This document shows, one piece after another, positions 1-64,000 of a stretch of DNA of 64,000 nucleotides. The stretch comes from Pedobacter sp. HMWF019 (GTDB taxonomy: Bacteria; Bacteroidota; Bacteroidia; Sphingobacteriales; Sphingobacteriaceae), in the NCBI RefSeq assembly GCF_003061025.1, contig NZ_QAIL01000086.1:1-64000 (forward strand). Reading direction: 5' to 3'. Below the pieces are notes generated by a model. The model saw only the letters and a list, made by a program, of their open reading frames with translations. It was not told where the DNA came from and ran no database searches. Position 1 is the first letter of the stretch; each line of letters starts with the position of its first letter. The position numbers and the translations under genes are program-made.

Positions 1-78
1 GAATTTAACCGATTTATCATCTATGTTAAAAAATTAATCAGTTCTAAATAAGGGAGGATTTAAAGGGCATTTTCTGCG

Positions 79-450
79 TTAATTTCCCTTAATATTAAAC
101 GTATTTTCCTCGATCTGACCCTGGTTCAGATCTTTTAGTTCATTGGAAATTATTTTACCAGAAGCATCAATAACCATCATTCTTATGGTTTGGTCTTCTT
201 TAGAGAGCAACTGGGTTTTTAATTGTGCCCCGTCTAAATAGGTAAAAGAAAGATCTTTGCTTCCACTGTTAATGGCGGCATTAGCTTTTTGATCGGATAT
301 GGTGTAGTTAATTACACATTGGTTGCACTCTACCCGCAACACGCCTTCTTTATTAAAGACTACTCCAGATAAAGGATCGTCAGGGCTGTCCTTTTTACAG
401 CTAAACAGGCACAAAATAACAGTGAATAACAATAGGAAATTTTTCTTCAT
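79..450 (-). CDS. Small lipoprotein of unknown function
   Basis: A 123-residue protein that I do not recognise. The N-terminus is a classic lipoprotein signal: MKK, a hydrophobic stretch at residues 4-16, then a lipobox ending F-S-C with Cys18 as the predicted lipidated residue, followed by K-K-D. The mature part is about 105 residues and has one C-x-x-C pair (Cys42, Cys45) in a predicted beta-rich domain. Many Sphingobacteriaceae lipoproteins carry the same S-C-K-K start, so an outer- or inner-membrane anchor is likely. It is a single gene with about 300 bp of non-coding DNA upstream. No function is proposed. Confidence 0.75.
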   Translation of the reverse strand: MKKNFLLLFTVILCLFSCKKDSPDDPLSGVVFNKEGVLRVECNQCVINYTISDQKANAAINSGSKDLSFTYLDGAQLKTQLLSKEDQTIRMMVIDASGKIISNELKDLNQGQIEENTFNIKGN

Positions 451-748
451 AAGGCTTTGTTTACACAGAAAGCCGTAAAAAAATCAAGCCAAGATGATTA
501 TTATGCAAAGAATATTCTAAAAACCGGCAGTTAAGTTAGCGGAAAGCTATTTTTAGTTTGATTTGATTATTAAAATAAGTATTTCCCCATTTTATATAGT
601 TGAGTAATTTCCCCACATTCTAAAATTAGCTGAGGTTATATCTCCCCATTAGTAAATTTCATTTAAAAATGCTTCTAAAAGAAAAAATCACGCAGAATAG
701 CGTGATTTTTCAAGTTGTGATCTAATTTATGTTTTGATCTTGTCAAAT
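451..748. other. Non-coding gap of about 300 bp
   Basis: AT-rich intergenic stretch between two minus-strand lipoprotein genes. The only structure I can support is the terminator hairpin at 682-711. The remainder would hold the promoter of the lipoprotein gene that starts at 450, but no clear TTTG / TAnnTTTG pair is visible. Confidence 0.5.
682..711 (-). terminator. Rho-independent terminator
   Basis: Perfect 11-bp inverted repeat (683-693 with 700-710) around a 6-nt loop. Read on the minus strand it ends in a run of T. It lies just past the stop codon of the glycine-zipper protein gene that ends at 749. Confidence 0.8.
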
Positions 749-1213
749 TTAGTTGGACTGAACCCGACCTGATTTCTTATCTTTTCCCCGGCCAATTAAA
801 TATCCTGCACCAGCACCAGCAGCACCACCAATCAGCGCACCTCTGCCATGTTTTTTATCGATTATCGCACCACCTACAGCGCCTGCAACCCCACCTATCA
901 GTGTACCTTTAGCTGCATCACTCCAACCTTTCTTTTTATGTACTGTTGGCGTACTCGAGGCCACCCCATTATTAGCCGTAGCCTCTCTTTGTTCAGAAAG
1001 CAGTAAGGTTCTTTTTTCTCGTTTCTCTTCTGCTATTTGTGCTAACCTTTGCTCTTCTTGCTTTTTAGCGACTTCGGCTTTCTTAAAACTATCCAGCCTT
1101 AAACTATCTTTCACCATTTTAATGGCAACCTGTCTTGCCTGTTCTTCCTTTTGCTTATTGCTGCATGAGGTTAGTATCGTGGCAGCAAGCAATATTAATA
1201 ATATCTTTTTCAT
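749..1213 (-). CDS. Glycine-zipper lipoprotein
   Basis: A 154-residue lipoprotein. I start it at the ATG at 1213 (MKKILLILL...) because an upstream in-frame Met would add 18 residues in front of a perfect lipoprotein signal (lipobox T-S-C, Cys at about residue 17). Residues about 20-70 are charged and probably form an alpha-helical coiled coil rich in K, E, Q and R. Residues about 95-150 form a glycine-zipper segment with repeated G-G-x-x-G-A-x-G-G patterns flanked by basic residues, as in YMGG/SlyB-type outer-membrane proteins. Such segments usually embed in or cross the membrane. The physiological role is unknown. A strong terminator follows the gene. Confidence 0.75.
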   Translation of the reverse strand: MKKILLILLAATILTSCSNKQKEEQARQVAIKMVKDSLRLDSFKKAEVAKKQEEQRLAQIAEEKREKRTLLLSEQREATANNGVASSTPTVHKKKGWSDAAKGTLIGGVAGAVGGAIIDKKHGRGALIGGAAGAGAGYLIGRGKDKKSGRVQSN

Positions 1214-1278
1214 TGTTTTGCGTGTTAGTTTAACAATAGATAAAGTATTGTAACAAAATAATGCCAAACCTTTCCTTT

Positions 1279-1500
1279 TTACTTATTCATAATAGAATTC
1301 TCTTCTTCAAAGCCCGACTTATCTATGTGGTCTTCCTCTCCATCCGGATTGTGAGAAACCCAATCATTATCGTTGTTTAGGTTGTGATACAGCGGATTAG
1401 AAGAATGATCAGCATCCAATCCCAGATTCTCTTCACCATCGTCCTGACCCGAAATTGTATGTTTTATATTTTTTTTTCCGGCCAAATTTTTCTTTTTCAT
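1279..1500 (-). CDS. Small acidic hypothetical protein
   Basis: A 73-residue hydrophilic protein with a basic N-terminus (K-K-K-N-L-A-G-K-K) and then an Asp/Glu/Asn-rich tail (D-D-G-E-E, N-N-D-N-D-W, D-G-E-E-D-H). It has no signal peptide or membrane segment and probably little fixed structure. I do not recognise the family. It has its own start and stop between two real genes and no overlapping competitor on either strand, so it is probably a real gene. The strand asymmetry (basic head, acidic tail) resembles small stress or general-purpose proteins, but no function can be assigned. Confidence 0.55.
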   Translation of the reverse strand: MKKKNLAGKKNIKHTISGQDDGEENLGLDADHSSNPLYHNLNNDNDWVSHNPDGEEDHIDKSGFEEENSIMNK

Positions 1501-1670
1501 GTATGAGCTCCTTTTTCCTTTATACTATACAATTCAAAATTGAATCCTACAGGAGAAACAAAACGGACAACTGAAAGGTTTGCCTCAACAGAATTAATAG
1601 CAATTCCGTCAAATTTCGATATTCATTTTTATTTCAGTACTTTCACCTCAAACTATATATAATAATTAAT

Positions 1671-1877
1671 ATGCGTAAAACAGGAAAAGTAAAATGGTTT
1701 AATTCTTCAAAAGGCTTTGGTTTCATCACGCCAGAAGAAGGAGGCAAAGATATATTCGTGCATTTTTCTGCTATTGCAGGAGATTCGTTCAGAGAACTAA
1801 ACGAAGGAGACAGTGTAGAGTTTGAACTTAATGATGGCAAGAAGGGTCCTGAAGCCTCAAACGTAACCGTTCTATAG
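1671..1877 (+). CDS. Cold-shock domain protein (CspA family)
   Basis: A 68-residue single cold-shock domain, the normal family length. The RNP1 motif K-G-F-G-F-I (residues about 15-20) and RNP2 motif D-I-F-V-H-F (about 28-33) are both intact, as is the opening G-K-V-K-W-F-N. Proteins of this family bind single-stranded nucleic acid and act as RNA chaperones in the cytoplasm. The gene stands alone with a long AT-rich leader and a hairpin terminator right after the stop (1900-1928). Whether it is cold-induced cannot be told from the sequence. Confidence 0.95.
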
Positions 1878-1899
1878 TCATACTATTTTTAAAACATTC

Positions 1900-1928
1900 A
1901 GGGGTTTGCTTTTGCATTGCCCCTTTTT
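1900..1928 (+). terminator. Probable terminator of the cold-shock gene
   Basis: Short G/C stem AGGGG (1900-1904) with CCCCT (1920-1924) and a run of five T. It lies between the cold-shock gene and the next start, and it argues against the upstream TTG start for the following gene. Confidence 0.6.
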
Positions 1929-1931
1929 CAT

Positions 1932-2768
1932 ATGCAAACCTCCCAGATAAACACAATTAGTATTTTGGGTTGTGGCTGGTACGGCCTTCCCCTGGCAAAA
2001 GCGCTACTAGACCATGGCTACCATGTAAAAGGTTCAACCACAAGTCAAGATAAAATAACATTACTGGCCGAATCAGGCATTAAACCCTATCTGTTAAATC
2101 TTGATCCTGGAAATTCGATCGACCCGTCAGATTTTTTTGAGTCGGATGTTTTGATTGTTTGTATTCCGCCTAAAAGGAATTCAGATCATCTTCTATCCTA
2201 TGCCAGCAAAATATCAAAAGTTGCCAATCTCGCTATACAATATAAAATAGCTCAAATTTTGTACATCAGCTCAACTTCTGTTTATCACGAAGAGAACCAG
2301 GTTGTCGATGAAAACACTATTCCAAGACCACAGACTTTATCCGCACAACAAATACTCCAGGCTGAGCAGCTGCTGAAAGACACAACATTGTTCGAAACCA
2401 CCATCATCCGTTTTGGCGGCCTTATCGGACCAGGCAGACTTCCCGGACGTTTCTTCGCAGGAAAGAAGAATATCCCTAACGGAAGAGCGCCAATCAATTT
2501 AATCCATCTAACAGACTGTATTGGCCTTACATTGCACATCATTCAGCATAGCGTATTTGGGCATCTATATAATGCTTGTTGTCCGGATCATCTGGAAAAA
2601 CAATTATTTTACGAAGCAGCAACCCGGACATTAAATCTTGAAGCTCCGGAATTCATTGACGAACTCAGAGAGTGGAAAATTATTTCCAGTATTCAAGTCC
2701 CTAATTTTCTTGAGTATAGCTATAAAGTAAGCGATTGGATGAAATGGCTTAGGGATAATCCTAATTAA
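1932..2768 (+). CDS. NAD(P)-dependent epimerase/reductase, atypical SDR
   Basis: A 278-residue cytoplasmic protein with a Rossmann fold. The nucleotide-binding loop I-L-G-C-G-W-Y-G-L-P-L-A sits at about residues 12-23. The segment I-S-S-T-S-V-Y-H near residue 115 matches the S/T...Y region of YeeZ-like atypical short-chain dehydrogenases that act on nucleotide sugars or other small carbonyl compounds. The substrate is unknown. I chose the ATG at 1932; an in-frame TTG at 1917 would place the start inside the terminator hairpin of the preceding gene. The gene is followed after 37 bp by the metallo-hydrolase gene, so the two could be cotranscribed. Confidence 0.75.
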   Translation: MQTSQINTISILGCGWYGLPLAKALLDHGYHVKGSTTSQDKITLLAESGIKPYLLNLDPGNSIDPSDFFESDVLIVCIPPKRNSDHLLSYASKISKVANLAIQYKIAQILYISSTSVYHEENQVVDENTIPRPQTLSAQQILQAEQLLKDTTLFETTIIRFGGLIGPGRLPGRFFAGKKNIPNGRAPINLIHLTDCIGLTLHIIQHSVFGHLYNACCPDHLEKQLFYEAATRTLNLEAPEFIDELREWKIISSIQVPNFLEYSYKVSDWMKWLRDNPN

Positions 2769-2805
2769 TTTAATATCTTGGAGATTGTTTTAGGATATAA
2801 CGCAT

Positions 2806-4203
2806 ATGAAATTAACGATTTGGGGAGCTGCGCAACAGGTAACTGGAAGTATGCATCTTCTACAAACTGAACATTATAATATATTGATTGATTGTGGTCT
2901 GGATTATGAAAAAGACACCTTTCAAGAAGAAAACGAATATTTCCCATTCGATCCATCAGACATAGATGTTGTCATTTTAACCCACGCTCACATTGACCAC
3001 TCGGGCAATTTACCAACCCTGGTACGCATGGGATTTCAGGGACAAGTACTTTGTACACCACCTACAGCCGATCTTACGGAAATTTTATTACTGGATTCTG
3101 TAAATGTATTTTTAAGTAAGCAACAACGAACACACCGAAAAAGAGGTAGAAAACAGAGTTCAGGGCCAAAACCACTCTACCTTCAAAAACATGTGATGGA
3201 TACAGTTGAACGCTTTGTCACTATAGCATTCCATAAAACCTTCAAAATTACAGATCAGATCTCGCTGCAATTTATACCCGTTGGCCACTTATTAGGTGCT
3301 GCAGCAGTGGTACTCACCATACAAGAAAACGGAAAAGAAAAGAAAATAGCCTTCACAGGTGATATCGGAAGAAAAAACTATCCCGTACTTGTTGATCCAG
3401 AGTCTTTACCGGAAGTTGACTATCTGGTTTCAGAATCCACTTATGGCGGAAAACTACACAGTACTGGCGTCACGCTAGAAGAAAAGTTAACAGAAACCAT
3501 AAACGAAGCTTGTGTTAAATTTCCCGGGCGACTCATTATACCTGCATTTAGCATTGGCAGAACACAATCTCTTGTATATACCTTAAATAAGATATTCACC
3601 AAAGGTATGCTTCCTCCAGTAAAGATATTTGTTGACAGTCCCCTCGCCATCACGGCCACAGATATCTATCGTAAGCACCATCAGCTGGTTAATGAAGAAT
3701 CTAAAGAATTTTACACCAGCCATGGAGATGAATTTAAATTCAAAGAGCTCTCCTATGTAGAAGAAAAAAGAGAAAGTATTTCCATATCCAATTATCATGA
3801 GCCCTGTATTATTATCTCCTCTGCAGGAATGCTGGAAGGCGGGCGTATTCAGGATCATCTATACCACAACATACAGAATTACTATTGTACTATTCTATTT
3901 ATTGGTTATTGCGCGAAAGGGACTTTAGGGAATCGCTTATTGCGGGGAGATCCAATTGTCCGCTTAAGAAACCGTGACCTGATGGTGTATGCCAGTATTA
4001 AGCAAACCGATCTTCTGAGTGGACATGGGGACCATAACGACCTTGTCAATACGGTAAAATCCCAGGATCCTGCAAAATTAAACACGGTGTTCCTTGTTCA
4101 TGGAGAAGACAAAAGCCTTTCAAGTTTATCTGAAGCATTAGAAGATGAGGGGTACCATGTGATCATTCCCCAGAAGGGACAGACATTTGATTTGTCAGAT
4201 TAA
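2806..4203 (+). CDS. Metallo-beta-lactamase-fold hydrolase with beta-CASP domain (RNase-like)
   Basis: A 465-residue protein, the usual size for bacterial and archaeal CPSF73-like enzymes. The zinc-binding motif T-H-A-H-I-D-H-S-G is at residues 59-67. Further metal-site pieces follow: G-H-L-L-G-A-A near 160, F-T-G-D-I-G-R near 185, and an H-G-E near the C-terminus. The middle region carries the beta-CASP signature I-S-S-A-G-M-L-E-G-G-R, typical of enzymes acting on nucleic acid, followed by an RNA-specificity (RMMBL) segment. By family it should be a cytoplasmic RNA endo- or exonuclease. The target is not known. Confidence 0.88.
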   Translation: MKLTIWGAAQQVTGSMHLLQTEHYNILIDCGLDYEKDTFQEENEYFPFDPSDIDVVILTHAHIDHSGNLPTLVRMGFQGQVLCTPPTADLTEILLLDSVNVFLSKQQRTHRKRGRKQSSGPKPLYLQKHVMDTVERFVTIAFHKTFKITDQISLQFIPVGHLLGAAAVVLTIQENGKEKKIAFTGDIGRKNYPVLVDPESLPEVDYLVSESTYGGKLHSTGVTLEEKLTETINEACVKFPGRLIIPAFSIGRTQSLVYTLNKIFTKGMLPPVKIFVDSPLAITATDIYRKHHQLVNEESKEFYTSHGDEFKFKELSYVEEKRESISISNYHEPCIIISSAGMLEGGRIQDHLYHNIQNYYCTILFIGYCAKGTLGNRLLRGDPIVRLRNRDLMVYASIKQTDLLSGHGDHNDLVNTVKSQDPAKLNTVFLVHGEDKSLSSLSEALEDEGYHVIIPQKGQTFDLSD

Positions 4204-4305
4204 AAAATTTGTTTTGTAGCAAATACTATACAGTTTTTTCACCGAAGCGGGGAATTTAATTCAATTCTCCAAAATCGACATTAGCAAATCAACATGCTGA
4301 TAATT

Positions 4306-4339
4306 AAGCGATTTAGCTAAAATTAACTTAAAATCGCTT
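4306..4339. other. Hairpin between metallo-hydrolase and OmpA-type genes
   Basis: Nine-bp inverted repeat (4306-4314 with 4331-4339) with a short T run after it on the plus strand. It could end the metallo-hydrolase transcript or lie in the leader of the ompA-type gene. The rest of the 208-bp gap shows nothing further. Confidence 0.4.
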
Positions 4340-4411
4340 TTGGCAGGGTTATTACTTATGGTTAGTCAATCCAGTATATTATTGGATCATTAATATCTAA
4401 CTATAAAAAAG

Positions 4412-5755
4412 ATGAACTCAAAAATTACAAAATCGGCAATGATATTATCCTTGGTAGGATTATCAACAAGTCTGTTCGCGCAAGACACGCCAGCTGATTC
4501 GACATCGCGCTTCTCCAAAAAAGATTTCCGTACCTGGTCAATTGGTTTAAATGGCGGTATGCTTACTCATTATACTCCTTTCAACGGAAGAAGTAATGGA
4601 GACTTTAAAACTCCACAGGAATCTTGGGGTTACGGTGGTTACATCAAAAAACAAATTACTCCAGGATTTGGTATTCAGGCAGACTTTTTAGCCGGTAAAG
4701 TAAAAGGGATGAGAGCAAATGATCTTGTTGCAGGTTCTTCGGCTCAGGATGCTTCGCACTTTGTAACCCGTATTGACTGGTCTGCAGCTTTGAAAGGTAA
4801 TTTCACAATTGCCAATTTAAGTATGAATCATAAGCGTAGCGTATTCTCTCCTTATATTACCGCAGGTGCAGGATATATGTCATCAAGTGCAAATGTTGAC
4901 TTTACCGCATCTAACGCAGCCAGCACTGGTTATGAAGAGAATTGGTTTGTACCTGTAGGTGCAGGTTTTAAAATCGGAGTAGCCAAAGGTTTAAACATTG
5001 ATTTAGGTTACGATGTAAATTTCATGAAATCTAAAAACTTCGATGGAGTTACGGGAGCAGCCAACGACAGATTTTCTTATGCACACGCCGGGGTAGAGAT
5101 TGCCTTAGGTAAAAAAGGTACTTCTCAATTGCAAAACTACAGTGCAATCGCTGCTTTACGTGAAGAAAGTGCTGCAGAAAGTGCAGATCTGAGAAGAGCA
5201 TTATCTACTCAGGAAGAAAATGCAAGAAGAGACAGAGAAGCATTAGTTGCAAAATACAACCAGGAAATGGGTGATGATGATGGTGATGGTGTAGCCAACA
5301 AATTTGATAAATGCCCTGGAACTCCAGCTGGAACAGTTGTAGATGGTGCAGGATGTCCATTAGTAGCTCCTAGACAAATCATCAAAGAGAAAGTAATTGT
5401 AACCGAGGCTGACCGTAAAGTAGTAAGCGAAGCGATCAAAAACCTTGAATTTGATTTGGGTAAAGCAACCATCAGAGCAAAATCTTACCCTACATTAAAT
5501 AAAGTTGCGGCTTTATTAGTAGAGAAAAACTTTAGCCTGAAACTTGCTGGTCACACAGACAACACAGGTTCAATGGCAACTAACATGCGCTTATCTAAAG
5601 AAAGAGCAGAAGCCATCAGAACTTATTTGGTAGCTCAGGGTGCAAATGCATCCAGAATTGAAGCAACAGGATATGGTCCAACCCAACCAATTGCAACAAA
5701 CAAAACTGCTGCAGGTCGTCAGAAAAACAGAAGGGTTGAATTCACTTTATATTAA
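4412..5755 (+). CDS. OmpA-family outer-membrane protein with TSP3 calcium-binding repeat
   Basis: A 447-residue exported protein. The signal peptide (about residues 1-23) ends L-F-A-Q. Residues about 40-235 look like an outer-membrane beta-barrel with alternating aromatic strands. A charged, probably coiled segment (about 245-285) follows. Next is a thrombospondin-type-3 calcium motif, D-D-D-G-D-G-V-A-N-K-F-D-K-C-P-G, near 288-303. The C-terminal OmpA domain (about 335-447), with F-D-L-G-K-A-T-I and G-H-T-D-N-T-G, should bind peptidoglycan. The role is structural: it links the outer membrane to the wall. Codon use looks biased towards highly expressed codons, consistent with an abundant protein. 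It ends in a perfect terminator. Confidence 0.93.
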   Translation: MNSKITKSAMILSLVGLSTSLFAQDTPADSTSRFSKKDFRTWSIGLNGGMLTHYTPFNGRSNGDFKTPQESWGYGGYIKKQITPGFGIQADFLAGKVKGMRANDLVAGSSAQDASHFVTRIDWSAALKGNFTIANLSMNHKRSVFSPYITAGAGYMSSSANVDFTASNAASTGYEENWFVPVGAGFKIGVAKGLNIDLGYDVNFMKSKNFDGVTGAANDRFSYAHAGVEIALGKKGTSQLQNYSAIAALREESAAESADLRRALSTQEENARRDREALVAKYNQEMGDDDGDGVANKFDKCPGTPAGTVVDGAGCPLVAPRQIIKEKVIVTEADRKVVSEAIKNLEFDLGKATIRAKSYPTLNKVAALLVEKNFSLKLAGHTDNTGSMATNMRLSKERAEAIRTYLVAQGANASRIEATGYGPTQPIATNKTAAGRQKNRRVEFTLY

Positions 5756-5772
5756 TCCTCAATGTTTTGAAT

Positions 5773-5814
5773 AAAAAAGAGAGGCTGGTTCTTTTGAACC
5801 AGCCTCTCTTTTTT
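5773..5814. terminator. Bidirectional rho-independent terminator
   Basis: Perfect 19-bp inverted repeat (5773-5791 and 5796-5814) with a TTTT loop, flanked by A on the left and T on the right. It therefore works for both converging transcripts: the OmpA-type gene (plus) and the response regulator (minus). Confidence 0.95.
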
Positions 5815-5829
5815 ATAATCAAACCTTTT

Positions 5830-6270
5830 TTAACCTTCAGAATCCAGCTCGAAGTATTTACTCGCTATTTTGCTAAAAGATTCCCTTGTTAAAGGCTTAT
5901 GCATAAAAGTTACAATCTCATTGTCTTTTGCTGCCAGTTCCTCATCATCCGGATTTAAAGAAGTGGTTAGCATAATCACCACTATTTTTGCCCGCTTATA
6001 AAGATCAAGTTTTTTATATTCCTTCATAAATTCCCAGCCGTTCATACCAGGCATATTGATATCAAGAAATATAATACCAGGTTTAATCTCGGCCTGGTTC
6101 TCTTTGTCCTCATACATAAGCTTCAAATACTCCAAAGCTTCAAAAGCCGAAGAAATCGTCTTCACATCAACATCAATATTTGAGGTTTGTACTATTTTAC
6201 GGTGCAGAAAGTTTGTCGACATCTCATCATCCACCAGTAAAACACGGTCCAAATCCTTATATTTTTTCAT
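5830..6270 (-). CDS. Single-domain response regulator (CheY-like)
   Basis: A receiver domain of 146 residues with no output domain. The acidic pocket is L-L-V-D-D-E (about residues 11-16), the phospho-acceptor Asp is in F-L-D-I-N-M-P-G (Asp70), the conserved Thr is in I-M-L-T-T-S, and the switch Lys is in H-K-P-L. I start at ATG 6270 (MKKYKDLD); Met codons further up would add 2 or 13 residues. It lies 55 bp downstream of the PAS kinase stop on the same strand, so the two most likely form a phosphorelay pair. The output probably passes through protein-protein contacts. Confidence 0.9.
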   Translation of the reverse strand: MKKYKDLDRVLLVDDEMSTNFLHRKIVQTSNIDVDVKTISSAFEALEYLKLMYEDKENQAEIKPGIIFLDINMPGMNGWEFMKEYKKLDLYKRAKIVVIMLTTSLNPDDEELAAKDNEIVTFMHKPLTRESFSKIASKYFELDSEG

Positions 6271-6325
6271 TAGCATATATTTTTCTTTTAACGGCCATGA
6301 AGCTATCATGAGTTTTTATTGTTGA

Positions 6326-7417
6326 TTAAAGCAAGTTTAAAGTAAAATGGAAAGAGCTCCCATTTCCTGGAGAAGATTCCACAGAAATTTTTCCACCATG
6401 CAGCTCAATAATCTTTTTGCAATGCGCTAACCCTATCCCATTTCCTTCATAATCTGTTCTGTTGTGAAGGCGTTGAAAAATTACAAATATTCTTTCCTTA
6501 AAACGATCTTCAATCCCAATTCCATTATCTGTTACCGAAAACTGCCACCCTTGCCTGGTAGGCTGTGCAGAAATCCGAATTACCGGAGAAACATCTTTTT
6601 TTCGGAATTTAAGTGAATTACTGATCAAATTCTGAAAGAGCAGTCTCAATTCTGTTGCAAACCCCTTAACCACAGGCAAATTCCTATAAACTATCTTTGC
6701 CCCACAGGGCTCAATAATAGAAAAAAGATCAATTTTCACCTCCTCAATTAATGCATTACAATCTACCATTCCCACTTCCTTTTTCTTGCCCAAACGAGCA
6801 TAATCAAGTAGGCCTTTAATCAGACTTCTCATCCGCTCAGTAGACTGAGCAATAAAACTAAGGTACATTTCACCAGTAGGATCAATTGCACCGGAATACT
6901 CTTCCTTCAGCAAATCAATAAAGCTGCTTACAGTCAGCAAAGGCTCCTGAAGATCGTGGGAAGCGATATAAACAAATTGTTCCAGTTCTTTATTCTGGAT
7001 TTCCAATTTTTGCATATATTTTTCAATTGCAGATTGCGCATTGAATTTTTCTGTGAGGTCTCTTGTTATTTTAGAAAAACCAATCAATTCCTCATGATCA
7101 TTGTAGAGCGCAGTAATCCGAATACTTCCCCAAAAACGGAGACCATTTTTACAAACTCTCCAGCCTTCGTCTAGCGCTTTGCCATTTCTGATGGCTTCGT
7201 TGATCAACTTCTCGGGTTTCTGATTAATGATATCTTCCTGGGTATAAAAAATCCTAAAATTTTTACCCAGAACTTCATTTGAGGTATAACCCTTGATTTT
7301 TTCAGCACCCGCATTCCAGCTGTCAATGTTTCCTTCTCTGTCCAAAAAAATGATGGCATAGTCATCTATGTCCTCAAACATTTTGGCAATATGAAATGAG
7401 TCTGCAGCAGGATGCAT
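6326..7417 (-). CDS. PAS-domain sensor histidine kinase
   Basis: A 363-residue soluble kinase with no membrane segments. PAS domain at about residues 8-125 (W-N-A-G-A-E-K-I-K-G-Y core). HisKA domain with the phospho-accepting His154 in I-A-S-H-D-L-Q-E-P-L. ATPase domain at about 250-363 with N-box N-L-I-S-N-S-L-K-F, G1 box D-N-G-I-G-I, F-box I-F-Q-R-L and G2 box G-N-G-I-G-L. The H-D-L-Q-E-P-L box is typical of kinases allied to bacteriophytochromes. I chose ATG 7417; an upstream Met at 7471 adds 18 residues of no clear domain. The signal sensed is unknown; the following response regulator is the likely partner. Confidence 0.9.
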   Translation of the reverse strand: MHPAADSFHIAKMFEDIDDYAIIFLDREGNIDSWNAGAEKIKGYTSNEVLGKNFRIFYTQEDIINQKPEKLINEAIRNGKALDEGWRVCKNGLRFWGSIRITALYNDHEELIGFSKITRDLTEKFNAQSAIEKYMQKLEIQNKELEQFVYIASHDLQEPLLTVSSFIDLLKEEYSGAIDPTGEMYLSFIAQSTERMRSLIKGLLDYARLGKKKEVGMVDCNALIEEVKIDLFSIIEPCGAKIVYRNLPVVKGFATELRLLFQNLISNSLKFRKKDVSPVIRISAQPTRQGWQFSVTDNGIGIEDRFKERIFVIFQRLHNRTDYEGNGIGLAHCKKIIELHGGKISVESSPGNGSSFHFTLNLL

Positions 7418-7574
7418 TTTAGGATTAATTATAATTAAGTGTTGTAATAAGCTTTTCAAATTCCAAGCCAATCAAAACTTAACTACATTTAATCCCCAGT
7501 CCTCATATCTATCCGGCCACACAGAGAAAAAAAATCCCATTTTTACCCAAATTGGGGTATTAACTAAACGGCTA

Positions 7575-8513
7575 CTATTCGCACTGCCATACCGTATCAA
7601 GGAACCAATGCCGGGAATCGAAGAAATGATTAACGGGCTTGAACCCAGAATTAAAAGCCATGGATTCAGTCTCCTCTACACTGTATTTCTGAGAGATTTC
7701 CATAGAAATATATTCATCTTTTTCAAAAGTAAACACCTTCCCTTCAATACAAACTTCCTGTTTGGCAAGGCTAATCAGATAGCTTCTGCAGGCCCCTGTT
7801 GCAGGGTCATAAGAGGGATAATGATCAAATTGCTCTAACACAAAATTACCCCCTAACTCCCGGTTGATCCGGTTAAGCAAATTTAGGTTAAAGGCCCTGG
7901 TAAAGCCCTGAGCATCATTATAGGCTTTTCTGATCACGTCAGGATGTTTTTTTAAATCAAAGCCTATCATTAACACATCACCTTTTTGTAAATAAGACCT
8001 CAGTTCTCTGCAAAAGTCAAGCGCAGCATTTGTTTCAAAATTTCCTATAGTCCCTCCTAAAAAAAGAATAACTTTTCTTTTGGGAGAAATCTGACTGGCG
8101 TGGGTAAGCATTTCAAAATACTCTCCATTCAGGCCCTTCACCTTTAAGCCAGGTATTTCCTCGGGTAATTGTTTTTCCAGATGCCCAATCATATCTGCCG
8201 AAATATCAATAGGCATGTAAGTAAAATCAAACTTTTTCCTAAGCATTTCCTTTAACAAATAACTGGATTTAGTCGCATCTCCTGCCCCCATTTCAATCAG
8301 ATCAAAGGTATCAAAGCCATTTTTTAGCACCCTAGCTAACTCTGTTGTCTTATGCTGAAAAATCTCCAGTTCACAATTGGTTGGATAGTATTCTTCACAA
8401 TTCATAATTTGCTGAAAAATCCCATCTCCAGTATGATCATAGAAATATTTAGAATTTAATCGTTTGGGCGTCTCTCCAAGATCCTGGAGTACATCTTTTA
8501 AAAACTGCTTCAT
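7575..8513 (-). CDS. egtD: EgtD-like L-histidine N-alpha-methyltransferase
   Basis: A 312-residue SAM-dependent methyltransferase of the EgtD family (DUF2260), close to the usual ~320. Family signatures are in order: Y-F-Y-D-H-T-G-D at 23-30, E-E-Y-Y-P-T at 40-45, a SAM loop E-M-G-A-G-D near 74-79, G-G-T-I-G-N-F at 153-159, and A-Y-N-D...F-N-L-N-L-L-N-R-I-N-R-E-L around 197-220. Near the C-terminus comes M-E-I-S-Q-K-Y (Glu272, Ser274), matching the Glu/Ser pair that holds histidine in characterised EgtD. Such enzymes trimethylate histidine to hercynine, the first step of ergothioneine synthesis. It is the last gene of a compact minus-strand operon, 5 bp after egtB. Confidence 0.9.
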   Translation of the reverse strand: MKQFLKDVLQDLGETPKRLNSKYFYDHTGDGIFQQIMNCEEYYPTNCELEIFQHKTTELARVLKNGFDTFDLIEMGAGDATKSSYLLKEMLRKKFDFTYMPIDISADMIGHLEKQLPEEIPGLKVKGLNGEYFEMLTHASQISPKRKVILFLGGTIGNFETNAALDFCRELRSYLQKGDVLMIGFDLKKHPDVIRKAYNDAQGFTRAFNLNLLNRINRELGGNFVLEQFDHYPSYDPATGACRSYLISLAKQEVCIEGKVFTFEKDEYISMEISQKYSVEETESMAFNSGFKPVNHFFDSRHWFLDTVWQCE

Positions 8514-8518
8514 ACAGA

Positions 8519-9670
8519 TTACTTTACGAGCCTGATGCCACTAAACATCCAGCGCAAATGAGGGTGAAAAAAATTACGATAAGTTTTCCGACTGTGCGAA
8601 TTTGAAGTTGCAACGGAAGCCCCCCTCAGTACTTTCTGGTTCACCATAAACTTACCATTGTATTCGCCTAAAGCTCCTGGAGCTTTTGAAAAACCCGGAT
8701 AAGGCAAATACGCACTTTCGGTCCACTCCCAAAGTTGCCCCCATTTCAATTGATCTGCAGCCGCTTCCCACTCAAATTCTGTTGGTAATCGCATTCCCTT
8801 CCACTGAGCAAAAGCCGCTGCCTCATAAAAACTCACATGGCACACAGGCTCCTCGGGTTTTAAACGATTCAGGCCTGATAAACCATAGCGATACCATGCA
8901 CCATCAATCAAATGCCAATACAAAGGCGCAGAGATATTGTTATTGTTAACCCAGTCCCAACCTTCTGCATGCCAGAAACTAAAATCCCGGTATCCGCCCT
9001 GATCTACAAACTCTTCATATTCCGAATTTGTTACCAGTTCAGTAGACAAAGAAACTGCCTGAAGATAAACCTTGTGGGCATTCAGCTCATTATCAAAACA
9101 AAAGTCATTACCCTTATAACCAATCTCATATATACCCTCTTCTATATCTGCCATTATTGATTTGGCAGCTAAAAATTCCTGTTCAATATTCTCCCTACGG
9201 TAAGGCGGAAATAACGGATTATGCCCTAAAATATATTTGATGTCATACCATAACAATTCCTGATGCTGCTGCTCATGATTTAGACCAAGCAAAATCAGCT
9301 CCTTTAAATGATCGCTTTCTGGTTCTCGGGAGAGAAAGTGCGACATCGCCTCATCCACATAAGCACGATATTTGTACACCTCATCCACTGTAGGACGGCT
9401 TAAATTACCCCGATCGGTTCTGATCACCCGTGCTCCAATCGCCTCATAGTAACTATTAAACACATAATTAAAATCCGGATTATAGACCTGGTAACCCGTA
9501 AAAAAAGGCATCAGGATAAAGGTTTCAAAAAACCAGGTTGTATGGCCAAGGTGCCATTTAGGCGGGCTAACGTCTACAACCGGCTGCACCACATAATCTT
9601 CCTTTTCAAGATCGGAACAGATACTGGTGGTCATGGCCCTTACGGCCAGATACTGTTTCAAAAATGACAT
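8519..9670 (-). CDS. egtB: EgtB-like non-heme iron sulfoxide synthase
   Basis: A 383-residue protein with an N-terminal DinB-like half and a C-terminal formylglycine-generating-enzyme (FGE/sulfatase-modifying) fold, the EgtB architecture. The three-His iron site is visible: His43 in W-H-L-G-H-T-T-W-F, and His132/His136 in N-H-E-Q-Q-H-Q-E-L. The C-terminal half has L-W-E-W-T-E-S-A-Y and ends R-W-M-F-S-G-I-R-L. EgtB joins a thiol to hercynine using oxygen. Type I uses gamma-glutamyl-cysteine and type II uses cysteine. No egtC is nearby, so a cysteine-using enzyme is possible but not shown. It sits 1 bp after the permease gene and 5 bp before egtD. Confidence 0.9.
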
Positions 9671-9671
9671 A

Positions 9672-11240
9672 TCAATTCTCGTTTAAATGATGAACCAAGT
9701 CCGTTATGCTTTTAATATTCAAATTGGCCGCCTGTTTTCGTCTCATCATTAAAGCATAACTATTATTAAAGCCAATAGGTTTTAACCAAGTGAGATTAAA
9801 TTGATGGTTGAACTCTTTTTTCACATAATTAAACACAGCATCCTTATCTTTTGGGATCCCATTGAGCACAGATGGAGAAGGATGTAAGATCACCAGTAAA
9901 CCTGTTCCTGTATACTCAGGATAAAGGTCTATCTGATCGTTCTTAAGTGCATCAAAACAAATCTGAGTGCCCCCAAGTCCTGTTTTGGTTTCCACATCCA
10001 GATGGGAATACCCTCTAATCAGCATTTTATACATTTGGGCCAAAATATACTGTTCTCCAAATACCTTTGACCCTATTCTGATTATCCCTTTCCCCCCGGG
10101 TAAAGCGGGCTGCAGCAAATGATGAGCAGACAGGAAATCTGAAGCGACTTTCTCCGGGCTTTGTTTCAATTTATCCACATCATAATTCAACCTGGTCATC
10201 TCTTCATCATTCAGCAGACCCGACAGCTTATTTAAAACCATTTCCAACTCAGGATACTTTTTTAATACAGCCTGCCGGACAACAGGCGCAGCATAATAGG
10301 GAGGAAAAATATGTTGATCATCTTTAAGAGTTACCAGATCAAATGCCTTTAACCTTCCATCTGTACTGTAGCCATCAATTACATCCAGTTTTCCTTCATA
10401 TGCAGCCTTATATTTTACTGCATCACTGATCACTACAGTTTCAATTTTCAATTTATATACCTCCTTTAAACCTATATATCCATCCTGGCGGCCCATAAAT
10501 TCAGGCGTAAAGCCTGCCAGCATCCGACCACCTATTTTAGAGGGCAAAAAATAAAAAGAGCACAATAAAACAAACAAAAAAGGCAAAATAAGATAAACCA
10601 TTCTCACCCGCTTTAAACTTAATTGCTGTACACGTGACAGCAAAAAATCCAGCATAACAGCAAGTAAAGCCGCGGGAATAGCACCTGCCAGGATCATATT
10701 TGAATTATTCAATGCAATCCCACCGAAAATAAACTCACCCAGCCCGCCCGCAGCGATATATGCAGCTAAAGTAGCCACCCCTACATTAATTACAGTAGCC
10801 GTCCTTATACCCGCCATCAGCACAGGAAAAGCAAGTGGTAGTTCCACTTTAATTAAAATCTGCCAATTGCTCATTCCCATTCCTTTAGCTGCATCTACCA
10901 CAACCGGATCTACACCCGTAATTCCTGTATAGGTATTTCTGATCACTGGCAGCAGCGCATATAAAAACAAGGCCAGAATTGCAGGTTTTGGACCAATTCC
11001 CAAAAAAGGGATCATAATCCCCAATAGAGCAATACTTGGAATGGTTTGGAGAATTCCGGCAAATCCAAGTACCGGACCAGAAAACCTCCTTCTCCTGGCA
11101 ATCCAAATACCCAAGGGCACAGCTATAGCAATAGCAAATACCATAGACAATAGAGTCAAACTGATATGTGTTAGCGTCTGACTAAACAGCTTTCCAGACT
11201 GCTGCACCATAAATTGTCCTAAACTTTGAGATTCCTCCAT
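9672..11240 (-). CDS. ABC permease fused to betaine-type solute-binding domain (EgtU/OpuC-like, permuted)
   Basis: A 522-residue fusion. Residues about 20-210 form a BPD_transp_1 permease domain with several membrane helices and an E-A-A-like loop (V-D-A-A-K-G-M-G-M). A last helix at about 215-234 is followed by a periplasmic type-F solute-binding domain. Its pieces run in an unusual order: [13 protein letters not shown] to [10 protein letters not shown] (about 243-378) come first, then [24 protein letters not shown] and G-F-N-N-S-Y-A-L (about 388-497). In OpuBC-type proteins the second block precedes the first. Permease-binding-protein fusions such as EgtU import ergothioneine, itself a histidine betaine. 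Its place between the ATPase gene and egtB supports that substrate. Choline or glycine betaine remain alternatives. Confidence 0.85.
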
Positions 11241-11244
11241 CGCT

Positions 11245-12072
11245 TTATCCCTCCAAAGTAAATAAGATTTCCTTTAATTTACCCAGCTCCAGCTGCTCCA
11301 GCAACTCCCAAGCCGTATGCCCACCCATTTTTAAAAATTTCAATTCGAGAAGTAATTTGTGCTCCTTCAAAAAAGATGCTACAAATGCACTTTGGGGTTT
11401 AAACAGCAACTCTTCTGGTGTTCCATACTGCATCACCTTGCCCTTATCCATCAAACAAATTTTGTCGCCCATTTCAAATGCTTCCTGTATATCATGTGTA
11501 ACCAGAATGATGGTTTTTTTAGCCAATTCATCCAGCTCGGTAAATTCCCTCCGTATATCCGCCCGGGTAATATTATCCAAAGCACCGAATGGTTCATCCA
11601 TGAGTAATATCGGAGGATCTGCCATGAGTGCCCTTGCAAGTCCTACCCGTTGCTGCTGTCCACCACTCAAAGCCGATGGATATTGTTTTCCCAATGTACT
11701 GTCCAGCTTCAATTTATCCAGCAATTCCATACTCCTGTTCCTGATCTTTTCTTTATCCCATTCCAACAATTTAGGTACAACAGACATGTTTTCTAAAACC
11801 GTATAATGAGGAAACAGGCCATGATTTTGCAGTACATACCCTATACGTCTTCGCAACAGCTCTGGCTGCTGTCCACCTACATTTTCCTGATCAATATAAA
11901 CTGAACCACCATCGGGTTCAATGAGCCGGTTTATCATGCGCAAAGTGGTCGTTTTACCGCATCCGCTGGTCCCTAAAAGAACCATTGTCTCCCCCACACC
12001 AACTTCAAAACTGATTTGGTCAACAGCCAATTTACCATCAAATTTCTTACTCAGGTTTTCAACTTTAATCAT
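11245..12072 (-). CDS. ABC transporter ATPase, EgtV/OpuCA-like
   Basis: A 275-residue ATP-binding subunit. Walker A G-T-S-G-C-G-K-T (34-41), Q-loop Gln82 in V-L-Q-N-H-G-L-F-P, signature L-S-G-G-Q-Q-Q-R (135-142), Walker B I-L-L-M-D-E-P (155-161), and switch His in L-V-T-H-D. The sequence is of the quaternary-amine (OpuCA/ProV) type. It is shorter than OpuCA, because the C-terminal CBS domains that sense osmolarity are absent. This resembles EgtV more than an osmotic-stress transporter. Its start overlaps the end of the oxidoreductase gene by 8 bp and it precedes the permease gene by 4 bp, implying translational coupling. Confidence 0.9.
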   Translation of the reverse strand: MIKVENLSKKFDGKLAVDQISFEVGVGETMVLLGTSGCGKTTTLRMINRLIEPDGGSVYIDQENVGGQQPELLRRRIGYVLQNHGLFPHYTVLENMSVVPKLLEWDKEKIRNRSMELLDKLKLDSTLGKQYPSALSGGQQQRVGLARALMADPPILLMDEPFGALDNITRADIRREFTELDELAKKTIILVTHDIQEAFEMGDKICLMDKGKVMQYGTPEELLFKPQSAFVASFLKEHKLLLELKFLKMGGHTAWELLEQLELGKLKEILFTLEG

Positions 12073-13447
12073 CTAGCGACATAAAAAGGTTATTCAAAGA
12101 TTCTGCATATAAGGGATGAGCAAAGATCATTTTCCTGATTTGGTCATAGGTAATCTTACCCACCATAGCCATCTGTAAGATAGACATAATTTCGCCACCC
12201 TGTTCACCAATTACTGCAGCGCCAAGCAGTAATTTCGTCTTTTTATCTGCAATCGCTTTCATGAAACCTCTGGTTTCGTCATTTTCCAGCGCCCGGGCTA
12301 CATTTCTCATTGGAATTTTAGCAACAACAATATCCAGACCCAATTCTTTTGCCTGCAGCTCATTAAGACCTACTCTGCCCAACTGAGGATCTGTAAACAT
12401 ACAATAAGGTAATAGTCGTCCTTTAATTCCTTTTTTCTCTCCATGCAATAAAAGATCGATCAAGATCAGATGATCATTATAGGCAATATGCGTAAATGCA
12501 GGACCACCCTTTACATCTCCAAGTGCATATACCCCCTTTACTGCGGTTTCCAAATGGTCATTGACCTTGATGTATCCCCGGTCGTCGCGAACTATACCCG
12601 TATTTTCTAATCCAAGCATCCTGGTCTGCGGATCCCTGCCAGAAGCTATTAATACATGACTGCACAACTGCGTTGCCTCTTGTCCATCAGTTAAAGTACT
12701 CACTCGAATTCTGGTTTCGCCATAATTTTCGAATCTGATAGCCTTGGTCTCTAACAATACTTTTATTCCCTCTTCCTGAAAAACAGTACTCATCTCCCTG
12801 CAAACATCTTCATCTTCATGCGGCAGCAAACGATCGCCTTGTTCCAGCAGGGTCACTTCTGCACCAAACCGTCTGAACATTTGCCCAAACTCCAGCCCGA
12901 TATAACCGCCACCGACAATCAACAGATGAGATGGAACCTCCTCTAATTCCATAATAGAGGTAGAAGTAAGGAATTTAATTTCAGAAAGTCCTTCGATTTG
13001 AGGAATGAGTGGCAAGGCACCGGTGTTGATAAAGATATGTTTAGCCTCAAAAACATCTGCTCTGTCCGCCTTCATTACCTGTATCTGATGATCAGCTATA
13101 AATTTAGCTTCTCCATACACTACACTTAAATTTGGAGTCTTTTCTATGCCACGGACAGCACCCTCCCTAAATAAAGAGACCAGATGGTTTTTCCGCTGCA
13201 TCACTGTCTTAAAGTTTAATCTGTAGGCAGGAATATCAACACCCAGATCTTTGCTTTTTCCAGCCAGATAAGCCATCCTGGCAGAAGCAACCATCGTTTT
13301 TGTTGGTGTACACCCATCATTGATACAGGTTCCACCTATCCATCTCTTTTCGATCAGAACTGTTCTCCAGCCTGCAGCAGCCAGCTTTTTGGCCAATGGT
13401 ACGCCAGCCTGTCCTGCACCAATTACAATTGCGTCAAATGATTTCAT
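12065..13447 (-). CDS. FAD-dependent pyridine nucleotide-disulfide oxidoreductase
   Basis: A 460-residue flavoenzyme of the glutathione reductase/dihydrolipoamide dehydrogenase family. FAD loop G-A-G-Q-A-G (10-15), redox-active disulfide C-I-N-D-G-C (Cys41, Cys46), NAD(P) loop G-G-G-Y-I-G-L-E near 170, second FAD motif A-L-G-D-V-K near 300, and dimer-interface catalytic motif H-P-L-Y-A-E near the C-terminus. It lacks the N-terminal HMA domain and the C-terminal paired cysteines of mercuric reductase, so that common label probably does not apply. It is the first gene of the tightly coupled block that also encodes the betaine-type ABC system, EgtB and EgtD. A role in reducing a thiol disulfide, perhaps that of ergothioneine, is an inference from context. 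Confidence 0.88.
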   Translation of the reverse strand: MKSFDAIVIGAGQAGVPLAKKLAAAGWRTVLIEKRWIGGTCINDGCTPTKTMVASARMAYLAGKSKDLGVDIPAYRLNFKTVMQRKNHLVSLFREGAVRGIEKTPNLSVVYGEAKFIADHQIQVMKADRADVFEAKHIFINTGALPLIPQIEGLSEIKFLTSTSIMELEEVPSHLLIVGGGYIGLEFGQMFRRFGAEVTLLEQGDRLLPHEDEDVCREMSTVFQEEGIKVLLETKAIRFENYGETRIRVSTLTDGQEATQLCSHVLIASGRDPQTRMLGLENTGIVRDDRGYIKVNDHLETAVKGVYALGDVKGGPAFTHIAYNDHLILIDLLLHGEKKGIKGRLLPYCMFTDPQLGRVGLNELQAKELGLDIVVAKIPMRNVARALENDETRGFMKAIADKKTKLLLGAAVIGEQGGEIMSILQMAMVGKITYDQIRKMIFAHPLYAESLNNLFMSLDD

Positions 13448-13505
13448 GAACATATAACAACGTTCACATCAAATTGTCAGCATTTTTTTTTTTAAAAACC
13501 TCTAA

Positions 13506-14171
13506 TTACAACATTAAAGATACATGTGCTTTTTTACGGCCCTCTTCTAAATCCAGGAAGATAGAATCCGCAACAGAAAGCTTCTCATGCTGTGTTTGAT
13601 CCTGCTGAATAGCATAGCAAATCAAACCTGCGGCTTTAGCTGCCCTTAAACCATTTATCGTATCCTCAAAAGCAATACACTCGTCTTTCTCAACACAAAG
13701 CTTAGATACACATAGATTATACCCTTCCGGATCAGGTTTGGAGTTGATTACATCCGTTCTGGTCACCATCACATCAAAAAATTCGGCCAGGTTGTTTCTC
13801 TTAAAAATTAAATCTACCTCAAACTGTGGACTGGCGGTAACCAATCCCAACTTCAAGCCTTCTTCTTTAAAAAACTGAAGCGTTTCCAGCGCATAAGGCA
13901 TCAGATTAATCGTCTTGGTCTCCAAACCTACCATACTCATTCGTTCCCTCCAGGCCATCAAATCTGCCAGGGGAACATCAAGCTGGTAACGTTCTTTAAT
14001 ATTTTTGCTGTTTACCGGAAGTGGAAAGCCCGCATAGCCTTTTAACCAATCCGCATAAGTCATTTCGTACGAAAATGTTTTTAGAATTTCATTCCAGCAT
14101 TCGAAATGAAAATATTCTGAATCAATCAATGTACCGTCAAGATCGAACAATACAGCTTTAAGTTTCGGCAT
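13506..14171 (-). CDS. HAD-superfamily phosphatase/phosphomutase
   Basis: A 221-residue HAD hydrolase of the beta-phosphoglucomutase-like subgroup. Motif I is D-L-D-G-T-L-I-D-S (catalytic Asp10 and Asp12). A helical cap is inserted at about 17-90. Motif II is V-T-A-S, followed by K-P-D-P-E-G-Y and motif IV E-D-T-I-N-G-L. Family members hydrolyse or transfer phosphate on small sugar phosphates or nucleotides in the cytoplasm. The substrate cannot be read from the sequence. It lies 58 bp upstream of the oxidoreductase gene and 30 bp downstream of the sensor kinase gene, so it may or may not belong to the ergothioneine operon. Confidence 0.85.
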   Translation of the reverse strand: MPKLKAVLFDLDGTLIDSEYFHFECWNEILKTFSYEMTYADWLKGYAGFPLPVNSKNIKERYQLDVPLADLMAWRERMSMVGLETKTINLMPYALETLQFFKEEGLKLGLVTASPQFEVDLIFKRNNLAEFFDVMVTRTDVINSKPDPEGYNLCVSKLCVEKDECIAFEDTINGLRAAKAAGLICYAIQQDQTQHEKLSVADSIFLDLEEGRKKAHVSLML

Positions 14172-14201
14172 ACAAGGGTTTTATTTTATAAAATTAGCAA
14201 A

Positions 14202-15770
14202 TTAAATCTGATTCGGTTTCTTTAGCGGAAGCGAAAAACAAAAAGTAGACCCTTGTCCCTCCGCACTGTTCACCCATAGCTTACCACCTTCCCGTTTAAT
14301 AATTTCCGCAGAAATAAACAGACCCAGGCCCAAACCGGGGAAGGTATGTTGCAAATGCCCGGTGACTCTGTAAAACTGTTCAAATACTTTCTCCAGTTTA
14401 TCTTCAGGGATACCAATTCCCTTATCTTCTACGCATACCACAATTTCATCATCCTTGATTTCGCTGGATACATTAATCACACATTCTGCAGGTGAATATT
14501 TAATGGCATTAGAAATCAAATTGGTCACCACCTGCCCTATCCGCTCCTCATCACCAGTAATGACACCCACTTCTTTAAAATGCTCCCTAATGACATGTTT
14601 ATCTGTTGTACGCTGTAATTCTTCAATCACAAACCTCAGCATCCCGTTAAAATCAAAATCCGAAGAGTTAAATTCAAGCCGGCCGGAATTCATCTTCGTT
14701 ACGTCCAGCAAATCGCCAATAAGATTGGTTAAACGCTTCAACTGAGCATCCATCTTCATCATCATCTCAGCCTCCTTCACATCCCCTTTTTGTAATAGAA
14801 TTTTCTGCATAACCTGGGTATAAGCCTTCAAACTCGTTACCGGGGTTTTCAGTTCATGACTTGCAATAGCCAAAAAATCATCTTTCTGCCGCTGCAGGTT
14901 CTTCTGCTCTTCTAAAGCTGCCTGAAGCCGCTTATTGATGGAAAGCAATTCTTTTTCTGTATTCTTTTTATCAGTAATATCCAGTACAGTTCCAATATTT
15001 CTCACTGCTCTTCCATCTCCATCATAGTATATTTTACCTTCCACTCTTATCCAGCGAACGGATTGGTCGGGCCAGATCACCCTTACTTCATAAAAAAGCT
15101 GTCCGGTTTCAATGGCCCTTCTGTGTGCATCAATTCTGATCGCTTTATCATCGGCATGAATTACCGCAGCAAATTGCGCTCTGCTAGCCTTTGCTTCGAA
15201 ACCAAAAATCGTATTGAAACGATCCGAAGTAGACATCTTACTGGTAAACAAATTCATATCAAAAGTGCCTAACTTCACCGCATCCGCCGCGAGCCGGGCC
15301 CTTTCTTCGGCATCTTCCAGCAGAGAACGGGCTTTGGTTTCTTCAGTAATGTCTTGCAGAATCCCGTTAAACCTGGTAGGACGATTGTCTTCATCAAAAA
15401 GAGCCTTTCCTCTGGCCAGCACAATTCGTTCTTTACCAGATAATGGACTGATAATGGTATAAGAAATATTATAAAGACCTCCTGAAGAAAAGTGTAAAGC
15501 ATTTTGAATAGCATCACTCACCTTTTGCCTGTCTTTTGCCGCAATTACACCAATTGCATCTGCCAGATCAATATCTTCGCCGTTCCCACCCAGTCCAAAC
15601 CATTCTCTTAGCCTCTGGTTTCCGCTAAATTTAAACGTTTTTATATTGAGGTCCCATGTGGCCAGTTCAGCCGCATTCACAGCAAACTCCAGCTCAGTCC
15701 TGCTCTCATTGAGTGCTTTTAAAACGCCTTCCTCATCAAAATTCTTGTGGATATCTGCTAGATCATTCAT
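14202..15770 (-). CDS. Two-PAS sensor histidine kinase
   Basis: A 522-residue soluble kinase with no membrane helix. Two PAS/PAC units occupy about residues 20-145 and 150-275. A short coiled linker follows (E-L-L-S-I-N-K-R-L). The HisKA domain (about 300-365) has the phospho-accepting His in A-S-H-E-L-K-T-P-V. The ATPase domain (about 410-515) has N-L-I-S-N-A-I-K-Y, D-K-G-I-G-I and G-L-G-L-G-L. It probably senses an internal cue, such as redox state or a small ligand, through the PAS units. No response regulator gene is adjacent, so the partner is elsewhere. It reads into the HAD gene after 30 bp and could stand at the head of the operon. A TAnnTTTG-like -7 element (TAACTTTG on the minus strand) is at 15865-15872, without a clear -33. 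Confidence 0.88.
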   Translation of the reverse strand: MNDLADIHKNFDEEGVLKALNESRTELEFAVNAAELATWDLNIKTFKFSGNQRLREWFGLGGNGEDIDLADAIGVIAAKDRQKVSDAIQNALHFSSGGLYNISYTIISPLSGKERIVLARGKALFDEDNRPTRFNGILQDITEETKARSLLEDAEERARLAADAVKLGTFDMNLFTSKMSTSDRFNTIFGFEAKASRAQFAAVIHADDKAIRIDAHRRAIETGQLFYEVRVIWPDQSVRWIRVEGKIYYDGDGRAVRNIGTVLDITDKKNTEKELLSINKRLQAALEEQKNLQRQKDDFLAIASHELKTPVTSLKAYTQVMQKILLQKGDVKEAEMMMKMDAQLKRLTNLIGDLLDVTKMNSGRLEFNSSDFDFNGMLRFVIEELQRTTDKHVIREHFKEVGVITGDEERIGQVVTNLISNAIKYSPAECVINVSSEIKDDEIVVCVEDKGIGIPEDKLEKVFEQFYRVTGHLQHTFPGLGLGLFISAEIIKREGGKLWVNSAEGQGSTFCFSLPLKKPNQI

Positions 15771-15998
15771 TGTATATCAGAATTATTTAATCAGAGTAAC
15801 GATTAAAATTAAAACTTATTTACCGAAATGAGGAAAAAGATCTGATATCTTGTTAAAAAGAAAGCAAAGTTAAGAACAATTCATTTTTATAAAAAGTAAA
15901 GAAAATTCCGGATAAATGATAGCAATCATACCTTCAGAATGACTTTAGTCATGGCATAATAAAGTAATTTTCCCCATCTTTAACTAAGAAAAATAATC

Positions 15999-17273
15999 AT
16001 GAACAACACTACATATAGCACCGCTGAAGAAGCCGTTAAAATCATACAGTCCGGAAGTCGGGTATTTATTCACGGTAGTGCAGCAACCCCTGTACACCTG
16101 GTCAAAGCACTGCAGCAAAGGCATCAGGAACTTAAAAGGGTAGAGCTAGTCAGTATAACCACCTTAGGAGATGCTGATTTTAACGATTCCAGCTATAAAG
16201 AAAGTTTCTTCTTTAATTCCCTGTTTGTATCCGCAATTACACGTGCCATTGTGAACAGTTCTCATGGAGATTACGTACCGGTTTTTCTAAGCCAGATTCC
16301 TAAACTCTTTAGAGAGGGATTTTTACCCATTGATGTAGCATTGGTACAGGTTTCGCCACCAGATGTACATGGATACTGCTCCCTTGGAACTTCAGTAGAT
16401 ATTGCACGCGCCGCAGTAGATACCGCCAAACATGTTATTGCACAAGTAAACCCCAATATGCCGCGGACACACGGGGATGGATTTATACATATCAACAAGA
16501 TCCATACACTGGTTTGGCATGAATCGTTCTTACCTGAAGTAGATTATTCCACAAAAACTACTGAAGCCATGGTCACCATCGGTCATCATATTGCTTCTTT
16601 GGTAGAAGATGGAGCAACCTTACAGCTGGGTATAGGAGGCATTCCAGATCAGGTGCTAAAAAATCTTAGCGGACACAAAAACCTTGGTATTCATACAGAA
16701 ATGCTTTCTGATGGTGTAATTCCGTTAATTCAGAGTGGTGTAATCAACAACAGCCTAAAAAAGATCAACAGAGGTAAGTCCATTACAGGTTTCATGATTG
16801 GCACCAAAAAACTATATGATTTTGTAAATGACAACCCGAGCATTCGCGTAATGGATATCTCTTATGCCAACGACACCAGTATTATTCGTCAAAACCCGAA
16901 AGTTACTGCCATCAATTCCGCTATAGAGCTGGACCTGACCGGTCAGGTGTGTGCAGATTCCATGGGTACTTACCAATATTCGGGTATTGGCGGACAGATG
17001 GACTTTATACATGGTGCTTCCCTGTCACAAGGCGGAAAACCCATCATAGCCCTTCCTTCAGTTACCTCCAAAGGCATTTCCCGGATCGTACCCTTTTTAA
17101 AAGAAGGCGCAGGTGTGGTGACCACAAGAGGCCACGTAAACTGGGTGGTCACAGAGTACGGGAAGGTGAACCTTTTTGGCCTCAGTTTAAAACAAAGAGC
17201 CAGGGCGCTCATCAATCTGGCCCACCCTATGCACCAGGAAACACTCGAAAAAGCCTACCACGACCGATTTTAA
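15999..17273 (+). CDS. Acetyl-CoA hydrolase/CoA-transferase family protein
   Basis: A 424-residue protein of the acetyl-CoA hydrolase/4-hydroxybutyrate CoA-transferase family, of normal length and with both Rossmann-like halves. Recognisable stretches are H-G-S-A-A-T-P near 25, G-I-G-G-I-P-D-Q-V-L near 210, H-T-E-M-L-S-D-G near 232 (containing a conserved Glu), and S-G-I-G-G-Q-M-D-F near 328. Enzymes of this family move CoA between short-chain acids such as acetate, succinate, propionate or butyrate. The exact acid is not predictable here. The gene is monocistronic; its stop overlaps the stop of the convergent regulator gene by 4 bp. The 228-bp upstream gap shows no confident promoter. Confidence 0.88.
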   Translation: MNNTTYSTAEEAVKIIQSGSRVFIHGSAATPVHLVKALQQRHQELKRVELVSITTLGDADFNDSSYKESFFFNSLFVSAITRAIVNSSHGDYVPVFLSQIPKLFREGFLPIDVALVQVSPPDVHGYCSLGTSVDIARAAVDTAKHVIAQVNPNMPRTHGDGFIHINKIHTLVWHESFLPEVDYSTKTTEAMVTIGHHIASLVEDGATLQLGIGGIPDQVLKNLSGHKNLGIHTEMLSDGVIPLIQSGVINNSLKKINRGKSITGFMIGTKKLYDFVNDNPSIRVMDISYANDTSIIRQNPKVTAINSAIELDLTGQVCADSMGTYQYSGIGGQMDFIHGASLSQGGKPIIALPSVTSKGISRIVPFLKEGAGVVTTRGHVNWVVTEYGKVNLFGLSLKQRARALINLAHPMHQETLEKAYHDRF

Positions 17274-17836
17274 TTAACCCGGTCCAAAGGCTTTCTTTGA
17301 TGACCGGCAGCCGTTTTGTATTGACTTGGCGATTGTCCGGTTACCGATTTAAATTGAGTAGATAAATGGGCACTACTGCTATAGCCCATTTTAAAAGCGA
17401 TCTCATTCAAGTTCAGTTCCCCATACTGGATCAGTTCCTTCACTTTCTCAATCTTCTGCTGAATGATATACTTTTCTATCGTAATTCCCTCTGTATCAGA
17501 AAACAATCTACTCAGATAAGTATACTCTTTGTGGAGCTGCTCCGCTATCAGGGTCATCAGACTTTGATGAACCGAATTCAGATCAGAATAATGGACCAGT
17601 TCAATCACTTTCGTTTTGATTTGCTCTACCAACTGGTCTTTTTGTTTATCAATCAATTCAAAGCCCAATACCTGCAAAGCAGATGCAATAGTTTGCACCT
17701 GCTCTTCTGTGGGTTCATGGTCAATATCCACCTTACCCAAACTAATGTCCTTTACCTTAAAATTTAAGTTTTCCAACTGCTGACGAACAATCAGTATACA
17801 GCGGTCACAAACCATATTTTTAATGTGTAACAGCAT
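17270..17836 (-). CDS. HMA-AraC fusion regulator, probably of copper genes
   Basis: A 188-residue protein in two parts. Residues 1-65 resemble a heavy-metal-associated domain: N-M-V-C-D-R-C-I with the metal-ligand pair Cys10/Cys13, then a beta-alpha-beta pattern. Residues about 85-185 are an AraC-type helix-turn-helix domain, with E-Y-T-Y-L-S-R-L-F as first reader helix and A-F-K-M-G-Y-S-S-S-A-H-L-S-T-Q-F-K as second. It is the third gene of a copper block, 2 bp after the chaperone gene. The simplest reading is a cytoplasmic copper sensor that binds Cu(I) directly and controls the copA promoter. The family is known in Bacteroidota as an AraC-type protein, but the mechanism is inferred. Confidence 0.85.
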   Translation of the reverse strand: MLLHIKNMVCDRCILIVRQQLENLNFKVKDISLGKVDIDHEPTEEQVQTIASALQVLGFELIDKQKDQLVEQIKTKVIELVHYSDLNSVHQSLMTLIAEQLHKEYTYLSRLFSDTEGITIEKYIIQQKIEKVKELIQYGELNLNEIAFKMGYSSSAHLSTQFKSVTGQSPSQYKTAAGHQRKPLDRVN

Positions 17837-17838
17837 AT

Positions 17839-18045
17839 TTAGATTTTTTCTGCTTTAAAGCCTGCTTTATCCAGTATATTAATCACCTCCGGAGCACTCG
17901 CACTTCCTTCAACAGTCAATACTTTATCTGCACTATCTACATCTACTTTCCAGGATTGGACAGTATTGAGATCATTTAAAAAAGGGGTTACAGTTGCTAT
18001 ACAACCACCACATTTTATATTGGTTTTGAATTTTAATGTTTCCAT
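17839..18045 (-). CDS. copZ: Copper chaperone, HMA domain (CopZ-like)
   Basis: A 68-residue single heavy-metal-associated domain with the metal site I-K-C-G-G-C-I-A (Cys12, Cys15) and the usual beta-alpha-beta-beta-alpha-beta length. Proteins of this type carry Cu(I) to the P-type ATPase in the cytoplasm. The gene is 18 bp downstream of copA and 2 bp upstream of the regulator gene. The central pair is C-G-G-C rather than the more usual C-x-x-C preceded by M-T, which could tune affinity. Confidence 0.88.
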   Translation of the reverse strand: METLKFKTNIKCGGCIATVTPFLNDLNTVQSWKVDVDSADKVLTVEGSASAPEVINILDKAGFKAEKI

Positions 18046-18063
18046 ATTTTATAAAGTTAATGA

Positions 18064-20298
18064 TTAATTCAATTTTGCTAGTTTTAAACGTATACTATTA
18101 CTCACCACAGACACAGAACTGAGCGCCATAGCTGCACCAGCAATCATCGGGTTCAGTAAAAAGCCATTTACAGGGAACAATACACCAGCTGCAAGCGGGA
18201 TACCAATCACATTGTAAATAAAAGCCCAGAATAAATTCTGCCTGATGGTTTTAACCGTCTGCTTTGACAAACGTAATGCTTTAGGTATTTGCTGTAAGTC
18301 TGAGGAAATCAATGTCATTTTTGCTACATCTATAGCAATATCAGAACCTTTTCCCATAGCAATAGAGACATCTGCCTGGGCGAGGGCCTGGCTATCATTG
18401 ATACCGTCTCCCACCATAGCCACCACTTTACCTTCTTTCTGCAATTGTTGTACAAATGCTGCTTTTTCCGAAGGCAATACCTCCGCTTGATAGTGGGAAA
18501 TACCTGCCTGTGCGGCTACTGCAGATGCCGTTAGTTGGTTATCTCCAGTAAGCATATAAACCGTAATGCCCTGATCCTGCAAAGTCTTCACCGCAGCTGC
18601 AGAACCTGCCTTAATCTGGTCTGCAATAGAGATAACTGCATGTACCTTGCCCGCCCCACCAAAATATATAATCGTCTGAGGCCCGCTGCCTAATTCCTTG
18701 ATTTTTTGAGACAAGTCATAAGGTAATTCAAGTTTAAATTCAGTTAAAAGACGATGGCTTCCTGCAAAATAATTCTCTCGGCCAAATATGCCTTGTACAC
18801 CTTTTCCTGTCAGGCTCTCAAAACCAGACAAATCAATATCACCCTGCACCTGCTGATTCAGATAGCGCACAACTGCCTCAGCCAGAGGATGCTCAGATTG
18901 TTTTTCTAAAGCCAGGAAGATCCGTTCCAGTTCCATCTTGTTATTCAAAGCTTCAGCCGACCAGACCAACCCTGTAACTTCGGGCTTACCCTCAGTAATG
19001 GTACCCGTTTTATCCAGTAAAATTGCATTTACTTTGTAAGCCGACTCCAGGGCCTCTGCATCTTTAATGAGGATTCCATTTTCAGCACCTTTACCAATCC
19101 CCACCATGATAGCTGTTGGCGTGGCTAAACCAAGGGCACACGGACAAGCAATGACCAGTACAGTAACCATAGCCATTAAGCCATGGGTAAAACCTGTAGC
19201 GCCACCAAAAATCATCCAGGCGCCAAGCGTAAGTATCGCGATAAAAATGACCACAGGAACAAATATACCTGCAATCCGGTCAACCAACTTCTGCACCGGC
19301 GCTTTAGAACCTTGTGCATCCTGTACCAGTTTAATAATTTGGGCCAGCATGGTCTCTTCACCTACCTTTTCCGCCTGAAACAGAAAACTCCCTTTCTGGT
19401 TAATAGTTCCTGCGAATACCTTTGCTCCTGTTTCTTTCAATACCGCAACAGGCTCTCCTGTAATCATGCTTTCATCTACATAAGAACTCCCATCATAGAG
19501 CACGCCGTCAACCGGAATTTTTTCTCCAGGGCGCACCCTAAGTTTATCCTCTTGACGGACCTGAGCCACAGGCACTTCCTGCTCACCTGCCTCCGTAATC
19601 AAATGAACTGTTTTAGGCTGTAAACCAATTAGTTTCTTAATCGCAGTTGAAGTATTAGATTTAGCATTTTCCTCCAATAATTTACCCAGCATGATAAACA
19701 CGATTACTACCGCAGCAGCTTCAAAATAAACATGTGGGTGCAGCCCTCGGGAATGCCAAAAATCAGGATAAAAAGTATTGAATACACTAAATAGCCAGGC
19801 AATACCCGTACTTAAAGCTACCAAAGTATCCATATTCGCCATTCCGTGTTTGGCTTGCTTCCAGGCATTGACAAAGAAGTTTTTGCCAAACACAAAAAGA
19901 ACAGGTGTCGACAGTACCAGCATCATATAATTAGCATACGGCATATCCATCAGAAACATACCAATAATGACCACGGGTAATGCCAGTACAGCCGCAGCAA
20001 TTGTTCGTTTTTTTAAAGCGCTATAGTTTTCAGACTGCAAGGCCTCCTGCTTCTCTTTTGCGCCCTCCACATCCAGGATAAGATCATAACCTACAGACTG
20101 CACGGCGGTTTTAAATGCTTCAGGTTCGGTTTCCTGTGGATAATAATTTACCTTAACCTGTTGCGTAGCATAATTGACCTCTGCTCCAGTAACTCCTGGC
20201 AATGCCGCGATAATAGACTGTACGCTAACGGCACATCCTGCACAGGTCATACCCAGTACAGGAAGTGATAAAGTTTGTATAGATGCGTGCTCCGACAT
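18064..20298 (-). CDS. copA: Cu(I)-exporting P1B-type ATPase CopA
   Basis: A 744-residue copper pump. One N-terminal HMA domain carries G-M-T-C-A-G-C (16-22). Eight membrane helices are expected. The transmembrane metal site is C-P-C (385-387), the phosphorylated Asp429 is in D-K-T-G-T, T-G-E-P is near 290, and the hinge is G-D-G-I-N-D-S. The HP motif of P1B ATPases is present as S-E-H-P-L-A. I start at ATG 20298; an upstream in-frame Met at 20346 would add 16 residues and lie upstream of a good -7 box. It exports Cu(I) from the cytoplasm to the periplasm. It forms an operon with the chaperone and regulator genes. Confidence 0.95.
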
Positions 20299-20317
20299 GA
20301 TTTTAAATTTTATATCA

Positions 20318-20325
20318 CAAAGATA
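20318..20325 (-). promoter_or_regulatory. -7 promoter element of the copA operon
   Basis: On the minus strand this reads TATCTTTG, a perfect match to the Bacteroidota -7 consensus TAnnTTTG, 20 nt before the copA ATG. No TTG sits 19-21 nt upstream. This would fit a promoter that needs an activator, such as the HMA-AraC protein of the same operon. Confidence 0.6.
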
Positions 20326-20367
20326 CCACCTCAAAACTGCCCGCACTTACATCCTGTTGCGGTATTT

Positions 20368-21303
20368 TTATATAATTAGAATAGCTCCTAACGCAGCCAT
20401 AGAGATAAATAACCATAAAGAGACCCCCTGGAGCAAAGGCCTGAACCCAACTGATTTGATCACTGCCAAAGACAAACCACTCCCAATGAAGAAAAGTGTT
20501 AACGTAAGGCCAGCTTTAGAGGCCATCAGCAAATAAGGAGTCCAGGGATGAATCTGTGTAAAATAAGTATTAGCCAGCATGGCCATGACAAATAAACCTA
20601 TAAAATAAGGGATTTGAATCTTAGCCTTTGCAGTTTTAAAGAGCATTGCTGTACCTAATGCTACAGGAATGATCCATAGAGCCCTGGCCAGTTTAACTGT
20701 AGTTGCAATTTGAAGGGCTTCATTTCCATATTTACTTGCCGCTCCTACTACAGAGCTGGTATCATGTATTGCAATAGCACACCACATTCCAAATTGAGTC
20801 TGAGAAAGATTAAAAATATGGCCAATTACAGGAAAAATAAATAAAGCCACAGAATTCAATATAAAGACTGTTCCTAAGGCTACAGAAATCTGTTTCTCAT
20901 TGGCTTTCATTACCGGAGAAAGTGCTGCAATAGCACTTCCGCCGCAAATCGCTGTACCGGCAGAGATGAGAAAAGAGGTTTTGGGATTAATTTTCAGGAG
21001 TTTCATGAGCAAATAGCCAAATCCCAGAATACTGGTTATAGAAACAATGGTAAAAAGAAAACCTTCCATCCCTACTTTCATGGCAGTATATACGTTCATA
21101 CCAAAACCTAATCCCACTACAGAGATCTTAAGCAAAAGCTGCGTAGCTTTCTGATTGAAAACCGGTAAAGGATGGTCCGCAATTTGTGCAAAGAAAATCC
21201 CGAGTAGTAAGGCCAATGGTGGAGACATCCAGGGGAGTAAACAGACAATAGCACAGCAGAAATATAGAAATTTCGGAAACGATGGGTGTTGTATAAGCTT
21301 CAT
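20368..21303 (-). CDS. YeiH/UPF0324 family membrane protein
   Basis: A 311-residue integral membrane protein of the UPF0324 (YeiH) family, with about nine to ten hydrophobic helices. Recognisable stretches are L-L-G-I-F-F-A-Q near 33, G-L-G-F-G-M-N near 63, G-T-A-I-C-G-G-S-A-I-A-A near 115, and A-I-H-D-T-S-S-V-V-G-A near 178. Members are often annotated as putative sulfate exporters, but transport activity is not well proven. The LysR-type gene 74 bp upstream on the same strand matches the YeiE-YeiH pairing known from enterobacteria, so control by that regulator is likely. Confidence 0.85.
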   Translation of the reverse strand: MKLIQHPSFPKFLYFCCAIVCLLPWMSPPLALLLGIFFAQIADHPLPVFNQKATQLLLKISVVGLGFGMNVYTAMKVGMEGFLFTIVSITSILGFGYLLMKLLKINPKTSFLISAGTAICGGSAIAALSPVMKANEKQISVALGTVFILNSVALFIFPVIGHIFNLSQTQFGMWCAIAIHDTSSVVGAASKYGNEALQIATTVKLARALWIIPVALGTAMLFKTAKAKIQIPYFIGLFVMAMLANTYFTQIHPWTPYLLMASKAGLTLTLFFIGSGLSLAVIKSVGFRPLLQGVSLWLFISMAALGAILII

Positions 21304-21377
21304 TTTGTTGTTTTTTATGAAGCAAAATTACCTCAGTAAAGCTTTGGAAGCATATTCCTATAACTGATCAGCCATAA

Positions 21378-22271
21378 CTACAGGTTATGCAGCTGCCTGG
21401 AATAGCGCATAAAAATTTCGGCTAAGCCGTCGGCTTTTCCTTTAAGATGAATAAAGTAAAAGTTCCGTTCTATGCTGAGATCCTTTACCTCCACAACCCG
21501 CAATACACCTGTTTGCAGTTCTTTCAAAACAGAATGTATCGAGAGAAAAGCCAGTGCACCAGAGTGGACCAGATAGGACTTAATACTTTCAGTACCACCC
21601 AATTCCATTTCCACTGGAAGATCGGCAAGCTTAATACCAAGTGTTTTCAGCGCGTGATCTATAACTTCAAGTGTTCCAGAGCCCTGCTCCCTAAGGACGA
21701 ATGCATATTGTTGTAACTGCGCCGCTTCCAGTTCTCCTTGCTTGGCCAGCGGATGATCTTTACCACAGACCAGTACGATTTCATCTTTAATAAACTCGGT
21801 GTACTGGATTTCCTGATTTTTTGATTTTCCTTCTACAATACCGAGTTCAATATCTTTGTCGAGCAGGTATTTTTCAATTTGTTCGGTATTGCCGCTAATC
21901 AGCTTAAGCTGAATATCGCTGAATTTCCTCCTGAATTTAGCCAACATGGGCGCAATAACGTATTGCGCGATAGTGGTGCTTGCACCCAGATGCAAACTCC
22001 CCTCCTTTTTATGCACCAGAGCATTCATTTCAAAATCAATGGTTCTGTAAATAGCGAACAAAGTCTCCGCATGTTCCAGCAGCAATTGGCCAGCAGCCGT
22101 GAGCTGTATGTTATTGCCTTTTCTTTCAAACAGTTTATTCTGGTATTGTTGTTCCAGCTCATGGATATGTTTCGTTACCGCTGGCTGGGTAATAAATAAA
22201 GCTGCAGCAGCCTTGGTAAAGCTCAATCTTTTTGCCACTGTATAAAAAACCTCTAACCTGAAATCTGCCAT
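21378..22271 (-). CDS. LysR-type transcriptional regulator
   Basis: A 297-residue LysR-family protein of typical length. N-terminal helix-turn-helix at about residues 1-60 (F-T-K-A-A-A-A-L-F-I-T-Q-P-A-V-T-K-H-I). Linker helix to about 85. Ligand-binding domain at about 90-295 with the two alpha/beta lobes. Closest in layout to the CysL/YeiE type. It is encoded directly before the yeiH-like gene on the same strand, so it probably controls that gene and itself. The ligand is unknown. Confidence 0.9.
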   Translation of the reverse strand: MADFRLEVFYTVAKRLSFTKAAAALFITQPAVTKHIHELEQQYQNKLFERKGNNIQLTAAGQLLLEHAETLFAIYRTIDFEMNALVHKKEGSLHLGASTTIAQYVIAPMLAKFRRKFSDIQLKLISGNTEQIEKYLLDKDIELGIVEGKSKNQEIQYTEFIKDEIVLVCGKDHPLAKQGELEAAQLQQYAFVLREQGSGTLEVIDHALKTLGIKLADLPVEMELGGTESIKSYLVHSGALAFLSIHSVLKELQTGVLRVVEVKDLSIERNFYFIHLKGKADGLAEIFMRYSRQLHNL

Positions 22272-22521
22272 GCGTTTTACGTTGATTCTGACCCAAAAAT
22301 ACGCTTTTTAGAATTCTTTAAGGCTAAATTCACAAAATGGGCGGATCAGTACAATCCCTTCTCCAGGTCCAGCAGCCATTGTTAGTTCCATTATTCTTCT
22401 TCTAATGACAAAACTATTATCCTATTTAAGACCGGACAACCGGAAACTTGACAAGTATTTAAATAATACCCATGAAATCATCGCAATAGTGCTATAAAAA
22501 CACATATTAATTAAATTATCC

Positions 22522-23166
22522 TCACTTAGAATTCTTAGGTAAAATCAAAGCCATATTAACCGCCTCAGCCAACTGTGCATCAAGATCAGCTGCAGTTAGC
22601 AAATTACTCGGAGAAGTAGTCTTTAGTGCAGCGAATCGAGTCACATTTAAATTAGAAGCATCTCTCTTTTCGGATACATGACGGTCTGCCGATCCACTTA
22701 ATTTCAAATAAGAATCATCTTTAATCACAGTATAAAGATCTTGCGCAACCACCTTAACATCAATTTTTGCCTGATTTTCCGCAAAAACCTGGAGTACAGG
22801 AACAGTAAAACAACCACTTGTTTTTACAATAGCATTTTCAGAAGCATCAATCCTCATCAGGTTTTTAACTGTCAGATAAACAAATGACGGCTGGCTACTT
22901 TCAGAACGAATGAATAATTTACTTCCGTTTCTTTTTAAATATACTTTAGCCTCTGACTGGCCAGTTTCCACACGAATTTTCTCCTGGTCCCCCTGTCTTA
23001 GATAAATGGTTACATTTCCTATTACCCTGATCATTGACGTACCAGACACCACAGAAGCTATGGTTGTTTTTGTATTAGCCTCCTGAGCAGAAGTATTAAA
23101 CGCAGAAGAAGTTAAAATAACAGCTGTTAAAGCAGTTGCGAATAAGGTTTTGATAGCAGTTTTCAT
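22522..23166 (-). CDS. Exported GIN-domain (DUF2807) protein
   Basis: A 214-residue exported protein. I start at ATG 23166 (MKTAIKTLF), which gives a clean signal peptide ending N-T-S-A-Q at about residue 29. A Met 23 codons further up adds only a basic tail. The mature part is a right-handed beta-type repeat domain (head GIN/DUF2807) with repeats such as I-R-V-E-T-G, L-F-I-R-S-E and I-D-A-S-E-N-A. Proteins of this family are surface or periplasmic and of unknown function. A shorter-than-usual C-terminus ends in I-L-P-K-N-S-K. It is divergent from the surface repeat gene at 23553. Confidence 0.75.
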   Translation of the reverse strand: MKTAIKTLFATALTAVILTSSAFNTSAQEANTKTTIASVVSGTSMIRVIGNVTIYLRQGDQEKIRVETGQSEAKVYLKRNGSKLFIRSESSQPSFVYLTVKNLMRIDASENAIVKTSGCFTVPVLQVFAENQAKIDVKVVAQDLYTVIKDDSYLKLSGSADRHVSEKRDASNLNVTRFAALKTTSPSNLLTAADLDAQLAEAVNMALILPKNSK

Positions 23167-23552
23167 ATCTGTATGTTTTAAGTTTTTTTTAATTCTCTTT
23201 GTACATAAGACACCCTCAAACCGGGAACGTTTCACCGGTTTTATCGCTATTAGACCAACAGGACTGTAACCATCGACGAACAGTCATATATTCACGACCA
23301 GCTCAGCCTTTTCTTGTTGGCTTCCTCTCAAAATCATCCATGACCAAATAATAAAGTGCTTGATATCTGCAATTTGCCAGAGAAAATTTCACCCTGCTGA
23401 TGAGGCGGCCTCAGAGATCTGCGAGCTTCTTTAGCCCGCCTGATATCGTCTGCCCCGAAGCAGCAACGTGAAATTGTCAATTTTCAAAATTAAAGGAACA
23501 ACCACGTAGGGGTAAAACCTGAGTTTGTTGTCACACACCAAAAATAGAACAA
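23167..23552. other. Divergent intergenic region (386 bp)
   Basis: The region lies between the GIN-domain gene (minus) and a surface repeat gene (plus) and should hold both promoters. I see only a short palindrome at 23401-23413 (TGAGGC-G-GCCTCA) and no clear TAnnTTTG box or other gene. GC content rises in the right half (about 23390-23470). Confidence 0.4.
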
Positions 23553-24575
23553 ATGAAATCTTTACTTTACTACAAACAACCACTATCCTTTCGTTTTAAA
23601 ACCATAGCAAGCGGCATTATAATTTCATTAACCGTGTTTTCACTACAAGCACAAGACCGAAAACGCACCAAGGTACACATTGGGCTGGTCTATCCGGTAA
23701 GCAGTAACGGCAGCAAGGCCGGACTGGACACCAATAACCTTTCCCTGAACCTGATTGCCGGACTATCCGCAGCAGAAGAAGGCGTTGCCGTGGCTGGCCT
23801 GAGTAATATAGTCCGTGATCACTCCAAAGGTATACTGGTTGCAGGATTCTCCAACCACGTTCGTTATTGTGCTGAGGGCACAACAGTATCGGGCTTTCTG
23901 AACTCTTATGGCTCAGGGAAGGGTGTTGCCGTAGCTGGCTTTGCAAATATTTCCGGCGATATGAATGGCCTGCAACTAGCCGGTTTCATGAACAAAGCCG
24001 GTAATACCTCTACCCAGATCTCCGGATTTATGAATATAGCAAAAAAGGTTAAAGGTGCCCAGATCTCTGCCTTTATGAACGTAGCCGACAGCTCGGACTA
24101 TCCAATTGGCTTTTTAAACCTGATTAAAAACGGCGAAAAAAGCATCAGTGCCAGTATAGACGATAACCAAACCTTGCTGCTATCCTTCCGTTCTGGTGGA
24201 AAATTCCTCTATGGAATACTGGGTATAGGGTATAATGTTAAAAATGATAAAGAGGTTTATGCCTTTGAGGCCGGTCTGGGTGCACATTTGCTACATTACA
24301 ATACCTTTCGACTCAATTTGGAGCTGGCTTCAACAGGTCTAACGCGCTTTAAAAGCGAAGGAACCTTTAAATCCTCCATCAGGGTACTTCCAGCCTGGAG
24401 AGTCAGTTCCCGTATAGAGCTTTTCGGGGGCCCGTCACTCAACCTGATCAATGCAGATAGTGAAGAAGGAAGGGACATGGTTCACAGTTACATGAGAAGA
24501 TGGGACAGCAGCAACAGCAGCCGGTTTACCGGGCTTTACCTCGGTTACATCGCTGGAGTACAAGTCTTATTCTAG
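23553..24575 (+). CDS. Outer-surface repeat protein (LA_2272-like repeats)
   Basis: A 340-residue exported protein. Signal peptide about residues 1-33 ending S-L-Q-A-Q. The central part (about 60-195) is built from roughly 20-residue repeats of the form G-x-x-x-A-G-F-x-N, for example L-A-G-F-M-N, I-S-G-F-M-N and I-G-F-L-N. I associate these with LA_2272-type surface repeat proteins. The C-terminal part (about 200-340) looks like outer-membrane beta strands. It shares its repeat and C-terminal layout, and the segment I-G-L/F-L-N-L-I-K-N-G, with the STN-bearing protein at 26905-28668, so the two are paralogs. Function is unknown; surface exposure is likely. Confidence 0.7.
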   Translation: MKSLLYYKQPLSFRFKTIASGIIISLTVFSLQAQDRKRTKVHIGLVYPVSSNGSKAGLDTNNLSLNLIAGLSAAEEGVAVAGLSNIVRDHSKGILVAGFSNHVRYCAEGTTVSGFLNSYGSGKGVAVAGFANISGDMNGLQLAGFMNKAGNTSTQISGFMNIAKKVKGAQISAFMNVADSSDYPIGFLNLIKNGEKSISASIDDNQTLLLSFRSGGKFLYGILGIGYNVKNDKEVYAFEAGLGAHLLHYNTFRLNLELASTGLTRFKSEGTFKSSIRVLPAWRVSSRIELFGGPSLNLINADSEEGRDMVHSYMRRWDSSNSSRFTGLYLGYIAGVQVLF

Positions 24576-24613
24576 TAGCTGGTCCGGATTTTCCAAATAA
24601 ACCTAGAGATCTT

Positions 24614-25273
24614 ATGTTATCAAGAGCAGAAAAAAAAGAGAAGAAAGTCATTAGATTTACATCAGTGTGCACAGGATATCTGCTGATGAAACTCATCTTG
24701 TTCTGTACAGTAAACAGAGACAAGCTCTACAGAAAAAAACGGACCTTACAAAACAGGAATGCCTGGGAGGAGATCATCAAGATTATTGGTCTAACACTTT
24801 TGATGTGCACTTCCATAGTTGAACAAGCCTATCCAAAAGAACTCCGAAAATCTATAATAGAAACTGATGCCTGCACAATTATCTACGAATTGAATTATAA
24901 TGCAGATGGTACCCTATGTAGTAAGGAACCGGTAAAGAGCAGCCTCACCAGGTATTCCGACACCGGTAAAAGAAGAGCGCTAAGTCCCGCGGAAAGAAAA
25001 TACGCCTATGGGCTATTGACCCGGCCAATTGGAAATGATGAATATGAAATCCGCTTGATCGCCTATAAACAATTACCCCTGTATTTAAAAAAATCAGTAA
25101 CAGATCACCAGTACAGAATTTATATAAAGGACCAAGGCCAAGACCATCTGTTAAAAAGGGTTTTTGTGAGTATGGATGAACACTTTCGCTGGTTTCCGAT
25201 GATTCGTTACATAGACCTGATACCCATTCAAAACAGCAATGGAAAAGAAATTTTACAAAGGATTAATATATAA
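24614..25273 (+). CDS. Hypothetical protein, membrane-anchored or exported
   Basis: A 219-residue protein that I do not recognise. I use the ATG at 24614; an in-frame start at 24500 would overlap the preceding gene and produce a low-complexity Q run. Basic residues open the protein. Hydrophobic segments are at about 20-30 and 55-70 (I-I-K-I-I-G-L-T-L-L-M-C), the second resembling a signal or anchor. The rest is a charged globular domain of about 140 residues ending in the C-terminal part L-I-P-I-Q-N-S-N-G-K. The gene follows the surface repeat gene by 38 bp and may be cotranscribed with it. The true start is uncertain. Confidence 0.5.
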   Translation: MLSRAEKKEKKVIRFTSVCTGYLLMKLILFCTVNRDKLYRKKRTLQNRNAWEEIIKIIGLTLLMCTSIVEQAYPKELRKSIIETDACTIIYELNYNADGTLCSKEPVKSSLTRYSDTGKRRALSPAERKYAYGLLTRPIGNDEYEIRLIAYKQLPLYLKKSVTDHQYRIYIKDQGQDHLLKRVFVSMDEHFRWFPMIRYIDLIPIQNSNGKEILQRINI

Positions 25274-25303
25274 AAACCAGGTTCAAAGATACCACAGTAC
25301 AAA

Positions 25304-25334
25304 TTGCTGCAGCAATGAAATTCTGATATCTTTG
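25304..25334 (+). promoter_or_regulatory. Promoter of the sigma-FecR-surface-protein operon
   Basis: TTG (25304-25306), 20-nt spacer, then TATCTTTG (25327-25334), a full match to the Bacteroidota housekeeping consensus. The GTG start of the sigma gene is 17 nt further on, so the leader is very short. The -7 box is the right arm of an 11-bp inverted repeat (25281-25291 and 25327-25337). Confidence 0.65.
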
Positions 25335-25350
25335 AACAACAATTAAAAAA

Positions 25351-25935
25351 GTGGAATTAACTAAAAGCACCAGCCGGCCGGCCCCTAGTCTGTATGATGA
25401 CCAGGCCTTTGAAAAGTTATTCAAAGACCATTACAAAGCCCTGCATGTTTATGTCAATACGATGATCAGAGACGATGAAATGGCAGAAGAAATTGTACAG
25501 AACATGTTTATGAGGTTTTGGGAGAAACGTGAATTGCTAAATATTGACCTTTCTGTAAAAGCATATTTGTACAAATGCGTATACAACGATACCCTGAATT
25601 ACCTGAAACACCAGAAGGTCAAAGCCCGTTACCAGGAACATGCGGCTTTCAGCCTGAACTATAGTGAACCTGCCTCGCATAAGGCAGAATTGAATGAGCT
25701 GGAATGGAAGCTTCAGGAAGCGCTGAAAGACCTGCCTGAACAATGCAGGACTATTTTCCAAATGAGCCGTTTTGAGGAACTAAAATACAGGGAAATTGCA
25801 GAACAGCTTGGACTGTCTATTAAGACAATCGAAAACCAAATGGGAAAAGCCTTAAGGATCTTAAGGTTGAAATTAGTAGATTTTTTAGCCCTTATTTTAA
25901 TAGGGATCATATTTTATAAAGATTTTTTGAATTAG
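25351..25935 (+). CDS. ECF-type RNA polymerase sigma factor
   Basis: A 194-residue ECF sigma factor with a GTG start. Region 2 is about residues 20-90 (F-K-D-H-Y-K-A-L-H-V-Y-V and D-E-M-A-E-E-I-V-Q-N-M-F). Region 4 is about 125-178, with helix-turn-helix Y-R-E-I-A-E-Q-L-G-L-S-I-K-T-I-E-N-Q. The C-terminal 20 residues are strongly hydrophobic, a common feature of Bacteroidota ECF factors of the FecI/RagA-linked type. It is 1 bp upstream of its FecR anti-sigma gene. By analogy it should be released by a signal passed from the outer membrane and then transcribe this operon or a distant target. Confidence 0.9.
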   Translation: MELTKSTSRPAPSLYDDQAFEKLFKDHYKALHVYVNTMIRDDEMAEEIVQNMFMRFWEKRELLNIDLSVKAYLYKCVYNDTLNYLKHQKVKARYQEHAAFSLNYSEPASHKAELNELEWKLQEALKDLPEQCRTIFQMSRFEELKYREIAEQLGLSIKTIENQMGKALRILRLKLVDFLALILIGIIFYKDFLN

Positions 25936-25936
25936 G

Positions 25937-26905
25937 ATGAGCACGACGGACGAACTTTTAGTAAAGTTTTTATTAAACGAAACCAGCACCGAAGAAAACA
26001 CCGAGGTGCAGCAGTGGATAGATCAAGATCCAGCTAACAAATCGTATTTTGAGCATTTTTCCAGAATCTGGGAAACCAGTAAAAGATTGGAACGGACAAG
26101 CACGGTAGATGAGGAAGCAGCATGGTTGAAGTTTAAGGTGAAAACAACAGCAAACAAACCTGAAACTAAGGTAATCCCCTTAAAACAGAAAAACTATGCA
26201 TGGCTGAAAATTGCCGCTGTTTTTCTACTGGCCGCTGGTGCCTGGGGTGCCTGGAGCCTATTTGGTGAGGGATCTTATGTACGTGTAGAAGCAGGCCAGC
26301 AAGTCCTGGTCAAAACTTTGCCGGATGGTTCTGTGCTTACCCTGAACAAACGCTCTGTATTGAGTTTTGTCGGCAACTTTAAAGAGCACCGCAGTATTCA
26401 TTTGCAACAAGGTGATGTATTTTTCAGTGTTACCCCAAATAAGAAAAAACCTTTCATTATAGAAGCCCATAAGGTAGCTATAAAAGTAGTAGGCACCTCA
26501 TTTAATGTAAAACATTCGGGCAAACAAACCGAAGTTATCGTAGAAACAGGTATCGTTAAGGTAAGTTATAAAAATGAGCAGGTAGAACTACATCCGGGAG
26601 AAAAAGTGAGCATATCCGAAGAAAATGATGCCCTGACCAAACAGCAAAACACTGATCAGCTGTACAATTATTACCGCAGCAGATTGTTTGTCCTGCAAAA
26701 TACATCACTCTCTTCTGCTGCGACAACGTTGAACGATGCCTATCAGGCTAATGTGGTTATTGAAGACCCAAAAGTTCAACAACTAACACTAAGTACCACG
26801 TTAAAACTGGACAATTCACTGGATTATAATTTAGGGATCATTTGCAAATCTTTAAATCTTAAAACAACAAGCAGTCAGGGCAAGATCCTGTTGTCCAACC
26901 GCTAA
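25937..26905 (+). CDS. FecR-family anti-sigma regulator
   Basis: A 322-residue inner-membrane protein. Short cytoplasmic N-terminal part (about 1-88) that would hold the sigma factor. One membrane helix at about 93-113 (W-L-K-I-A-A-V-F-L-L-A-A-G-A-W). A periplasmic FecR domain follows (about 120-235, with L-P-D-G-S-V-L-T-L-N and the V-V-G-T-S-F-N-V segment), and a C-terminal secretin/STN-like DUF4974 part (about 250-320). It starts 1 bp after the sigma gene, and its stop overlaps the next start by 1 bp (TAATG). It relays an outer-membrane signal to the sigma factor. Confidence 0.92.
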   Translation: MSTTDELLVKFLLNETSTEENTEVQQWIDQDPANKSYFEHFSRIWETSKRLERTSTVDEEAAWLKFKVKTTANKPETKVIPLKQKNYAWLKIAAVFLLAAGAWGAWSLFGEGSYVRVEAGQQVLVKTLPDGSVLTLNKRSVLSFVGNFKEHRSIHLQQGDVFFSVTPNKKKPFIIEAHKVAIKVVGTSFNVKHSGKQTEVIVETGIVKVSYKNEQVELHPGEKVSISEENDALTKQQNTDQLYNYYRSRLFVLQNTSLSSAATTLNDAYQANVVIEDPKVQQLTLSTTLKLDNSLDYNLGIICKSLNLKTTSSQGKILLSNR

Positions 26906-28668
26906 TGATGAAAGGAAAATTAACCGCAATCCTGATGCTCTCCCTGATCATCTGTAAAGTACAGGCCCAACAGCCCACAGTTGGAGGGAATTTATCCCGA
27001 AGGGTAAACATACATGTGGAAAGGGAAAGTATCGGATCTATTTTAAACCGGATCAGTACCTCTTCCAACTTTTACTTTTCTTACCAGGGCACCCTGTTCA
27101 AAACAGATAGCCTGGTCAATCTTTCGGCACAAAACCTTCCGGTAAGAGAGGTCTTGGACAGGCTGTTCAATGGAAAAATAGATTATAGAGAAGAAGGTCA
27201 GTATATCATTCTCCGTTCTGCAGCATTGCACCTGACCATAGAACCCGACAACATCACCACTGCAGAGAAACTTTACCTGATCAGCGGTTATGTAATGGAT
27301 ACCAAAACAGGATTGAAAATAAAACAGGCCAGTGTATATGAGAAAAGGCTACTGCAATCTACGCTTACCGACAACGAAGGTTATTTCAAGCTTCGTTTCC
27401 GTGGAGATTACAATGAAGTAATTTTGACAGCCAGCAAAGAAAGTTACCGGGACACAACCCTGGTTTTTCTTTCCAATATCACCATCAAACCTGAGGGATA
27501 TACTGATGATACCGATCCAGCTACGGGTAAAAGAAGAAAAGGCGGACCAAATAACAACCTGGTGGAACGTATAGGTATAGGCCGGTTTTTAGTTTCATCA
27601 AAACAAAGAATCCAAAGTATGAACATACCGGATTTTATTGCCAACAGTCCGTTCCAGGTGTCTATTACCCCAGGTTTAAGCTCACACGGCATGATGAGTT
27701 CCCAAATCATAAACAAAGCCTCTTTAAACTTGTTCGGCGGGTATACCGCTGGTCTGAATGGATTTGAAGCTGCAGGTTTGTTCAATATGAACAAAGGAGA
27801 TGCACGATACCTTCAGATTGCAGGTCTATTTAATGTAGTTGGGGGCAGTTCAAGTGGCTTACAAGCCGCAGGCATATTAAATACCGTAATTGGAGACAGT
27901 AAAGGCTTACAAATGGCAGGTATTATGAACGAAGTGAGCGGAAACAGCAAGACTCTGCAGGCTGCAGGGATATTCAACCACGTTCGCAAAAACGCAGTTG
28001 GGTTTCAGATGGCCGGAATTATGAACCTTGTTAATGGGGACATGAGTGGTTTTCAAGCCGCGGGACTACTAAATCTTACTTCGCAGCAAGTAAATGGCGT
28101 CCAGCTGTCTGGTTTGATCAATTATACCAAACGACTAAAGGGTGTACAAATAGGCTTGATTAATATTGCCGATCAATCTGATGGCTACAGTATAGGTTTG
28201 ATTAACATTATAAAAAACGGCTATCATAAAGTCAGCCTTTCCACCAATGAAACCGGAATGTACAACGCGAGTCTTAAACTTGGTAATGATAAATTGTATT
28301 CTATCCTGATGCTGGGCCAGAATTTTTCGGATACGGCAAAGGTAAAAGCTTTTGGAATTGGTTTTGGACACGACTTTCTGATGGGAAGGCGTTTTTCAAT
28401 AGCTACAGAAATTTGTTCCCAGTTTCTGTACCTGGGAAACTGGGATTATTCCAATGTACTGACGCGCTACCAGGTTAATCTGCAGGTTAAATTATTTAAG
28501 AACTTGAGCATTTTCGGAGGTCCGGCTTATTCCATTTACAATTCCAGTGCGCCACCAGGCGCTAGTGGCAACGGCTATAAACAACAGGTGGCACCAGATT
28601 ACTCCACAAAGATCAATAACAATACCAGAGGTTGGTTAGGATGGAATGCCGGAATTACTTTATTTTAA
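26905..28668 (+). CDS. STN-domain surface repeat protein, putative non-TonB outer sensor
   Basis: A 587-residue exported protein. Signal peptide about 1-21 (V-Q-A-Q). STN domain at about 33-110 (V-N-I-H-V-E-R-E-S-I, ending Y-I-I-L-R). Carboxypeptidase-regulatory-like beta domain at about 125-195. The next ~75 residues are linker. Residues about 270-430 hold ten or so repeats of about 20 residues with the core A-G-L/I-x-N (G-L-Q-A-A-G-I-L-N, G-F-Q-M-A-G-I-M-N). The C-terminal ~150 residues are beta-strand-like, as in the 340-residue paralog. There is no TonB-dependent receptor plug or barrel. STN domains normally contact FecR; here the domain sits on a surface repeat protein encoded directly behind sigma and FecR genes. 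Confidence 0.75.
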   Translation: MMKGKLTAILMLSLIICKVQAQQPTVGGNLSRRVNIHVERESIGSILNRISTSSNFYFSYQGTLFKTDSLVNLSAQNLPVREVLDRLFNGKIDYREEGQYIILRSAALHLTIEPDNITTAEKLYLISGYVMDTKTGLKIKQASVYEKRLLQSTLTDNEGYFKLRFRGDYNEVILTASKESYRDTTLVFLSNITIKPEGYTDDTDPATGKRRKGGPNNNLVERIGIGRFLVSSKQRIQSMNIPDFIANSPFQVSITPGLSSHGMMSSQIINKASLNLFGGYTAGLNGFEAAGLFNMNKGDARYLQIAGLFNVVGGSSSGLQAAGILNTVIGDSKGLQMAGIMNEVSGNSKTLQAAGIFNHVRKNAVGFQMAGIMNLVNGDMSGFQAAGLLNLTSQQVNGVQLSGLINYTKRLKGVQIGLINIADQSDGYSIGLINIIKNGYHKVSLSTNETGMYNASLKLGNDKLYSILMLGQNFSDTAKVKAFGIGFGHDFLMGRRFSIATEICSQFLYLGNWDYSNVLTRYQVNLQVKLFKNLSIFGGPAYSIYNSSAPPGASGNGYKQQVAPDYSTKINNNTRGWLGWNAGITLF

Positions 28669-29595
28669 GGTCAGCTCTGTCTGGAATTTTTTAAAGTATT
28701 TTGACAGGTTTTGATCCGCCTGGAAGATTTCCGGATGAAACAAACAGGATAATACTTCAACGCCTTTAACCAAGGTTCCAATACTGGGTTGGGTAAACAG
28801 ATCGAAATCTGCAAGATATACGGCATTATTCTTAACCGCCTCTAATTCGTTCCAACCTGGTTTAGAACTGAGCAGATGCATTTCCTCTTCACTCCTGCGT
28901 ATATCAAAACCGCAAGGTGCTATAACCAGGACTTCCGGATTGTATTTTTGGATCTTTTCCCATTTGTTTACTATAGAGTCACCAGCAGGATTTGACAGCA
29001 TATCTACGCCTCCGGCAGCTGCAATTTGAAAAGGAATCCAATGTCCGCAATTGTAAATGGGCTCTATCCATTCCATCAGCATAACTCTTTTTAAAGGTGC
29101 TCCGGCCCCTCTTAACTGATCAAGAATAGTGCTCATCACTTCCTTTAACCCTGCAAGATAACGGAACGCAACTTCTTCTTTTCCTATAGCCCGGGCAATG
29201 GTCACGGCGCAATTAAAAACATCATCAAGATTATTTGGACTCAACTGTACCAGTTCGGGTTGCTTGCTCAGGTGCTGGATGGAAGAAAGTGTGCAGGCAG
29301 TATCAATCAGACAAACTTCACAGGTGTCCTGGGTAAAGATCACATCCGGACTGATTTCTTCCAGTAGTTCTTCATCTACCCAGTAGAGACTTTTCCCCTG
29401 GGCTTTAGAGGCCGAGAATATCCGGTCTATTTCTATACTTGAATAGTTCTTTCCTTCCAGCACACAACGAACCACCTTAGGTAGATCTGCGGCTTCCTTT
29501 GGACATTCGAATGTCACACCATACAGATGTTCTTCCAATTCCATATCGTAAATCATCTTAGTGGCTGCCGGTAAAAAGGAAACTATTTTTATCAT
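28660..29595 (-). CDS. BtuF-like cobalamin-binding protein lacking a signal peptide
   Basis: A 311-residue type-III periplasmic-binding-fold protein (COG0614). It opens directly with I-V-S-F-L-P-A-A-T-K-M-I-Y, the normal start of the mature BtuF domain. Further motifs are G-V-T-F-E-C-P, D-V-I-F-T-Q-D-T-C near 85, M-L-M-E-W-I-E-P near 170 and F-T-Q-P-S-I near 265. No signal peptide or lipobox is present and no upstream in-frame start exists before the terminator hairpin. It may therefore act in the cytoplasm or be exported by another route. Last gene of the B12 locus; its end overlaps the convergent surface protein gene by 9 bp. Confidence 0.8.
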   Translation of the reverse strand: MIKIVSFLPAATKMIYDMELEEHLYGVTFECPKEAADLPKVVRCVLEGKNYSSIEIDRIFSASKAQGKSLYWVDEELLEEISPDVIFTQDTCEVCLIDTACTLSSIQHLSKQPELVQLSPNNLDDVFNCAVTIARAIGKEEVAFRYLAGLKEVMSTILDQLRGAGAPLKRVMLMEWIEPIYNCGHWIPFQIAAAGGVDMLSNPAGDSIVNKWEKIQKYNPEVLVIAPCGFDIRRSEEEMHLLSSKPGWNELEAVKNNAVYLADFDLFTQPSIGTLVKGVEVLSCLFHPEIFQADQNLSKYFKKFQTELTLK

Positions 29596-29609
29596 CCTAC
29601 AAATTTAAT

Positions 29610-29643
29610 AAAAAAGCCCTTTAGCAACCAGTGCAAACGGGCT
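29610..29643 (-). terminator. Terminator-like hairpin between DUF6580 and BtuF-like genes
   Basis: On the minus strand an AGCCC...GGGCT stem (29643-29639 with 29619-29615), with further pairing inside, is followed by a run of T. It lies inside the B12 gene block, in the 70-bp gap before the BtuF-like gene. Confidence 0.7.
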
Positions 29644-29665
29644 TCGCTCATTTAATTTTATTTTT

Positions 29666-30256
29666 TCAGGAATGCTGTATAGCTTGCTGTTTGTTAAAAC
29701 TTAAAGCAGGGAATTTCGTTTTTGCATACTCAAAGCCGCCAAACATCAGCAATCCGTAAACCAGGTTGCTCACTAAAAGGTTCCGTTCAAATGGAATGGC
29801 ACCTATCAGCGCCTGCAGGTAACCCGCAAAGCTTTTAGGATACATCGAACCTACCATTAATACAGCACCTATATCAGAAACGATCCAATGAATAAATACT
29901 GTGACTACAGAAGCGATCAGTACATTGGCAAAATTTGCTTTTTTAATAAATGTGCCCACCAATACCATGAATATAAAACTCAGGTATACCCAAAAAGCAC
30001 CATCATAAAATAAAACAATCTTTTGGTAATAGGCATAGTTTACCACCAGGTCACTCACAAAAAGTGTGATTAATGGAACTGCATAAGCCTTTACCTTATC
30101 CGAAAAATAAGCGCCTCCAAACATGGCCATTGCACCAAGCGGTGTAAAATTGGTCCACGAACTGAAACTACCCAGGTGTAAAAAACGGGTAGCTGCCGCA
30201 GCAACTATAATCAGAATAAGAATAGAATTTCTGATGTTGATTTTTTCTAGTGACAT
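29666..30256 (-). CDS. Small membrane protein, DUF6580 / ECF-transporter S-component-like
   Basis: A 196-residue integral membrane protein with about five or six hydrophobic helices (about 12-25, 38-55, 60-75, 85-103, 110-135 and 165-180). Motifs such as F-T-P-L-G-A-M-A-M-F-G-G-A-Y-F near 37-51 are typical of the small membrane family that NCBI labels DUF6580. The fold resembles substrate-binding (S) components of ECF transporters. Its place between btuB and a BtuF-like gene behind a B12 riboswitch points to cobalamin, or a cobalamin precursor, as cargo. This is context only; no ATPase subunit is encoded nearby. Confidence 0.7.
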   Translation of the reverse strand: MSLEKINIRNSILILIIVAAAATRFLHLGSFSSWTNFTPLGAMAMFGGAYFSDKVKAYAVPLITLFVSDLVVNYAYYQKIVLFYDGAFWVYLSFIFMVLVGTFIKKANFANVLIASVVTVFIHWIVSDIGAVLMVGSMYPKSFAGYLQALIGAIPFERNLLVSNLVYGLLMFGGFEYAKTKFPALSFNKQQAIQHS

Positions 30257-30293
30257 ATTGGTTTATATTTTTAAAATGTAAAAATACCAATTC

Positions 30294-32159
30294 TTAATGA
30301 ATATTAAAACTTATACCTGCATTCATATTAAAGCCCATACTGTTGTAACCATAGAACTCAGTATACTTTTCATTTAAGATATTTTTAAGATCTGCGAAAA
30401 ATTTCACCCGATTTTTAGCGATAGTATACTCCGCATAAAAATCAAGCAATTTGTAAGAAGCCAGGTCAACTACCTTATAATTGGTAAAATCACCATCCTG
30501 ACGTTTTCCATTATACTTAAAGTTAGCACTTACATATAATGCCTTAGTAGCCTGTACACCAGCATTAACGCCAACGATATTCTTTGGTCTGCGCAACAGG
30601 TAATCAGAAACTTCATTGGTTACAAAGTTAAACTCTGTCCCTTCTACATAAGCATAATAACCTTTTAAATGTAAAGACCCAATTTGAACTGCCGGCTCTA
30701 CTTCAACTCCCTTTGCTTTTTGATTCGCCTGGTTGATATACCCCACATTTCCATAAACAATCGCATTGGTCAAATCGCGTTTAAAGCCCGCTACACGCAA
30801 GGAATATTGATCATCTGCAAAACTCAGGTTAAATCCGGCCTCATAATTTTTCGATTTCTCAGGAGTCAGGTTTAAATTAGCACCATAGGCCCCGAATAGG
30901 TTTTCCAACGTTGGCGCTTTGAAAGCTGTTGAATACGTTCCAAACAATTTTAACGCTTTAATAATATTGATAGATGGGGTAATGTTAAAAGTAGAGTTTT
31001 CACCATATTGTTTATGTTTATTATAACGTCCGCCAACTTCCAGATTAAAGATGCTCAGGTCATGCATAAACACAGAAGCGTAAGTACTAAACAGGTTTGT
31101 TGATGGTTGCTGATTAGCATTCAATCTGAATTTAGTGGCTCTGTTGTCTAAACCTACCAAAACATCCAGCTTAGATCCAATTTTCTGGTTATAGAACAAA
31201 TCGATAAAATTCAATTTACCCTCAGAAAGGCTCGTCCCATAATCTCCTTTTGAATCCAGTTGTGAATCTTCATAACTGTAATTTAGATTAATCTTCCCGG
31301 TTGCAAACTCATATTTGGTATTAAAACCACCATTAAAATGCTTCAATTTAAAGTTATTTGTTGGGCTGTCTTTAAAAGCACCTGAGTCAAAATCATAGTG
31401 ACCGTAGAAATAACGGAGAAAAGGACTGATACTGAAATTTTTACTCGCCTGTAAAGAGAAGTTTGCATTCACAGCGCCCGTTTTATTGCCATCTTTATCA
31501 AATTCGGATGCACTTCCCTCTGGAGTAGCCGCCTCAGAAATACCATCCGTTTTACCTTGGGTATAAGCCACATTATAAGAGAAATCATCTACTTTGCTGC
31601 TAATCCCAACAGTTCCTTTATAGGTTTTGTAACTTCCGTAACTGGCTGCGCCATATACGCTGTTTCCATCTTTACCGCCTTTTTTTGTAATGATATTGAT
31701 CACACCTGCAACCGCATCAGATCCATAAATGGTTGACTGACCACCTTTCAGGATCTCTATACGTTCTATCTGATCAATAGAGATCATACGCAGATCGAAA
31801 GCCGCACCTGCTGGATTGCTTACTAAAATACCATCAATGAGTACAACAGCATAAGCACTCCCCGCGCCTCTTACAAACAAGCTTTTATTCAACCCGGCAT
31901 TTCCTGTGGCACCTCCAACAACAATACCAGCCTGCTCATTTAACAAGTCTGTCAAATTCTTACCATGGCTGCGGTCTAACACATCACTTCCAATAATGGT
32001 AACTACTTTACCCGTTTGCGACTGTTTCTGGTCATTTTTAGTGGTACTGATCACCACAGAGTCCAGTTTGATCTCTTTTTGTGCTTTTGCATCATTCACC
32101 AGAATCATCTGGCTAAAAGTTAATCCTGACGCGATTAATACGTAATTTTTAATATTCAT
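30294..32159 (-). CDS. btuB: TonB-dependent vitamin B12 receptor BtuB
   Basis: A 621-residue outer-membrane receptor of BtuB size. Signal peptide about 1-26. TonB box region L-D-S-V-V-I-S-T near 32-39. Plug domain at about 45-155 (L-F-V-R-G-A-G-S-A-Y, V-L-I-D-G-I-L-V, I-L-K-G-G-Q-S-T-I-Y-G-S-D-A-V-A-G-V-I). The beta-barrel runs to the end, closing with G-F-N-M-N-A-G-I-S-F-N. It is in a B12-riboswitch locus, which supports cobalamin as the ligand. There are two receptor genes in the locus; this one has the more typical BtuB sequence. Confidence 0.88.
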   Translation of the reverse strand: MNIKNYVLIASGLTFSQMILVNDAKAQKEIKLDSVVISTTKNDQKQSQTGKVVTIIGSDVLDRSHGKNLTDLLNEQAGIVVGGATGNAGLNKSLFVRGAGSAYAVVLIDGILVSNPAGAAFDLRMISIDQIERIEILKGGQSTIYGSDAVAGVINIITKKGGKDGNSVYGAASYGSYKTYKGTVGISSKVDDFSYNVAYTQGKTDGISEAATPEGSASEFDKDGNKTGAVNANFSLQASKNFSISPFLRYFYGHYDFDSGAFKDSPTNNFKLKHFNGGFNTKYEFATGKINLNYSYEDSQLDSKGDYGTSLSEGKLNFIDLFYNQKIGSKLDVLVGLDNRATKFRLNANQQPSTNLFSTYASVFMHDLSIFNLEVGGRYNKHKQYGENSTFNITPSINIIKALKLFGTYSTAFKAPTLENLFGAYGANLNLTPEKSKNYEAGFNLSFADDQYSLRVAGFKRDLTNAIVYGNVGYINQANQKAKGVEVEPAVQIGSLHLKGYYAYVEGTEFNFVTNEVSDYLLRRPKNIVGVNAGVQATKALYVSANFKYNGKRQDGDFTNYKVVDLASYKLLDFYAEYTIAKNRVKFFADLKNILNEKYTEFYGYNSMGFNMNAGISFNIH

Positions 32160-32182
32160 TTTGTTGATTGGTTTTAAAGGTA

Positions 32183-33298
32183 TTAATTCTTTAATAAACT
32201 TATATCAGCTACCCCTGTAACTTCGGTAGACTGTTCCCCAAGCCATCCCATATTGTACTGGATTCCTGTCTGGATCTTGATAAAGTCTATGCCTTTCAGT
32301 ACCACTTTATTTCCTTTACTATCTATGGCATTGGCAATATCAATTTTATCCCCTCCAGGTGTATTATCTGCGTATCCCCATGCAAACTGCGGACTTATGA
32401 TATAAGAAGGATTGCTGTCGTCGATATTCGTACTGGGCAGTAAAGTTCCTGTAAGCGTGTATTCATTACCTTTTATCCATTCAGGGAAATAGGCCTGTTT
32501 GTGATACACATTGGTTTTCACCACACCCGTATTGCCCAGGTTGTCTTTCCAAGGAACATCAGCTGTCGCAGGTGTTGGGCGGGTATAAGTTACCGAATAC
32601 GCTCTTTTGTAACCTGTTTTATTAAATTCACTACCGGCTACTTCATACCAGGTATCATCTGGTTTTCCATTCCCGTTTTCATCCTGCATAACCCAAATTA
32701 CACCTGGCTCTGCAAAATTATTAAAGGCATTACCATATACCATAATATCTTCTTTACCTGGTTGATTGATAACGGTATGATCGAAACCAAGCACTACATA
32801 CCCTCCCCAGGCACCCAGGCAGATCATATTTGATTGACCTCCAAGAATGGCTTTTCCAGCACTTTCATTGGCAAGGGAAGTATTTATAAACTGCCCTGGT
32901 GCTGGCATAAATTCAAACAACTGCGTAACATAGGCGTTGCTTTTCTCGGTAACCGGAACTTCAGGTACATTTACGGTCAGGTTATATTTATAACTGTATT
33001 GACCACCATCAAAATTAGAAGTGTATTCCAGAATGTGCGTTCCAGACTTTACAGCTGTAAAAATATAGCTGGGTGTTGTACCTACGCTCGTACCATCCAG
33101 CTTCCATTCACTGCTAAAAACAACTCCATTTGTGGTTGAAACAGAAAATGTGATGGGTTTATTTATTTCGCTGGTCACCTCTTTGTTTTCGACACTCATT
33201 TTAAAGTCGGGAAAAACAGGTTCTTTGTCTTTTTTACAGGATGCTGTAAAAATGATCAAGCCAATTAAGGCCACTCTTAAGTAAATGTTTAGGTTCAT
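32183..33298 (-). CDS. Surface lipoprotein with PKD-like domain, B12 locus
   Basis: A 371-residue lipoprotein. The lipobox T-A-S-C (Cys21) is followed by K-K-D-K-E-P. Residues about 30-110 form an Ig/PKD-like beta domain. The rest is a single beta-rich domain with an F-D-H-T-V and an N-G-N-G-K-P-D-D-T-W-Y-E motif around 165-215. Related surface proteins occur with BtuB/BtuG in Bacteroides. I cannot say whether it corresponds to BtuH. It is 23 bp upstream of btuB and 25 bp downstream of the propeller lipoprotein gene, within the riboswitch-controlled operon. It is probably exposed on the cell surface and may help capture cobalamin. Confidence 0.7.
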   Translation of the reverse strand: MNLNIYLRVALIGLIIFTASCKKDKEPVFPDFKMSVENKEVTSEINKPITFSVSTTNGVVFSSEWKLDGTSVGTTPSYIFTAVKSGTHILEYTSNFDGGQYSYKYNLTVNVPEVPVTEKSNAYVTQLFEFMPAPGQFINTSLANESAGKAILGGQSNMICLGAWGGYVVLGFDHTVINQPGKEDIMVYGNAFNNFAEPGVIWVMQDENGNGKPDDTWYEVAGSEFNKTGYKRAYSVTYTRPTPATADVPWKDNLGNTGVVKTNVYHKQAYFPEWIKGNEYTLTGTLLPSTNIDDSNPSYIISPQFAWGYADNTPGGDKIDIANAIDSKGNKVVLKGIDFIKIQTGIQYNMGWLGEQSTEVTGVADISLLKN

Positions 33299-33323
33299 AT
33301 AAATTTGCTTGTTTAATTATGAA

Positions 33324-34475
33324 TTAGTTGGTTTTGTATACAAATGCGAAACTGGCGGGAATATCTCCTGTTTCCACCGACCATTTCTGCCTTCCATCGG
33401 CACCAAAACAGTACAATCTGCCAGGGGTAACGTAATCTGTGGCATCACTTACAAAAACATCCTTAGTAACGGGATGTACAGCAATACCATAAGGTATTTT
33501 AATTTTCTTATCTGTACCGTCGCTGATAAAACTACCAGGAATAATGGTTTCATCTTTTACATTGATCATGGAATAAGAGATGGTATTCTCCCCTGTGATA
33601 TAGCTATATTCTGTGCTATAGACATAGGCTTTATCACCATCTATAGCTAAGTTGCTTGCCGCAACATTAAATGTCTTTTTCACCAGATCGGTCTTGGTAT
33701 CGATTACAAAAAGCTTAGAAGGAATATCGTAATAATCACCCCTGGAGGTTACATATAGATCTCCATATTGATCTGCCTTCAACCTGTGGAGATTAATAGC
33801 CACATCAATCCTCTTGATCTCTGTGAAAGAATCCATATCAATTACGGATACCGTCCTTTCATAATTAGGTGGACTATAGCCTCCTGAGTTGGCCACATAG
33901 AGCTTATTTCCTACCACAGCCATTTCTTCCGGTTGGCGTCCAACTTCAATCTTACGGGTAATTTGAAGCGTTGCAGTGTCTATTTCCGCCACAATTCCCT
34001 GCGGCGCTTTAGGATCGCCTACTTTACCCAGGTACGCACTCACATAAGCCTTGTTGCCATGAAAGGTTACATAACGGCAATTCACCAAGTCAATCATTTT
34101 AATCCGTTTGGCCGTTTTTACATCCATCACTTCGATCTTATTGGAAATATTAACCACCACATACAGCTTGGCGCCATAAACACCAATATCATTAGCTACA
34201 TCCCCCAAGCCCTTTGTCACCTCCGGGTTCACTTGGTTGTAGATATTCTTACGGTATAATCCCTGGGTAAAATCCACATAATCCAGCGATGCCTTATTCA
34301 TGTTCATGTTTCCCTCATTGACAACATACATCCCTTTTACCGCGGCATTTGGCTCTGCCGGAAAAAGCGTATTTGTAATTTCTTCAGGAATGGGCTGAGG
34401 ATCTTTACGACAGGATGCAAAAGTCACTATAAGGATAATGATCGTACCATATTTTAAAAATTTCATGTATTTCAT
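33324..34475 (-). CDS. BtuG-like beta-propeller surface lipoprotein
   Basis: A 383-residue lipoprotein. The lipobox F-A-S-C (Cys22) is followed by R-K-D-P. The mature part has YncE/DUF5074-type beta-propeller repeats, for example G-V-Y-G-A-K-L-Y-V-V-V-N, V-V-G-N-K-L-Y-V-A-N-S-G-G and S-V-I-D-M-D-S-F. In Bacteroides, BtuG is a surface-exposed seven-bladed propeller that binds B12 tightly and hands it to BtuB. The same order (receptor, propeller, surface lipoprotein, btuB) is seen here. Its start overlaps the upstream receptor gene by 4 bp, so the two are translationally coupled. Assignment to BtuG is by fold and context. Confidence 0.8.
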   Translation of the reverse strand: MKYMKFLKYGTIIILIVTFASCRKDPQPIPEEITNTLFPAEPNAAVKGMYVVNEGNMNMNKASLDYVDFTQGLYRKNIYNQVNPEVTKGLGDVANDIGVYGAKLYVVVNISNKIEVMDVKTAKRIKMIDLVNCRYVTFHGNKAYVSAYLGKVGDPKAPQGIVAEIDTATLQITRKIEVGRQPEEMAVVGNKLYVANSGGYSPPNYERTVSVIDMDSFTEIKRIDVAINLHRLKADQYGDLYVTSRGDYYDIPSKLFVIDTKTDLVKKTFNVAASNLAIDGDKAYVYSTEYSYITGENTISYSMINVKDETIIPGSFISDGTDKKIKIPYGIAVHPVTKDVFVSDATDYVTPGRLYCFGADGRQKWSVETGDIPASFAFVYKTN

Positions 34476-36511
34476 AGTTGATAGGATAAGGTGAACCGAT
34501 AAGAACGGCCAGGCATTGGAAAATTCTCCACCACATCATAATATTGATTGAACAGATTGTTCACTTCTGCAGTTAGCCTGACTTTATTTTTCCCGATAAG
34601 GGTATTGTAATGAAAAGCGATGTCATGCGTATACCAGGGTTTCACATAGTTAACTGGGATATTAGCCGCCTGGTTATACCGCTCACTGGTATAGATATAA
34701 CTATAGTTGAAACTATAATTTCTCCATTGTGCCCCTCCCATAAGGGAGCCACTGTGCAATGGAATATAGGGGATTTGATTTTTGTAATAAGCTGTGCCAG
34801 GTGTGACGTCCTGTGCCTGCTGATAGGTGTACGTTAAGCCCATATTGAGCTGAAGCTCTTGGGCTATACTCCACCCAGACTGCATATTGACATCGATTCC
34901 TTTAATATCGACCAGGTTCAAATTCTTCATACTCCATCTGAAGCCATTATTTCCTGGTACTGCAATAATTTTATCCTTCACCCGGTTGAAGTAAGCATCT
35001 GTTTGCAGAGAGAAGGAACGGAGTAGTGTATTGTCAAACAATTTCGCATAAGTAAAGCCAAGATCATATTGTTTGGTATATTCTGGTTTCAGGCTGGTGC
35101 GGCCAATCAACGTGTAATAAAGGTCATTAAAGGTTGGCATTCTAAAAATGCTTTTAAAGAAAGACCGTATCCGGAATTCTTTCTGCTCAAAAGGCTGCCA
35201 GGAAAGCATCAAGGTTGGCGTAAATTCCTGTTTATTACCCGCCGCAGTATAATATTTCACTTTATCGTTTACAAATGTTCCAAGCAGATTGGCCTGAATG
35301 TCCAGCCGGTCAAAATGAAGTTGGGTGGCCAATGCCAATAAAAATGTATTTCTTGTAGGATAAGGAAAATGATCCAGGTTTGCATCCAGCGTATTCAACT
35401 GATAATCGCCAGAAAGTACTGCAGTCCACCAGGAATTGATTTTATACTGATTGGCTACTGATAAATATAGCTCATGCTGGTGAAAGCGGTTGTTTAACAG
35501 TCCATCCAGATTTACAAAGTCCGGATCAAGATAACGGGTATAATCATTGGAATACTTGGCTAGCGCCTTCAAACGATAGGCATCCGTGATCTTCTTTTCA
35601 TAAGAAGATTGCACAAACAGATTTTTGCTCCAGCTTCTCTGGTCATAATCAAACCTGTTCCCGATAATTGGTCCCGGTAACCCCATTTGGTCCTTATAAA
35701 AATAGACTTTTGCATTCCATGTACTGCTGTCGGGTAATACCCCATTCAGTCCGGCCTCTACCCTCATCCGCTCCACATCTCCATTGTTGCGAACCGCTGT
35801 CGTATCATATACGCCATTGGTGTACCTGAATTTATACCTTCCGTTTGATTGGGTATATTCAGTACTCAGGCTCGCAGAAACACGGTCATTCAACTTGTGC
35901 TGCCACAATAAAGACGGATTAAGTAACCCAAATGAACCTGTTTTTAGTGCCAGTTTGAAATGGTCTTCTTCCCCTTTTTCAAATTTTGGCTGCAGGGTAT
36001 TCAGATATATAGAACTGGCAGAAGCAAAACCCCTCGCCGACTGGAAAATCTCACTTTTCTGACCACTGTAGAGTTCTATTTCTTCAATGTTATCCAGGGA
36101 GAATTTGCCTAGGTCTACCTGACCATTCTGGGCATTGGTAATGGGCACACCATCGTAAAATACGGCTGTATGGTTGGTCCCCATACTACGTACGTTGATG
36201 GTCTTCAGGCCACCTATACCTCCATAATCCTTCAATTGCACACCAGAAAAGAACCTGACTGCATCAGCAACAGATAAACTATTGAGTTTTTCCAGGTCTG
36301 CACCAGACAAGATTTGTAAAGGTGTAGAAGAAGTTTGCCTGCGGGAAAGCTTGATTGCTCTTATTTTTACTTCTTTCAGTTCGTTGGCTTTTTTCAGCGA
36401 ATCTGTTTGCGCAAAAAGTGGCTCTGGCCTGATACAATGACACCATAGTATAGCCAAAAAAGCATAAAAACAATATTTATCACCCCTAAAGGCAATTCTG
36501 GTTCTTATCAT
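34472..36511 (-). CDS. Second TonB-dependent receptor of the B12 locus
   Basis: A 679-residue outer-membrane receptor. I start at ATG 36511 (MIRTRIAF); an upstream Met adds nine residues. Signal peptide about 1-35 ending L-F-A-Q. TonB box-like L-K-E-V-K-I-R-A near 45. Plug at about 60-165 (I-N-V-R-S-M-G-T-N-H-T-A-V-F-Y-D-G-V, I-E-L-Y-S-G-Q-K-S). C-terminal barrel ending Y-R-F-T-L-S-Y-Q-L. It is the first gene behind the cobalamin riboswitch and overlaps the BtuG-like gene by 4 bp, so it too should carry a cobalamin or corrinoid. Whether it uses the propeller protein as partner, as BtuB2 does, is open. Confidence 0.88.
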   Translation of the reverse strand: MIRTRIAFRGDKYCFYAFLAILWCHCIRPEPLFAQTDSLKKANELKEVKIRAIKLSRRQTSSTPLQILSGADLEKLNSLSVADAVRFFSGVQLKDYGGIGGLKTINVRSMGTNHTAVFYDGVPITNAQNGQVDLGKFSLDNIEEIELYSGQKSEIFQSARGFASASSIYLNTLQPKFEKGEEDHFKLALKTGSFGLLNPSLLWQHKLNDRVSASLSTEYTQSNGRYKFRYTNGVYDTTAVRNNGDVERMRVEAGLNGVLPDSSTWNAKVYFYKDQMGLPGPIIGNRFDYDQRSWSKNLFVQSSYEKKITDAYRLKALAKYSNDYTRYLDPDFVNLDGLLNNRFHQHELYLSVANQYKINSWWTAVLSGDYQLNTLDANLDHFPYPTRNTFLLALATQLHFDRLDIQANLLGTFVNDKVKYYTAAGNKQEFTPTLMLSWQPFEQKEFRIRSFFKSIFRMPTFNDLYYTLIGRTSLKPEYTKQYDLGFTYAKLFDNTLLRSFSLQTDAYFNRVKDKIIAVPGNNGFRWSMKNLNLVDIKGIDVNMQSGWSIAQELQLNMGLTYTYQQAQDVTPGTAYYKNQIPYIPLHSGSLMGGAQWRNYSFNYSYIYTSERYNQAANIPVNYVKPWYTHDIAFHYNTLIGKNKVRLTAEVNNLFNQYYDVVENFPMPGRSYRFTLSYQL

Positions 36512-36614
36512 TTTTGTTGTGAGTATTACCCACAGCAAACAGTTAGATTAAAGAAATGAAATACATAAATAAAGCACTCACTCCTAGCTTCAATCCCCGA
36601 AAGCTATGAAATTC

Positions 36615-36775
36615 TAATGCTGGTGGCAGGTCTTCTGACTTACTTCCGGTGGTCTTGCCTTCCCATTTAAACCTGTGTTTAAACAGTGGCGAAGAATTAG
36701 ACCCCGTTTTGAAGCTTACAGCTGCGGGACAGTTATGGATTTACACCATATTCCCTTTTAATCCTGAAATTCTAC
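36615..36775 (-). promoter_or_regulatory. Cobalamin riboswitch
   Basis: On the minus strand the conserved blocks appear in order: GGGAA..GGTG.AA..CC (from about 36755 down), CCCGC..C.GTAA (about 36727), CCACTG (about 36690), GGGAAGG (about 36664), and AGTCAGA.GACCTGCC (about 36642-36624). These define an AdoCbl-type B12 aptamer. It lies about 100 nt before the first receptor gene start, so B12 should repress the locus. Confidence 0.95.
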
Positions 36776-36798
36776 AATATCAGGAACCAAAAGCGATG

Positions 36799-36829
36799 CA
36801 AAGGTATCAAATTTGCAAAGCTTCACAAA
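36799..36829 (-). promoter_or_regulatory. Promoter of the B12 uptake operon
   Basis: Minus strand: TTTG (36829-36826), 19-nt spacer, TACCTTTG (36806-36799). This matches the Bacteroidota -33/-7 consensus, and transcription would start just upstream of the riboswitch. Confidence 0.8.
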
Positions 36830-36873
36830 TAAATCTCATTTTGTTATCTTTAAGCCACTCATAAATCTTTAAT

Positions 36874-36959
36874 ATGCTTAAAACCGCTACCTTTTTACTC
36901 GGTATACTCAGCTTGAATACCATGGCACAACAAACAGACACCGTATTTCTAAAAAAAAA
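36874..36959 (+). other. Signal-peptide reading frame, shifted relative to the serine hydrolase
   Basis: From ATG 36874 an exported-protein N-terminus is encoded (MLKTATFLLGILSL, then N-T-M-A-Q-Q, cleavage likely after A). The frame then runs through nine A residues (36951-36959) and is out of frame with the hydrolase, stopping soon after. With one A fewer the two frames join perfectly. Confidence 0.8.
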
Positions 36960-38077
36960 TGATGGAATCCAAGCCAGAATTGTTTTCAACTGTCCTGGAT
37001 CATCCGCAAAAGCATGAAGTTCAGATATTGTATACACAGATCCGGAGAGATAAGAACAATAAACCTGCTTTTAAATCCTACAGCTATAATCTCAATGCAC
37101 ATCATTATTTCTATCCGGCCAGTACGGTTAAACTCGCTGCCGTCATATTCGCACTAGAGAAACTAAATGATCTAAAAGTAAAAGGTCTTACCGCACAAAG
37201 CACCATGCTTACGGATAGCAGTTATCAAGGACAAACCAAGGTGAGCCAAGATCTAACTGCAGAGAATGGGCTACCCTCTCTGGAGCATTACATCAAAAAA
37301 ATCCTGCTCACCAGTGATAATGATGCCTTCAACCGATTGTTTGAATTTATTGGCAGAGCGGAAATCAATGCCAAATTAAGGAAATATGGTTTAAGGAACA
37401 GTCGTGTATTAAATCGTTTGGCCATAGGAGATTCAGGAGAACCGGCCAAACATACTAACCCTGTTCGGTTTTATAACGGAGATCAGTTGGTTTATAGCCA
37501 GCCAGCACAATATGACCCTAAAGAATATCCGCTGCAGCTCAGCAATACACTAATGGGAAAAGCCTATCTGGACAGCAGTGAGCATCTGGTCAATAAGCCT
37601 TTCAGTCTTGAAAATAAAAATGCCTTCTCCGTTGCCGACCAGCAATCTTTAATGAAAAGACTTATTGCTCCAGAAGCCTATCCTGCAAATGAACGTTTTC
37701 ACCTCAGCCCTTCAGATTATAAGCTGATCTATACCTATATGAGTAAGCTGCCCATAGAAAGCGATTATCCAAAATATGACCCGAAGGAGTTTTGGCCAAC
37801 CTACGCTAAAATGCTGTATTATGGAAGAGAAAAGGAAACAGAACTCCAGCCAGACCTTAAAATATTCAATAAATACGGAGATTCTTACGGTTTCATCATT
37901 GACAACGCATATTTCAAAGACACCAAACACCATGTAGAATTCTTTTTAACGGCAGTGGTGCAATCTAATGAAGATGGCATATTTAACGATGGAAAATACG
38001 AATATGAAACCATCTGTTACCCTTTCATGAAAAACCTGGGTAGAATGATCTATAACTATGAACTCGACAGAAAATAA
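36959..38077 (+). CDS. Class A beta-lactamase-like serine hydrolase, signal peptide in another frame
   Basis: A 372-residue open frame of the penicillin-binding/serine hydrolase fold. The catalytic S-T-V-K is at 55-58, the S-D-N triad at 119-121, and a K-x-G-type element (N-K-Y-G-D) near 315. The family cuts or transfers at acyl-serine sites of peptidoglycan-type or other amides or esters and should work outside the cytoplasm. This frame has no signal peptide; a good one is encoded directly upstream in the +1 frame (ATG 36874) and meets this frame at an A9 run. The whole gene is most likely 36874-38077 with a frameshift. It could be a sequencing error, a phase-variable switch or transcriptional slippage. 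Confidence 0.8.
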   Translation: MMESKPELFSTVLDHPQKHEVQILYTQIRRDKNNKPAFKSYSYNLNAHHYFYPASTVKLAAVIFALEKLNDLKVKGLTAQSTMLTDSSYQGQTKVSQDLTAENGLPSLEHYIKKILLTSDNDAFNRLFEFIGRAEINAKLRKYGLRNSRVLNRLAIGDSGEPAKHTNPVRFYNGDQLVYSQPAQYDPKEYPLQLSNTLMGKAYLDSSEHLVNKPFSLENKNAFSVADQQSLMKRLIAPEAYPANERFHLSPSDYKLIYTYMSKLPIESDYPKYDPKEFWPTYAKMLYYGREKETELQPDLKIFNKYGDSYGFIIDNAYFKDTKHHVEFFLTAVVQSNEDGIFNDGKYEYETICYPFMKNLGRMIYNYELDRK

Positions 38078-38082
38078 ATTGC

Positions 38083-38964
38083 TTATTTCTCGTCCAGCAA
38101 GCGTTTTTCAATATCCTTTAATTTCTCAGTTTTGTCTTTTGGCAAGACTGGAAATTCAAGCTTCATTTTTTCCAGTGTATCTACAATGATCTGACTAATC
38201 GCCAAGCGGGTATACCATTTTTTATCCGCAGGAATAATGAACCAAGGCGCTTCTTTTGTAGAAGTTTCCTGGATCGCCTCTTCATAAGCTTCCATATACT
38301 TATCCCAATACTGACGCTCCACGATATCGCCCTCCGAAAATTTCCAGTTCTTTGTGCGGTCTTTGATCCTGTCCAAAAAACGTTCTTTCTGCTCATCTTT
38401 AGAAACGTACAGAAAGAATTTCAGGATCACCGTTCCATTCCTGCTCACATGCTGTTCAAAATTCCGGATGCTTTCGTAACGTTTCTTCCAGAAATCTTTA
38501 TCTATGTTTTTAACATCGGTATAACCGGGAATATTCTCCGCGAGGATATACTCCGGATGGACTTTACATATCAATACATTTTCATAATGGGAACGGTTGT
38601 GAATGCCGATTTTCCCACTTTGGGGCAAAGCTTTATAATGTCTCCATAAAAAATCATGACTATACTCTTCCGCACTTGGTGTTTTGAAACTATACACCTG
38701 ACAGCCCTGAGGGTTTAACCCGGACATCACATGCTCTATAGCGCTGTCCTTTCCTGCAGCATCCATCGCCTGGAAAATGACAAGCAGAGAATGAGAATTT
38801 GCCGCATACAGCGTTTCCTGAAAATCATCTAATTTATCTTTCGCCTCCTGAAGTTCCATTAACCCGTCTTCCTTGTCCAGTTTTCCGGAATAACTGGTTG
38901 CATAGTTTTTAAGGGATATCTTAGTTCCAGGCTCTGCAAGGTATTTTTCGATGTCTTTTTTCAT
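38083..38964 (-). CDS. ppk2: Polyphosphate kinase 2 family protein (PPK2)
   Basis: A 293-residue (from ATG 38964) cytoplasmic kinase of the PPK2 family. The Walker A is Q-A-M-D-A-A-G-K-D-S, the lid-type motif N-R-S-H-Y-E-N-V-L is near 125, and the Walker B region and the characteristic E-R-Q-Y-W-D-K-Y-M segment are also present. It uses polyphosphate to phosphorylate nucleotides, or makes polyphosphate from them; the class cannot be told from sequence. An in-frame Met at 39018 would add 18 residues with no obvious domain, so the start is uncertain. The gene converges on the serine hydrolase gene with a 5-bp gap and reads away from the GH30 gene. Confidence 0.9.
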   Translation of the reverse strand: MKKDIEKYLAEPGTKISLKNYATSYSGKLDKEDGLMELQEAKDKLDDFQETLYAANSHSLLVIFQAMDAAGKDSAIEHVMSGLNPQGCQVYSFKTPSAEEYSHDFLWRHYKALPQSGKIGIHNRSHYENVLICKVHPEYILAENIPGYTDVKNIDKDFWKKRYESIRNFEQHVSRNGTVILKFFLYVSKDEQKERFLDRIKDRTKNWKFSEGDIVERQYWDKYMEAYEEAIQETSTKEAPWFIIPADKKWYTRLAISQIIVDTLEKMKLEFPVLPKDKTEKLKDIEKRLLDEK

Positions 38965-39076
38965 AAGGTATGATTTTAAGTCTCCACTGTTGCTTAAAAG
39001 ATGGTCTTCTTCTATCAACGTAAGATGCTTAATTCAATTATACTAAAAATTTCACTAAATACTCATTTTCAAAAAC

Positions 39077-39105
39077 AATGAGCCCGATATAATACCGGGC
39101 TCATT
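39077..39105 (-). terminator. Rho-independent terminator of the GH30 gene
   Basis: A 10-bp stem (39077-39086 with 39096-39105) followed on the minus strand by a T-rich stretch. It is located 36 bp past the GH30 stop. Confidence 0.85.
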
Positions 39106-39140
39106 TCACTATCAACATATGGAGTTACCTTCTTCTAAAT

Positions 39141-40658
39141 CTAATTTTTCTGACCTGTAAAAGTAACCACACTCTGCGCAGGAATACTCAAAGTAAAACT
39201 ACCATCTGAGGCCACTGTAATTGGACTACTTTGCTGCCAATGCGCACTACTGCTCCCTGTTGTCTGATAGCTGGTTAAAGTTCCGGCCGAGAACCCTTGA
39301 AGATGTAAGGTCGTAGAGATCACCTGTGTGCCTGGATTAATGGCAACCAGGCTAAATTTACCCGTGGCCGGATCTTTATACGCAGAGACTTTAAGATCTG
39401 AATTGTTCTGTACCGTTGCTCCGAACCGGAAATATCCGGCATGTACGTAGCGGGAGAACTGTCCCATTACATCGTAGGTTTTTGGAAAATCCAGAGAACC
39501 ATCCCCGTTAGTACAGATCAGAGATTCATTATTTCGAATGGCCAGCATACCAAGCCAATATATAAAAGCATTTACATTGCATTCTGACATAAACTTATGC
39601 ATACTTGTGGCAAACTTCAACCCGCCGGTAATCGTGTTATCATAATTACCACTATCATCAGAGGTTTCTGTCATCCAAACCGGCCTGTTCCCTGTAGCAT
39701 AATTCCAGGTCACTGGGTTCTGGTTCAGCCCTCGTTTACCTAAAATCAGATCTCCCATTTCAACATAACCATGTCCCGCCAGGATATCTACATTGCTTTT
39801 ATCCATACCAGCCAGGAAAGAATTTGCTGTACCCCATGCTGCATTCTCTGAAGAAATAATCTTTGTCCCATTTAATCCTTGCTGGTTCAAAGCGGGCCGG
39901 AGGTTATTGGTTACAAATTGGCCCAGATGTGCCGAAGTCCAATAAGATGCGTCCCAATCTGAAAACACATTCTCAGGTTCGTTGGAAGGCGATATCCCAT
40001 AGAAGTTTACCCCTTCGTTTTGATAAGCTTTTGCAAAACCAGCCAGATAGTTTGCAAAATCCGTAGAACTGGTATTAAAATTCAGTCCATTGAAGCCTTT
40101 AGCACTCTCGCTGCTGGTATTGGTCTTCATTGATAAAGGCGGAGTCCAGGTACTGGCAATAGTGATCGGGACCTGGTACCGTTCCTTTATTTTTTTCAGG
40201 ATCCACAATTGCCCCAGTTGTTCTTTCTGAACATCTGTAAGAGCAGTATAAGCACTACTGGTCACATCAACATTGATATCCGTTCCTGCAGGTTTAATAC
40301 TAACCACGCCTGTTTGCTTATTAAAAGCGTACGTATGCAATACCTTACCCCGAACAATGTTCAACTGTAGGCCCTGTTGGCCCCAAAGGTAGCCCATAAT
40401 GCTATCGCGCTTTGAAGACTCAAAAAATGGCACAATACGACCTCCAAATGCTCCAAAACCATCGATGCGCTGGTAGGTTTGGTCCCAGTTCAAAGTAATG
40501 TCTGTGCCACCGGCAAGAGCAGCCGTCGTTGTTGTCTTTGCAGACATTTTAAGATTCTGTCCCTTCGAGATCAGCTCTTCTGCCGAATTCTTTTTACAGC
40601 TTGCAGCGCCTAGTGCAATCAATGCAAGTAAAGAGATGTTAATTGATTTGAACGTCAT
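39141..40658 (-). CDS. Glycoside hydrolase family 30 lipoprotein
   Basis: A 505-residue lipoprotein with lipobox A-A-S-C (Cys21) followed by K-K-N. Residues about 55-400 form a GH30 TIM barrel: D-G-F-G-A-F-G-G near 66, acid/base Glu227 in S-P-S-N-E-P-E, and nucleophile Glu331 in W-M-T-E-T-S-D-D. The C-terminal ~100 residues make the beta-sandwich side domain typical of GH30. Family members cleave beta-glycosidic bonds, including xylan, beta-1,6-glucan and glucocerebroside. The subfamily and substrate cannot be decided from the sequence. It is membrane-anchored and probably on the cell surface. A long inverted repeat lies upstream of the gene. Confidence 0.9.
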   Translation of the reverse strand: MTFKSINISLLALIALGAASCKKNSAEELISKGQNLKMSAKTTTTAALAGGTDITLNWDQTYQRIDGFGAFGGRIVPFFESSKRDSIMGYLWGQQGLQLNIVRGKVLHTYAFNKQTGVVSIKPAGTDINVDVTSSAYTALTDVQKEQLGQLWILKKIKERYQVPITIASTWTPPLSMKTNTSSESAKGFNGLNFNTSSTDFANYLAGFAKAYQNEGVNFYGISPSNEPENVFSDWDASYWTSAHLGQFVTNNLRPALNQQGLNGTKIISSENAAWGTANSFLAGMDKSNVDILAGHGYVEMGDLILGKRGLNQNPVTWNYATGNRPVWMTETSDDSGNYDNTITGGLKFATSMHKFMSECNVNAFIYWLGMLAIRNNESLICTNGDGSLDFPKTYDVMGQFSRYVHAGYFRFGATVQNNSDLKVSAYKDPATGKFSLVAINPGTQVISTTLHLQGFSAGTLTSYQTTGSSSAHWQQSSPITVASDGSFTLSIPAQSVVTFTGQKN

Positions 40659-40748
40659 AGAAATTGATTTTTTAGTTAATTTATATTTAGAAAAAATTAG
40701 CTACCATAATCAACCAGTCTATGGAATAATATCTCCAGCTCCAGGTTT

Positions 40749-40832
40749 GACATAAAATTAGTGGAAGAAAAAGTATCTTTTGAATAGTTTTTTCGCCTAT
40801 TCTGATACTTTTTCTTCCACTAATTTTATGTC
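40749..40832. repeat. Long inverted repeat between GH30 and GH38 genes
   Basis: Perfect 29-bp arms (40749-40777 and 40804-40832), starting GACATAAAATTAGTGG on the left. Inside is a second 6-bp stem (40782-40787 with 40797-40802) and a T6-C-G-C loop. It fills most of the 203-bp gap between two minus-strand genes and ends 30 bp past the GH38 stop. Confidence 0.85.
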
Positions 40833-40861
40833 ATTTAAACTTTTGGGAAGGACTCAGATTT

Positions 40862-43800
40862 TCAGTTGGGTGAGAAAATAAGATCCATAACACCCATTCC
40901 ACTTATAGTTATCACATCATTGGCCTGAAATGCCTTTCCACTGTTCTTGTCAATAAATTGCGATGGTTTTATACTATTCCATCTAATTCTGGTTTGTTGA
41001 GGTAATGGTTCAGGATTGTAAAGTCGAATCATAAAACCTCGATCCTGCTGAGGCGTTACACTGGTCACTACGATATGATTATCGCTCAGTTCAAATAATT
41101 CCCCTTTAACAACCATAGATCCATTGACTGGCAATGCCAACAAGGGTTGAGTAAATGCCATTCCCATTTTTTCTGTTTCAGAATAACTAAACTGACCATG
41201 AGGTCTTAATGCATATCTGAAACGGGCTATCCCCTCCTGATCAGCTTTGTAATTGGTATGCCAATAGTTATTCATTACATAACTGAACCAGTTTGAAGTT
41301 GGAGCCCCATCTTTTTTCCATTCTTTATGACCAGGAGCAACAGTACGTCGTTCATCAATCATAGCACCAGGCTCAACCAAGGGTGCTTCAAGCAGCATCC
41401 ACTGCATACCTTTATCTGTCGAATTTACATCCAGCCATCTTCGCCCATACATATAATCCATGTTTGAGCCTGGCAATTGATCGGTCAGGTAACGCATAGC
41501 ACCATAACCGGCATCCACTATTGTTTGATCAAAAGACGCATGGAAAGGAAATCCGAAATGAACAGCCTCTTTGTCGCGGATCGCTTTTTTGTCAACTATA
41601 TTTTCAACTTCAATTTCGTCACTTCCTGCATACAAATTTATCCTTCGCTCAAGCTTATTGGTACCCGGAGCCGCAGCAACCATGCTAACAGACTTCAGTA
41701 CCGGGCCGTTCTCCAATACCTTTAACTGGACATTGGCATTTGTAACTGCATCTGCCGGATTTAAACCTGCTACATACCAATAACTGTTTAATCCCTGACT
41801 GTTAAAAACACCGGCATAATTAAAATCATTATCCAGATTGATCTTCAGCAAACTACCATTTGTTTTATCCCACTGCACACTTACATTCCCGTTGGAAAGC
41901 GTTTGATCAGTTAAACGGAGCTTGGAAGTTGCACCCGGCGCTTGTGCATCTGAGAGCTCATACAATGCCGTCCCTAAAGGTGGAATATCCCGGGCAATAA
42001 ACACATAACTTCCATTGCTCAATTTTTGGAGCGGGTATAATTTACCAGATGCATCTTTGACTGCCTTGGCCTTAGTGCCAGTGGGCAGCATAACTGGTCC
42101 GCTTCGCTTCCAGGACAAGGTATTGAATACAGCTATTTTTTTTGACCTGGAATTATTGAAGGGCTGTAATAAATCCTTCTCCAGCGAGTGAATCTCTTCA
42201 TCCGCATCGAGCATAAATTGCTTCTTAATCCGCCATTGTTCAGTTACAAAAGGGACATCTGGCTCCGTAATGCTATTATGGGCGCCCCAGGTATGTTCAT
42301 GAAACATAATGATATTTTTCCAGGCCTCATAAAACCTCTCATTGCTATATTGCTTAGGATTTAACATGGAATAGAGCGTGGTCAGCTGTTGCAAACGCAA
42401 ACTATTCACTCTGTTTTTGCCTTCTTCAGAGGCGGTAGAAGCCGCCCCATCTTCCCAATATGGAGTAATATCACCTTTTACCACCTGAAGCTGGGCCCCA
42501 TACTTCTGCTCAAACTCCTCAAACATTTTGTCCGTTGTATTCAATACAATTTTAGGAGAGGAATATTTTCTATTCCATTGATCAACAAAACGAGAAATTG
42601 CCGTATCAATTGGCCCGTTATCTGCAACCACATTATAACGCCATTGTACCATTTCATAAGGATAATTATTCTTATCCAGTTCATTCAAGTAAGCCGCAAT
42701 TTTACCAGGACCACGTTTAAATATGCCTCCGGGAGCTGTTCCATGCCACGATGAATAGCCTTTTGCACCTGTCCAGAATAGCACCTTCTCTTCGCCCGAA
42801 GGGGAAGCCCACCAAACCGGCTTATCTCCCCAGGTTTTAACAAAATGCCCTACCCTGTCTCCAAGGTATGGATGATTTTCACCCATAAAATTAGGACCAC
42901 TCGAAAAATACCGAACCCCACCTTTAGACAAAGCCGTTACTGTTGTCCATGCAAAACCAGGTACATCAGAAATCATTGCACTATTAATAACAAGACCATA
43001 ATCTTTCTTTAACTGATTTGCATAATCTGTATAATGAAACATCTCTTCGGGCTCACTAAGACCTGTCAGAATATTAGCATATAAAGCCGACAAGCAAATA
43101 CTACCCGATTTTACTGCACTTATAAATTTTTCCTTTTGCAAGGGACTCGCTTGTTTCATGTAATTCTCTACCACCCATAACGACTCAATATTCCATTTGA
43201 ACCGGGCCTCTACCGGAAGGTTTTTTGTGGTCTCGATCATCTGCAAGGCATCATCAATATTCTTTATATGAATTTTTAATACCTCCGGCTGAAGGTGAGA
43301 ATAACCTATATCGGTATGCGAATGGTGTATAAAATGTAAAACGCGGTACTTTACAGGTCTCAGTGCAACAAATTTATGGATCAATACTTTACTGCCAGCT
43401 GTAACATTAATCATAATACTGTCCTCTTTCGAAACCGGATTTACAGGAATATCAAATTGATTTACGCCATCGAGAAGCTGAAATGAATGTGATTCCTGAC
43501 CCCTAATGTCGACTGTCATTGGCACATCTTTGCCAAAATGCAAAGCCGCTATTGTAATGACTTGCTTTCCATCTTTTAATAAGAATGGTCGGGGATAGAT
43601 ATCCGCTTTTTCCTCAAATGAGAATTTAAAAGTCATATACCAATCATTGCTGTTTTGTGCCTGACCAACAACTTTAAGTCTAACTGGCATACCAGATTTA
43701 AGTTTGTTCACTGGCAAACGAAGAAATGACAGTCCGTGAGCATCATTTGCTCCGTCTCTTTTAGTTTGATGAAAAACCAGTGCAGAGCTGTCGGCGGTAA

Positions 43801-44215
43801 CAAACTTCCAGTCTGGTGTTTTATGAGCCGGCTGAGTGGTAAAAGTCAGTAATTTTTCATCGTTCACATATAAATCAAAATTTCGTGCCCCGCTGCTGCT
43901 GCCCGATGAATGAGCGGCAACCCAACTAAAATAAACGTACTTTCCCTTCGGTTTTTGAGGAACAGGAGCGGTTTCCCATTCGATTACCTTTTGACCATCT
44001 GTACATCTGGTCAGTAAAGCTATAGTTGCATAATCCGGGAATGCAGAATCATAGCTTATATTTTCTCCCTTAATCTCTTTGGCATACCCATTAATCCATT
44101 GAATTTTACCAAAATAGGGAACTTCTTTTTGTGCCCGTACCCTATTTGCAAGCAACAGGGCTATGAGAATTAAAAACCCATTTCTTATCCCACAGGAAAT
44201 ATTATTTGATAACAT
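40862..44215 (-). CDS. Glycoside hydrolase family 38 alpha-mannosidase
   Basis: A 1117-residue exported enzyme with a signal peptide (about 1-28, R-V-R-A-Q). Residues about 30-200 form a beta-rich N-terminal module. The GH38 catalytic domain starts near 290 with H-H-S-H-T-D-I-G (zinc ligands His300 and Asp302). The nucleophile is expected in M-I-S-D-V-P-G (Asp417), with later metal-site parts near H-E-H-T-W. The C-terminal beta domains typical of GH38 end at 1117. Family members trim alpha-linked mannose, often from N-glycans. The preceding sugar porter and phosphomannose isomerase genes on the same strand fit use of the released mannose. No lipobox is present, so it is probably periplasmic. 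Confidence 0.9.
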   Translation of the reverse strand: MLSNNISCGIRNGFLILIALLLANRVRAQKEVPYFGKIQWINGYAKEIKGENISYDSAFPDYATIALLTRCTDGQKVIEWETAPVPQKPKGKYVYFSWVAAHSSGSSSGARNFDLYVNDEKLLTFTTQPAHKTPDWKFVTADSSALVFHQTKRDGANDAHGLSFLRLPVNKLKSGMPVRLKVVGQAQNSNDWYMTFKFSFEEKADIYPRPFLLKDGKQVITIAALHFGKDVPMTVDIRGQESHSFQLLDGVNQFDIPVNPVSKEDSIMINVTAGSKVLIHKFVALRPVKYRVLHFIHHSHTDIGYSHLQPEVLKIHIKNIDDALQMIETTKNLPVEARFKWNIESLWVVENYMKQASPLQKEKFISAVKSGSICLSALYANILTGLSEPEEMFHYTDYANQLKKDYGLVINSAMISDVPGFAWTTVTALSKGGVRYFSSGPNFMGENHPYLGDRVGHFVKTWGDKPVWWASPSGEEKVLFWTGAKGYSSWHGTAPGGIFKRGPGKIAAYLNELDKNNYPYEMVQWRYNVVADNGPIDTAISRFVDQWNRKYSSPKIVLNTTDKMFEEFEQKYGAQLQVVKGDITPYWEDGAASTASEEGKNRVNSLRLQQLTTLYSMLNPKQYSNERFYEAWKNIIMFHEHTWGAHNSITEPDVPFVTEQWRIKKQFMLDADEEIHSLEKDLLQPFNNSRSKKIAVFNTLSWKRSGPVMLPTGTKAKAVKDASGKLYPLQKLSNGSYVFIARDIPPLGTALYELSDAQAPGATSKLRLTDQTLSNGNVSVQWDKTNGSLLKINLDNDFNYAGVFNSQGLNSYWYVAGLNPADAVTNANVQLKVLENGPVLKSVSMVAAAPGTNKLERRINLYAGSDEIEVENIVDKKAIRDKEAVHFGFPFHASFDQTIVDAGYGAMRYLTDQLPGSNMDYMYGRRWLDVNSTDKGMQWMLLEAPLVEPGAMIDERRTVAPGHKEWKKDGAPTSNWFSYVMNNYWHTNYKADQEGIARFRYALRPHGQFSYSETEKMGMAFTQPLLALPVNGSMVVKGELFELSDNHIVVTSVTPQQDRGFMIRLYNPEPLPQQTRIRWNSIKPSQFIDKNSGKAFQANDVITISGMGVMDLIFSPN

Positions 44216-44255
44216 ATTGTGTTGTTGTTTATTATTGGAATTGTATCTTGATGAT

Positions 44256-45644
44256 CTATTTTACTTCAGAATTCCAGGCTTTCTCAATTTCTTCCAGGCT
44301 TTTTCCTTTTGTTTCAAACAATTTACTTTTTGCGTACAGGAAGGAAAGCAGACAAAAGAAGGAGAATATAAAGAATGTGGTAGCTATGCCAAACCCGTCC
44401 CTCATCATAGGAAACAACAGGTTCACCACCCAATCAGAAACCCACATGGTCATAATGCACATAGACAAAGCTGTTCCTCTGATATGCGTTGGAAATATTT
44501 CTGTTGAAATCACAAATTTCAATGGTCCAAGAGAGAATGCAAAAAACAGAAGAAACAAAATGATGCTAAACAACATGAACCATCCTGTGATATTCATTAA
44601 GAAACATACGCCTGTTAGTGCCAAAGCAAGGGCTGCACACAAGGAACCAACAATGTATAAAGGTCTGCGTCCCCAGGTATCAACTTTTGAAATGGCTATA
44701 AAGGTAAAAAGCACATTGGCCGATCCCAGGATGACCTGATAAAATAACGCATCGCTGGTCACAATACCTGCCGACTTTAATATCGTTGGCCCATAAAAAA
44801 TCACCCCGTTGATCCCACTGAACTGCGACAGTGCTGTAAGCACTACTGCCAACGTTAACAATTTTCTTAGTGGCAAACGCAACAATTCTTTATAGCCTCC
44901 TGATTTTTGACTGGCCATCTCTTTAATAGAATCCAGCTCTACACGTGCCGTTTGTTCTCCATTTATTTTACTGAGAATCGCCAGGGCCTCCTCATTTCTA
45001 CCATATTGCGCCAACCAGCGTGGACTTTCAGGTACGATGAGCAGCAACAAGCAAAATCCAGCCGCCGGAATAACCCCAACAATAAACATTCCCCGCCAAA
45101 CATTTTCCACAAAGAACCAGTGAAACAACCCATTACCACTTCCAGCATTGGCCGTCGCATAACCCTGTAAAAATAAATTGCTGATATAAGCGGCCAGAAT
45201 CCCAACAGTAATTGCAAGCTGGTAAAAAACAACCAATCTACCTCGTCTTTGCGAAGGTGCCACCTCTGAAATATACAGCGGGGAAACATTGGAAGCCACA
45301 CCGACCCCAATACCGGCAAGAACGCGAAAGAAGATCAGCATCGGATATGCCTCTGAAAATGAAAAACCAACCGCACTGATTAAAAACAATACGGCCGAAA
45401 TAAATAAGACTTTCCTTCTGCCGATTTTATCGCTGAGATAACCCGAAAAAGCCACCCCGCCAATACATCCTAATAAAGCACTCGAAACAAACAATCCCTC
45501 CTGTGCAGATGACAATGCATATTGCAATTTTAAAGGCTCGATAATACCGCTCACCACGGCCATATCAAAACCGAATAAAAAACCTCCTAACGCAGCAATT
45601 AGTGTAATGAGAAAAATAAAATAATTTGCGCCTGTTCTTTCCAT
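44256..45644 (-). CDS. Sugar porter, major facilitator superfamily
   Basis: A 462-residue membrane protein with 12 hydrophobic helices, of the sugar-porter (XylE/GLUT-like) subfamily. The loop motifs G-R-R-K-V-L near 76, the P-E-S-P-R-W-L sequence near 205, and the A-x-x-x-G-R-R motif (W-G-R-R-P-L) near 325 are all intact. It takes up a hexose or pentose by proton symport across the inner membrane. Between the GH38 and isomerase genes, mannose is the likely sugar. The gap to the GH38 gene is 40 bp and to the isomerase gene 35 bp, so one transcript is likely. Confidence 0.93.
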   Translation of the reverse strand: MERTGANYFIFLITLIAALGGFLFGFDMAVVSGIIEPLKLQYALSSAQEGLFVSSALLGCIGGVAFSGYLSDKIGRRKVLFISAVLFLISAVGFSFSEAYPMLIFFRVLAGIGVGVASNVSPLYISEVAPSQRRGRLVVFYQLAITVGILAAYISNLFLQGYATANAGSGNGLFHWFFVENVWRGMFIVGVIPAAGFCLLLLIVPESPRWLAQYGRNEEALAILSKINGEQTARVELDSIKEMASQKSGGYKELLRLPLRKLLTLAVVLTALSQFSGINGVIFYGPTILKSAGIVTSDALFYQVILGSANVLFTFIAISKVDTWGRRPLYIVGSLCAALALALTGVCFLMNITGWFMLFSIILFLLFFAFSLGPLKFVISTEIFPTHIRGTALSMCIMTMWVSDWVVNLLFPMMRDGFGIATTFFIFSFFCLLSFLYAKSKLFETKGKSLEEIEKAWNSEVK

Positions 45645-45679
45645 AATAGTTTAATTTGGTTATTTATTTAGGTTCAATG

Positions 45680-47458
45680 TTAACAGCAAGTCTCTTTGAC
45701 ATAAGCAACCACTAAAAAGGCCTTTTTTGCTCCGGAATTGCGAACCGTATATTGTTCAACAGCTGCAGGAATCAAAAATGTTTCGGCATATTGAAATACT
45801 GAATTTCCAGTTCCAACTTTCACCTCAACCGTTTCTCCCTCAACCAACATACAAATATGACATTGTCCATTTGTATATATAATAATTTCATGATCAAATT
45901 CATAGCGGTCAACCGTATAAAAATGTTCTGGATGAGTAGGTAGTTTCATCATTCTGCCCCCTGGCCATTCCCTTATTACTTTAGGATGCGAGATCAGATT
46001 TTCAGGCACGTAATCCCCTTTGTATTCAAAGTGTAAATTATTAAATGCATGTTCAATGTTAATGGGGCGAGGATTTCCATTAAGGTCCAAACGGAGCCAA
46101 TCGTACATTTTAAAAGTAAAAATATATGGCGTGCTGCTAATTTCCAGCACCATATTATTTTTACCAGAAGCATGGACAGTTCCATTTGGAATGAGGAATA
46201 AATCATGTTTATGTGCCTTATACTTTTGCACATATTTTTCTATCGGCAGTTCTACACCATTCTTCTGCGCATCTAACAGTGCTTGTTTAAACTCATTCGC
46301 ATCGATATCCTCCTGAAAGCCTAAATAAACATCGGCGTCTGGCTCACAATCCAAAATATAATAGGTCTCATCCTGGGTAAACGTTTCCCCAAAATGCTCT
46401 TGAATATAGTTGGTTCTTGGGTGACACTGAATAGAAAGATTACCCCCATCGTAGGTATCAAGAAAATCGAAACGGATGGGAAATTCATTACCGAACCGGC
46501 CAGCAGCTTTTCCCAGCATTTTGTAATTATTGCGGAATAAAAGAAAATCAAAAGAAACCTCCAGCAAGTGGTGGTTGCCTTCCAGCACAATTCCATTTTC
46601 GGGTGTAATTAATTCAAAAGACCATGCATAATTTATCTCCTGCTGAGGAAGTCCTTTAAATCTTTCCTTCATCCAATTTCCACCCCATATACCCGCCTCA
46701 AACCAGGGCTTTGCCCTAAACGGTTGTTCAAACATACTGTCCAGTGTATTTCTGAAATCGTCGCCTTTCATCCAGGTAATTTCATCGATACGTTGCTCAT
46801 CAACTATATAATTAATCTTTGAAAGCAATACTTCTTTATGTTTGTTTAGTACCGGCCAGTCTACAAAATAGAATCGTTTGTACATCTGGGTATTCTCCAG
46901 TATTTCTTCCGAGCCGAGATTAGCAATACTTTTAGCCCGCATTCGATACTGGATTTCATTTTTAGGGACATCTAAATAAATAATTGGTCCCGGCCAATTA
47001 CTCAACGCAGCACCTGTTCCGTAAACAATGTGTAGGTCAATATTATCATCGGATGTTAATAATGGCAATTTTTCTTTATCAAAAAAATCATTCAGGTTGC
47101 CAGTGTATTTCTTTCCAAATACCGGATCGTTACCATTTAAGTTAGCAACAATCATTGAATTTATTTCTTCAGGGCTTTTTAATGAGGAATCTATATCATA
47201 CCACGATACTTTCTTGCTATAACCATCAAAACAACGCTGTAAGTTCATCCGGAAAGACTCCCATAGCACACCACCAAAACCATCGATAATTACAGTCTTT
47301 TCACTTAATAAACTTTGGACCAGGGAATCATAACCGGCTTGCACTGCATATTGCGTACTAAAAGTTGGAACGATATTATAAGATGGAAGAGAAGAATAAG
47401 AACTGGAAATGGGCAATAAAGGCTGTATTGTTTTTCGTACTGTTTGAATAGATTCCAT
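45680..47458 (-). CDS. manA: Class I mannose-6-phosphate isomerase fused to a degenerate kinase-like domain
   Basis: A 592-residue cytoplasmic protein; I start at ATG 47458 (M-E-S-I-Q-T-V-R-K). The C-terminal two-thirds (about 255-592) is a cupin-type class I phosphomannose isomerase, with Q-C-H-P-R-T-N-Y near 355, Q-D-E-T-Y-Y and the segment I-P-N-G-T-V-H-A-S-G providing the zinc site. The N-terminal ~240 residues look like a uridine-kinase-type fold with I-I-D-G-F-G-G-V-L-W. The P-loop lacks its G-K-S/T, so it cannot bind ATP in the normal way. The isomerase links mannose-6-phosphate and fructose-6-phosphate, feeding released mannose into glycolysis. It is the first gene of the mannose operon. 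Confidence 0.88.
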   Translation of the reverse strand: MESIQTVRKTIQPLLPISSSYSSLPSYNIVPTFSTQYAVQAGYDSLVQSLLSEKTVIIDGFGGVLWESFRMNLQRCFDGYSKKVSWYDIDSSLKSPEEINSMIVANLNGNDPVFGKKYTGNLNDFFDKEKLPLLTSDDNIDLHIVYGTGAALSNWPGPIIYLDVPKNEIQYRMRAKSIANLGSEEILENTQMYKRFYFVDWPVLNKHKEVLLSKINYIVDEQRIDEITWMKGDDFRNTLDSMFEQPFRAKPWFEAGIWGGNWMKERFKGLPQQEINYAWSFELITPENGIVLEGNHHLLEVSFDFLLFRNNYKMLGKAAGRFGNEFPIRFDFLDTYDGGNLSIQCHPRTNYIQEHFGETFTQDETYYILDCEPDADVYLGFQEDIDANEFKQALLDAQKNGVELPIEKYVQKYKAHKHDLFLIPNGTVHASGKNNMVLEISSTPYIFTFKMYDWLRLDLNGNPRPINIEHAFNNLHFEYKGDYVPENLISHPKVIREWPGGRMMKLPTHPEHFYTVDRYEFDHEIIIYTNGQCHICMLVEGETVEVKVGTGNSVFQYAETFLIPAAVEQYTVRNSGAKKAFLVVAYVKETCC

Positions 47459-47490
47459 TGATAATTTGATAATTTTTAAATCAGATATTA

Positions 47491-47550
47491 TAGTATGTTC
47501 GAACATATGAACATACTACGAATATAGAATAGTTTTATCACAATTTTCAA
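47491..47550 (-). promoter_or_regulatory. Promoter and overlapping operator of the mannose operon
   Basis: Minus strand: TTG (47550-47548), 21-nt spacer, TATATTCG (47526-47519, one mismatch to TAnnTTTG). Directly downstream, over the expected start site, sits an operator-like palindrome: 10-bp arms TAGTATGTTC/GAACATACTA at 47491-47500 and 47509-47518. A 14-bp perfect palindrome TATGTTCGAACATA lies inside (47495-47508). Repression by a regulator encoded elsewhere is likely. Confidence 0.65.
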
Positions 47551-47666
47551 TAGTCACAGTTTTTTTTTTGACACATCATAAACTGTAGGCAAAAATTTAC
47601 CTCCTAAATCAGGAAGCAAATTCAAAAACAAGATCTATCGTATATATTGTTCTGAAAATGTAGGTC

Positions 47667-48347
47667 TTAGTTTCCAACTTGAATCTTCCAGAAGGTAATG
47701 CCTCTTCTCTTCACAAAACCGAGTCTCTCGTAGAGCTTAATTGCTCTGTCGTTACTGCTCACTACATGCAAAAAAGGAATCTTGCCCTGATTTATCATCT
47801 GCTTGGCAACCAGCGAAACCAATTGCCCGGCATACCCCCTTCCAGTATAATCCGGATGTGTACATACCGCACTTACCTCACTTAAACCTGTCATTTTAAG
47901 TCTTTCACCAGCCATAGCAACCAATTTCCCCTTTACCCTGATTCCATAATAAGTTCCGATTTTTGCCGTATCTTCTTTAAAAAACCCAGGTTGAACACTA
48001 TTGATCAAGTCATACATCTCCGGAATATCTGAGACACCTAATTTCAAAAGTTCAGTATCCCCCTTATATTTAACATCAATCAGTTTCTCACAAACCATTT
48101 GATCGCCAGCAATCTCCCCCAATACCTTCCATGAAAGAGGAAGTTTAGGGAGTTCACCGATGATGTAAATAACTTCCCCTGGCCTTACCTCATTTTGAAG
48201 TGTTTCCAAAGGATTAACAGCATTTGCGTCAAAGCCCACAAACGGTAAAACATTTGCAGGATATCGTTTAGCCTTGCTTGTCCCAATACCAAAAGGTTTA
48301 TGTGTACTGGTTAAGGCATACCAGGTAGGATTATCGAGTTTCAACAT
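47667..48347 (-). CDS. GNAT-family N-acetyltransferase
   Basis: A 226-residue protein with a C-terminal GNAT fold. The acetyl-CoA-binding loop is V-C-T-H-P-D-Y-T-G-R-G-Y-A-G-Q-L (about 165-180), followed by H-V-V-S-S-N-D-R-A-I-K-L-Y-E-R-L-G-F near the end. The N-terminal half (about 1-115) looks like a diverged partner domain, as in FR47-like proteins. The substrate is unknown. It overlaps the MarR gene by 17 bp, so the two are translationally coupled. This pairing suggests the acetyltransferase acts on whatever compound the regulator senses, such as an antibiotic or amine. Confidence 0.85.
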   Translation of the reverse strand: MLKLDNPTWYALTSTHKPFGIGTSKAKRYPANVLPFVGFDANAVNPLETLQNEVRPGEVIYIIGELPKLPLSWKVLGEIAGDQMVCEKLIDVKYKGDTELLKLGVSDIPEMYDLINSVQPGFFKEDTAKIGTYYGIRVKGKLVAMAGERLKMTGLSEVSAVCTHPDYTGRGYAGQLVSLVAKQMINQGKIPFLHVVSSNDRAIKLYERLGFVKRRGITFWKIQVGN

Positions 48348-48813
48348 TTTGAAATCTTTTATAGTAGGATGTTTCCTCCAATGTTTTTTCTATTGCCTCA
48401 AGCGTTTGAAGCAATTGATGCTGCTGAGCAAAAAGCTGTTCATTTAAGTCATTTAGCTTTTCCCATACCTTTTTAAAGGCAGGAAGGCTTTTTTTACCTT
48501 TAGTGGAGAGCTGAAGCAGCCGTTTCCGACTATCGTCTGGAGAACTTACCGATTCTATATAGCCCTTCTTTTCTAACTCTTTTGCCAAGTGAATGATTGC
48601 AGGGTGAGTGAGACTGAGCTCTTCAGCGATGTCCATTATTCCGATCTGTTTCCTCTTACTGATCAGAAAAAATAAAATGAAATATTTGATATCAAATTGC
48701 AACTCATGATCTTCATATATCCTTGCTGCATCTTTAGATAAAACGTCATAAAGCCGCCTCATTCTGGAACCAATGGCTAATGGGCCAAGTTCGTTGATAA
48801 TATTTTGTGCCAT
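48331..48813 (-). CDS. MarR-family transcriptional regulator
   Basis: A 160-residue winged-helix protein of MarR length. The reader region is I-M-D-I-A-E-E-L-S-L-T-H-P-A-I-I-H-L-A-K-E-L (about 60-81), followed by the wing D-D-S-R-K-R-L-L-Q-L-S-T-K-G near 97-110. Helices at both ends should form the dimer. A 26-bp palindrome sits 4 bp before its start codon (48817-48842), so it most likely represses its own operon, including the acetyltransferase gene, until a ligand binds. The ligand is not known. Confidence 0.9.
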   Translation of the reverse strand: MAQNIINELGPLAIGSRMRRLYDVLSKDAARIYEDHELQFDIKYFILFFLISKRKQIGIMDIAEELSLTHPAIIHLAKELEKKGYIESVSSPDDSRKRLLQLSTKGKKSLPAFKKVWEKLNDLNEQLFAQQHQLLQTLEAIEKTLEETSYYKRFQNVETR

Positions 48814-48816
48814 ATA

Positions 48817-48842
48817 GGTAAATATTTACGTAAATACTTACC
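48817..48842. promoter_or_regulatory. Operator of the MarR/GNAT operon
   Basis: A 26-bp palindrome with one imperfect pair, core TATTTACGTAAATA and outer GGTAA/TTACC ends. It lies immediately upstream of the marR start codon, as expected for an autorepressor site. Confidence 0.75.
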
Positions 48843-48861
48843 AAATGTAAACACTAGATAA

Positions 48862-48890
48862 ATAACCTCCAAAAAAAAGTTGGAGGTTAT
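48862..48890 (-). terminator. Terminator of the GH20 gene
   Basis: An 11-bp perfect stem (48862-48872 with 48880-48890). The stretch on its minus-strand 3' side is T-rich but not a pure T run. It is 59 bp past the GH20 stop and separates the polysaccharide locus from the MarR operon. Confidence 0.75.
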
Positions 48891-48948
48891 CTTATTTCTA
48901 ACAAAAAAGTAAAGGATCTATTTCAAAATTTACACTGGGTTTAATTGT

Positions 48949-51264
48949 TTATTCTTTGTGTTTAAACCAGGAGGCCGGAACCAATTGTTGCTCACTATTT
49001 CCAATACTATACTTAAAATCCAACCGGCTTCCTCCTCCGCCATCTATAAAATTAAGTTTAAAAGTGTGCAAACCTTTTTCCAATGCAACTTGTCCACCTT
49101 TTTCTTTAGCAGGATGTAAACCATCATTATCAATTAGTAACTGATCTCCGATATACAATACACCGCCATCATCGCAGTTTAAATAAAATGAATAAATTCC
49201 GGTTTCAGGCACATCAATATAACCGTTAAATCTGAGACCAAACTCATTGTACTTTATGCCGACAGGTACTTCCACCTTCAGCGCCATGAATGTACTGTCT
49301 GCCCTAGATTTTATTTTTGTAGTCCTCGAAAAACTTCCTTTATAAAGAGCGGTATGGAGTCCGTACTGTAAATTTGTAAGCGGTTCTGTTTTTTTATATT
49401 GCTGACCTGCAAAATGCAAGGTGCTGATATCCCCTCTTCTGCCTGAAGGTGTAAACAACGCGATTTTGAGTGACAAATTATGTTTGACAGATAAGGGTTT
49501 ATCCAATACTTTTGAACCAGCTTCAGGTAAACTCCCATCAGTAGTATAACGAATCTTATAGTATTTTAAAGGCGCTTCTTTAAAGAACAATTTTTCTCCT
49601 ACAAAAACGTTATTTTCGACCAGACCGGTGATGTCAGGCATTCTGTAATTTATATTCAGATCATCCAGGCGCTTGTAATGTTTTTCTAACCTTTTTATAT
49701 AAGATCCGTATAACGGACGATATGTCCAGCCGACTTCGGCAAGGGCCGTCATTCGAGGCATAATCATATAATCTGCCCGTTCTTCTGTAGGAATCATTTC
49801 CGTCCATAAATTACCTTGGACACCCGTGATATTTTTTTCTTGTGTTTTAGATAGCCCGTATTTTTTGCTTAGCGGATTGTAATTGTATACATCTGCTAAA
49901 GTGTTTATATCCGGTACTGCATCAAAATAAAGAGGACCACTAGGCGACATGATGATCTTATTTTTATTTTTAGATGCCTGTAGTGGAATGCTTTCTGCCC
50001 ATGACCTCCAGAACATTACAACAGCGTCAGAATCAATACCGGCTTCACTGATCTCATCCCAGCCAACTAATATTTTACCCTTCGATCCGAAAAAGGTCTT
50101 CATCTGTGCGGTAAAATAATGTTGTATCTGATTTAGATGCGTAAAACCCATCTCACGCATGAAGGCTTGACAAAAGGGAGATTTTTCCCAATTACTTTTT
50201 TCTACTTCATCCCCTCCGATGTGTAAATATTTGGATGGAAACAAATCTGCTATCTCTGAATAAACGTCTTTTGCAAATTGCAAAACCCTGGGGTTGCAGG
50301 GACAAATGGGATTGGAGAAACCGGGTCCGTTTCCGACTGTACCATCACAGGTTAAGTAATTATAAGCTTTAACAGCTGCCATCATATGTCCCGGCATATC
50401 TATTTCAGGAATAATCTCCACATGCCGGCTTTGCGCATATCGAATAAATGAAGTCATTTGTTCCTGTGTATAAAAGCCACCGTACATAATCTTTCCATCT
50501 CTATTCAGCAGATGTTGTTTATCCATTCTAAAATCTGTATTGCCTGTTGCTTTTTCAACGTTCACGCATGCAGTATCCTGATTGTTAAATTCTCTCCAGG
50601 CACTTTTGCGGGTCAGTTCTGGATATTTTTTAATTTCTATTCTCCAGCCCTGGTCGTCTGTTAAATGAAGATGGAGTTTATTCATCTTATAAAGCGCCAT
50701 CATATCCACATACTTCTTCAGATATTGCAAAGAGAAAAAATGTCTGGAAACGTCTAACATCATTGCTCTCCAGGCAAACTTCGGCTGATCTGCGATTTTC
50801 ACAGAAGAAAGCACTAACGTTTTGCCTTTACCCCGCTCCACATCTTCTGGCAAGAGCTGCCGCAGGGTTTCCATCGCATAAAACATACCGGTGGGCGTGC
50901 GGGCCTGTAATATAACCTGACCTGGGTTAATCATCAGTCTATATCCCTCGTCTGCCTTTATTTGGGCATCGTATTTCATTACGATTGTATTTTTTCCTTT
51001 GGCAATATTTTTTTGAGGAAGTTCTATGCCTAAATAGCCTGCCAGCATTTTCTGCAAAAATGCACGCTCATTTTTAAACATTTTAGCGGGAGCCACAATC
51101 GCGGTATGCCGGCTGACTATAAATATCCCTTTCCCAGGTTCGAGCGTCGAAGGATATGGAATAACCAGATACCGGTTATTCTCTTGTTGAGCACATGCGT
51201 TTTTTAATGATGCAAAGCCGATTGCTATAATGGTCAGAAAAAATATAATTCTTTGGTTAAACAT
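48949..51264 (-). CDS. Glycoside hydrolase family 20 beta-N-acetylhexosaminidase with PA14 domain
   Basis: A 771-residue exported enzyme with a signal peptide (about 1-26, N-A-C-A-Q). An N-terminal GH20b domain (about 30-150) precedes the catalytic barrel (about 155-500) with H-L-H-L-T-D-D-Q-G-W and the catalytic pair Asp352-Glu353 in H-I-G-G-D-E-V. A C-terminal CHB_HEX-like strand region (about 540-625) follows. The last 130 residues form a PA14 domain (Y-S-F-Y-L-N-C-D-D-G-G-V-L-Y-I-G) that usually binds carbohydrate. It releases terminal GlcNAc or GalNAc from glycans. Last gene of the SusCD locus; probably periplasmic. Confidence 0.93.
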   Translation of the reverse strand: MFNQRIIFFLTIIAIGFASLKNACAQQENNRYLVIPYPSTLEPGKGIFIVSRHTAIVAPAKMFKNERAFLQKMLAGYLGIELPQKNIAKGKNTIVMKYDAQIKADEGYRLMINPGQVILQARTPTGMFYAMETLRQLLPEDVERGKGKTLVLSSVKIADQPKFAWRAMMLDVSRHFFSLQYLKKYVDMMALYKMNKLHLHLTDDQGWRIEIKKYPELTRKSAWREFNNQDTACVNVEKATGNTDFRMDKQHLLNRDGKIMYGGFYTQEQMTSFIRYAQSRHVEIIPEIDMPGHMMAAVKAYNYLTCDGTVGNGPGFSNPICPCNPRVLQFAKDVYSEIADLFPSKYLHIGGDEVEKSNWEKSPFCQAFMREMGFTHLNQIQHYFTAQMKTFFGSKGKILVGWDEISEAGIDSDAVVMFWRSWAESIPLQASKNKNKIIMSPSGPLYFDAVPDINTLADVYNYNPLSKKYGLSKTQEKNITGVQGNLWTEMIPTEERADYMIMPRMTALAEVGWTYRPLYGSYIKRLEKHYKRLDDLNINYRMPDITGLVENNVFVGEKLFFKEAPLKYYKIRYTTDGSLPEAGSKVLDKPLSVKHNLSLKIALFTPSGRRGDISTLHFAGQQYKKTEPLTNLQYGLHTALYKGSFSRTTKIKSRADSTFMALKVEVPVGIKYNEFGLRFNGYIDVPETGIYSFYLNCDDGGVLYIGDQLLIDNDGLHPAKEKGGQVALEKGLHTFKLNFIDGGGGSRLDFKYSIGNSEQQLVPASWFKHKE

Positions 51265-51426
51265 AAATGTATGATTATCTTATAATAAATTGTAATTTCC
51301 TGATCCAACTTGAAAAGTAGTATTCCATTAAGCTCTATCAGGTCTATACGTGCTACTGTTTTCCAACCTTGCAACAAAAACTGCAAGATCAAAGAGAGAT
51401 ATAAAAAGTTCTTTTAACTGTATACT

Positions 51427-54222
51427 TTAATAAGTAGTTTCTTCGCCAGAAAACGTATATGCTCCCGCCGGAATTTTAAATACAGAGTATCCATTTTTTG
51501 TCCCCGCATCTTCGCCCCATGAGGAAGAACGTTTAATTTTTGAATGATCTGCTGCAGGAAAATAAACTGTTGCCGTGCTGTTGGGCGGAACAACAACATG
51601 CAGAATAAGCTGTCCATTTCTCCTTTGCCACTCTGTTTTAATAGTACCTACATTGGCTTCATAACTGGCTTTTACCCAGCTCATGTGTTCATTTTTAAGT
51701 AACGGAACACGGATCACAAATTCCTTAAAACCTTTGCTTTCCGTTTCTTTGCGTATACCCGACAGGCCATTTATATACCAGGCACCCGGATAGAGAAATG
51801 AGCTGTGTAACATCGAGTGTCCAGGTAAGTCCTTTTCCCACATTTCCCACAGCGAAGTTGCTCCGCTCGCTTTCATATATCCCCAACCCGGATAATCAGT
51901 TTGAGCCGTCATCGAATAAATTAAATCATCCCGCCCCTCATTTCGCAACAATTTAAAAAGTAAAGCACCTCCTGTAATCCCTGCATGAATGTGCCCTTTT
52001 CTGACAATTAAAATCTCCTTTTCCAGCCTCTTCATGACCGATTCACGAAGTGAGACTGGTGGAATTTCTGCGAGCAATGCTATTGCCAGATTTCCCATCG
52101 ACTGATCTGCATAACTATTGTCTGATGGATTGAAATATTTTTCGTGAATAGCTTTAGCCGAAGCGTCTGCCTGGCTTTCCCAGCGGTTGGCTTCTTGGTC
52201 GCGCTTTAAGACACGGGCAATTTTCGCGGCAGTACGCAGATTATAAACTCTGTACGCATTGTTAAAACAAATATTTTCAGGTTTGTCATTATTCATTCCT
52301 TCGGCAGTTGCGTTGGGCCAAAGCCAATCACCTAAAAAATCCCAACCACCGCCAAAGCGAGACAATAAATCGTCTTTGGTATGACTATCCAAAAAGCTGA
52401 GCCATTTCTTAATAAGGCCAAAGTTCTTCTCCAGGACGCGCTCATCCCCCTCCTGCTGGTACATTAGCCAGGGCAATACAACTACGATTCCGCCCCAGCC
52501 TGGTCCACCTCCTCCCAGATATGTCGGTGCAGTATGCGGTAATATTCCATCATCTGCATAACTGCCATAATTCAGATGGTCCATAGACCTGGTCCCCTGC
52601 ACATCCCGCCAATCTTCCATCCACTTGGTATAAAAAGCACCCAAATGATAGTTATACATTCCGGTTTCAGAAGTCGCATGAGCATCTCCACCGTAGCCTA
52701 ATCTTTCCCTTTGTGGACAATCTACCACATAGCCGCCTAAAGACAGATTTTCAAAATTCCATCGTGTTTTTGCATATATCCAATTTTGTAAAGAATCAGA
52801 ACTGGAAAAAGTAGCTGCCGATTGATAAGCCGTTTTCACTACCCACCCCTCAATATCAGTGAGTTTCGGCTTCTTCTTAAGGCCTTTTATCGTAATCCAA
52901 CGGCCGGAGCTATAATTGAAACGATTTTCAAATGTCCCCTTGCCATCCTTAGCCAGTATGCAGACATTATGAATATTAAATGTCATATCCTGCCCCTCCC
53001 TTTCGGAGAACAGCATATCAATACGCTGCCCATGATCGCCGGTTAGTTTGATTTTTGTCCAGCCGGCAAAATTCACTCCCATATCTACCCTATAAGATCC
53101 ATCAGTGCGCTTTTCTATGGCCACAGGTTTAATAGGCGAGGTGAGCTGGTTAGGTTCAACCATTTGAGCTGTCAGCATCAGTCTTGGACGATACTCCACT
53201 GCTTGCTTCCAGTTTGTTTCGTCACAATCCACTAAATTCCATTTTTTGTTTTCCTTGCCTGCATCCCACAGTTCGCCGCCCATTTGACCTGCTTCCCATT
53301 TACCCAGCAGGGAGTTGGGGCTTGAAGCTGTCTTCCAGCTTTTATCAGTCTGGATCCGCAAAGGCAAAGTTCCAACCTTATCCGAATCATAAATATCTCC
53401 CTGTGCAATTACTATAGGCGCTAAAGGCTTATCGTTGGTTTTGTATGATGAAAATACAGACCAGGAGGTACCCAACCATAATGCTATGATATTTTTACCT
53501 GGTTGTAGTTGCGAGCTGATATCATAAGAGATATATCTTGCTCTTTTTGAATGATCACTTACTGCAGGTGCCAAAACACCATTCCCTATCTTTTTACCAT
53601 TTACATATAATTCATGGTAGCCAACCGAAGCCACAAACATCTTTGCCCGGCCAGGCTTCACTTTCAGGTCAAATGTTTTGCGAAACCAGGGATCTGGCAT
53701 ATTTACAGCATCTTGATCTTTTGAATCTCCAGTGCCAATCCATCTTGCCGTCCAGTCCTCTTTGTTGAACAATCCCGTACTCCAATGCATAGTTTTACTC
53801 CATGCAGATACTTTCTGGTTTTCATCCTTAACACAGACTTTCCAAAAATATGTTCTGTCAGACTCCAACATCTTACCTCGATATAAAATCTGGTTAGTCT
53901 CGTCAGAATTTATCCAATTGGAATCCCATACCTCCGCATGCCCAATAATTAATTCTTTTTCAGACGCACTCACCATAATTCTATATGCCGTTTGCCTCTG
54001 CCCAAATGCTTTAGGATCGATAGCCTGTAATACCCAGCTTAATCTGGGCAAATGCTCATCTATCCCTTGTGGATTGATCATATACTCACAGCGCATCTCA
54101 CCAATCCGGACACTACTTTGCGCTTTTAAATAAAAAGGAGATAAGGCAAACAGCACAATCAACTGTAAAAGAGAAAATTTACGCTGAAACAGGATAAAAG
54201 GTATTTTTAAGTTCAATGTCAT
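51427..54222 (-). CDS. Glycoside hydrolase family 78 alpha-L-rhamnosidase
   Basis: A 931-residue exported enzyme with a signal segment ending Y-L-K-A-Q near 36. Several beta-sandwich modules (about 40-470) precede an alpha/alpha six-barrel catalytic domain (about 480-830). The catalytic stretch D-C-P-Q-R-E-R at 501-507, with Asp501 and Glu506, and the later G-G-W-D-F-L-G-D-W agree with GH78. A C-terminal beta-sandwich follows. The enzyme frees alpha-linked L-rhamnose. It lies 20 bp behind susD and 162 bp ahead of the GH20 gene. The pairing of rhamnosidase and hexosaminidase in one locus points to a rhamnose- and hexosamine-containing glycan. Confidence 0.93.
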   Translation of the reverse strand: MTLNLKIPFILFQRKFSLLQLIVLFALSPFYLKAQSSVRIGEMRCEYMINPQGIDEHLPRLSWVLQAIDPKAFGQRQTAYRIMVSASEKELIIGHAEVWDSNWINSDETNQILYRGKMLESDRTYFWKVCVKDENQKVSAWSKTMHWSTGLFNKEDWTARWIGTGDSKDQDAVNMPDPWFRKTFDLKVKPGRAKMFVASVGYHELYVNGKKIGNGVLAPAVSDHSKRARYISYDISSQLQPGKNIIALWLGTSWSVFSSYKTNDKPLAPIVIAQGDIYDSDKVGTLPLRIQTDKSWKTASSPNSLLGKWEAGQMGGELWDAGKENKKWNLVDCDETNWKQAVEYRPRLMLTAQMVEPNQLTSPIKPVAIEKRTDGSYRVDMGVNFAGWTKIKLTGDHGQRIDMLFSEREGQDMTFNIHNVCILAKDGKGTFENRFNYSSGRWITIKGLKKKPKLTDIEGWVVKTAYQSAATFSSSDSLQNWIYAKTRWNFENLSLGGYVVDCPQRERLGYGGDAHATSETGMYNYHLGAFYTKWMEDWRDVQGTRSMDHLNYGSYADDGILPHTAPTYLGGGGPGWGGIVVVLPWLMYQQEGDERVLEKNFGLIKKWLSFLDSHTKDDLLSRFGGGWDFLGDWLWPNATAEGMNNDKPENICFNNAYRVYNLRTAAKIARVLKRDQEANRWESQADASAKAIHEKYFNPSDNSYADQSMGNLAIALLAEIPPVSLRESVMKRLEKEILIVRKGHIHAGITGGALLFKLLRNEGRDDLIYSMTAQTDYPGWGYMKASGATSLWEMWEKDLPGHSMLHSSFLYPGAWYINGLSGIRKETESKGFKEFVIRVPLLKNEHMSWVKASYEANVGTIKTEWQRRNGQLILHVVVPPNSTATVYFPAADHSKIKRSSSWGEDAGTKNGYSVFKIPAGAYTFSGEETTY

Positions 54223-54242
54223 TTATTTAGCAATTAACTAGA

Positions 54243-55799
54243 TTAATATCCGGGATTCTGATTCCCCACCAAAGTAACATTTCGTTCCATTTCAATTTTT
54301 GGAATCGGAAATATTAGCCTTTTAGATGTTACATTATAAGCATTAGGGCTAATATTTGTCAGCATCATTTTTAATTCTGTACCATAAGCATTCATCACTT
54401 GGACTGCCTGACCGCTCCTGACCAGATCCAGCCATCTTTTATTCTCAAAAGCAAGCTCAATACGACGCTCATGAGCAATTATTCCCCTTAAAGTATTTGG
54501 ATCCAAAGAAGTTGCACCCAATAAGCCCGCCCGGTTACGTATGGCGTTTAAATAGGGCAAAGCTTCTCCAGATTTGTTTTGTTCGTTTAATGCTTCTGCC
54601 AACATCAATAAAACATCTGAGTAACGGTATACAGGAAAGTTCTCATCTGAATTACCTGTAACCGCATGCGTATGAAGAAACTTCCTGACCACTCTTCTGG
54701 CTGTTTTTCCTGGTGGCAAGGTATAACCAATAATACTTTTCATGCGCTCAGGGGTAAAAGTATTACCCAACAGTACGCCTTCGACCACACCAATAGAGGC
54801 ATCCAAGCGTTGGTCATTACGCTCATAAGCATTGATTAAATTCAATGAGGGAACATTATATCCCCCATTAGAATTTGGGCTATTCGGAACAGCTCCTGTC
54901 AATACACTAACTCCCGAAGCAACCGGCAACCATTGATAAATAAATCTGCTTTCCTGCCCCAATCCAACTGTGTTGAGATATTGAATTTCAAATATAGATT
55001 CCTTGCTATTCTTATTGGCTGGTAAAAAAGCGCTTGCATAGGGACTGTTTAAAGCATAACTCATTTGTGTTACATCTTTAAGTTGCTTTTCCGCGAGATC
55101 ATACTTCTTCTGTAACAGGTAAGCATGCCCTAAGAGCGTTTTTGCCGCACCTGCAGTCGCCCTGCCAGATTGTGGAAAATTACTCGCCGGGGCGAGGTTT
55201 CCGGCAGCATCGAGCGCGTCGGAAACAATCTGTCCATAAACACTGGCTACAGACGATCTGGGTAATGAAGCTTGGCTTTCTTTAGTTACCTCATGCACCT
55301 GTAAGGGTACCCCACCATAATATTGAACGAGATCCAGGTACCATAGTGCTCTTAAAAACTTAGCTTGCGCCATAATCGGCACTTTAAGATTATTTTCAAA
55401 ATTCGCTGTCGGCAAACGATCTATAATGGAGTTTACTTTTGAAATCCCGCTATAGTCGGCAATCCATTTACTTTGCGTATTGCCGTTTACCGCATCATCG
55501 GTAAAATTAGCAATATCTTCCAATTGCAGTGCACCCACTCCCCTGTTTTGTTCGTTGAGATCAAAATATGTATTGTCTGAGCGCATTTCTCCCATGTCCC
55601 AGCAACTGTTATTTGCATTTCCATGGGATGCACGCAATAAATTATAGGCACCGCTTAAGGCTTGCAGAAAGTCAGATTCTGTTTTATAAAAACTAGCGCT
55701 CGAATCTTTGTCCGGTGGTGATAGATTCAAAAAATCTTTCTTACATGATGCTAGTCCCAAAAACAATAAAGCGATTGTCAATATATATTTTCTTTTCAT
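54243..55799 (-). CDS. SusD/RagB-family glycan-binding lipoprotein
   Basis: A 518-residue surface lipoprotein. The lipobox L-A-S-C (Cys19) is followed by K-K-D-F-L-N-L-S-P-P. N-terminal SusD-like region (about 20-210, tetratricopeptide-type helices such as G-A-Y-N-L-L). C-terminal RagB/SusD region (about 270-518), with the closing segments I-R-N-R-A-G and H-E-R-R-I-E-L-A-F-E-N-K-R-W-L-D. It binds the target glycan at the outer face and caps the SusC-type transporter encoded directly upstream, 30 bp away. Confidence 0.95.
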   Translation of the reverse strand: MKRKYILTIALLFLGLASCKKDFLNLSPPDKDSSASFYKTESDFLQALSGAYNLLRASHGNANNSCWDMGEMRSDNTYFDLNEQNRGVGALQLEDIANFTDDAVNGNTQSKWIADYSGISKVNSIIDRLPTANFENNLKVPIMAQAKFLRALWYLDLVQYYGGVPLQVHEVTKESQASLPRSSVASVYGQIVSDALDAAGNLAPASNFPQSGRATAGAAKTLLGHAYLLQKKYDLAEKQLKDVTQMSYALNSPYASAFLPANKNSKESIFEIQYLNTVGLGQESRFIYQWLPVASGVSVLTGAVPNSPNSNGGYNVPSLNLINAYERNDQRLDASIGVVEGVLLGNTFTPERMKSIIGYTLPPGKTARRVVRKFLHTHAVTGNSDENFPVYRYSDVLLMLAEALNEQNKSGEALPYLNAIRNRAGLLGATSLDPNTLRGIIAHERRIELAFENKRWLDLVRSGQAVQVMNAYGTELKMMLTNISPNAYNVTSKRLIFPIPKIEMERNVTLVGNQNPGY

Positions 55800-55829
55800 A
55801 ATTGTTCTGTATTGAATTGATGTTTAAAA

Positions 55830-58800
55830 CTATAGGCCCAGGTTAAAGCCAAACGAAATGGTTCTTGGTACAGGATAAGCCCCATAATCTATACCTTGAC
55901 TAAGGCCATTTAAGCCATTACCATTAACTTCAGGATTTGCTCCCGGATATCGAGTGATAATGAATGCCTGCTGAACACTGGTATATGCTCTTAATTTCTT
56001 AATATACTTATTGTTATCAAATTTAAAAGTATAACCCAAAGCTATGTTCTTTGCAGTGAGATAAGAACCATCAAACACCCAGCTGCTGTTATTGATCCGA
56101 TATAAATTGGTTGTCCCCGATAATGTACGAGGAACTAAGCCGTTGCCCGGATCAGATTCAGAACGCCAGCGGTTTAACATTTCCTTATCCATATTGAATA
56201 CACCGTCGAGATTAGTCGTACTCTCCCTTTGATAATTCAATATTTTACCACCTACACTGCCCGAAAGCAAAATACTCAGATCAAAATTTTTGTAAGCAAA
56301 ATCATTGGTCATCCCAAACACGAATTTAGGATTTGGATTACCTATTGTAGTCACGTCGTTAAAATCGACAACTCCATCCGGAACACCATTTGGACCACCA
56401 ATATCTTTCATACGAACCGACCCTACAGTTGATGTAATATGTTTAGGCTGACTGTTGAACTCTGCCTGATTCATATATACACCATCAAAAACATACCCTA
56501 TAAACTGTCCCATTTGCTTACCAACCTGGGTGATAAAACCACCTGTGGGGTTGGAAAATGACCCTAAAGGCAAATTATTAGTACCCAATTTATTTACAAT
56601 ATTTCTGTTAAAAGAAACATTAAGGTTAGTATTCCATTTTAAAAAACCATTTAGATTTTTTGAACTGACACTGAATTCATGGCCCCAGAACTCAAACTCA
56701 CCAATATTGGAGTTTATGGAACTAAATCCAGACGACAGAGGAACATCTACCTGATAAAGCAGTCCATTGGTAATTTTACGATAATAGTCATAAGAAAAAG
56801 TAATTCTGTCTTTAAAAAAACCTATATCAACCCCTGCATCGAGCTGCTTTGTTTTTTCCCATGATAAGAGTGTATTTCCGAGGCCTGCAATTGTTTTACC
56901 AGACGACAGTTTATTGTCAAATACATAGCTATAGTCATTCCCGGCATTCAAACCTGCAATGGAAGGATAATTACCCCCAAATGCATTATTTCCCACGAGC
57001 CCATAACTCAACCTAAGCTTAAAATAACTCAACCCAGACATAGATTTCATAAAATGCTCATCGCTGACGATCCAACTGGCACCCACTGAAGGAAAATAAC
57101 CGTACTTACTGTCGATACCAAATCTGGAGGAGCCATCTCTCCTTATCGTAGCCTGTAAAAAGTATTTACTTTTGTAGCTATAATTAAGCTTACCAATATA
57201 GGAAAGAAGAGACCAGTTGCTTGCGCCACTTGTTCCACTCTTATTAATAGCTGCATTCAGATAAGGTATTTTATCATCCGGAAAAGTATTTCCTGTAGCT
57301 TCTGCAGTTTCGAGGTTATATTTCTGAGCTGAATATCCTGCTAACGCCTCAAAAGCGTGTTCTCCATACTTCATCTGATAATTTAAGGTATTTTCCAGCA
57401 ACCAGGAATAGTAATTACTTGTTCTGTAAGCGCCTTCGGCTTTTCCATCTCCCTGTTCATACGTGTTACCTCTTGCACTTGATGGCTCCCATTTATAATT
57501 ACTGGTGAGACCGATGTCTGTATTGGCCGAAGACTTAAAGGTCAGACCTTTTAAAAGATCAACTTCCACAAAAGCATTTGAAAGAATACGGGTATTTTTA
57601 TAGTTATCTACATATTCGGACAATTTCCTGTACCAGTTCACACTATTGAATAAGTTAAAAGATGTAGCCGTTAAAGGTATAGTTCCATCGTCATTAATGG
57701 CTTTAGCAATTGGACTTGAAAGCATTGCACCCATTATTCCTAAACGGTATCCATCTGTATTTGCACTTTCATGTGTGTTGTGATCTATTGTCAGGGTAGG
57801 TGCAATATTAACTCCAACCCTAACCCTGTCACCAAATTTCGTTACGTTATTCAATCTTCCCGAAAAACGCTGATAACCTGTATTAATCACAACGCCCTGT
57901 TGATTAAAGTAACCCAGAACTACCGCTGTTGAAGACTTTTCAGTTGCACTGGACAAACTCAGGCTATAATTTTGGGTTGGAGCACTACGTAGAAATACGT
58001 TATACCAATTAGTTCCTTCTCCATATTTGGACGGATTCTGATAATCAGCAGGAATGCCACCAATGTATCCTTCATACCTGATTTTATCCTCAAAAAAACC
58101 TTTCATGAAAGCGGCAAATTCCTCTCCGTTCATCATCGGCGGACGCCCCTTTTCCGGTACACTGGCAATTCCGTAAGAACCATTTACTTCGATCTTGCTC
58201 TCTCCTGCTTTTGCTCTTTTTGTAGTGACCATAATTACACCACCGGCGGCACGCGCACCGTATAAGGAACTCGAAGATGCATCTTTGAGTACACTTATAG
58301 ATTCGATTTCGTCGGGGTTAATATTAGAAATATCACCTGTTATGGGTGCTCCATCTACTACAAAAAGGGGTTGATTACCAGCATTAATTGATGCTGCGCC
58401 CCGAATCCGAAAAGACATTCCCTGTCCTGGACGGCCTGTTGACTGTACAATTTCAACTCCGGAAAACTTACCCTGAATCTTTTGTCCGAGTGTTCCTACC
58501 GTCTGATCTTTAGTTTCATCAAAATTCAACTGTGAAACAGCCCCTACAAGTTCTCTTTTTTGCTGCTTACCGTATCCAACTACAACAACTTCACTCAGAG
58601 CTGTAATTTCCTCAACTAAAGTTACAGACAGTGTGGTGCTGCCTTTGACAGGAATAGACTGCGTTACAAAACCAATGTAAGCAAAAACCAGCGTACCCGA
58701 CTCTGAAGATAAATTAATTTTAAACTGGCCGTTCTCGTTTGTACTTGCACTCTTATCAGATCCTGAAACCTTCACCACCACACCGGGGATAGGCTTTCCT

Positions 58801-59234
58801 TTTGAATCGGTAACTTTACCGCTGATTTCAATATCTTTAAAAACGTTTGTAATAAGCTTTTTTAAAAACCCTGATTCTTTCTTGTTAACTGTAATTGCCT
58901 TGCCTACTATTTTATAAATCAGGTCCTGCCCCTCAAAGCACCTATCCAGCACTTCCTCAATTGAAGCATCTTTAACACTTATGGTGATTCTTTTTGCCCC
59001 CGTTATAAGTTTCTGATTGTAAAAGAAATCATAATTACTCTGACTCCGGATCTCTTTAAATATTTTATTTAGAGATTCATTTTTTTTATGGAGAGTAATC
59101 TTTTGAGCGTAACTACCGGCATTTACCTGAAGTATATTTACCATCAGAAAAAACAAAATAAACTTCATAAATAAAAGAAATTTAAATGGAACATGGTATA
59201 CTGTCCCATGCTTAAAATATGAGAAAAAATTCAT
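55830..59234 (-). CDS. SusC/RagA-family TonB-dependent transporter with STN domain
   Basis: A 1134-residue outer-membrane transporter. Long leader with a signal ending A-G-S-Y-A-Q near 45. STN domain at about 50-115, which lets the protein signal to FecR. Carboxypeptidase-regulatory-like domain at about 135-210. TonB-box motif E-V-V-V-V-G-Y-G near 215. Plug at about 230-345, then a 22-strand barrel to the end. An in-frame Met at 59168 is an alternative start, but the longer leader is usual for this family. With SusD it forms a glycan importer. Sigma and FecR genes upstream complete a classical inducible unit. Confidence 0.95.
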   Translation of the reverse strand: MNFFSYFKHGTVYHVPFKFLLFMKFILFFLMVNILQVNAGSYAQKITLHKKNESLNKIFKEIRSQSNYDFFYNQKLITGAKRITISVKDASIEEVLDRCFEGQDLIYKIVGKAITVNKKESGFLKKLITNVFKDIEISGKVTDSKGKPIPGVVVKVSGSDKSASTNENGQFKINLSSESGTLVFAYIGFVTQSIPVKGSTTLSVTLVEEITALSEVVVVGYGKQQKRELVGAVSQLNFDETKDQTVGTLGQKIQGKFSGVEIVQSTGRPGQGMSFRIRGAASINAGNQPLFVVDGAPITGDISNINPDEIESISVLKDASSSSLYGARAAGGVIMVTTKRAKAGESKIEVNGSYGIASVPEKGRPPMMNGEEFAAFMKGFFEDKIRYEGYIGGIPADYQNPSKYGEGTNWYNVFLRSAPTQNYSLSLSSATEKSSTAVVLGYFNQQGVVINTGYQRFSGRLNNVTKFGDRVRVGVNIAPTLTIDHNTHESANTDGYRLGIMGAMLSSPIAKAINDDGTIPLTATSFNLFNSVNWYRKLSEYVDNYKNTRILSNAFVEVDLLKGLTFKSSANTDIGLTSNYKWEPSSARGNTYEQGDGKAEGAYRTSNYYSWLLENTLNYQMKYGEHAFEALAGYSAQKYNLETAEATGNTFPDDKIPYLNAAINKSGTSGASNWSLLSYIGKLNYSYKSKYFLQATIRRDGSSRFGIDSKYGYFPSVGASWIVSDEHFMKSMSGLSYFKLRLSYGLVGNNAFGGNYPSIAGLNAGNDYSYVFDNKLSSGKTIAGLGNTLLSWEKTKQLDAGVDIGFFKDRITFSYDYYRKITNGLLYQVDVPLSSGFSSINSNIGEFEFWGHEFSVSSKNLNGFLKWNTNLNVSFNRNIVNKLGTNNLPLGSFSNPTGGFITQVGKQMGQFIGYVFDGVYMNQAEFNSQPKHITSTVGSVRMKDIGGPNGVPDGVVDFNDVTTIGNPNPKFVFGMTNDFAYKNFDLSILLSGSVGGKILNYQRESTTNLDGVFNMDKEMLNRWRSESDPGNGLVPRTLSGTTNLYRINNSSWVFDGSYLTAKNIALGYTFKFDNNKYIKKLRAYTSVQQAFIITRYPGANPEVNGNGLNGLSQGIDYGAYPVPRTISFGFNLGL

Positions 59235-59320
59235 ACATTTGGTTGGTTTGGATTAATCATAAACTATTATTGCATAGTGTTTTAACCTGTTTCACAGGAT
59301 AAAATTGATCCGAATTTTGA

Positions 59321-59345
59321 CCAAAGGTGTTAGAGCCACCTTTGG
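59321..59345. other. Hairpin between fecR and susC genes
   Basis: A 9-bp perfect stem (59321-59329 with 59337-59345) and a 7-nt loop. The tail on the minus strand is only weakly T-rich. It could end or attenuate the fecR transcript ahead of the susC promoter. Confidence 0.5.
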
Positions 59346-59377
59346 TTTCTTATCAGATTGTGTGTCGTGTAGTAATT

Positions 59378-60496
59378 TTATCGCCTTACAATAACCCTCC
59401 TTCCTTCAATTTTAAAATGTGCATTTCCTGTTGACTCCATAAGTGTTAACACCGCAGAAATATTTTTTGACCGCGATATCTCTCCTTCAAATATTAAGGC
59501 TTCATCGGGCTCCTCTTCATAAACAATATCAACATCGTACCATCGGCTGATTTTAGTCATGATACTTTTTAGATTTTCATTGAATCTGAAATAGCCATTC
59601 TTCCATGCAACAGCATCAGCTACATCTACAGTAACAACATCTATACCGCCAGAAACAGATTTTGCTTGCTGGCCAGGGACCAAAACCTTAGTATCCTTAC
59701 CATTCTCCACCTTTACAGATCCCTCAAGAAGAGTAACTTTACTTATTTTTTCATTTGCATATGCAGTTATATTGAAGTGCGTTCCCAATACCTCAATGGT
59801 TTGCCCAGCACTCTTTACTTTGAAAGGTTTAGACTTGAGGTGCGCTACCTCAAAATATCCTTCCCCTACAATATCGACGTTTCTTTCCTTGTTATTAAAT
59901 TCTACTGGAAAGCGTAAGGAAGAGTTAGAATTTAGCCAGACTTTACTGCCGTCAGGTAACCGAATCTGATATTGTCCACCAGCTGGAACTACTACCGTAT
60001 TAAAAACTTCACTAGTACTATTTAAAGAACCGATTTTTTTATTGCTTCGTACCGTATAAATGAGTTCACCATTTGAAGTTATTTTTATGCCAACACCTGC
60101 TTCACTGGCAAGTTCACTATGCCGAACCTCATTCAGATTTATTTTTCTTCCATTTGCCAAAATTAGCATCGCCCCATTTCTACCTGGTCTAATATCATTC
60201 GCATACTTTAAAGTCAACTGAGTGCTGTTAAACGAACTTTTATAGAGGTAAAATCCCAGTATACATAAAAAGATTGCAGCGGCAGAACTCCACCAGATTT
60301 TACTTTTATTTTCTGATTTTACAATAGGAAGCGTTTTCTCGATCATTCTTAAATCAGCGCTCAACTCAGCCTCAGATAAATTCCGATAAGGCATTTTTCC
60401 AAAAAGCATCCAGCTTTCTACTAAATTACGCTCATCGGGTGTTACCTCTCCTATTTTATACCTATTCAGTATATCTTTCAGATCTTTAGTCTTCAT
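59378..60496 (-). CDS. FecR-family anti-sigma regulator of the polysaccharide locus
   Basis: A 372-residue inner-membrane protein. Short cytoplasmic N-terminal part (about 1-85), one membrane helix (about 88-105, A-A-A-I-F-L-C-I-L-G-F-Y-L-Y), then a periplasmic FecR domain (about 165-275, L-P-D-G-S-K-V-W-L-N-S-N-S-S-L) and a C-terminal DUF4974 domain. It holds the ECF sigma factor until the STN domain of the SusC protein reports bound glycan. The gene lies 133 bp after the sigma gene and 143 bp before susC, so it probably has its own transcript boundaries. Confidence 0.93.
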   Translation of the reverse strand: MKTKDLKDILNRYKIGEVTPDERNLVESWMLFGKMPYRNLSEAELSADLRMIEKTLPIVKSENKSKIWWSSAAAIFLCILGFYLYKSSFNSTQLTLKYANDIRPGRNGAMLILANGRKINLNEVRHSELASEAGVGIKITSNGELIYTVRSNKKIGSLNSTSEVFNTVVVPAGGQYQIRLPDGSKVWLNSNSSLRFPVEFNNKERNVDIVGEGYFEVAHLKSKPFKVKSAGQTIEVLGTHFNITAYANEKISKVTLLEGSVKVENGKDTKVLVPGQQAKSVSGGIDVVTVDVADAVAWKNGYFRFNENLKSIMTKISRWYDVDIVYEEEPDEALIFEGEISRSKNISAVLTLMESTGNAHFKIEGRRVIVRR

Positions 60497-60629
60497 TCAA
60501 AATGATGATATATATTCAATTTAAGGGTAGACGGTTAACTTCTTTAGGTGGGTTAAATAAATATTTAAATAATTCAACATTTATTTAAACTTCGGTGGTT
60601 TACAGACAAAAAGCCAAATAAGGATGGAT

Positions 60630-61238
60630 TCAAATTAAGAGCAAGTGAATTAAATACATAACAATCGATAAGATAGCTCCCAGTTTCAGCTTTAATATCT
60701 TAACTGCATGTTGTAAATGACTTTTCACCGTTTGTTCTGAGAGACCAAGTTCTGCCGCAATTTCCTTACGGTTATAGCTCGACTTTCGGCTAAATTCAAA
60801 AACCTGACGCATTTTTGGTGGCAGTGCGGCAATCTCTCGCTCAATTAATGCATGGAGCTGATTGTGTCTCACCAGATGATCAGCTGAATAATTTTCGGTA
60901 TTCAGGCAATAATTCTGAAAACTCTCTATATATCTTGAGGAGACCTGTTTATGAGATATCAGATCTAACATTCTATTACGTACGGCAGTGAACAAATAAG
61001 TGGACAACGTAACTGTTATATTGATATCAGTTCGTTTTCTCCAGAGGGCAAGAAACAACTCATGTACCAGGTCCCGGGCTTCCTCTCTATTGTCTAAACG
61101 TTTATAAGCAAAAACACACAGAACCGCGCTGTATCTTTTGTAAATCTCAGTATAGGCTAGAGCATCACCTTCGGCAAGTAAAACAGCCAATTCAGCATCA
61201 CTAAAAGCGTTTAAGCTACACCTATCTGTCTGTCGCAT
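60630..61238 (-). CDS. ECF-type RNA polymerase sigma factor of the polysaccharide locus
   Basis: A 202-residue ECF sigma factor. Region 2 at about 25-95 (A-Y-T-E-I-Y-K-R-Y-S and A-R-D-L-V-H-E-L-F-L-A-L-W). Region 4 at about 125-182, with helix-turn-helix R-K-E-I-A-A-E-L-G-L-S-E-Q-T-V-K-S-H-L. A hydrophobic C-terminal helix ends the protein, as in the other ECF factor of this window. Partner of the FecR protein encoded next. Its target is most likely the susCD promoter. Confidence 0.92.
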   Translation of the reverse strand: MRQTDRCSLNAFSDAELAVLLAEGDALAYTEIYKRYSAVLCVFAYKRLDNREEARDLVHELFLALWRKRTDINITVTLSTYLFTAVRNRMLDLISHKQVSSRYIESFQNYCLNTENYSADHLVRHNQLHALIEREIAALPPKMRQVFEFSRKSSYNRKEIAAELGLSEQTVKSHLQHAVKILKLKLGAILSIVMYLIHLLLI

Positions 61239-61441
61239 AATACATTAATCTACCCTACATAATCAATATAAAAGCATCCGCTGTATCGCGATTTCAAGTT
61301 AGACATCATTCCTAAAAATGATCCGCATGAATACATTTATATCTGGTTATATTATAATCTTCTAAGATTCAAAAGATAAATTGAGTAACTGTCATGTACC
61401 GTCATGGTCTGACAGCTTTATATTTTTCATCAAGCAGCGGA

Positions 61442-62446
61442 TCAGCTGCCGATCCGTCTATCCGAAATAAAGGGCACAATGGGATAAATATAATCTGTCA
61501 AATCTACACCCAGTGCTTCAGGAGATGATCCAACAAAAACAGATCGTTTCCCTTTAATATAAATATTTCCCTCCTGATCAATCTCCACCATCGCCCATAA
61601 AGGATCTTTATAAGGCACCGTGTATTTCAACATCGGTTTAACTTTGTCTATAGCCTCAGAGTAACGAATCTCCTTATATTTATCTCCAAGCCATTGATAG
61701 GAAGCGCTGTTGATTTGCACATAATGTATCCCATTGATTTGGTTGTAATAATCCTGATGGTGATGTCCGCTCAACACCATAATTACTTTATGTTTATTCT
61801 TTAGATTTGCCTGTTCCAATGTATAACGCATCAAAGTACCATTCTCCAATCCACCTGCGTCATTATCCAGACCTTGATGACAAAATACAATCGTAGGCAA
61901 TACAGTTTCGCTCAGATCTTTTTTTAACCAATCCAGCTGTGTCCTGGAAATAAAACGTGCATACCCGGCAGGGCGGTCTGGAGATGGATTATGTTCATTG
62001 CCATCCAGCACAATAAAATGAAATCCATTGGCATCGAAAGAATAATACTTCGCCTTTGCTTTCCAGAATTCCACCACCTGATCACGAGTATAGCCCCCAT
62101 CGGTATCATGATTTCCAATTACATGATAACTTGGTCCTTTGAATTTCTCCCAAACCTTCATTAATGGCAGGTTCTCTTTTTTAGGAAAACAAAGGTCCCC
62201 CATCTGTATGATAAAATCAGGCACTTCCTTGTTCATTTCACCTATAAAGGCAGACAAGCGATCTACGCCATCATAAATCAAATCGTGATGCAAATCTGTG
62301 ATCACACCAAACCTGATCTTTACTTTACCCGATTTCATTACGGTTTGCACACGGTCTGTTCGGGCAAATAGTTTTTGAACCGGACTAACCACCAATGCAC
62401 CAAGCGCTAGCTTTTGCAGAAAATATCTTCGGTTTTCATTTTTCAT
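61442..62446 (-). CDS. Calcineurin-like metallophosphoesterase with Tat-type signal
   Basis: A protein of 334 residues from ATG 62446; Met codons at 62449 and 62461 are alternatives. The N-terminus has N-R-R-Y-F-L-Q-K, a twin-arginine export motif, then a hydrophobic stretch. The calcineurin fold has all metal motifs: D-L-H-H-D near 50, M-G-D-L near 86, G-N-H-D near 112, H-Q-G-L-D near 190, and G-H-H-H near 227. The substrate is unknown; related enzymes act on phosphodiesters or phosphosugars in the periplasm. The gene precedes the sigma gene by about 200 bp. A link to the glycan locus is possible but not shown. Confidence 0.88.
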   Translation of the reverse strand: MKNENRRYFLQKLALGALVVSPVQKLFARTDRVQTVMKSGKVKIRFGVITDLHHDLIYDGVDRLSAFIGEMNKEVPDFIIQMGDLCFPKKENLPLMKVWEKFKGPSYHVIGNHDTDGGYTRDQVVEFWKAKAKYYSFDANGFHFIVLDGNEHNPSPDRPAGYARFISRTQLDWLKKDLSETVLPTIVFCHQGLDNDAGGLENGTLMRYTLEQANLKNKHKVIMVLSGHHHQDYYNQINGIHYVQINSASYQWLGDKYKEIRYSEAIDKVKPMLKYTVPYKDPLWAMVEIDQEGNIYIKGKRSVFVGSSPEALGVDLTDYIYPIVPFISDRRIGS

Positions 62447-62641
62447 CATTCTGTCTTTCAATTTAGGAGCTCAAATAAAGTATAGTAAAAATACACAAAG
62501 AATACATATACTAAACACTCTTAACTAAAAAACAAATCTAAGTCAGTGTTATTTTTTAGATCTTGAAGGATATAATGGAAATTATAGCAGATTATGGCTT
62601 TAACTAAACTCCGCCAAATCTGCCTGGGGTATTAGTGAGCT

Positions 62642-62678
62642 CTTGTTGGGGGGATAACGAACCCCTTATCCCAACAAG
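62642..62678. other. Stable hairpin in the gap upstream of the phosphoesterase gene
   Basis: Nine-bp outer arms CTTGTTGGG (62642-62650) and CCCAACAAG (62670-62678) enclose a further G/C-rich inner stem (GATAA with TTATC). Neither side has a T run, so it is not a standard terminator. The 275-bp gap 62462-62736 otherwise shows no gene. Confidence 0.5.
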
Positions 62679-62736
62679 ACCCTACTCAGATATGCGTCAG
62701 ATACAACGCAGCCCAATAGAAGATTATATATTTATC

Positions 62737-63972
62737 TTACTTTTCTACCCAGGTTTTCTCACCTTTTTGCATTTTATCAAGTGTAGTCTGATAAGTTCCT
62801 TTCTCATTTTCAGGAACTAATGCAATAGCTTTCTGCTGCACAGCAATGGCTTCATCTTTTTTCCCGGTTCTATACAGCAGATTAGCATAGGTATCCAAAA
62901 AAGCAGGTTCTTTACTTTGCGTTTCATCTACACTTCGTTTACTCCAGGCTAGAGCCTGCGCAACACATTCCGCATCTTTGCAATTTTCAAAAATCGTCCA
63001 GGCAAAACTGTTGAGCATCTGTCCATTTGTTTCTTTTCCATATTTACCCATATAAGCTAATACCGCAGACTGAAATTTCCGCCAGTTACCTGTATTCTGA
63101 TAAAACTGAACCTGAAGAAGATCCGTTTGCTGGCTCATATCTACTGTCGGATATTTTGACTTTGCAACAGCAATCAGAGAATCCAGATTTGCTTTGGGAT
63201 TTCTCAGATACCGGTAAACTTCTTCCTGAAGGATGATACCGCCCAGTACAGCATTAGCCTTGCCTTTTCCAAGTACGGCATCAACCTTCTTAGGATCTTT
63301 AAGTAGTAATTGAAAACCTTTGCTCTTACTGTTGTCAGTAAACTTGCTTAGAAATTCCAGATTCTCTTTTGTATACAAATCTTTTTGTGTATCCAGATAA
63401 GCGGCTGCCAGTTTACCTGCATTTTCTTTATCATAAGCCTCTTCTGCGGCAAAAGCAAGTTGCTTTAAGGTTTCTGGAGTTTTGTTGCCCGTTTCATATT
63501 TTTTCAGTAAAGTATAATATTGCGTTTCCGGGTGCAGTGCTTTCTCCGCTTTAGCAATAAACTGATCAGCTTCTCCTCCACCAACAATACGATGTACCAG
63601 TTCACCATTTGGAGCAAAGATCAGGAAAGTTGGGTAAGCTTGAATCTTATAGGCTTTGTTGATTGCATCAGCATCAGCATACCAGCTTTTAACCTCTTCG
63701 CTGTCGCCGTTTGTTTTATCAAACTGTACCTTTACATTCACAAAGTTCTTATTAAAGAAAGTCCCCACCTTTTCCTGCGGAAAAATAGTACTGCTCATAT
63801 ATTTGCATGGCCCGCACCAGGTGGTAAAACAATCTACCAAAAGGTATTTATTTTCTTTTTTTGCTTTTTCTTTTACCTGCTGCCAGGTTGCCCCATGTTC
63901 AAAGTGGGTTCCTTTTTCCTGAGCAATACCTATAAATGGCAGCACAAGTAGTAATAATACGAGTTTCTTCAT
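62737..63972 (-). CDS. Exported thioredoxin-like protein with helical C-terminal domain
   Basis: A 411-residue exported protein. Signal peptide about 1-18 (G-I-A-Q). Thioredoxin fold at about 25-140 with active site W-C-G-P-C (Cys53, Cys56) and cis-Pro in I-Q-A-Y-P-T-F. The remaining ~260 residues are helical, probably TPR-like (A-L-A-W-S-K-R-S-V-D and D-T-Y-A-N-L-L-Y-R-T-G-K-K-D-E-A-I near the end). A periplasmic disulfide reductase or oxidase role is likely; the partners are unknown. It is the last complete gene before the window edge, and the region upstream (63973-64000) holds only the leader. Confidence 0.9.
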   Translation of the reverse strand: MKKLVLLLLVLPFIGIAQEKGTHFEHGATWQQVKEKAKKENKYLLVDCFTTWCGPCKYMSSTIFPQEKVGTFFNKNFVNVKVQFDKTNGDSEEVKSWYADADAINKAYKIQAYPTFLIFAPNGELVHRIVGGGEADQFIAKAEKALHPETQYYTLLKKYETGNKTPETLKQLAFAAEEAYDKENAGKLAAAYLDTQKDLYTKENLEFLSKFTDNSKSKGFQLLLKDPKKVDAVLGKGKANAVLGGIILQEEVYRYLRNPKANLDSLIAVAKSKYPTVDMSQQTDLLQVQFYQNTGNWRKFQSAVLAYMGKYGKETNGQMLNSFAWTIFENCKDAECVAQALAWSKRSVDETQSKEPAFLDTYANLLYRTGKKDEAIAVQQKAIALVPENEKGTYQTTLDKMQKGEKTWVEK

Positions 63973-64000
63973 TTGTTTTACGTTATAAGTTTAATGCCTA

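Follow-up and report, generated by a model that had tools for sequence, protein, structure and literature searches.

The fused permease and the order of its binding-domain halves

The window, a 64,000-nucleotide stretch of a Pedobacter sp. HMWF019 contig, encodes an ABC importer permease fused to a solute-binding domain (SBD), and the question raised by this locus is whether the two halves of the SBD stand in reversed order and, if so, what the reversal means for the importer. Few natural circular permutants show clear sequence homology on both sides. As a whole, our best explanation, to which we assign a probability of roughly 0.7, is that the protein would form a type I importer with a cluster F-III SBD that underwent one old permutation, is tethered in a functionally neutral way, and may import ergothioneine or a related betaine.

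The 522-residue chain combines BPD_transp_1 (Pfam, residues 40-213) with a binding domain, and its gene adjoins that of an ATPase, as in type I ABC importers with a fused SBD (Table 1). Structural matches of the modeled membrane domain were the membrane domains of OpuA, NrtB/CmpB and MetI. The extra membrane helix TM6, which corresponds to helix 209-231 of the AlphaFold2 model, is separated from the first SBD strand by about 6 residues; most homologues likewise have a hydrophobic segment followed by 5-10 residues ahead of the SBD.

Table 1. Coordinates of the fused importer gene, its domains and the neighboring genes in the window (residue numbers refer to the 522-aa protein)
Feature	Position	Strand	Basis or remarks
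Fused permease-SBD ORF	9672-11240	minus	522 aa, ATG start, no interruption
Membrane domain, residues 1-212, type I ABC importer permease fold	10605..11240	minus	PF00528, 84 bits; structural match
TM6, extra C-terminal membrane helix, residues 213-232	10545..10604	minus	model helix; hydrophobic segment in homologues
SBD block B, residues 235-376, canonical second half	10113..10538	minus	starts in lobe D2; Pfam, phmmer, Smith-Waterman
Linker bridging the former termini, residues 377-386, 10 aa	10083..10112	minus	conserved spacing
SBD block A, residues 387-522, canonical first half	9675..10082	minus	Pfam, phmmer, Smith-Waterman
ATP-binding subunit of the importer	11245..12072	minus	PF00005; top NCBIfam TIGR01186 (proV), 287 bits, below cut-off of 326.6
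EgtB, ergothioneine sulfoxide synthase	8519..9670	minus	TIGR03440, 536 bits, cut-off 360
EgtD, histidine N-alpha-methyltransferase	7575..8513	minus	PF10017, 323 bits; TIGR03438, 288.2, below cut-off of 290.9
Pyridine-nucleotide-disulfide oxidoreductase, first gene of the operon	12065..13453	minus	PF07992, PF02852

The binding domain belongs to PF04069 (OpuAC; 197 bits against a cut-off of 21.2), matching it in two swapped stretches: residues 242-371 aligned with profile positions 117-256, and the later stretch (window 9687-10082) aligned with positions 3-111. Comparison by phmmer with Streptococcus pneumoniae EgtUC (chain 9egi_A) gave the same reversal, with residues 235-376 matching chain positions 134-275 (122.9 bits) and residues 388-515 matching positions 9-132 (70.3 bits). 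In Smith-Waterman alignments to EgtUC (BLOSUM62), the gene order B-A scored 331 over 142 aa and the restored order A+B scored 527 over 266 aa with 40% identity, while the top score of 200 shuffled controls was 49. When all 290 cyclic rotations were tested, the best one began at residue 388, and the gene order ranked 249th. The B-A order of the SBD is therefore real, well outside what chance would give. Mapped by the phmmer alignment, the cut corresponds to EgtUC residues of approximately 361-363 and lies within lobe D2 (341-432 according to the EgtU paper, PMC9732360); block A stops in the same lobe, just past an ITDL motif. The first-pass annotation had described the rearrangement as a clean circular permutation whose break lies in the second lobe, and both points held up in the alignment to EgtU that it had suggested, in which the order was not canonical but reversed; its blocks (residues 243-378 and 388-522) and its PGGKG linker, inside residues 377-386, were correct, give or take a few residues. 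The span across the linker, measured from the VA..FL motif to the IGSK-type motif, was 16 residues in 20 of the 22 homologues measured, although the linker sequence varies among them, as expected of a bridge with a fixed span.

Occurrence of the permuted order among relatives

The search for homologs with the same order, also proposed at the outset, was productive: among the loci fetched, 132 ORFs have the B-A order. On GTDB contigs, 266 candidate stretches encode relatives, and each of the 80 loci kept, which count toward this total, has the membrane domain (TMD) followed by B and A; these belong to Pedobacter, Mucilaginibacter, Chitinophagaceae and allied metagenome-assembled genomes. Errors of assembly or sequencing, or decay of the gene, could in principle mimic a permutation, and the assembly that holds the window is itself fragmented (624 contigs). 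Nothing was found to support such an origin, and against it stand the recurrence of the order in 132 ORFs from independent assemblies, isolates included, and the invariance of the binding residues across the permuted proteins, so that its probability is practically nil. An artefact or frameshift was thus ruled out by the conservation of the order in independent assemblies.

Sampling of 395 Bacteroidota genomes found the permuted form in 22 and the canonical order in 31; none carried both, where chance alone would give just 1-2 such genomes. The canonical Bacteroidota proteins fetched from this sample are of the form A-B-TMD, in which the SBD precedes the membrane domain, and TMD-A-B proteins were found in Niallia, a Fusobacteria plasmid, Lentilactobacillus, Synechocystis and Sphingomonas. 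The existence of these two forms confirms that the permuted order is not the normal one for all fused relatives. Phyla beyond Bacteroidota were covered via plasmid records only, and none of the plasmid matches inspected there was TMD-B-A; a Sinorhizobium match that seemingly spanned the junction proved to be two separate genes. In a genus-level group (f72/g188), the membrane protein and a canonical lipoprotein-like binding protein are separate adjoining genes. The g188 loci (L219-L223) form an unfused operon of ATPase, membrane protein and canonical binding protein, and their SBDs are the closest canonical SBDs found to the permuted ones (46-48% identity per half). The Bacteroidota A-B-TMD and unfused g188 operons share homologous membrane domains, SBDs and ATPases with the permuted operon, and some lie beside EgtB/EgtD; they differ in that the SBD is N-terminal or separate and, in the set seen, never permuted. 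Annotation pipelines give the fused protein a generic permease/substrate-binding protein label, by which the swap is overlooked.

Origin of the permutation

In a tree of SBDs with their order restored, the permuted proteins formed one clade (ultrafast bootstrap 95, SH-aLRT 94), which shows a single origin within the sampled SBDs. The membrane-domain tree gave this clade little support (32/71) and did not conflict with the SBD tree; there, the permuted group sits with TMD-A-B and unfused forms, apart from A-B-TMD proteins. The simplest account is that the rearrangement happened once, in an ancestor that was either C-terminally fused or unfused. Descent from the Bacteroidota A-B-TMD form was considered and rejected, as that group stands apart in the membrane-domain tree (100/100 for its main part). 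The intermediates A-B-A and A-B-A-B, as well as a Bacteroidota TMD-A-B form, were absent from the approximately 730 genomes searched with the SBD or the full protein. We infer that one old event would have shifted the SBD termini out of lobe D1 and into lobe D2, at the site related to the old one by pseudo-symmetry; the simplest route would be a tandem duplication, or a fusion, after which the outer halves were lost.

Another class of the phylum also has a permuted operon that includes EgtB and EgtD (L224, 3927-5537). Its protein groups with those of Chitinophagaceae in the tree (90/89), pointing to probable horizontal transfer.

OpuA has the same chain order, probably by a separate route

AlphaFold2 models were built with permuted homologues as input and without templates, giving a pLDDT of 74 for the full-length chain and a pLDDT of 90.8 and pTM of 0.87 for the SBD alone. 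The solved SBD closest to the SBD model in chain order was Bacillus subtilis OpuAC (2b4m), which aligned with it end to end at Z 20.5 over 244 residues with 14% identity; the next unrelated folds were at Z 10.5. The full-chain model aligned with Lactococcus lactis OpuA (7ahh) in the same domain order, residues 16-515 with 89-533 at Z 20.6. By Foldseek, the SBD model matched EgtUC at 42-43% identity over one half only (~140 residues); an end-to-end alignment to EgtUC in gene order covered 186 residues at Z 9.1 and 13% identity, a score due to the internal pseudo-symmetry of such domains. By structural alignment (Z ~20), OpuAC (2b4l/2b4m) and OpuA (7ahc/7ahd/7ahh) have the SBD chain order B-A with the tether at the start of the SBD, and OpuA also shares the TMD-SBD layout, the anchoring helix and the short tether. 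The arrangement is hence not unique to this protein, a precedent that its first description did not mention. Circular permutation among glycine-betaine-binding proteins (2b4l, 1r9l and 1sw1) was reported with CPSARST in 2008 (PMC2395249), so this kind of event is already known; no description of this permutation in EgtU-like proteins was found in open-access texts.

Could the chain order have been inherited from OpuA/OpuAC, making the protein an OpuA type or a hybrid rather than an independent permutation? The end-to-end alignment of the model with both proteins would fit such descent. However, a profile of the permuted SBDs retrieved EgtUC at 1.7e-69, with EgtUC, OpuBC and AfProX spanning 1e-69 to 1e-47, all in two swapped halves; OpuAC chains were absent up to E = 10. 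Moreover, the SBD is just 14% identical to OpuAC in the structural alignment, and its binding residues form the tyrosine cage seen in the EgtU/AfProX class, whereas the OpuA/OpuAC pocket is built of tryptophans. Membership in OpuA by descent was rejected on the sequence profile, and inheritance of the order appears very improbable. A protein that joins OpuA chain order to EgtU-class sequence is most likely the product of a second permutation at the same place, and we favor, with some reserve, the view that this permutation occurred independently in the betaine-binding SBD superfamily and converged on exactly the cut of OpuA. The protein is an evolutionary variant with OpuA-type chain order, not a new kind of machine.

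Tethering and docking of the permuted domain

The SBD belongs to the quaternary-ammonium cluster F-III (EgtU, OpuBC and AfProX), and two fused membrane-SBD chains would pair with two copies of the adjoining ATPase (11245-12072) in a type I importer like OpuA. Relative to EgtU, TM6 tethers D2 in place of D1, in keeping with the earlier proposal that the membrane anchor had moved on the binding domain. In OpuA, every SBD hangs from an anchoring helix via an 11-residue linker, and of the two lobes of a single docked SBD, one is contacted by Val149 of the first membrane subunit and the other by Val149 of the second (PMC11065425). Given the two-fold symmetry of the membrane dimer and the pseudo-two-fold symmetry of the SBD, either lobe may serve as the tethered one, and the docked complex and its closing motion would stay essentially unchanged, as in OpuA. 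The permuted SBD would then dock half a circle turned relative to its own subunit, presenting the same surface; by analogy with OpuA, we infer such symmetric docking for the 522-aa protein. A swap of the tethered lobe can be neutral because the lobes of OpuA contact identical subunits equivalently.

The same shift of the tether to D2 had led the first-pass annotation to suggest that ligand closure might be passed differently to the permease, which would amount to a form of regulation absent from canonical EgtU. This idea found no support: OpuA, with the same tether point, works as an ordinary type I importer, its docking touches both lobes equivalently, and tethers are similarly short in the two groups (5-10 residues in most permuted proteins and 7-12 in canonical ones). 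With symmetry-based docking and tethers of like length, the swap would be tolerable and gives no reason for new coupling, and we hold altered coupling to be improbable. A second permutation that converged on the cut of OpuA would amount to an experiment of nature, in which either lobe of a tethered SBD is seen to be able to face its own permease subunit, since docking is pseudo-symmetric. The importer family occurs in four forms, i.e., canonical N-fused, canonical C-fused, canonical unfused and permuted C-fused, which makes tolerance of the lobe swap and symmetric docking of tethered SBDs directly testable.

Binding pocket, operon and predicted substrate

EgtU of S. pneumoniae (EgtUBC; SBD 7txk/7txl/9egi) likewise joins a membrane domain to a C-terminal cluster F-III SBD, which is approximately 40% identical to that of the 522-aa protein with the order restored and has most cage and carboxylate residues in common with it, but EgtU has the canonical A-B order and a D1 tether. 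The equivalents of EgtU K242, T275, T296, N339, Y341, E375, R379 and Y443 are invariant in all 29 permuted representatives, and that of Y419 is kept in 28 of the 29; the window protein has both the EgtU cage (Y341, Y419, Y443 and N339) and the carboxylate ligands (K242, T296 and R379). It lacks the EgtU markers, G244 and the F293/Y337 switch, and carries F, Y and F at these three positions; across the permuted clade they are F or Q, Y and F, as in the glycine-betaine-type AfProX. G244 and the F293/Y337 pair have been named the ergothioneine determinants of EgtU, and EgtU-specific homologues have been reported nearly exclusively from Firmicutes (PMC9732360). Because these determinants are replaced as in AfProX, we do not call the protein EgtU, and its binding of ergothioneine is not assured.

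The genes are ordered oxidoreductase, ATPase, TMD-SBD, EgtB and EgtD, with gaps of a few bases or overlap. Unlike EgtU, the protein is thus encoded with EgtB and EgtD, apparently in an ergothioneine producer, and the operon is, on the strength of these two gene assignments, a predicted ergothioneine-making one. Enough flank was available for 81 permuted loci, of which 73 have EgtB nearby and 74 have EgtD, and the oxidoreductase gene heads the operon in 66; EgtB lies near 6 of 26 canonical A-B-TMD loci, the loci in both counts not being independent. Sigma-70 and terminator scans of the operon gave scores below or near shuffled expectation.

We lean toward a predicted role in the uptake of ergothioneine or of a histidine betaine, for example hercynine. 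Alternatively, the protein may be a general osmoprotectant importer (glycine betaine, choline or carnitine) that the ergothioneine genes adjoin for another reason, as its pocket, with Y293, F337 and F244 as in AfProX and without the EgtU markers, would allow; in addition, EgtB/EgtD are absent from the visible flank in 7 of the 81 permuted loci. Arguing against this are the tight operon with EgtB and EgtD, kept in most permuted loci, the invariance in the permuted set of E375 and T275, both thioimidazole contacts in EgtUC, and the fact that another contig of the genome encodes a separate OpuAC-type binding protein, canonical in order, beside a permease. General osmoprotectant import thus seems rather unlikely. 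The family points to an importer linked to ergothioneine, as yet unstudied, among soil Bacteroidota with genes for ergothioneine biosynthesis.

The separate OpuAC-type protein (G000:C183, 6008-7439; L001, L026) represents a second betaine-type importer. The oxidoreductase gene (12065-13453) overlaps the ATPase gene, and the top NCBIfam match of its product is a generic FAD-containing oxidoreductase, below the cut-off; in a putative role, it could act on oxidized ergothioneine. On a Lentilactobacillus plasmid, an EgtU-like fusion (L189, 959-2293) also adjoins an NAD(P)/FAD-dependent oxidoreductase, which is just 27% identical to the window's protein, possibly an independent pairing of an EgtU-like importer with a disulfide-type reductase.
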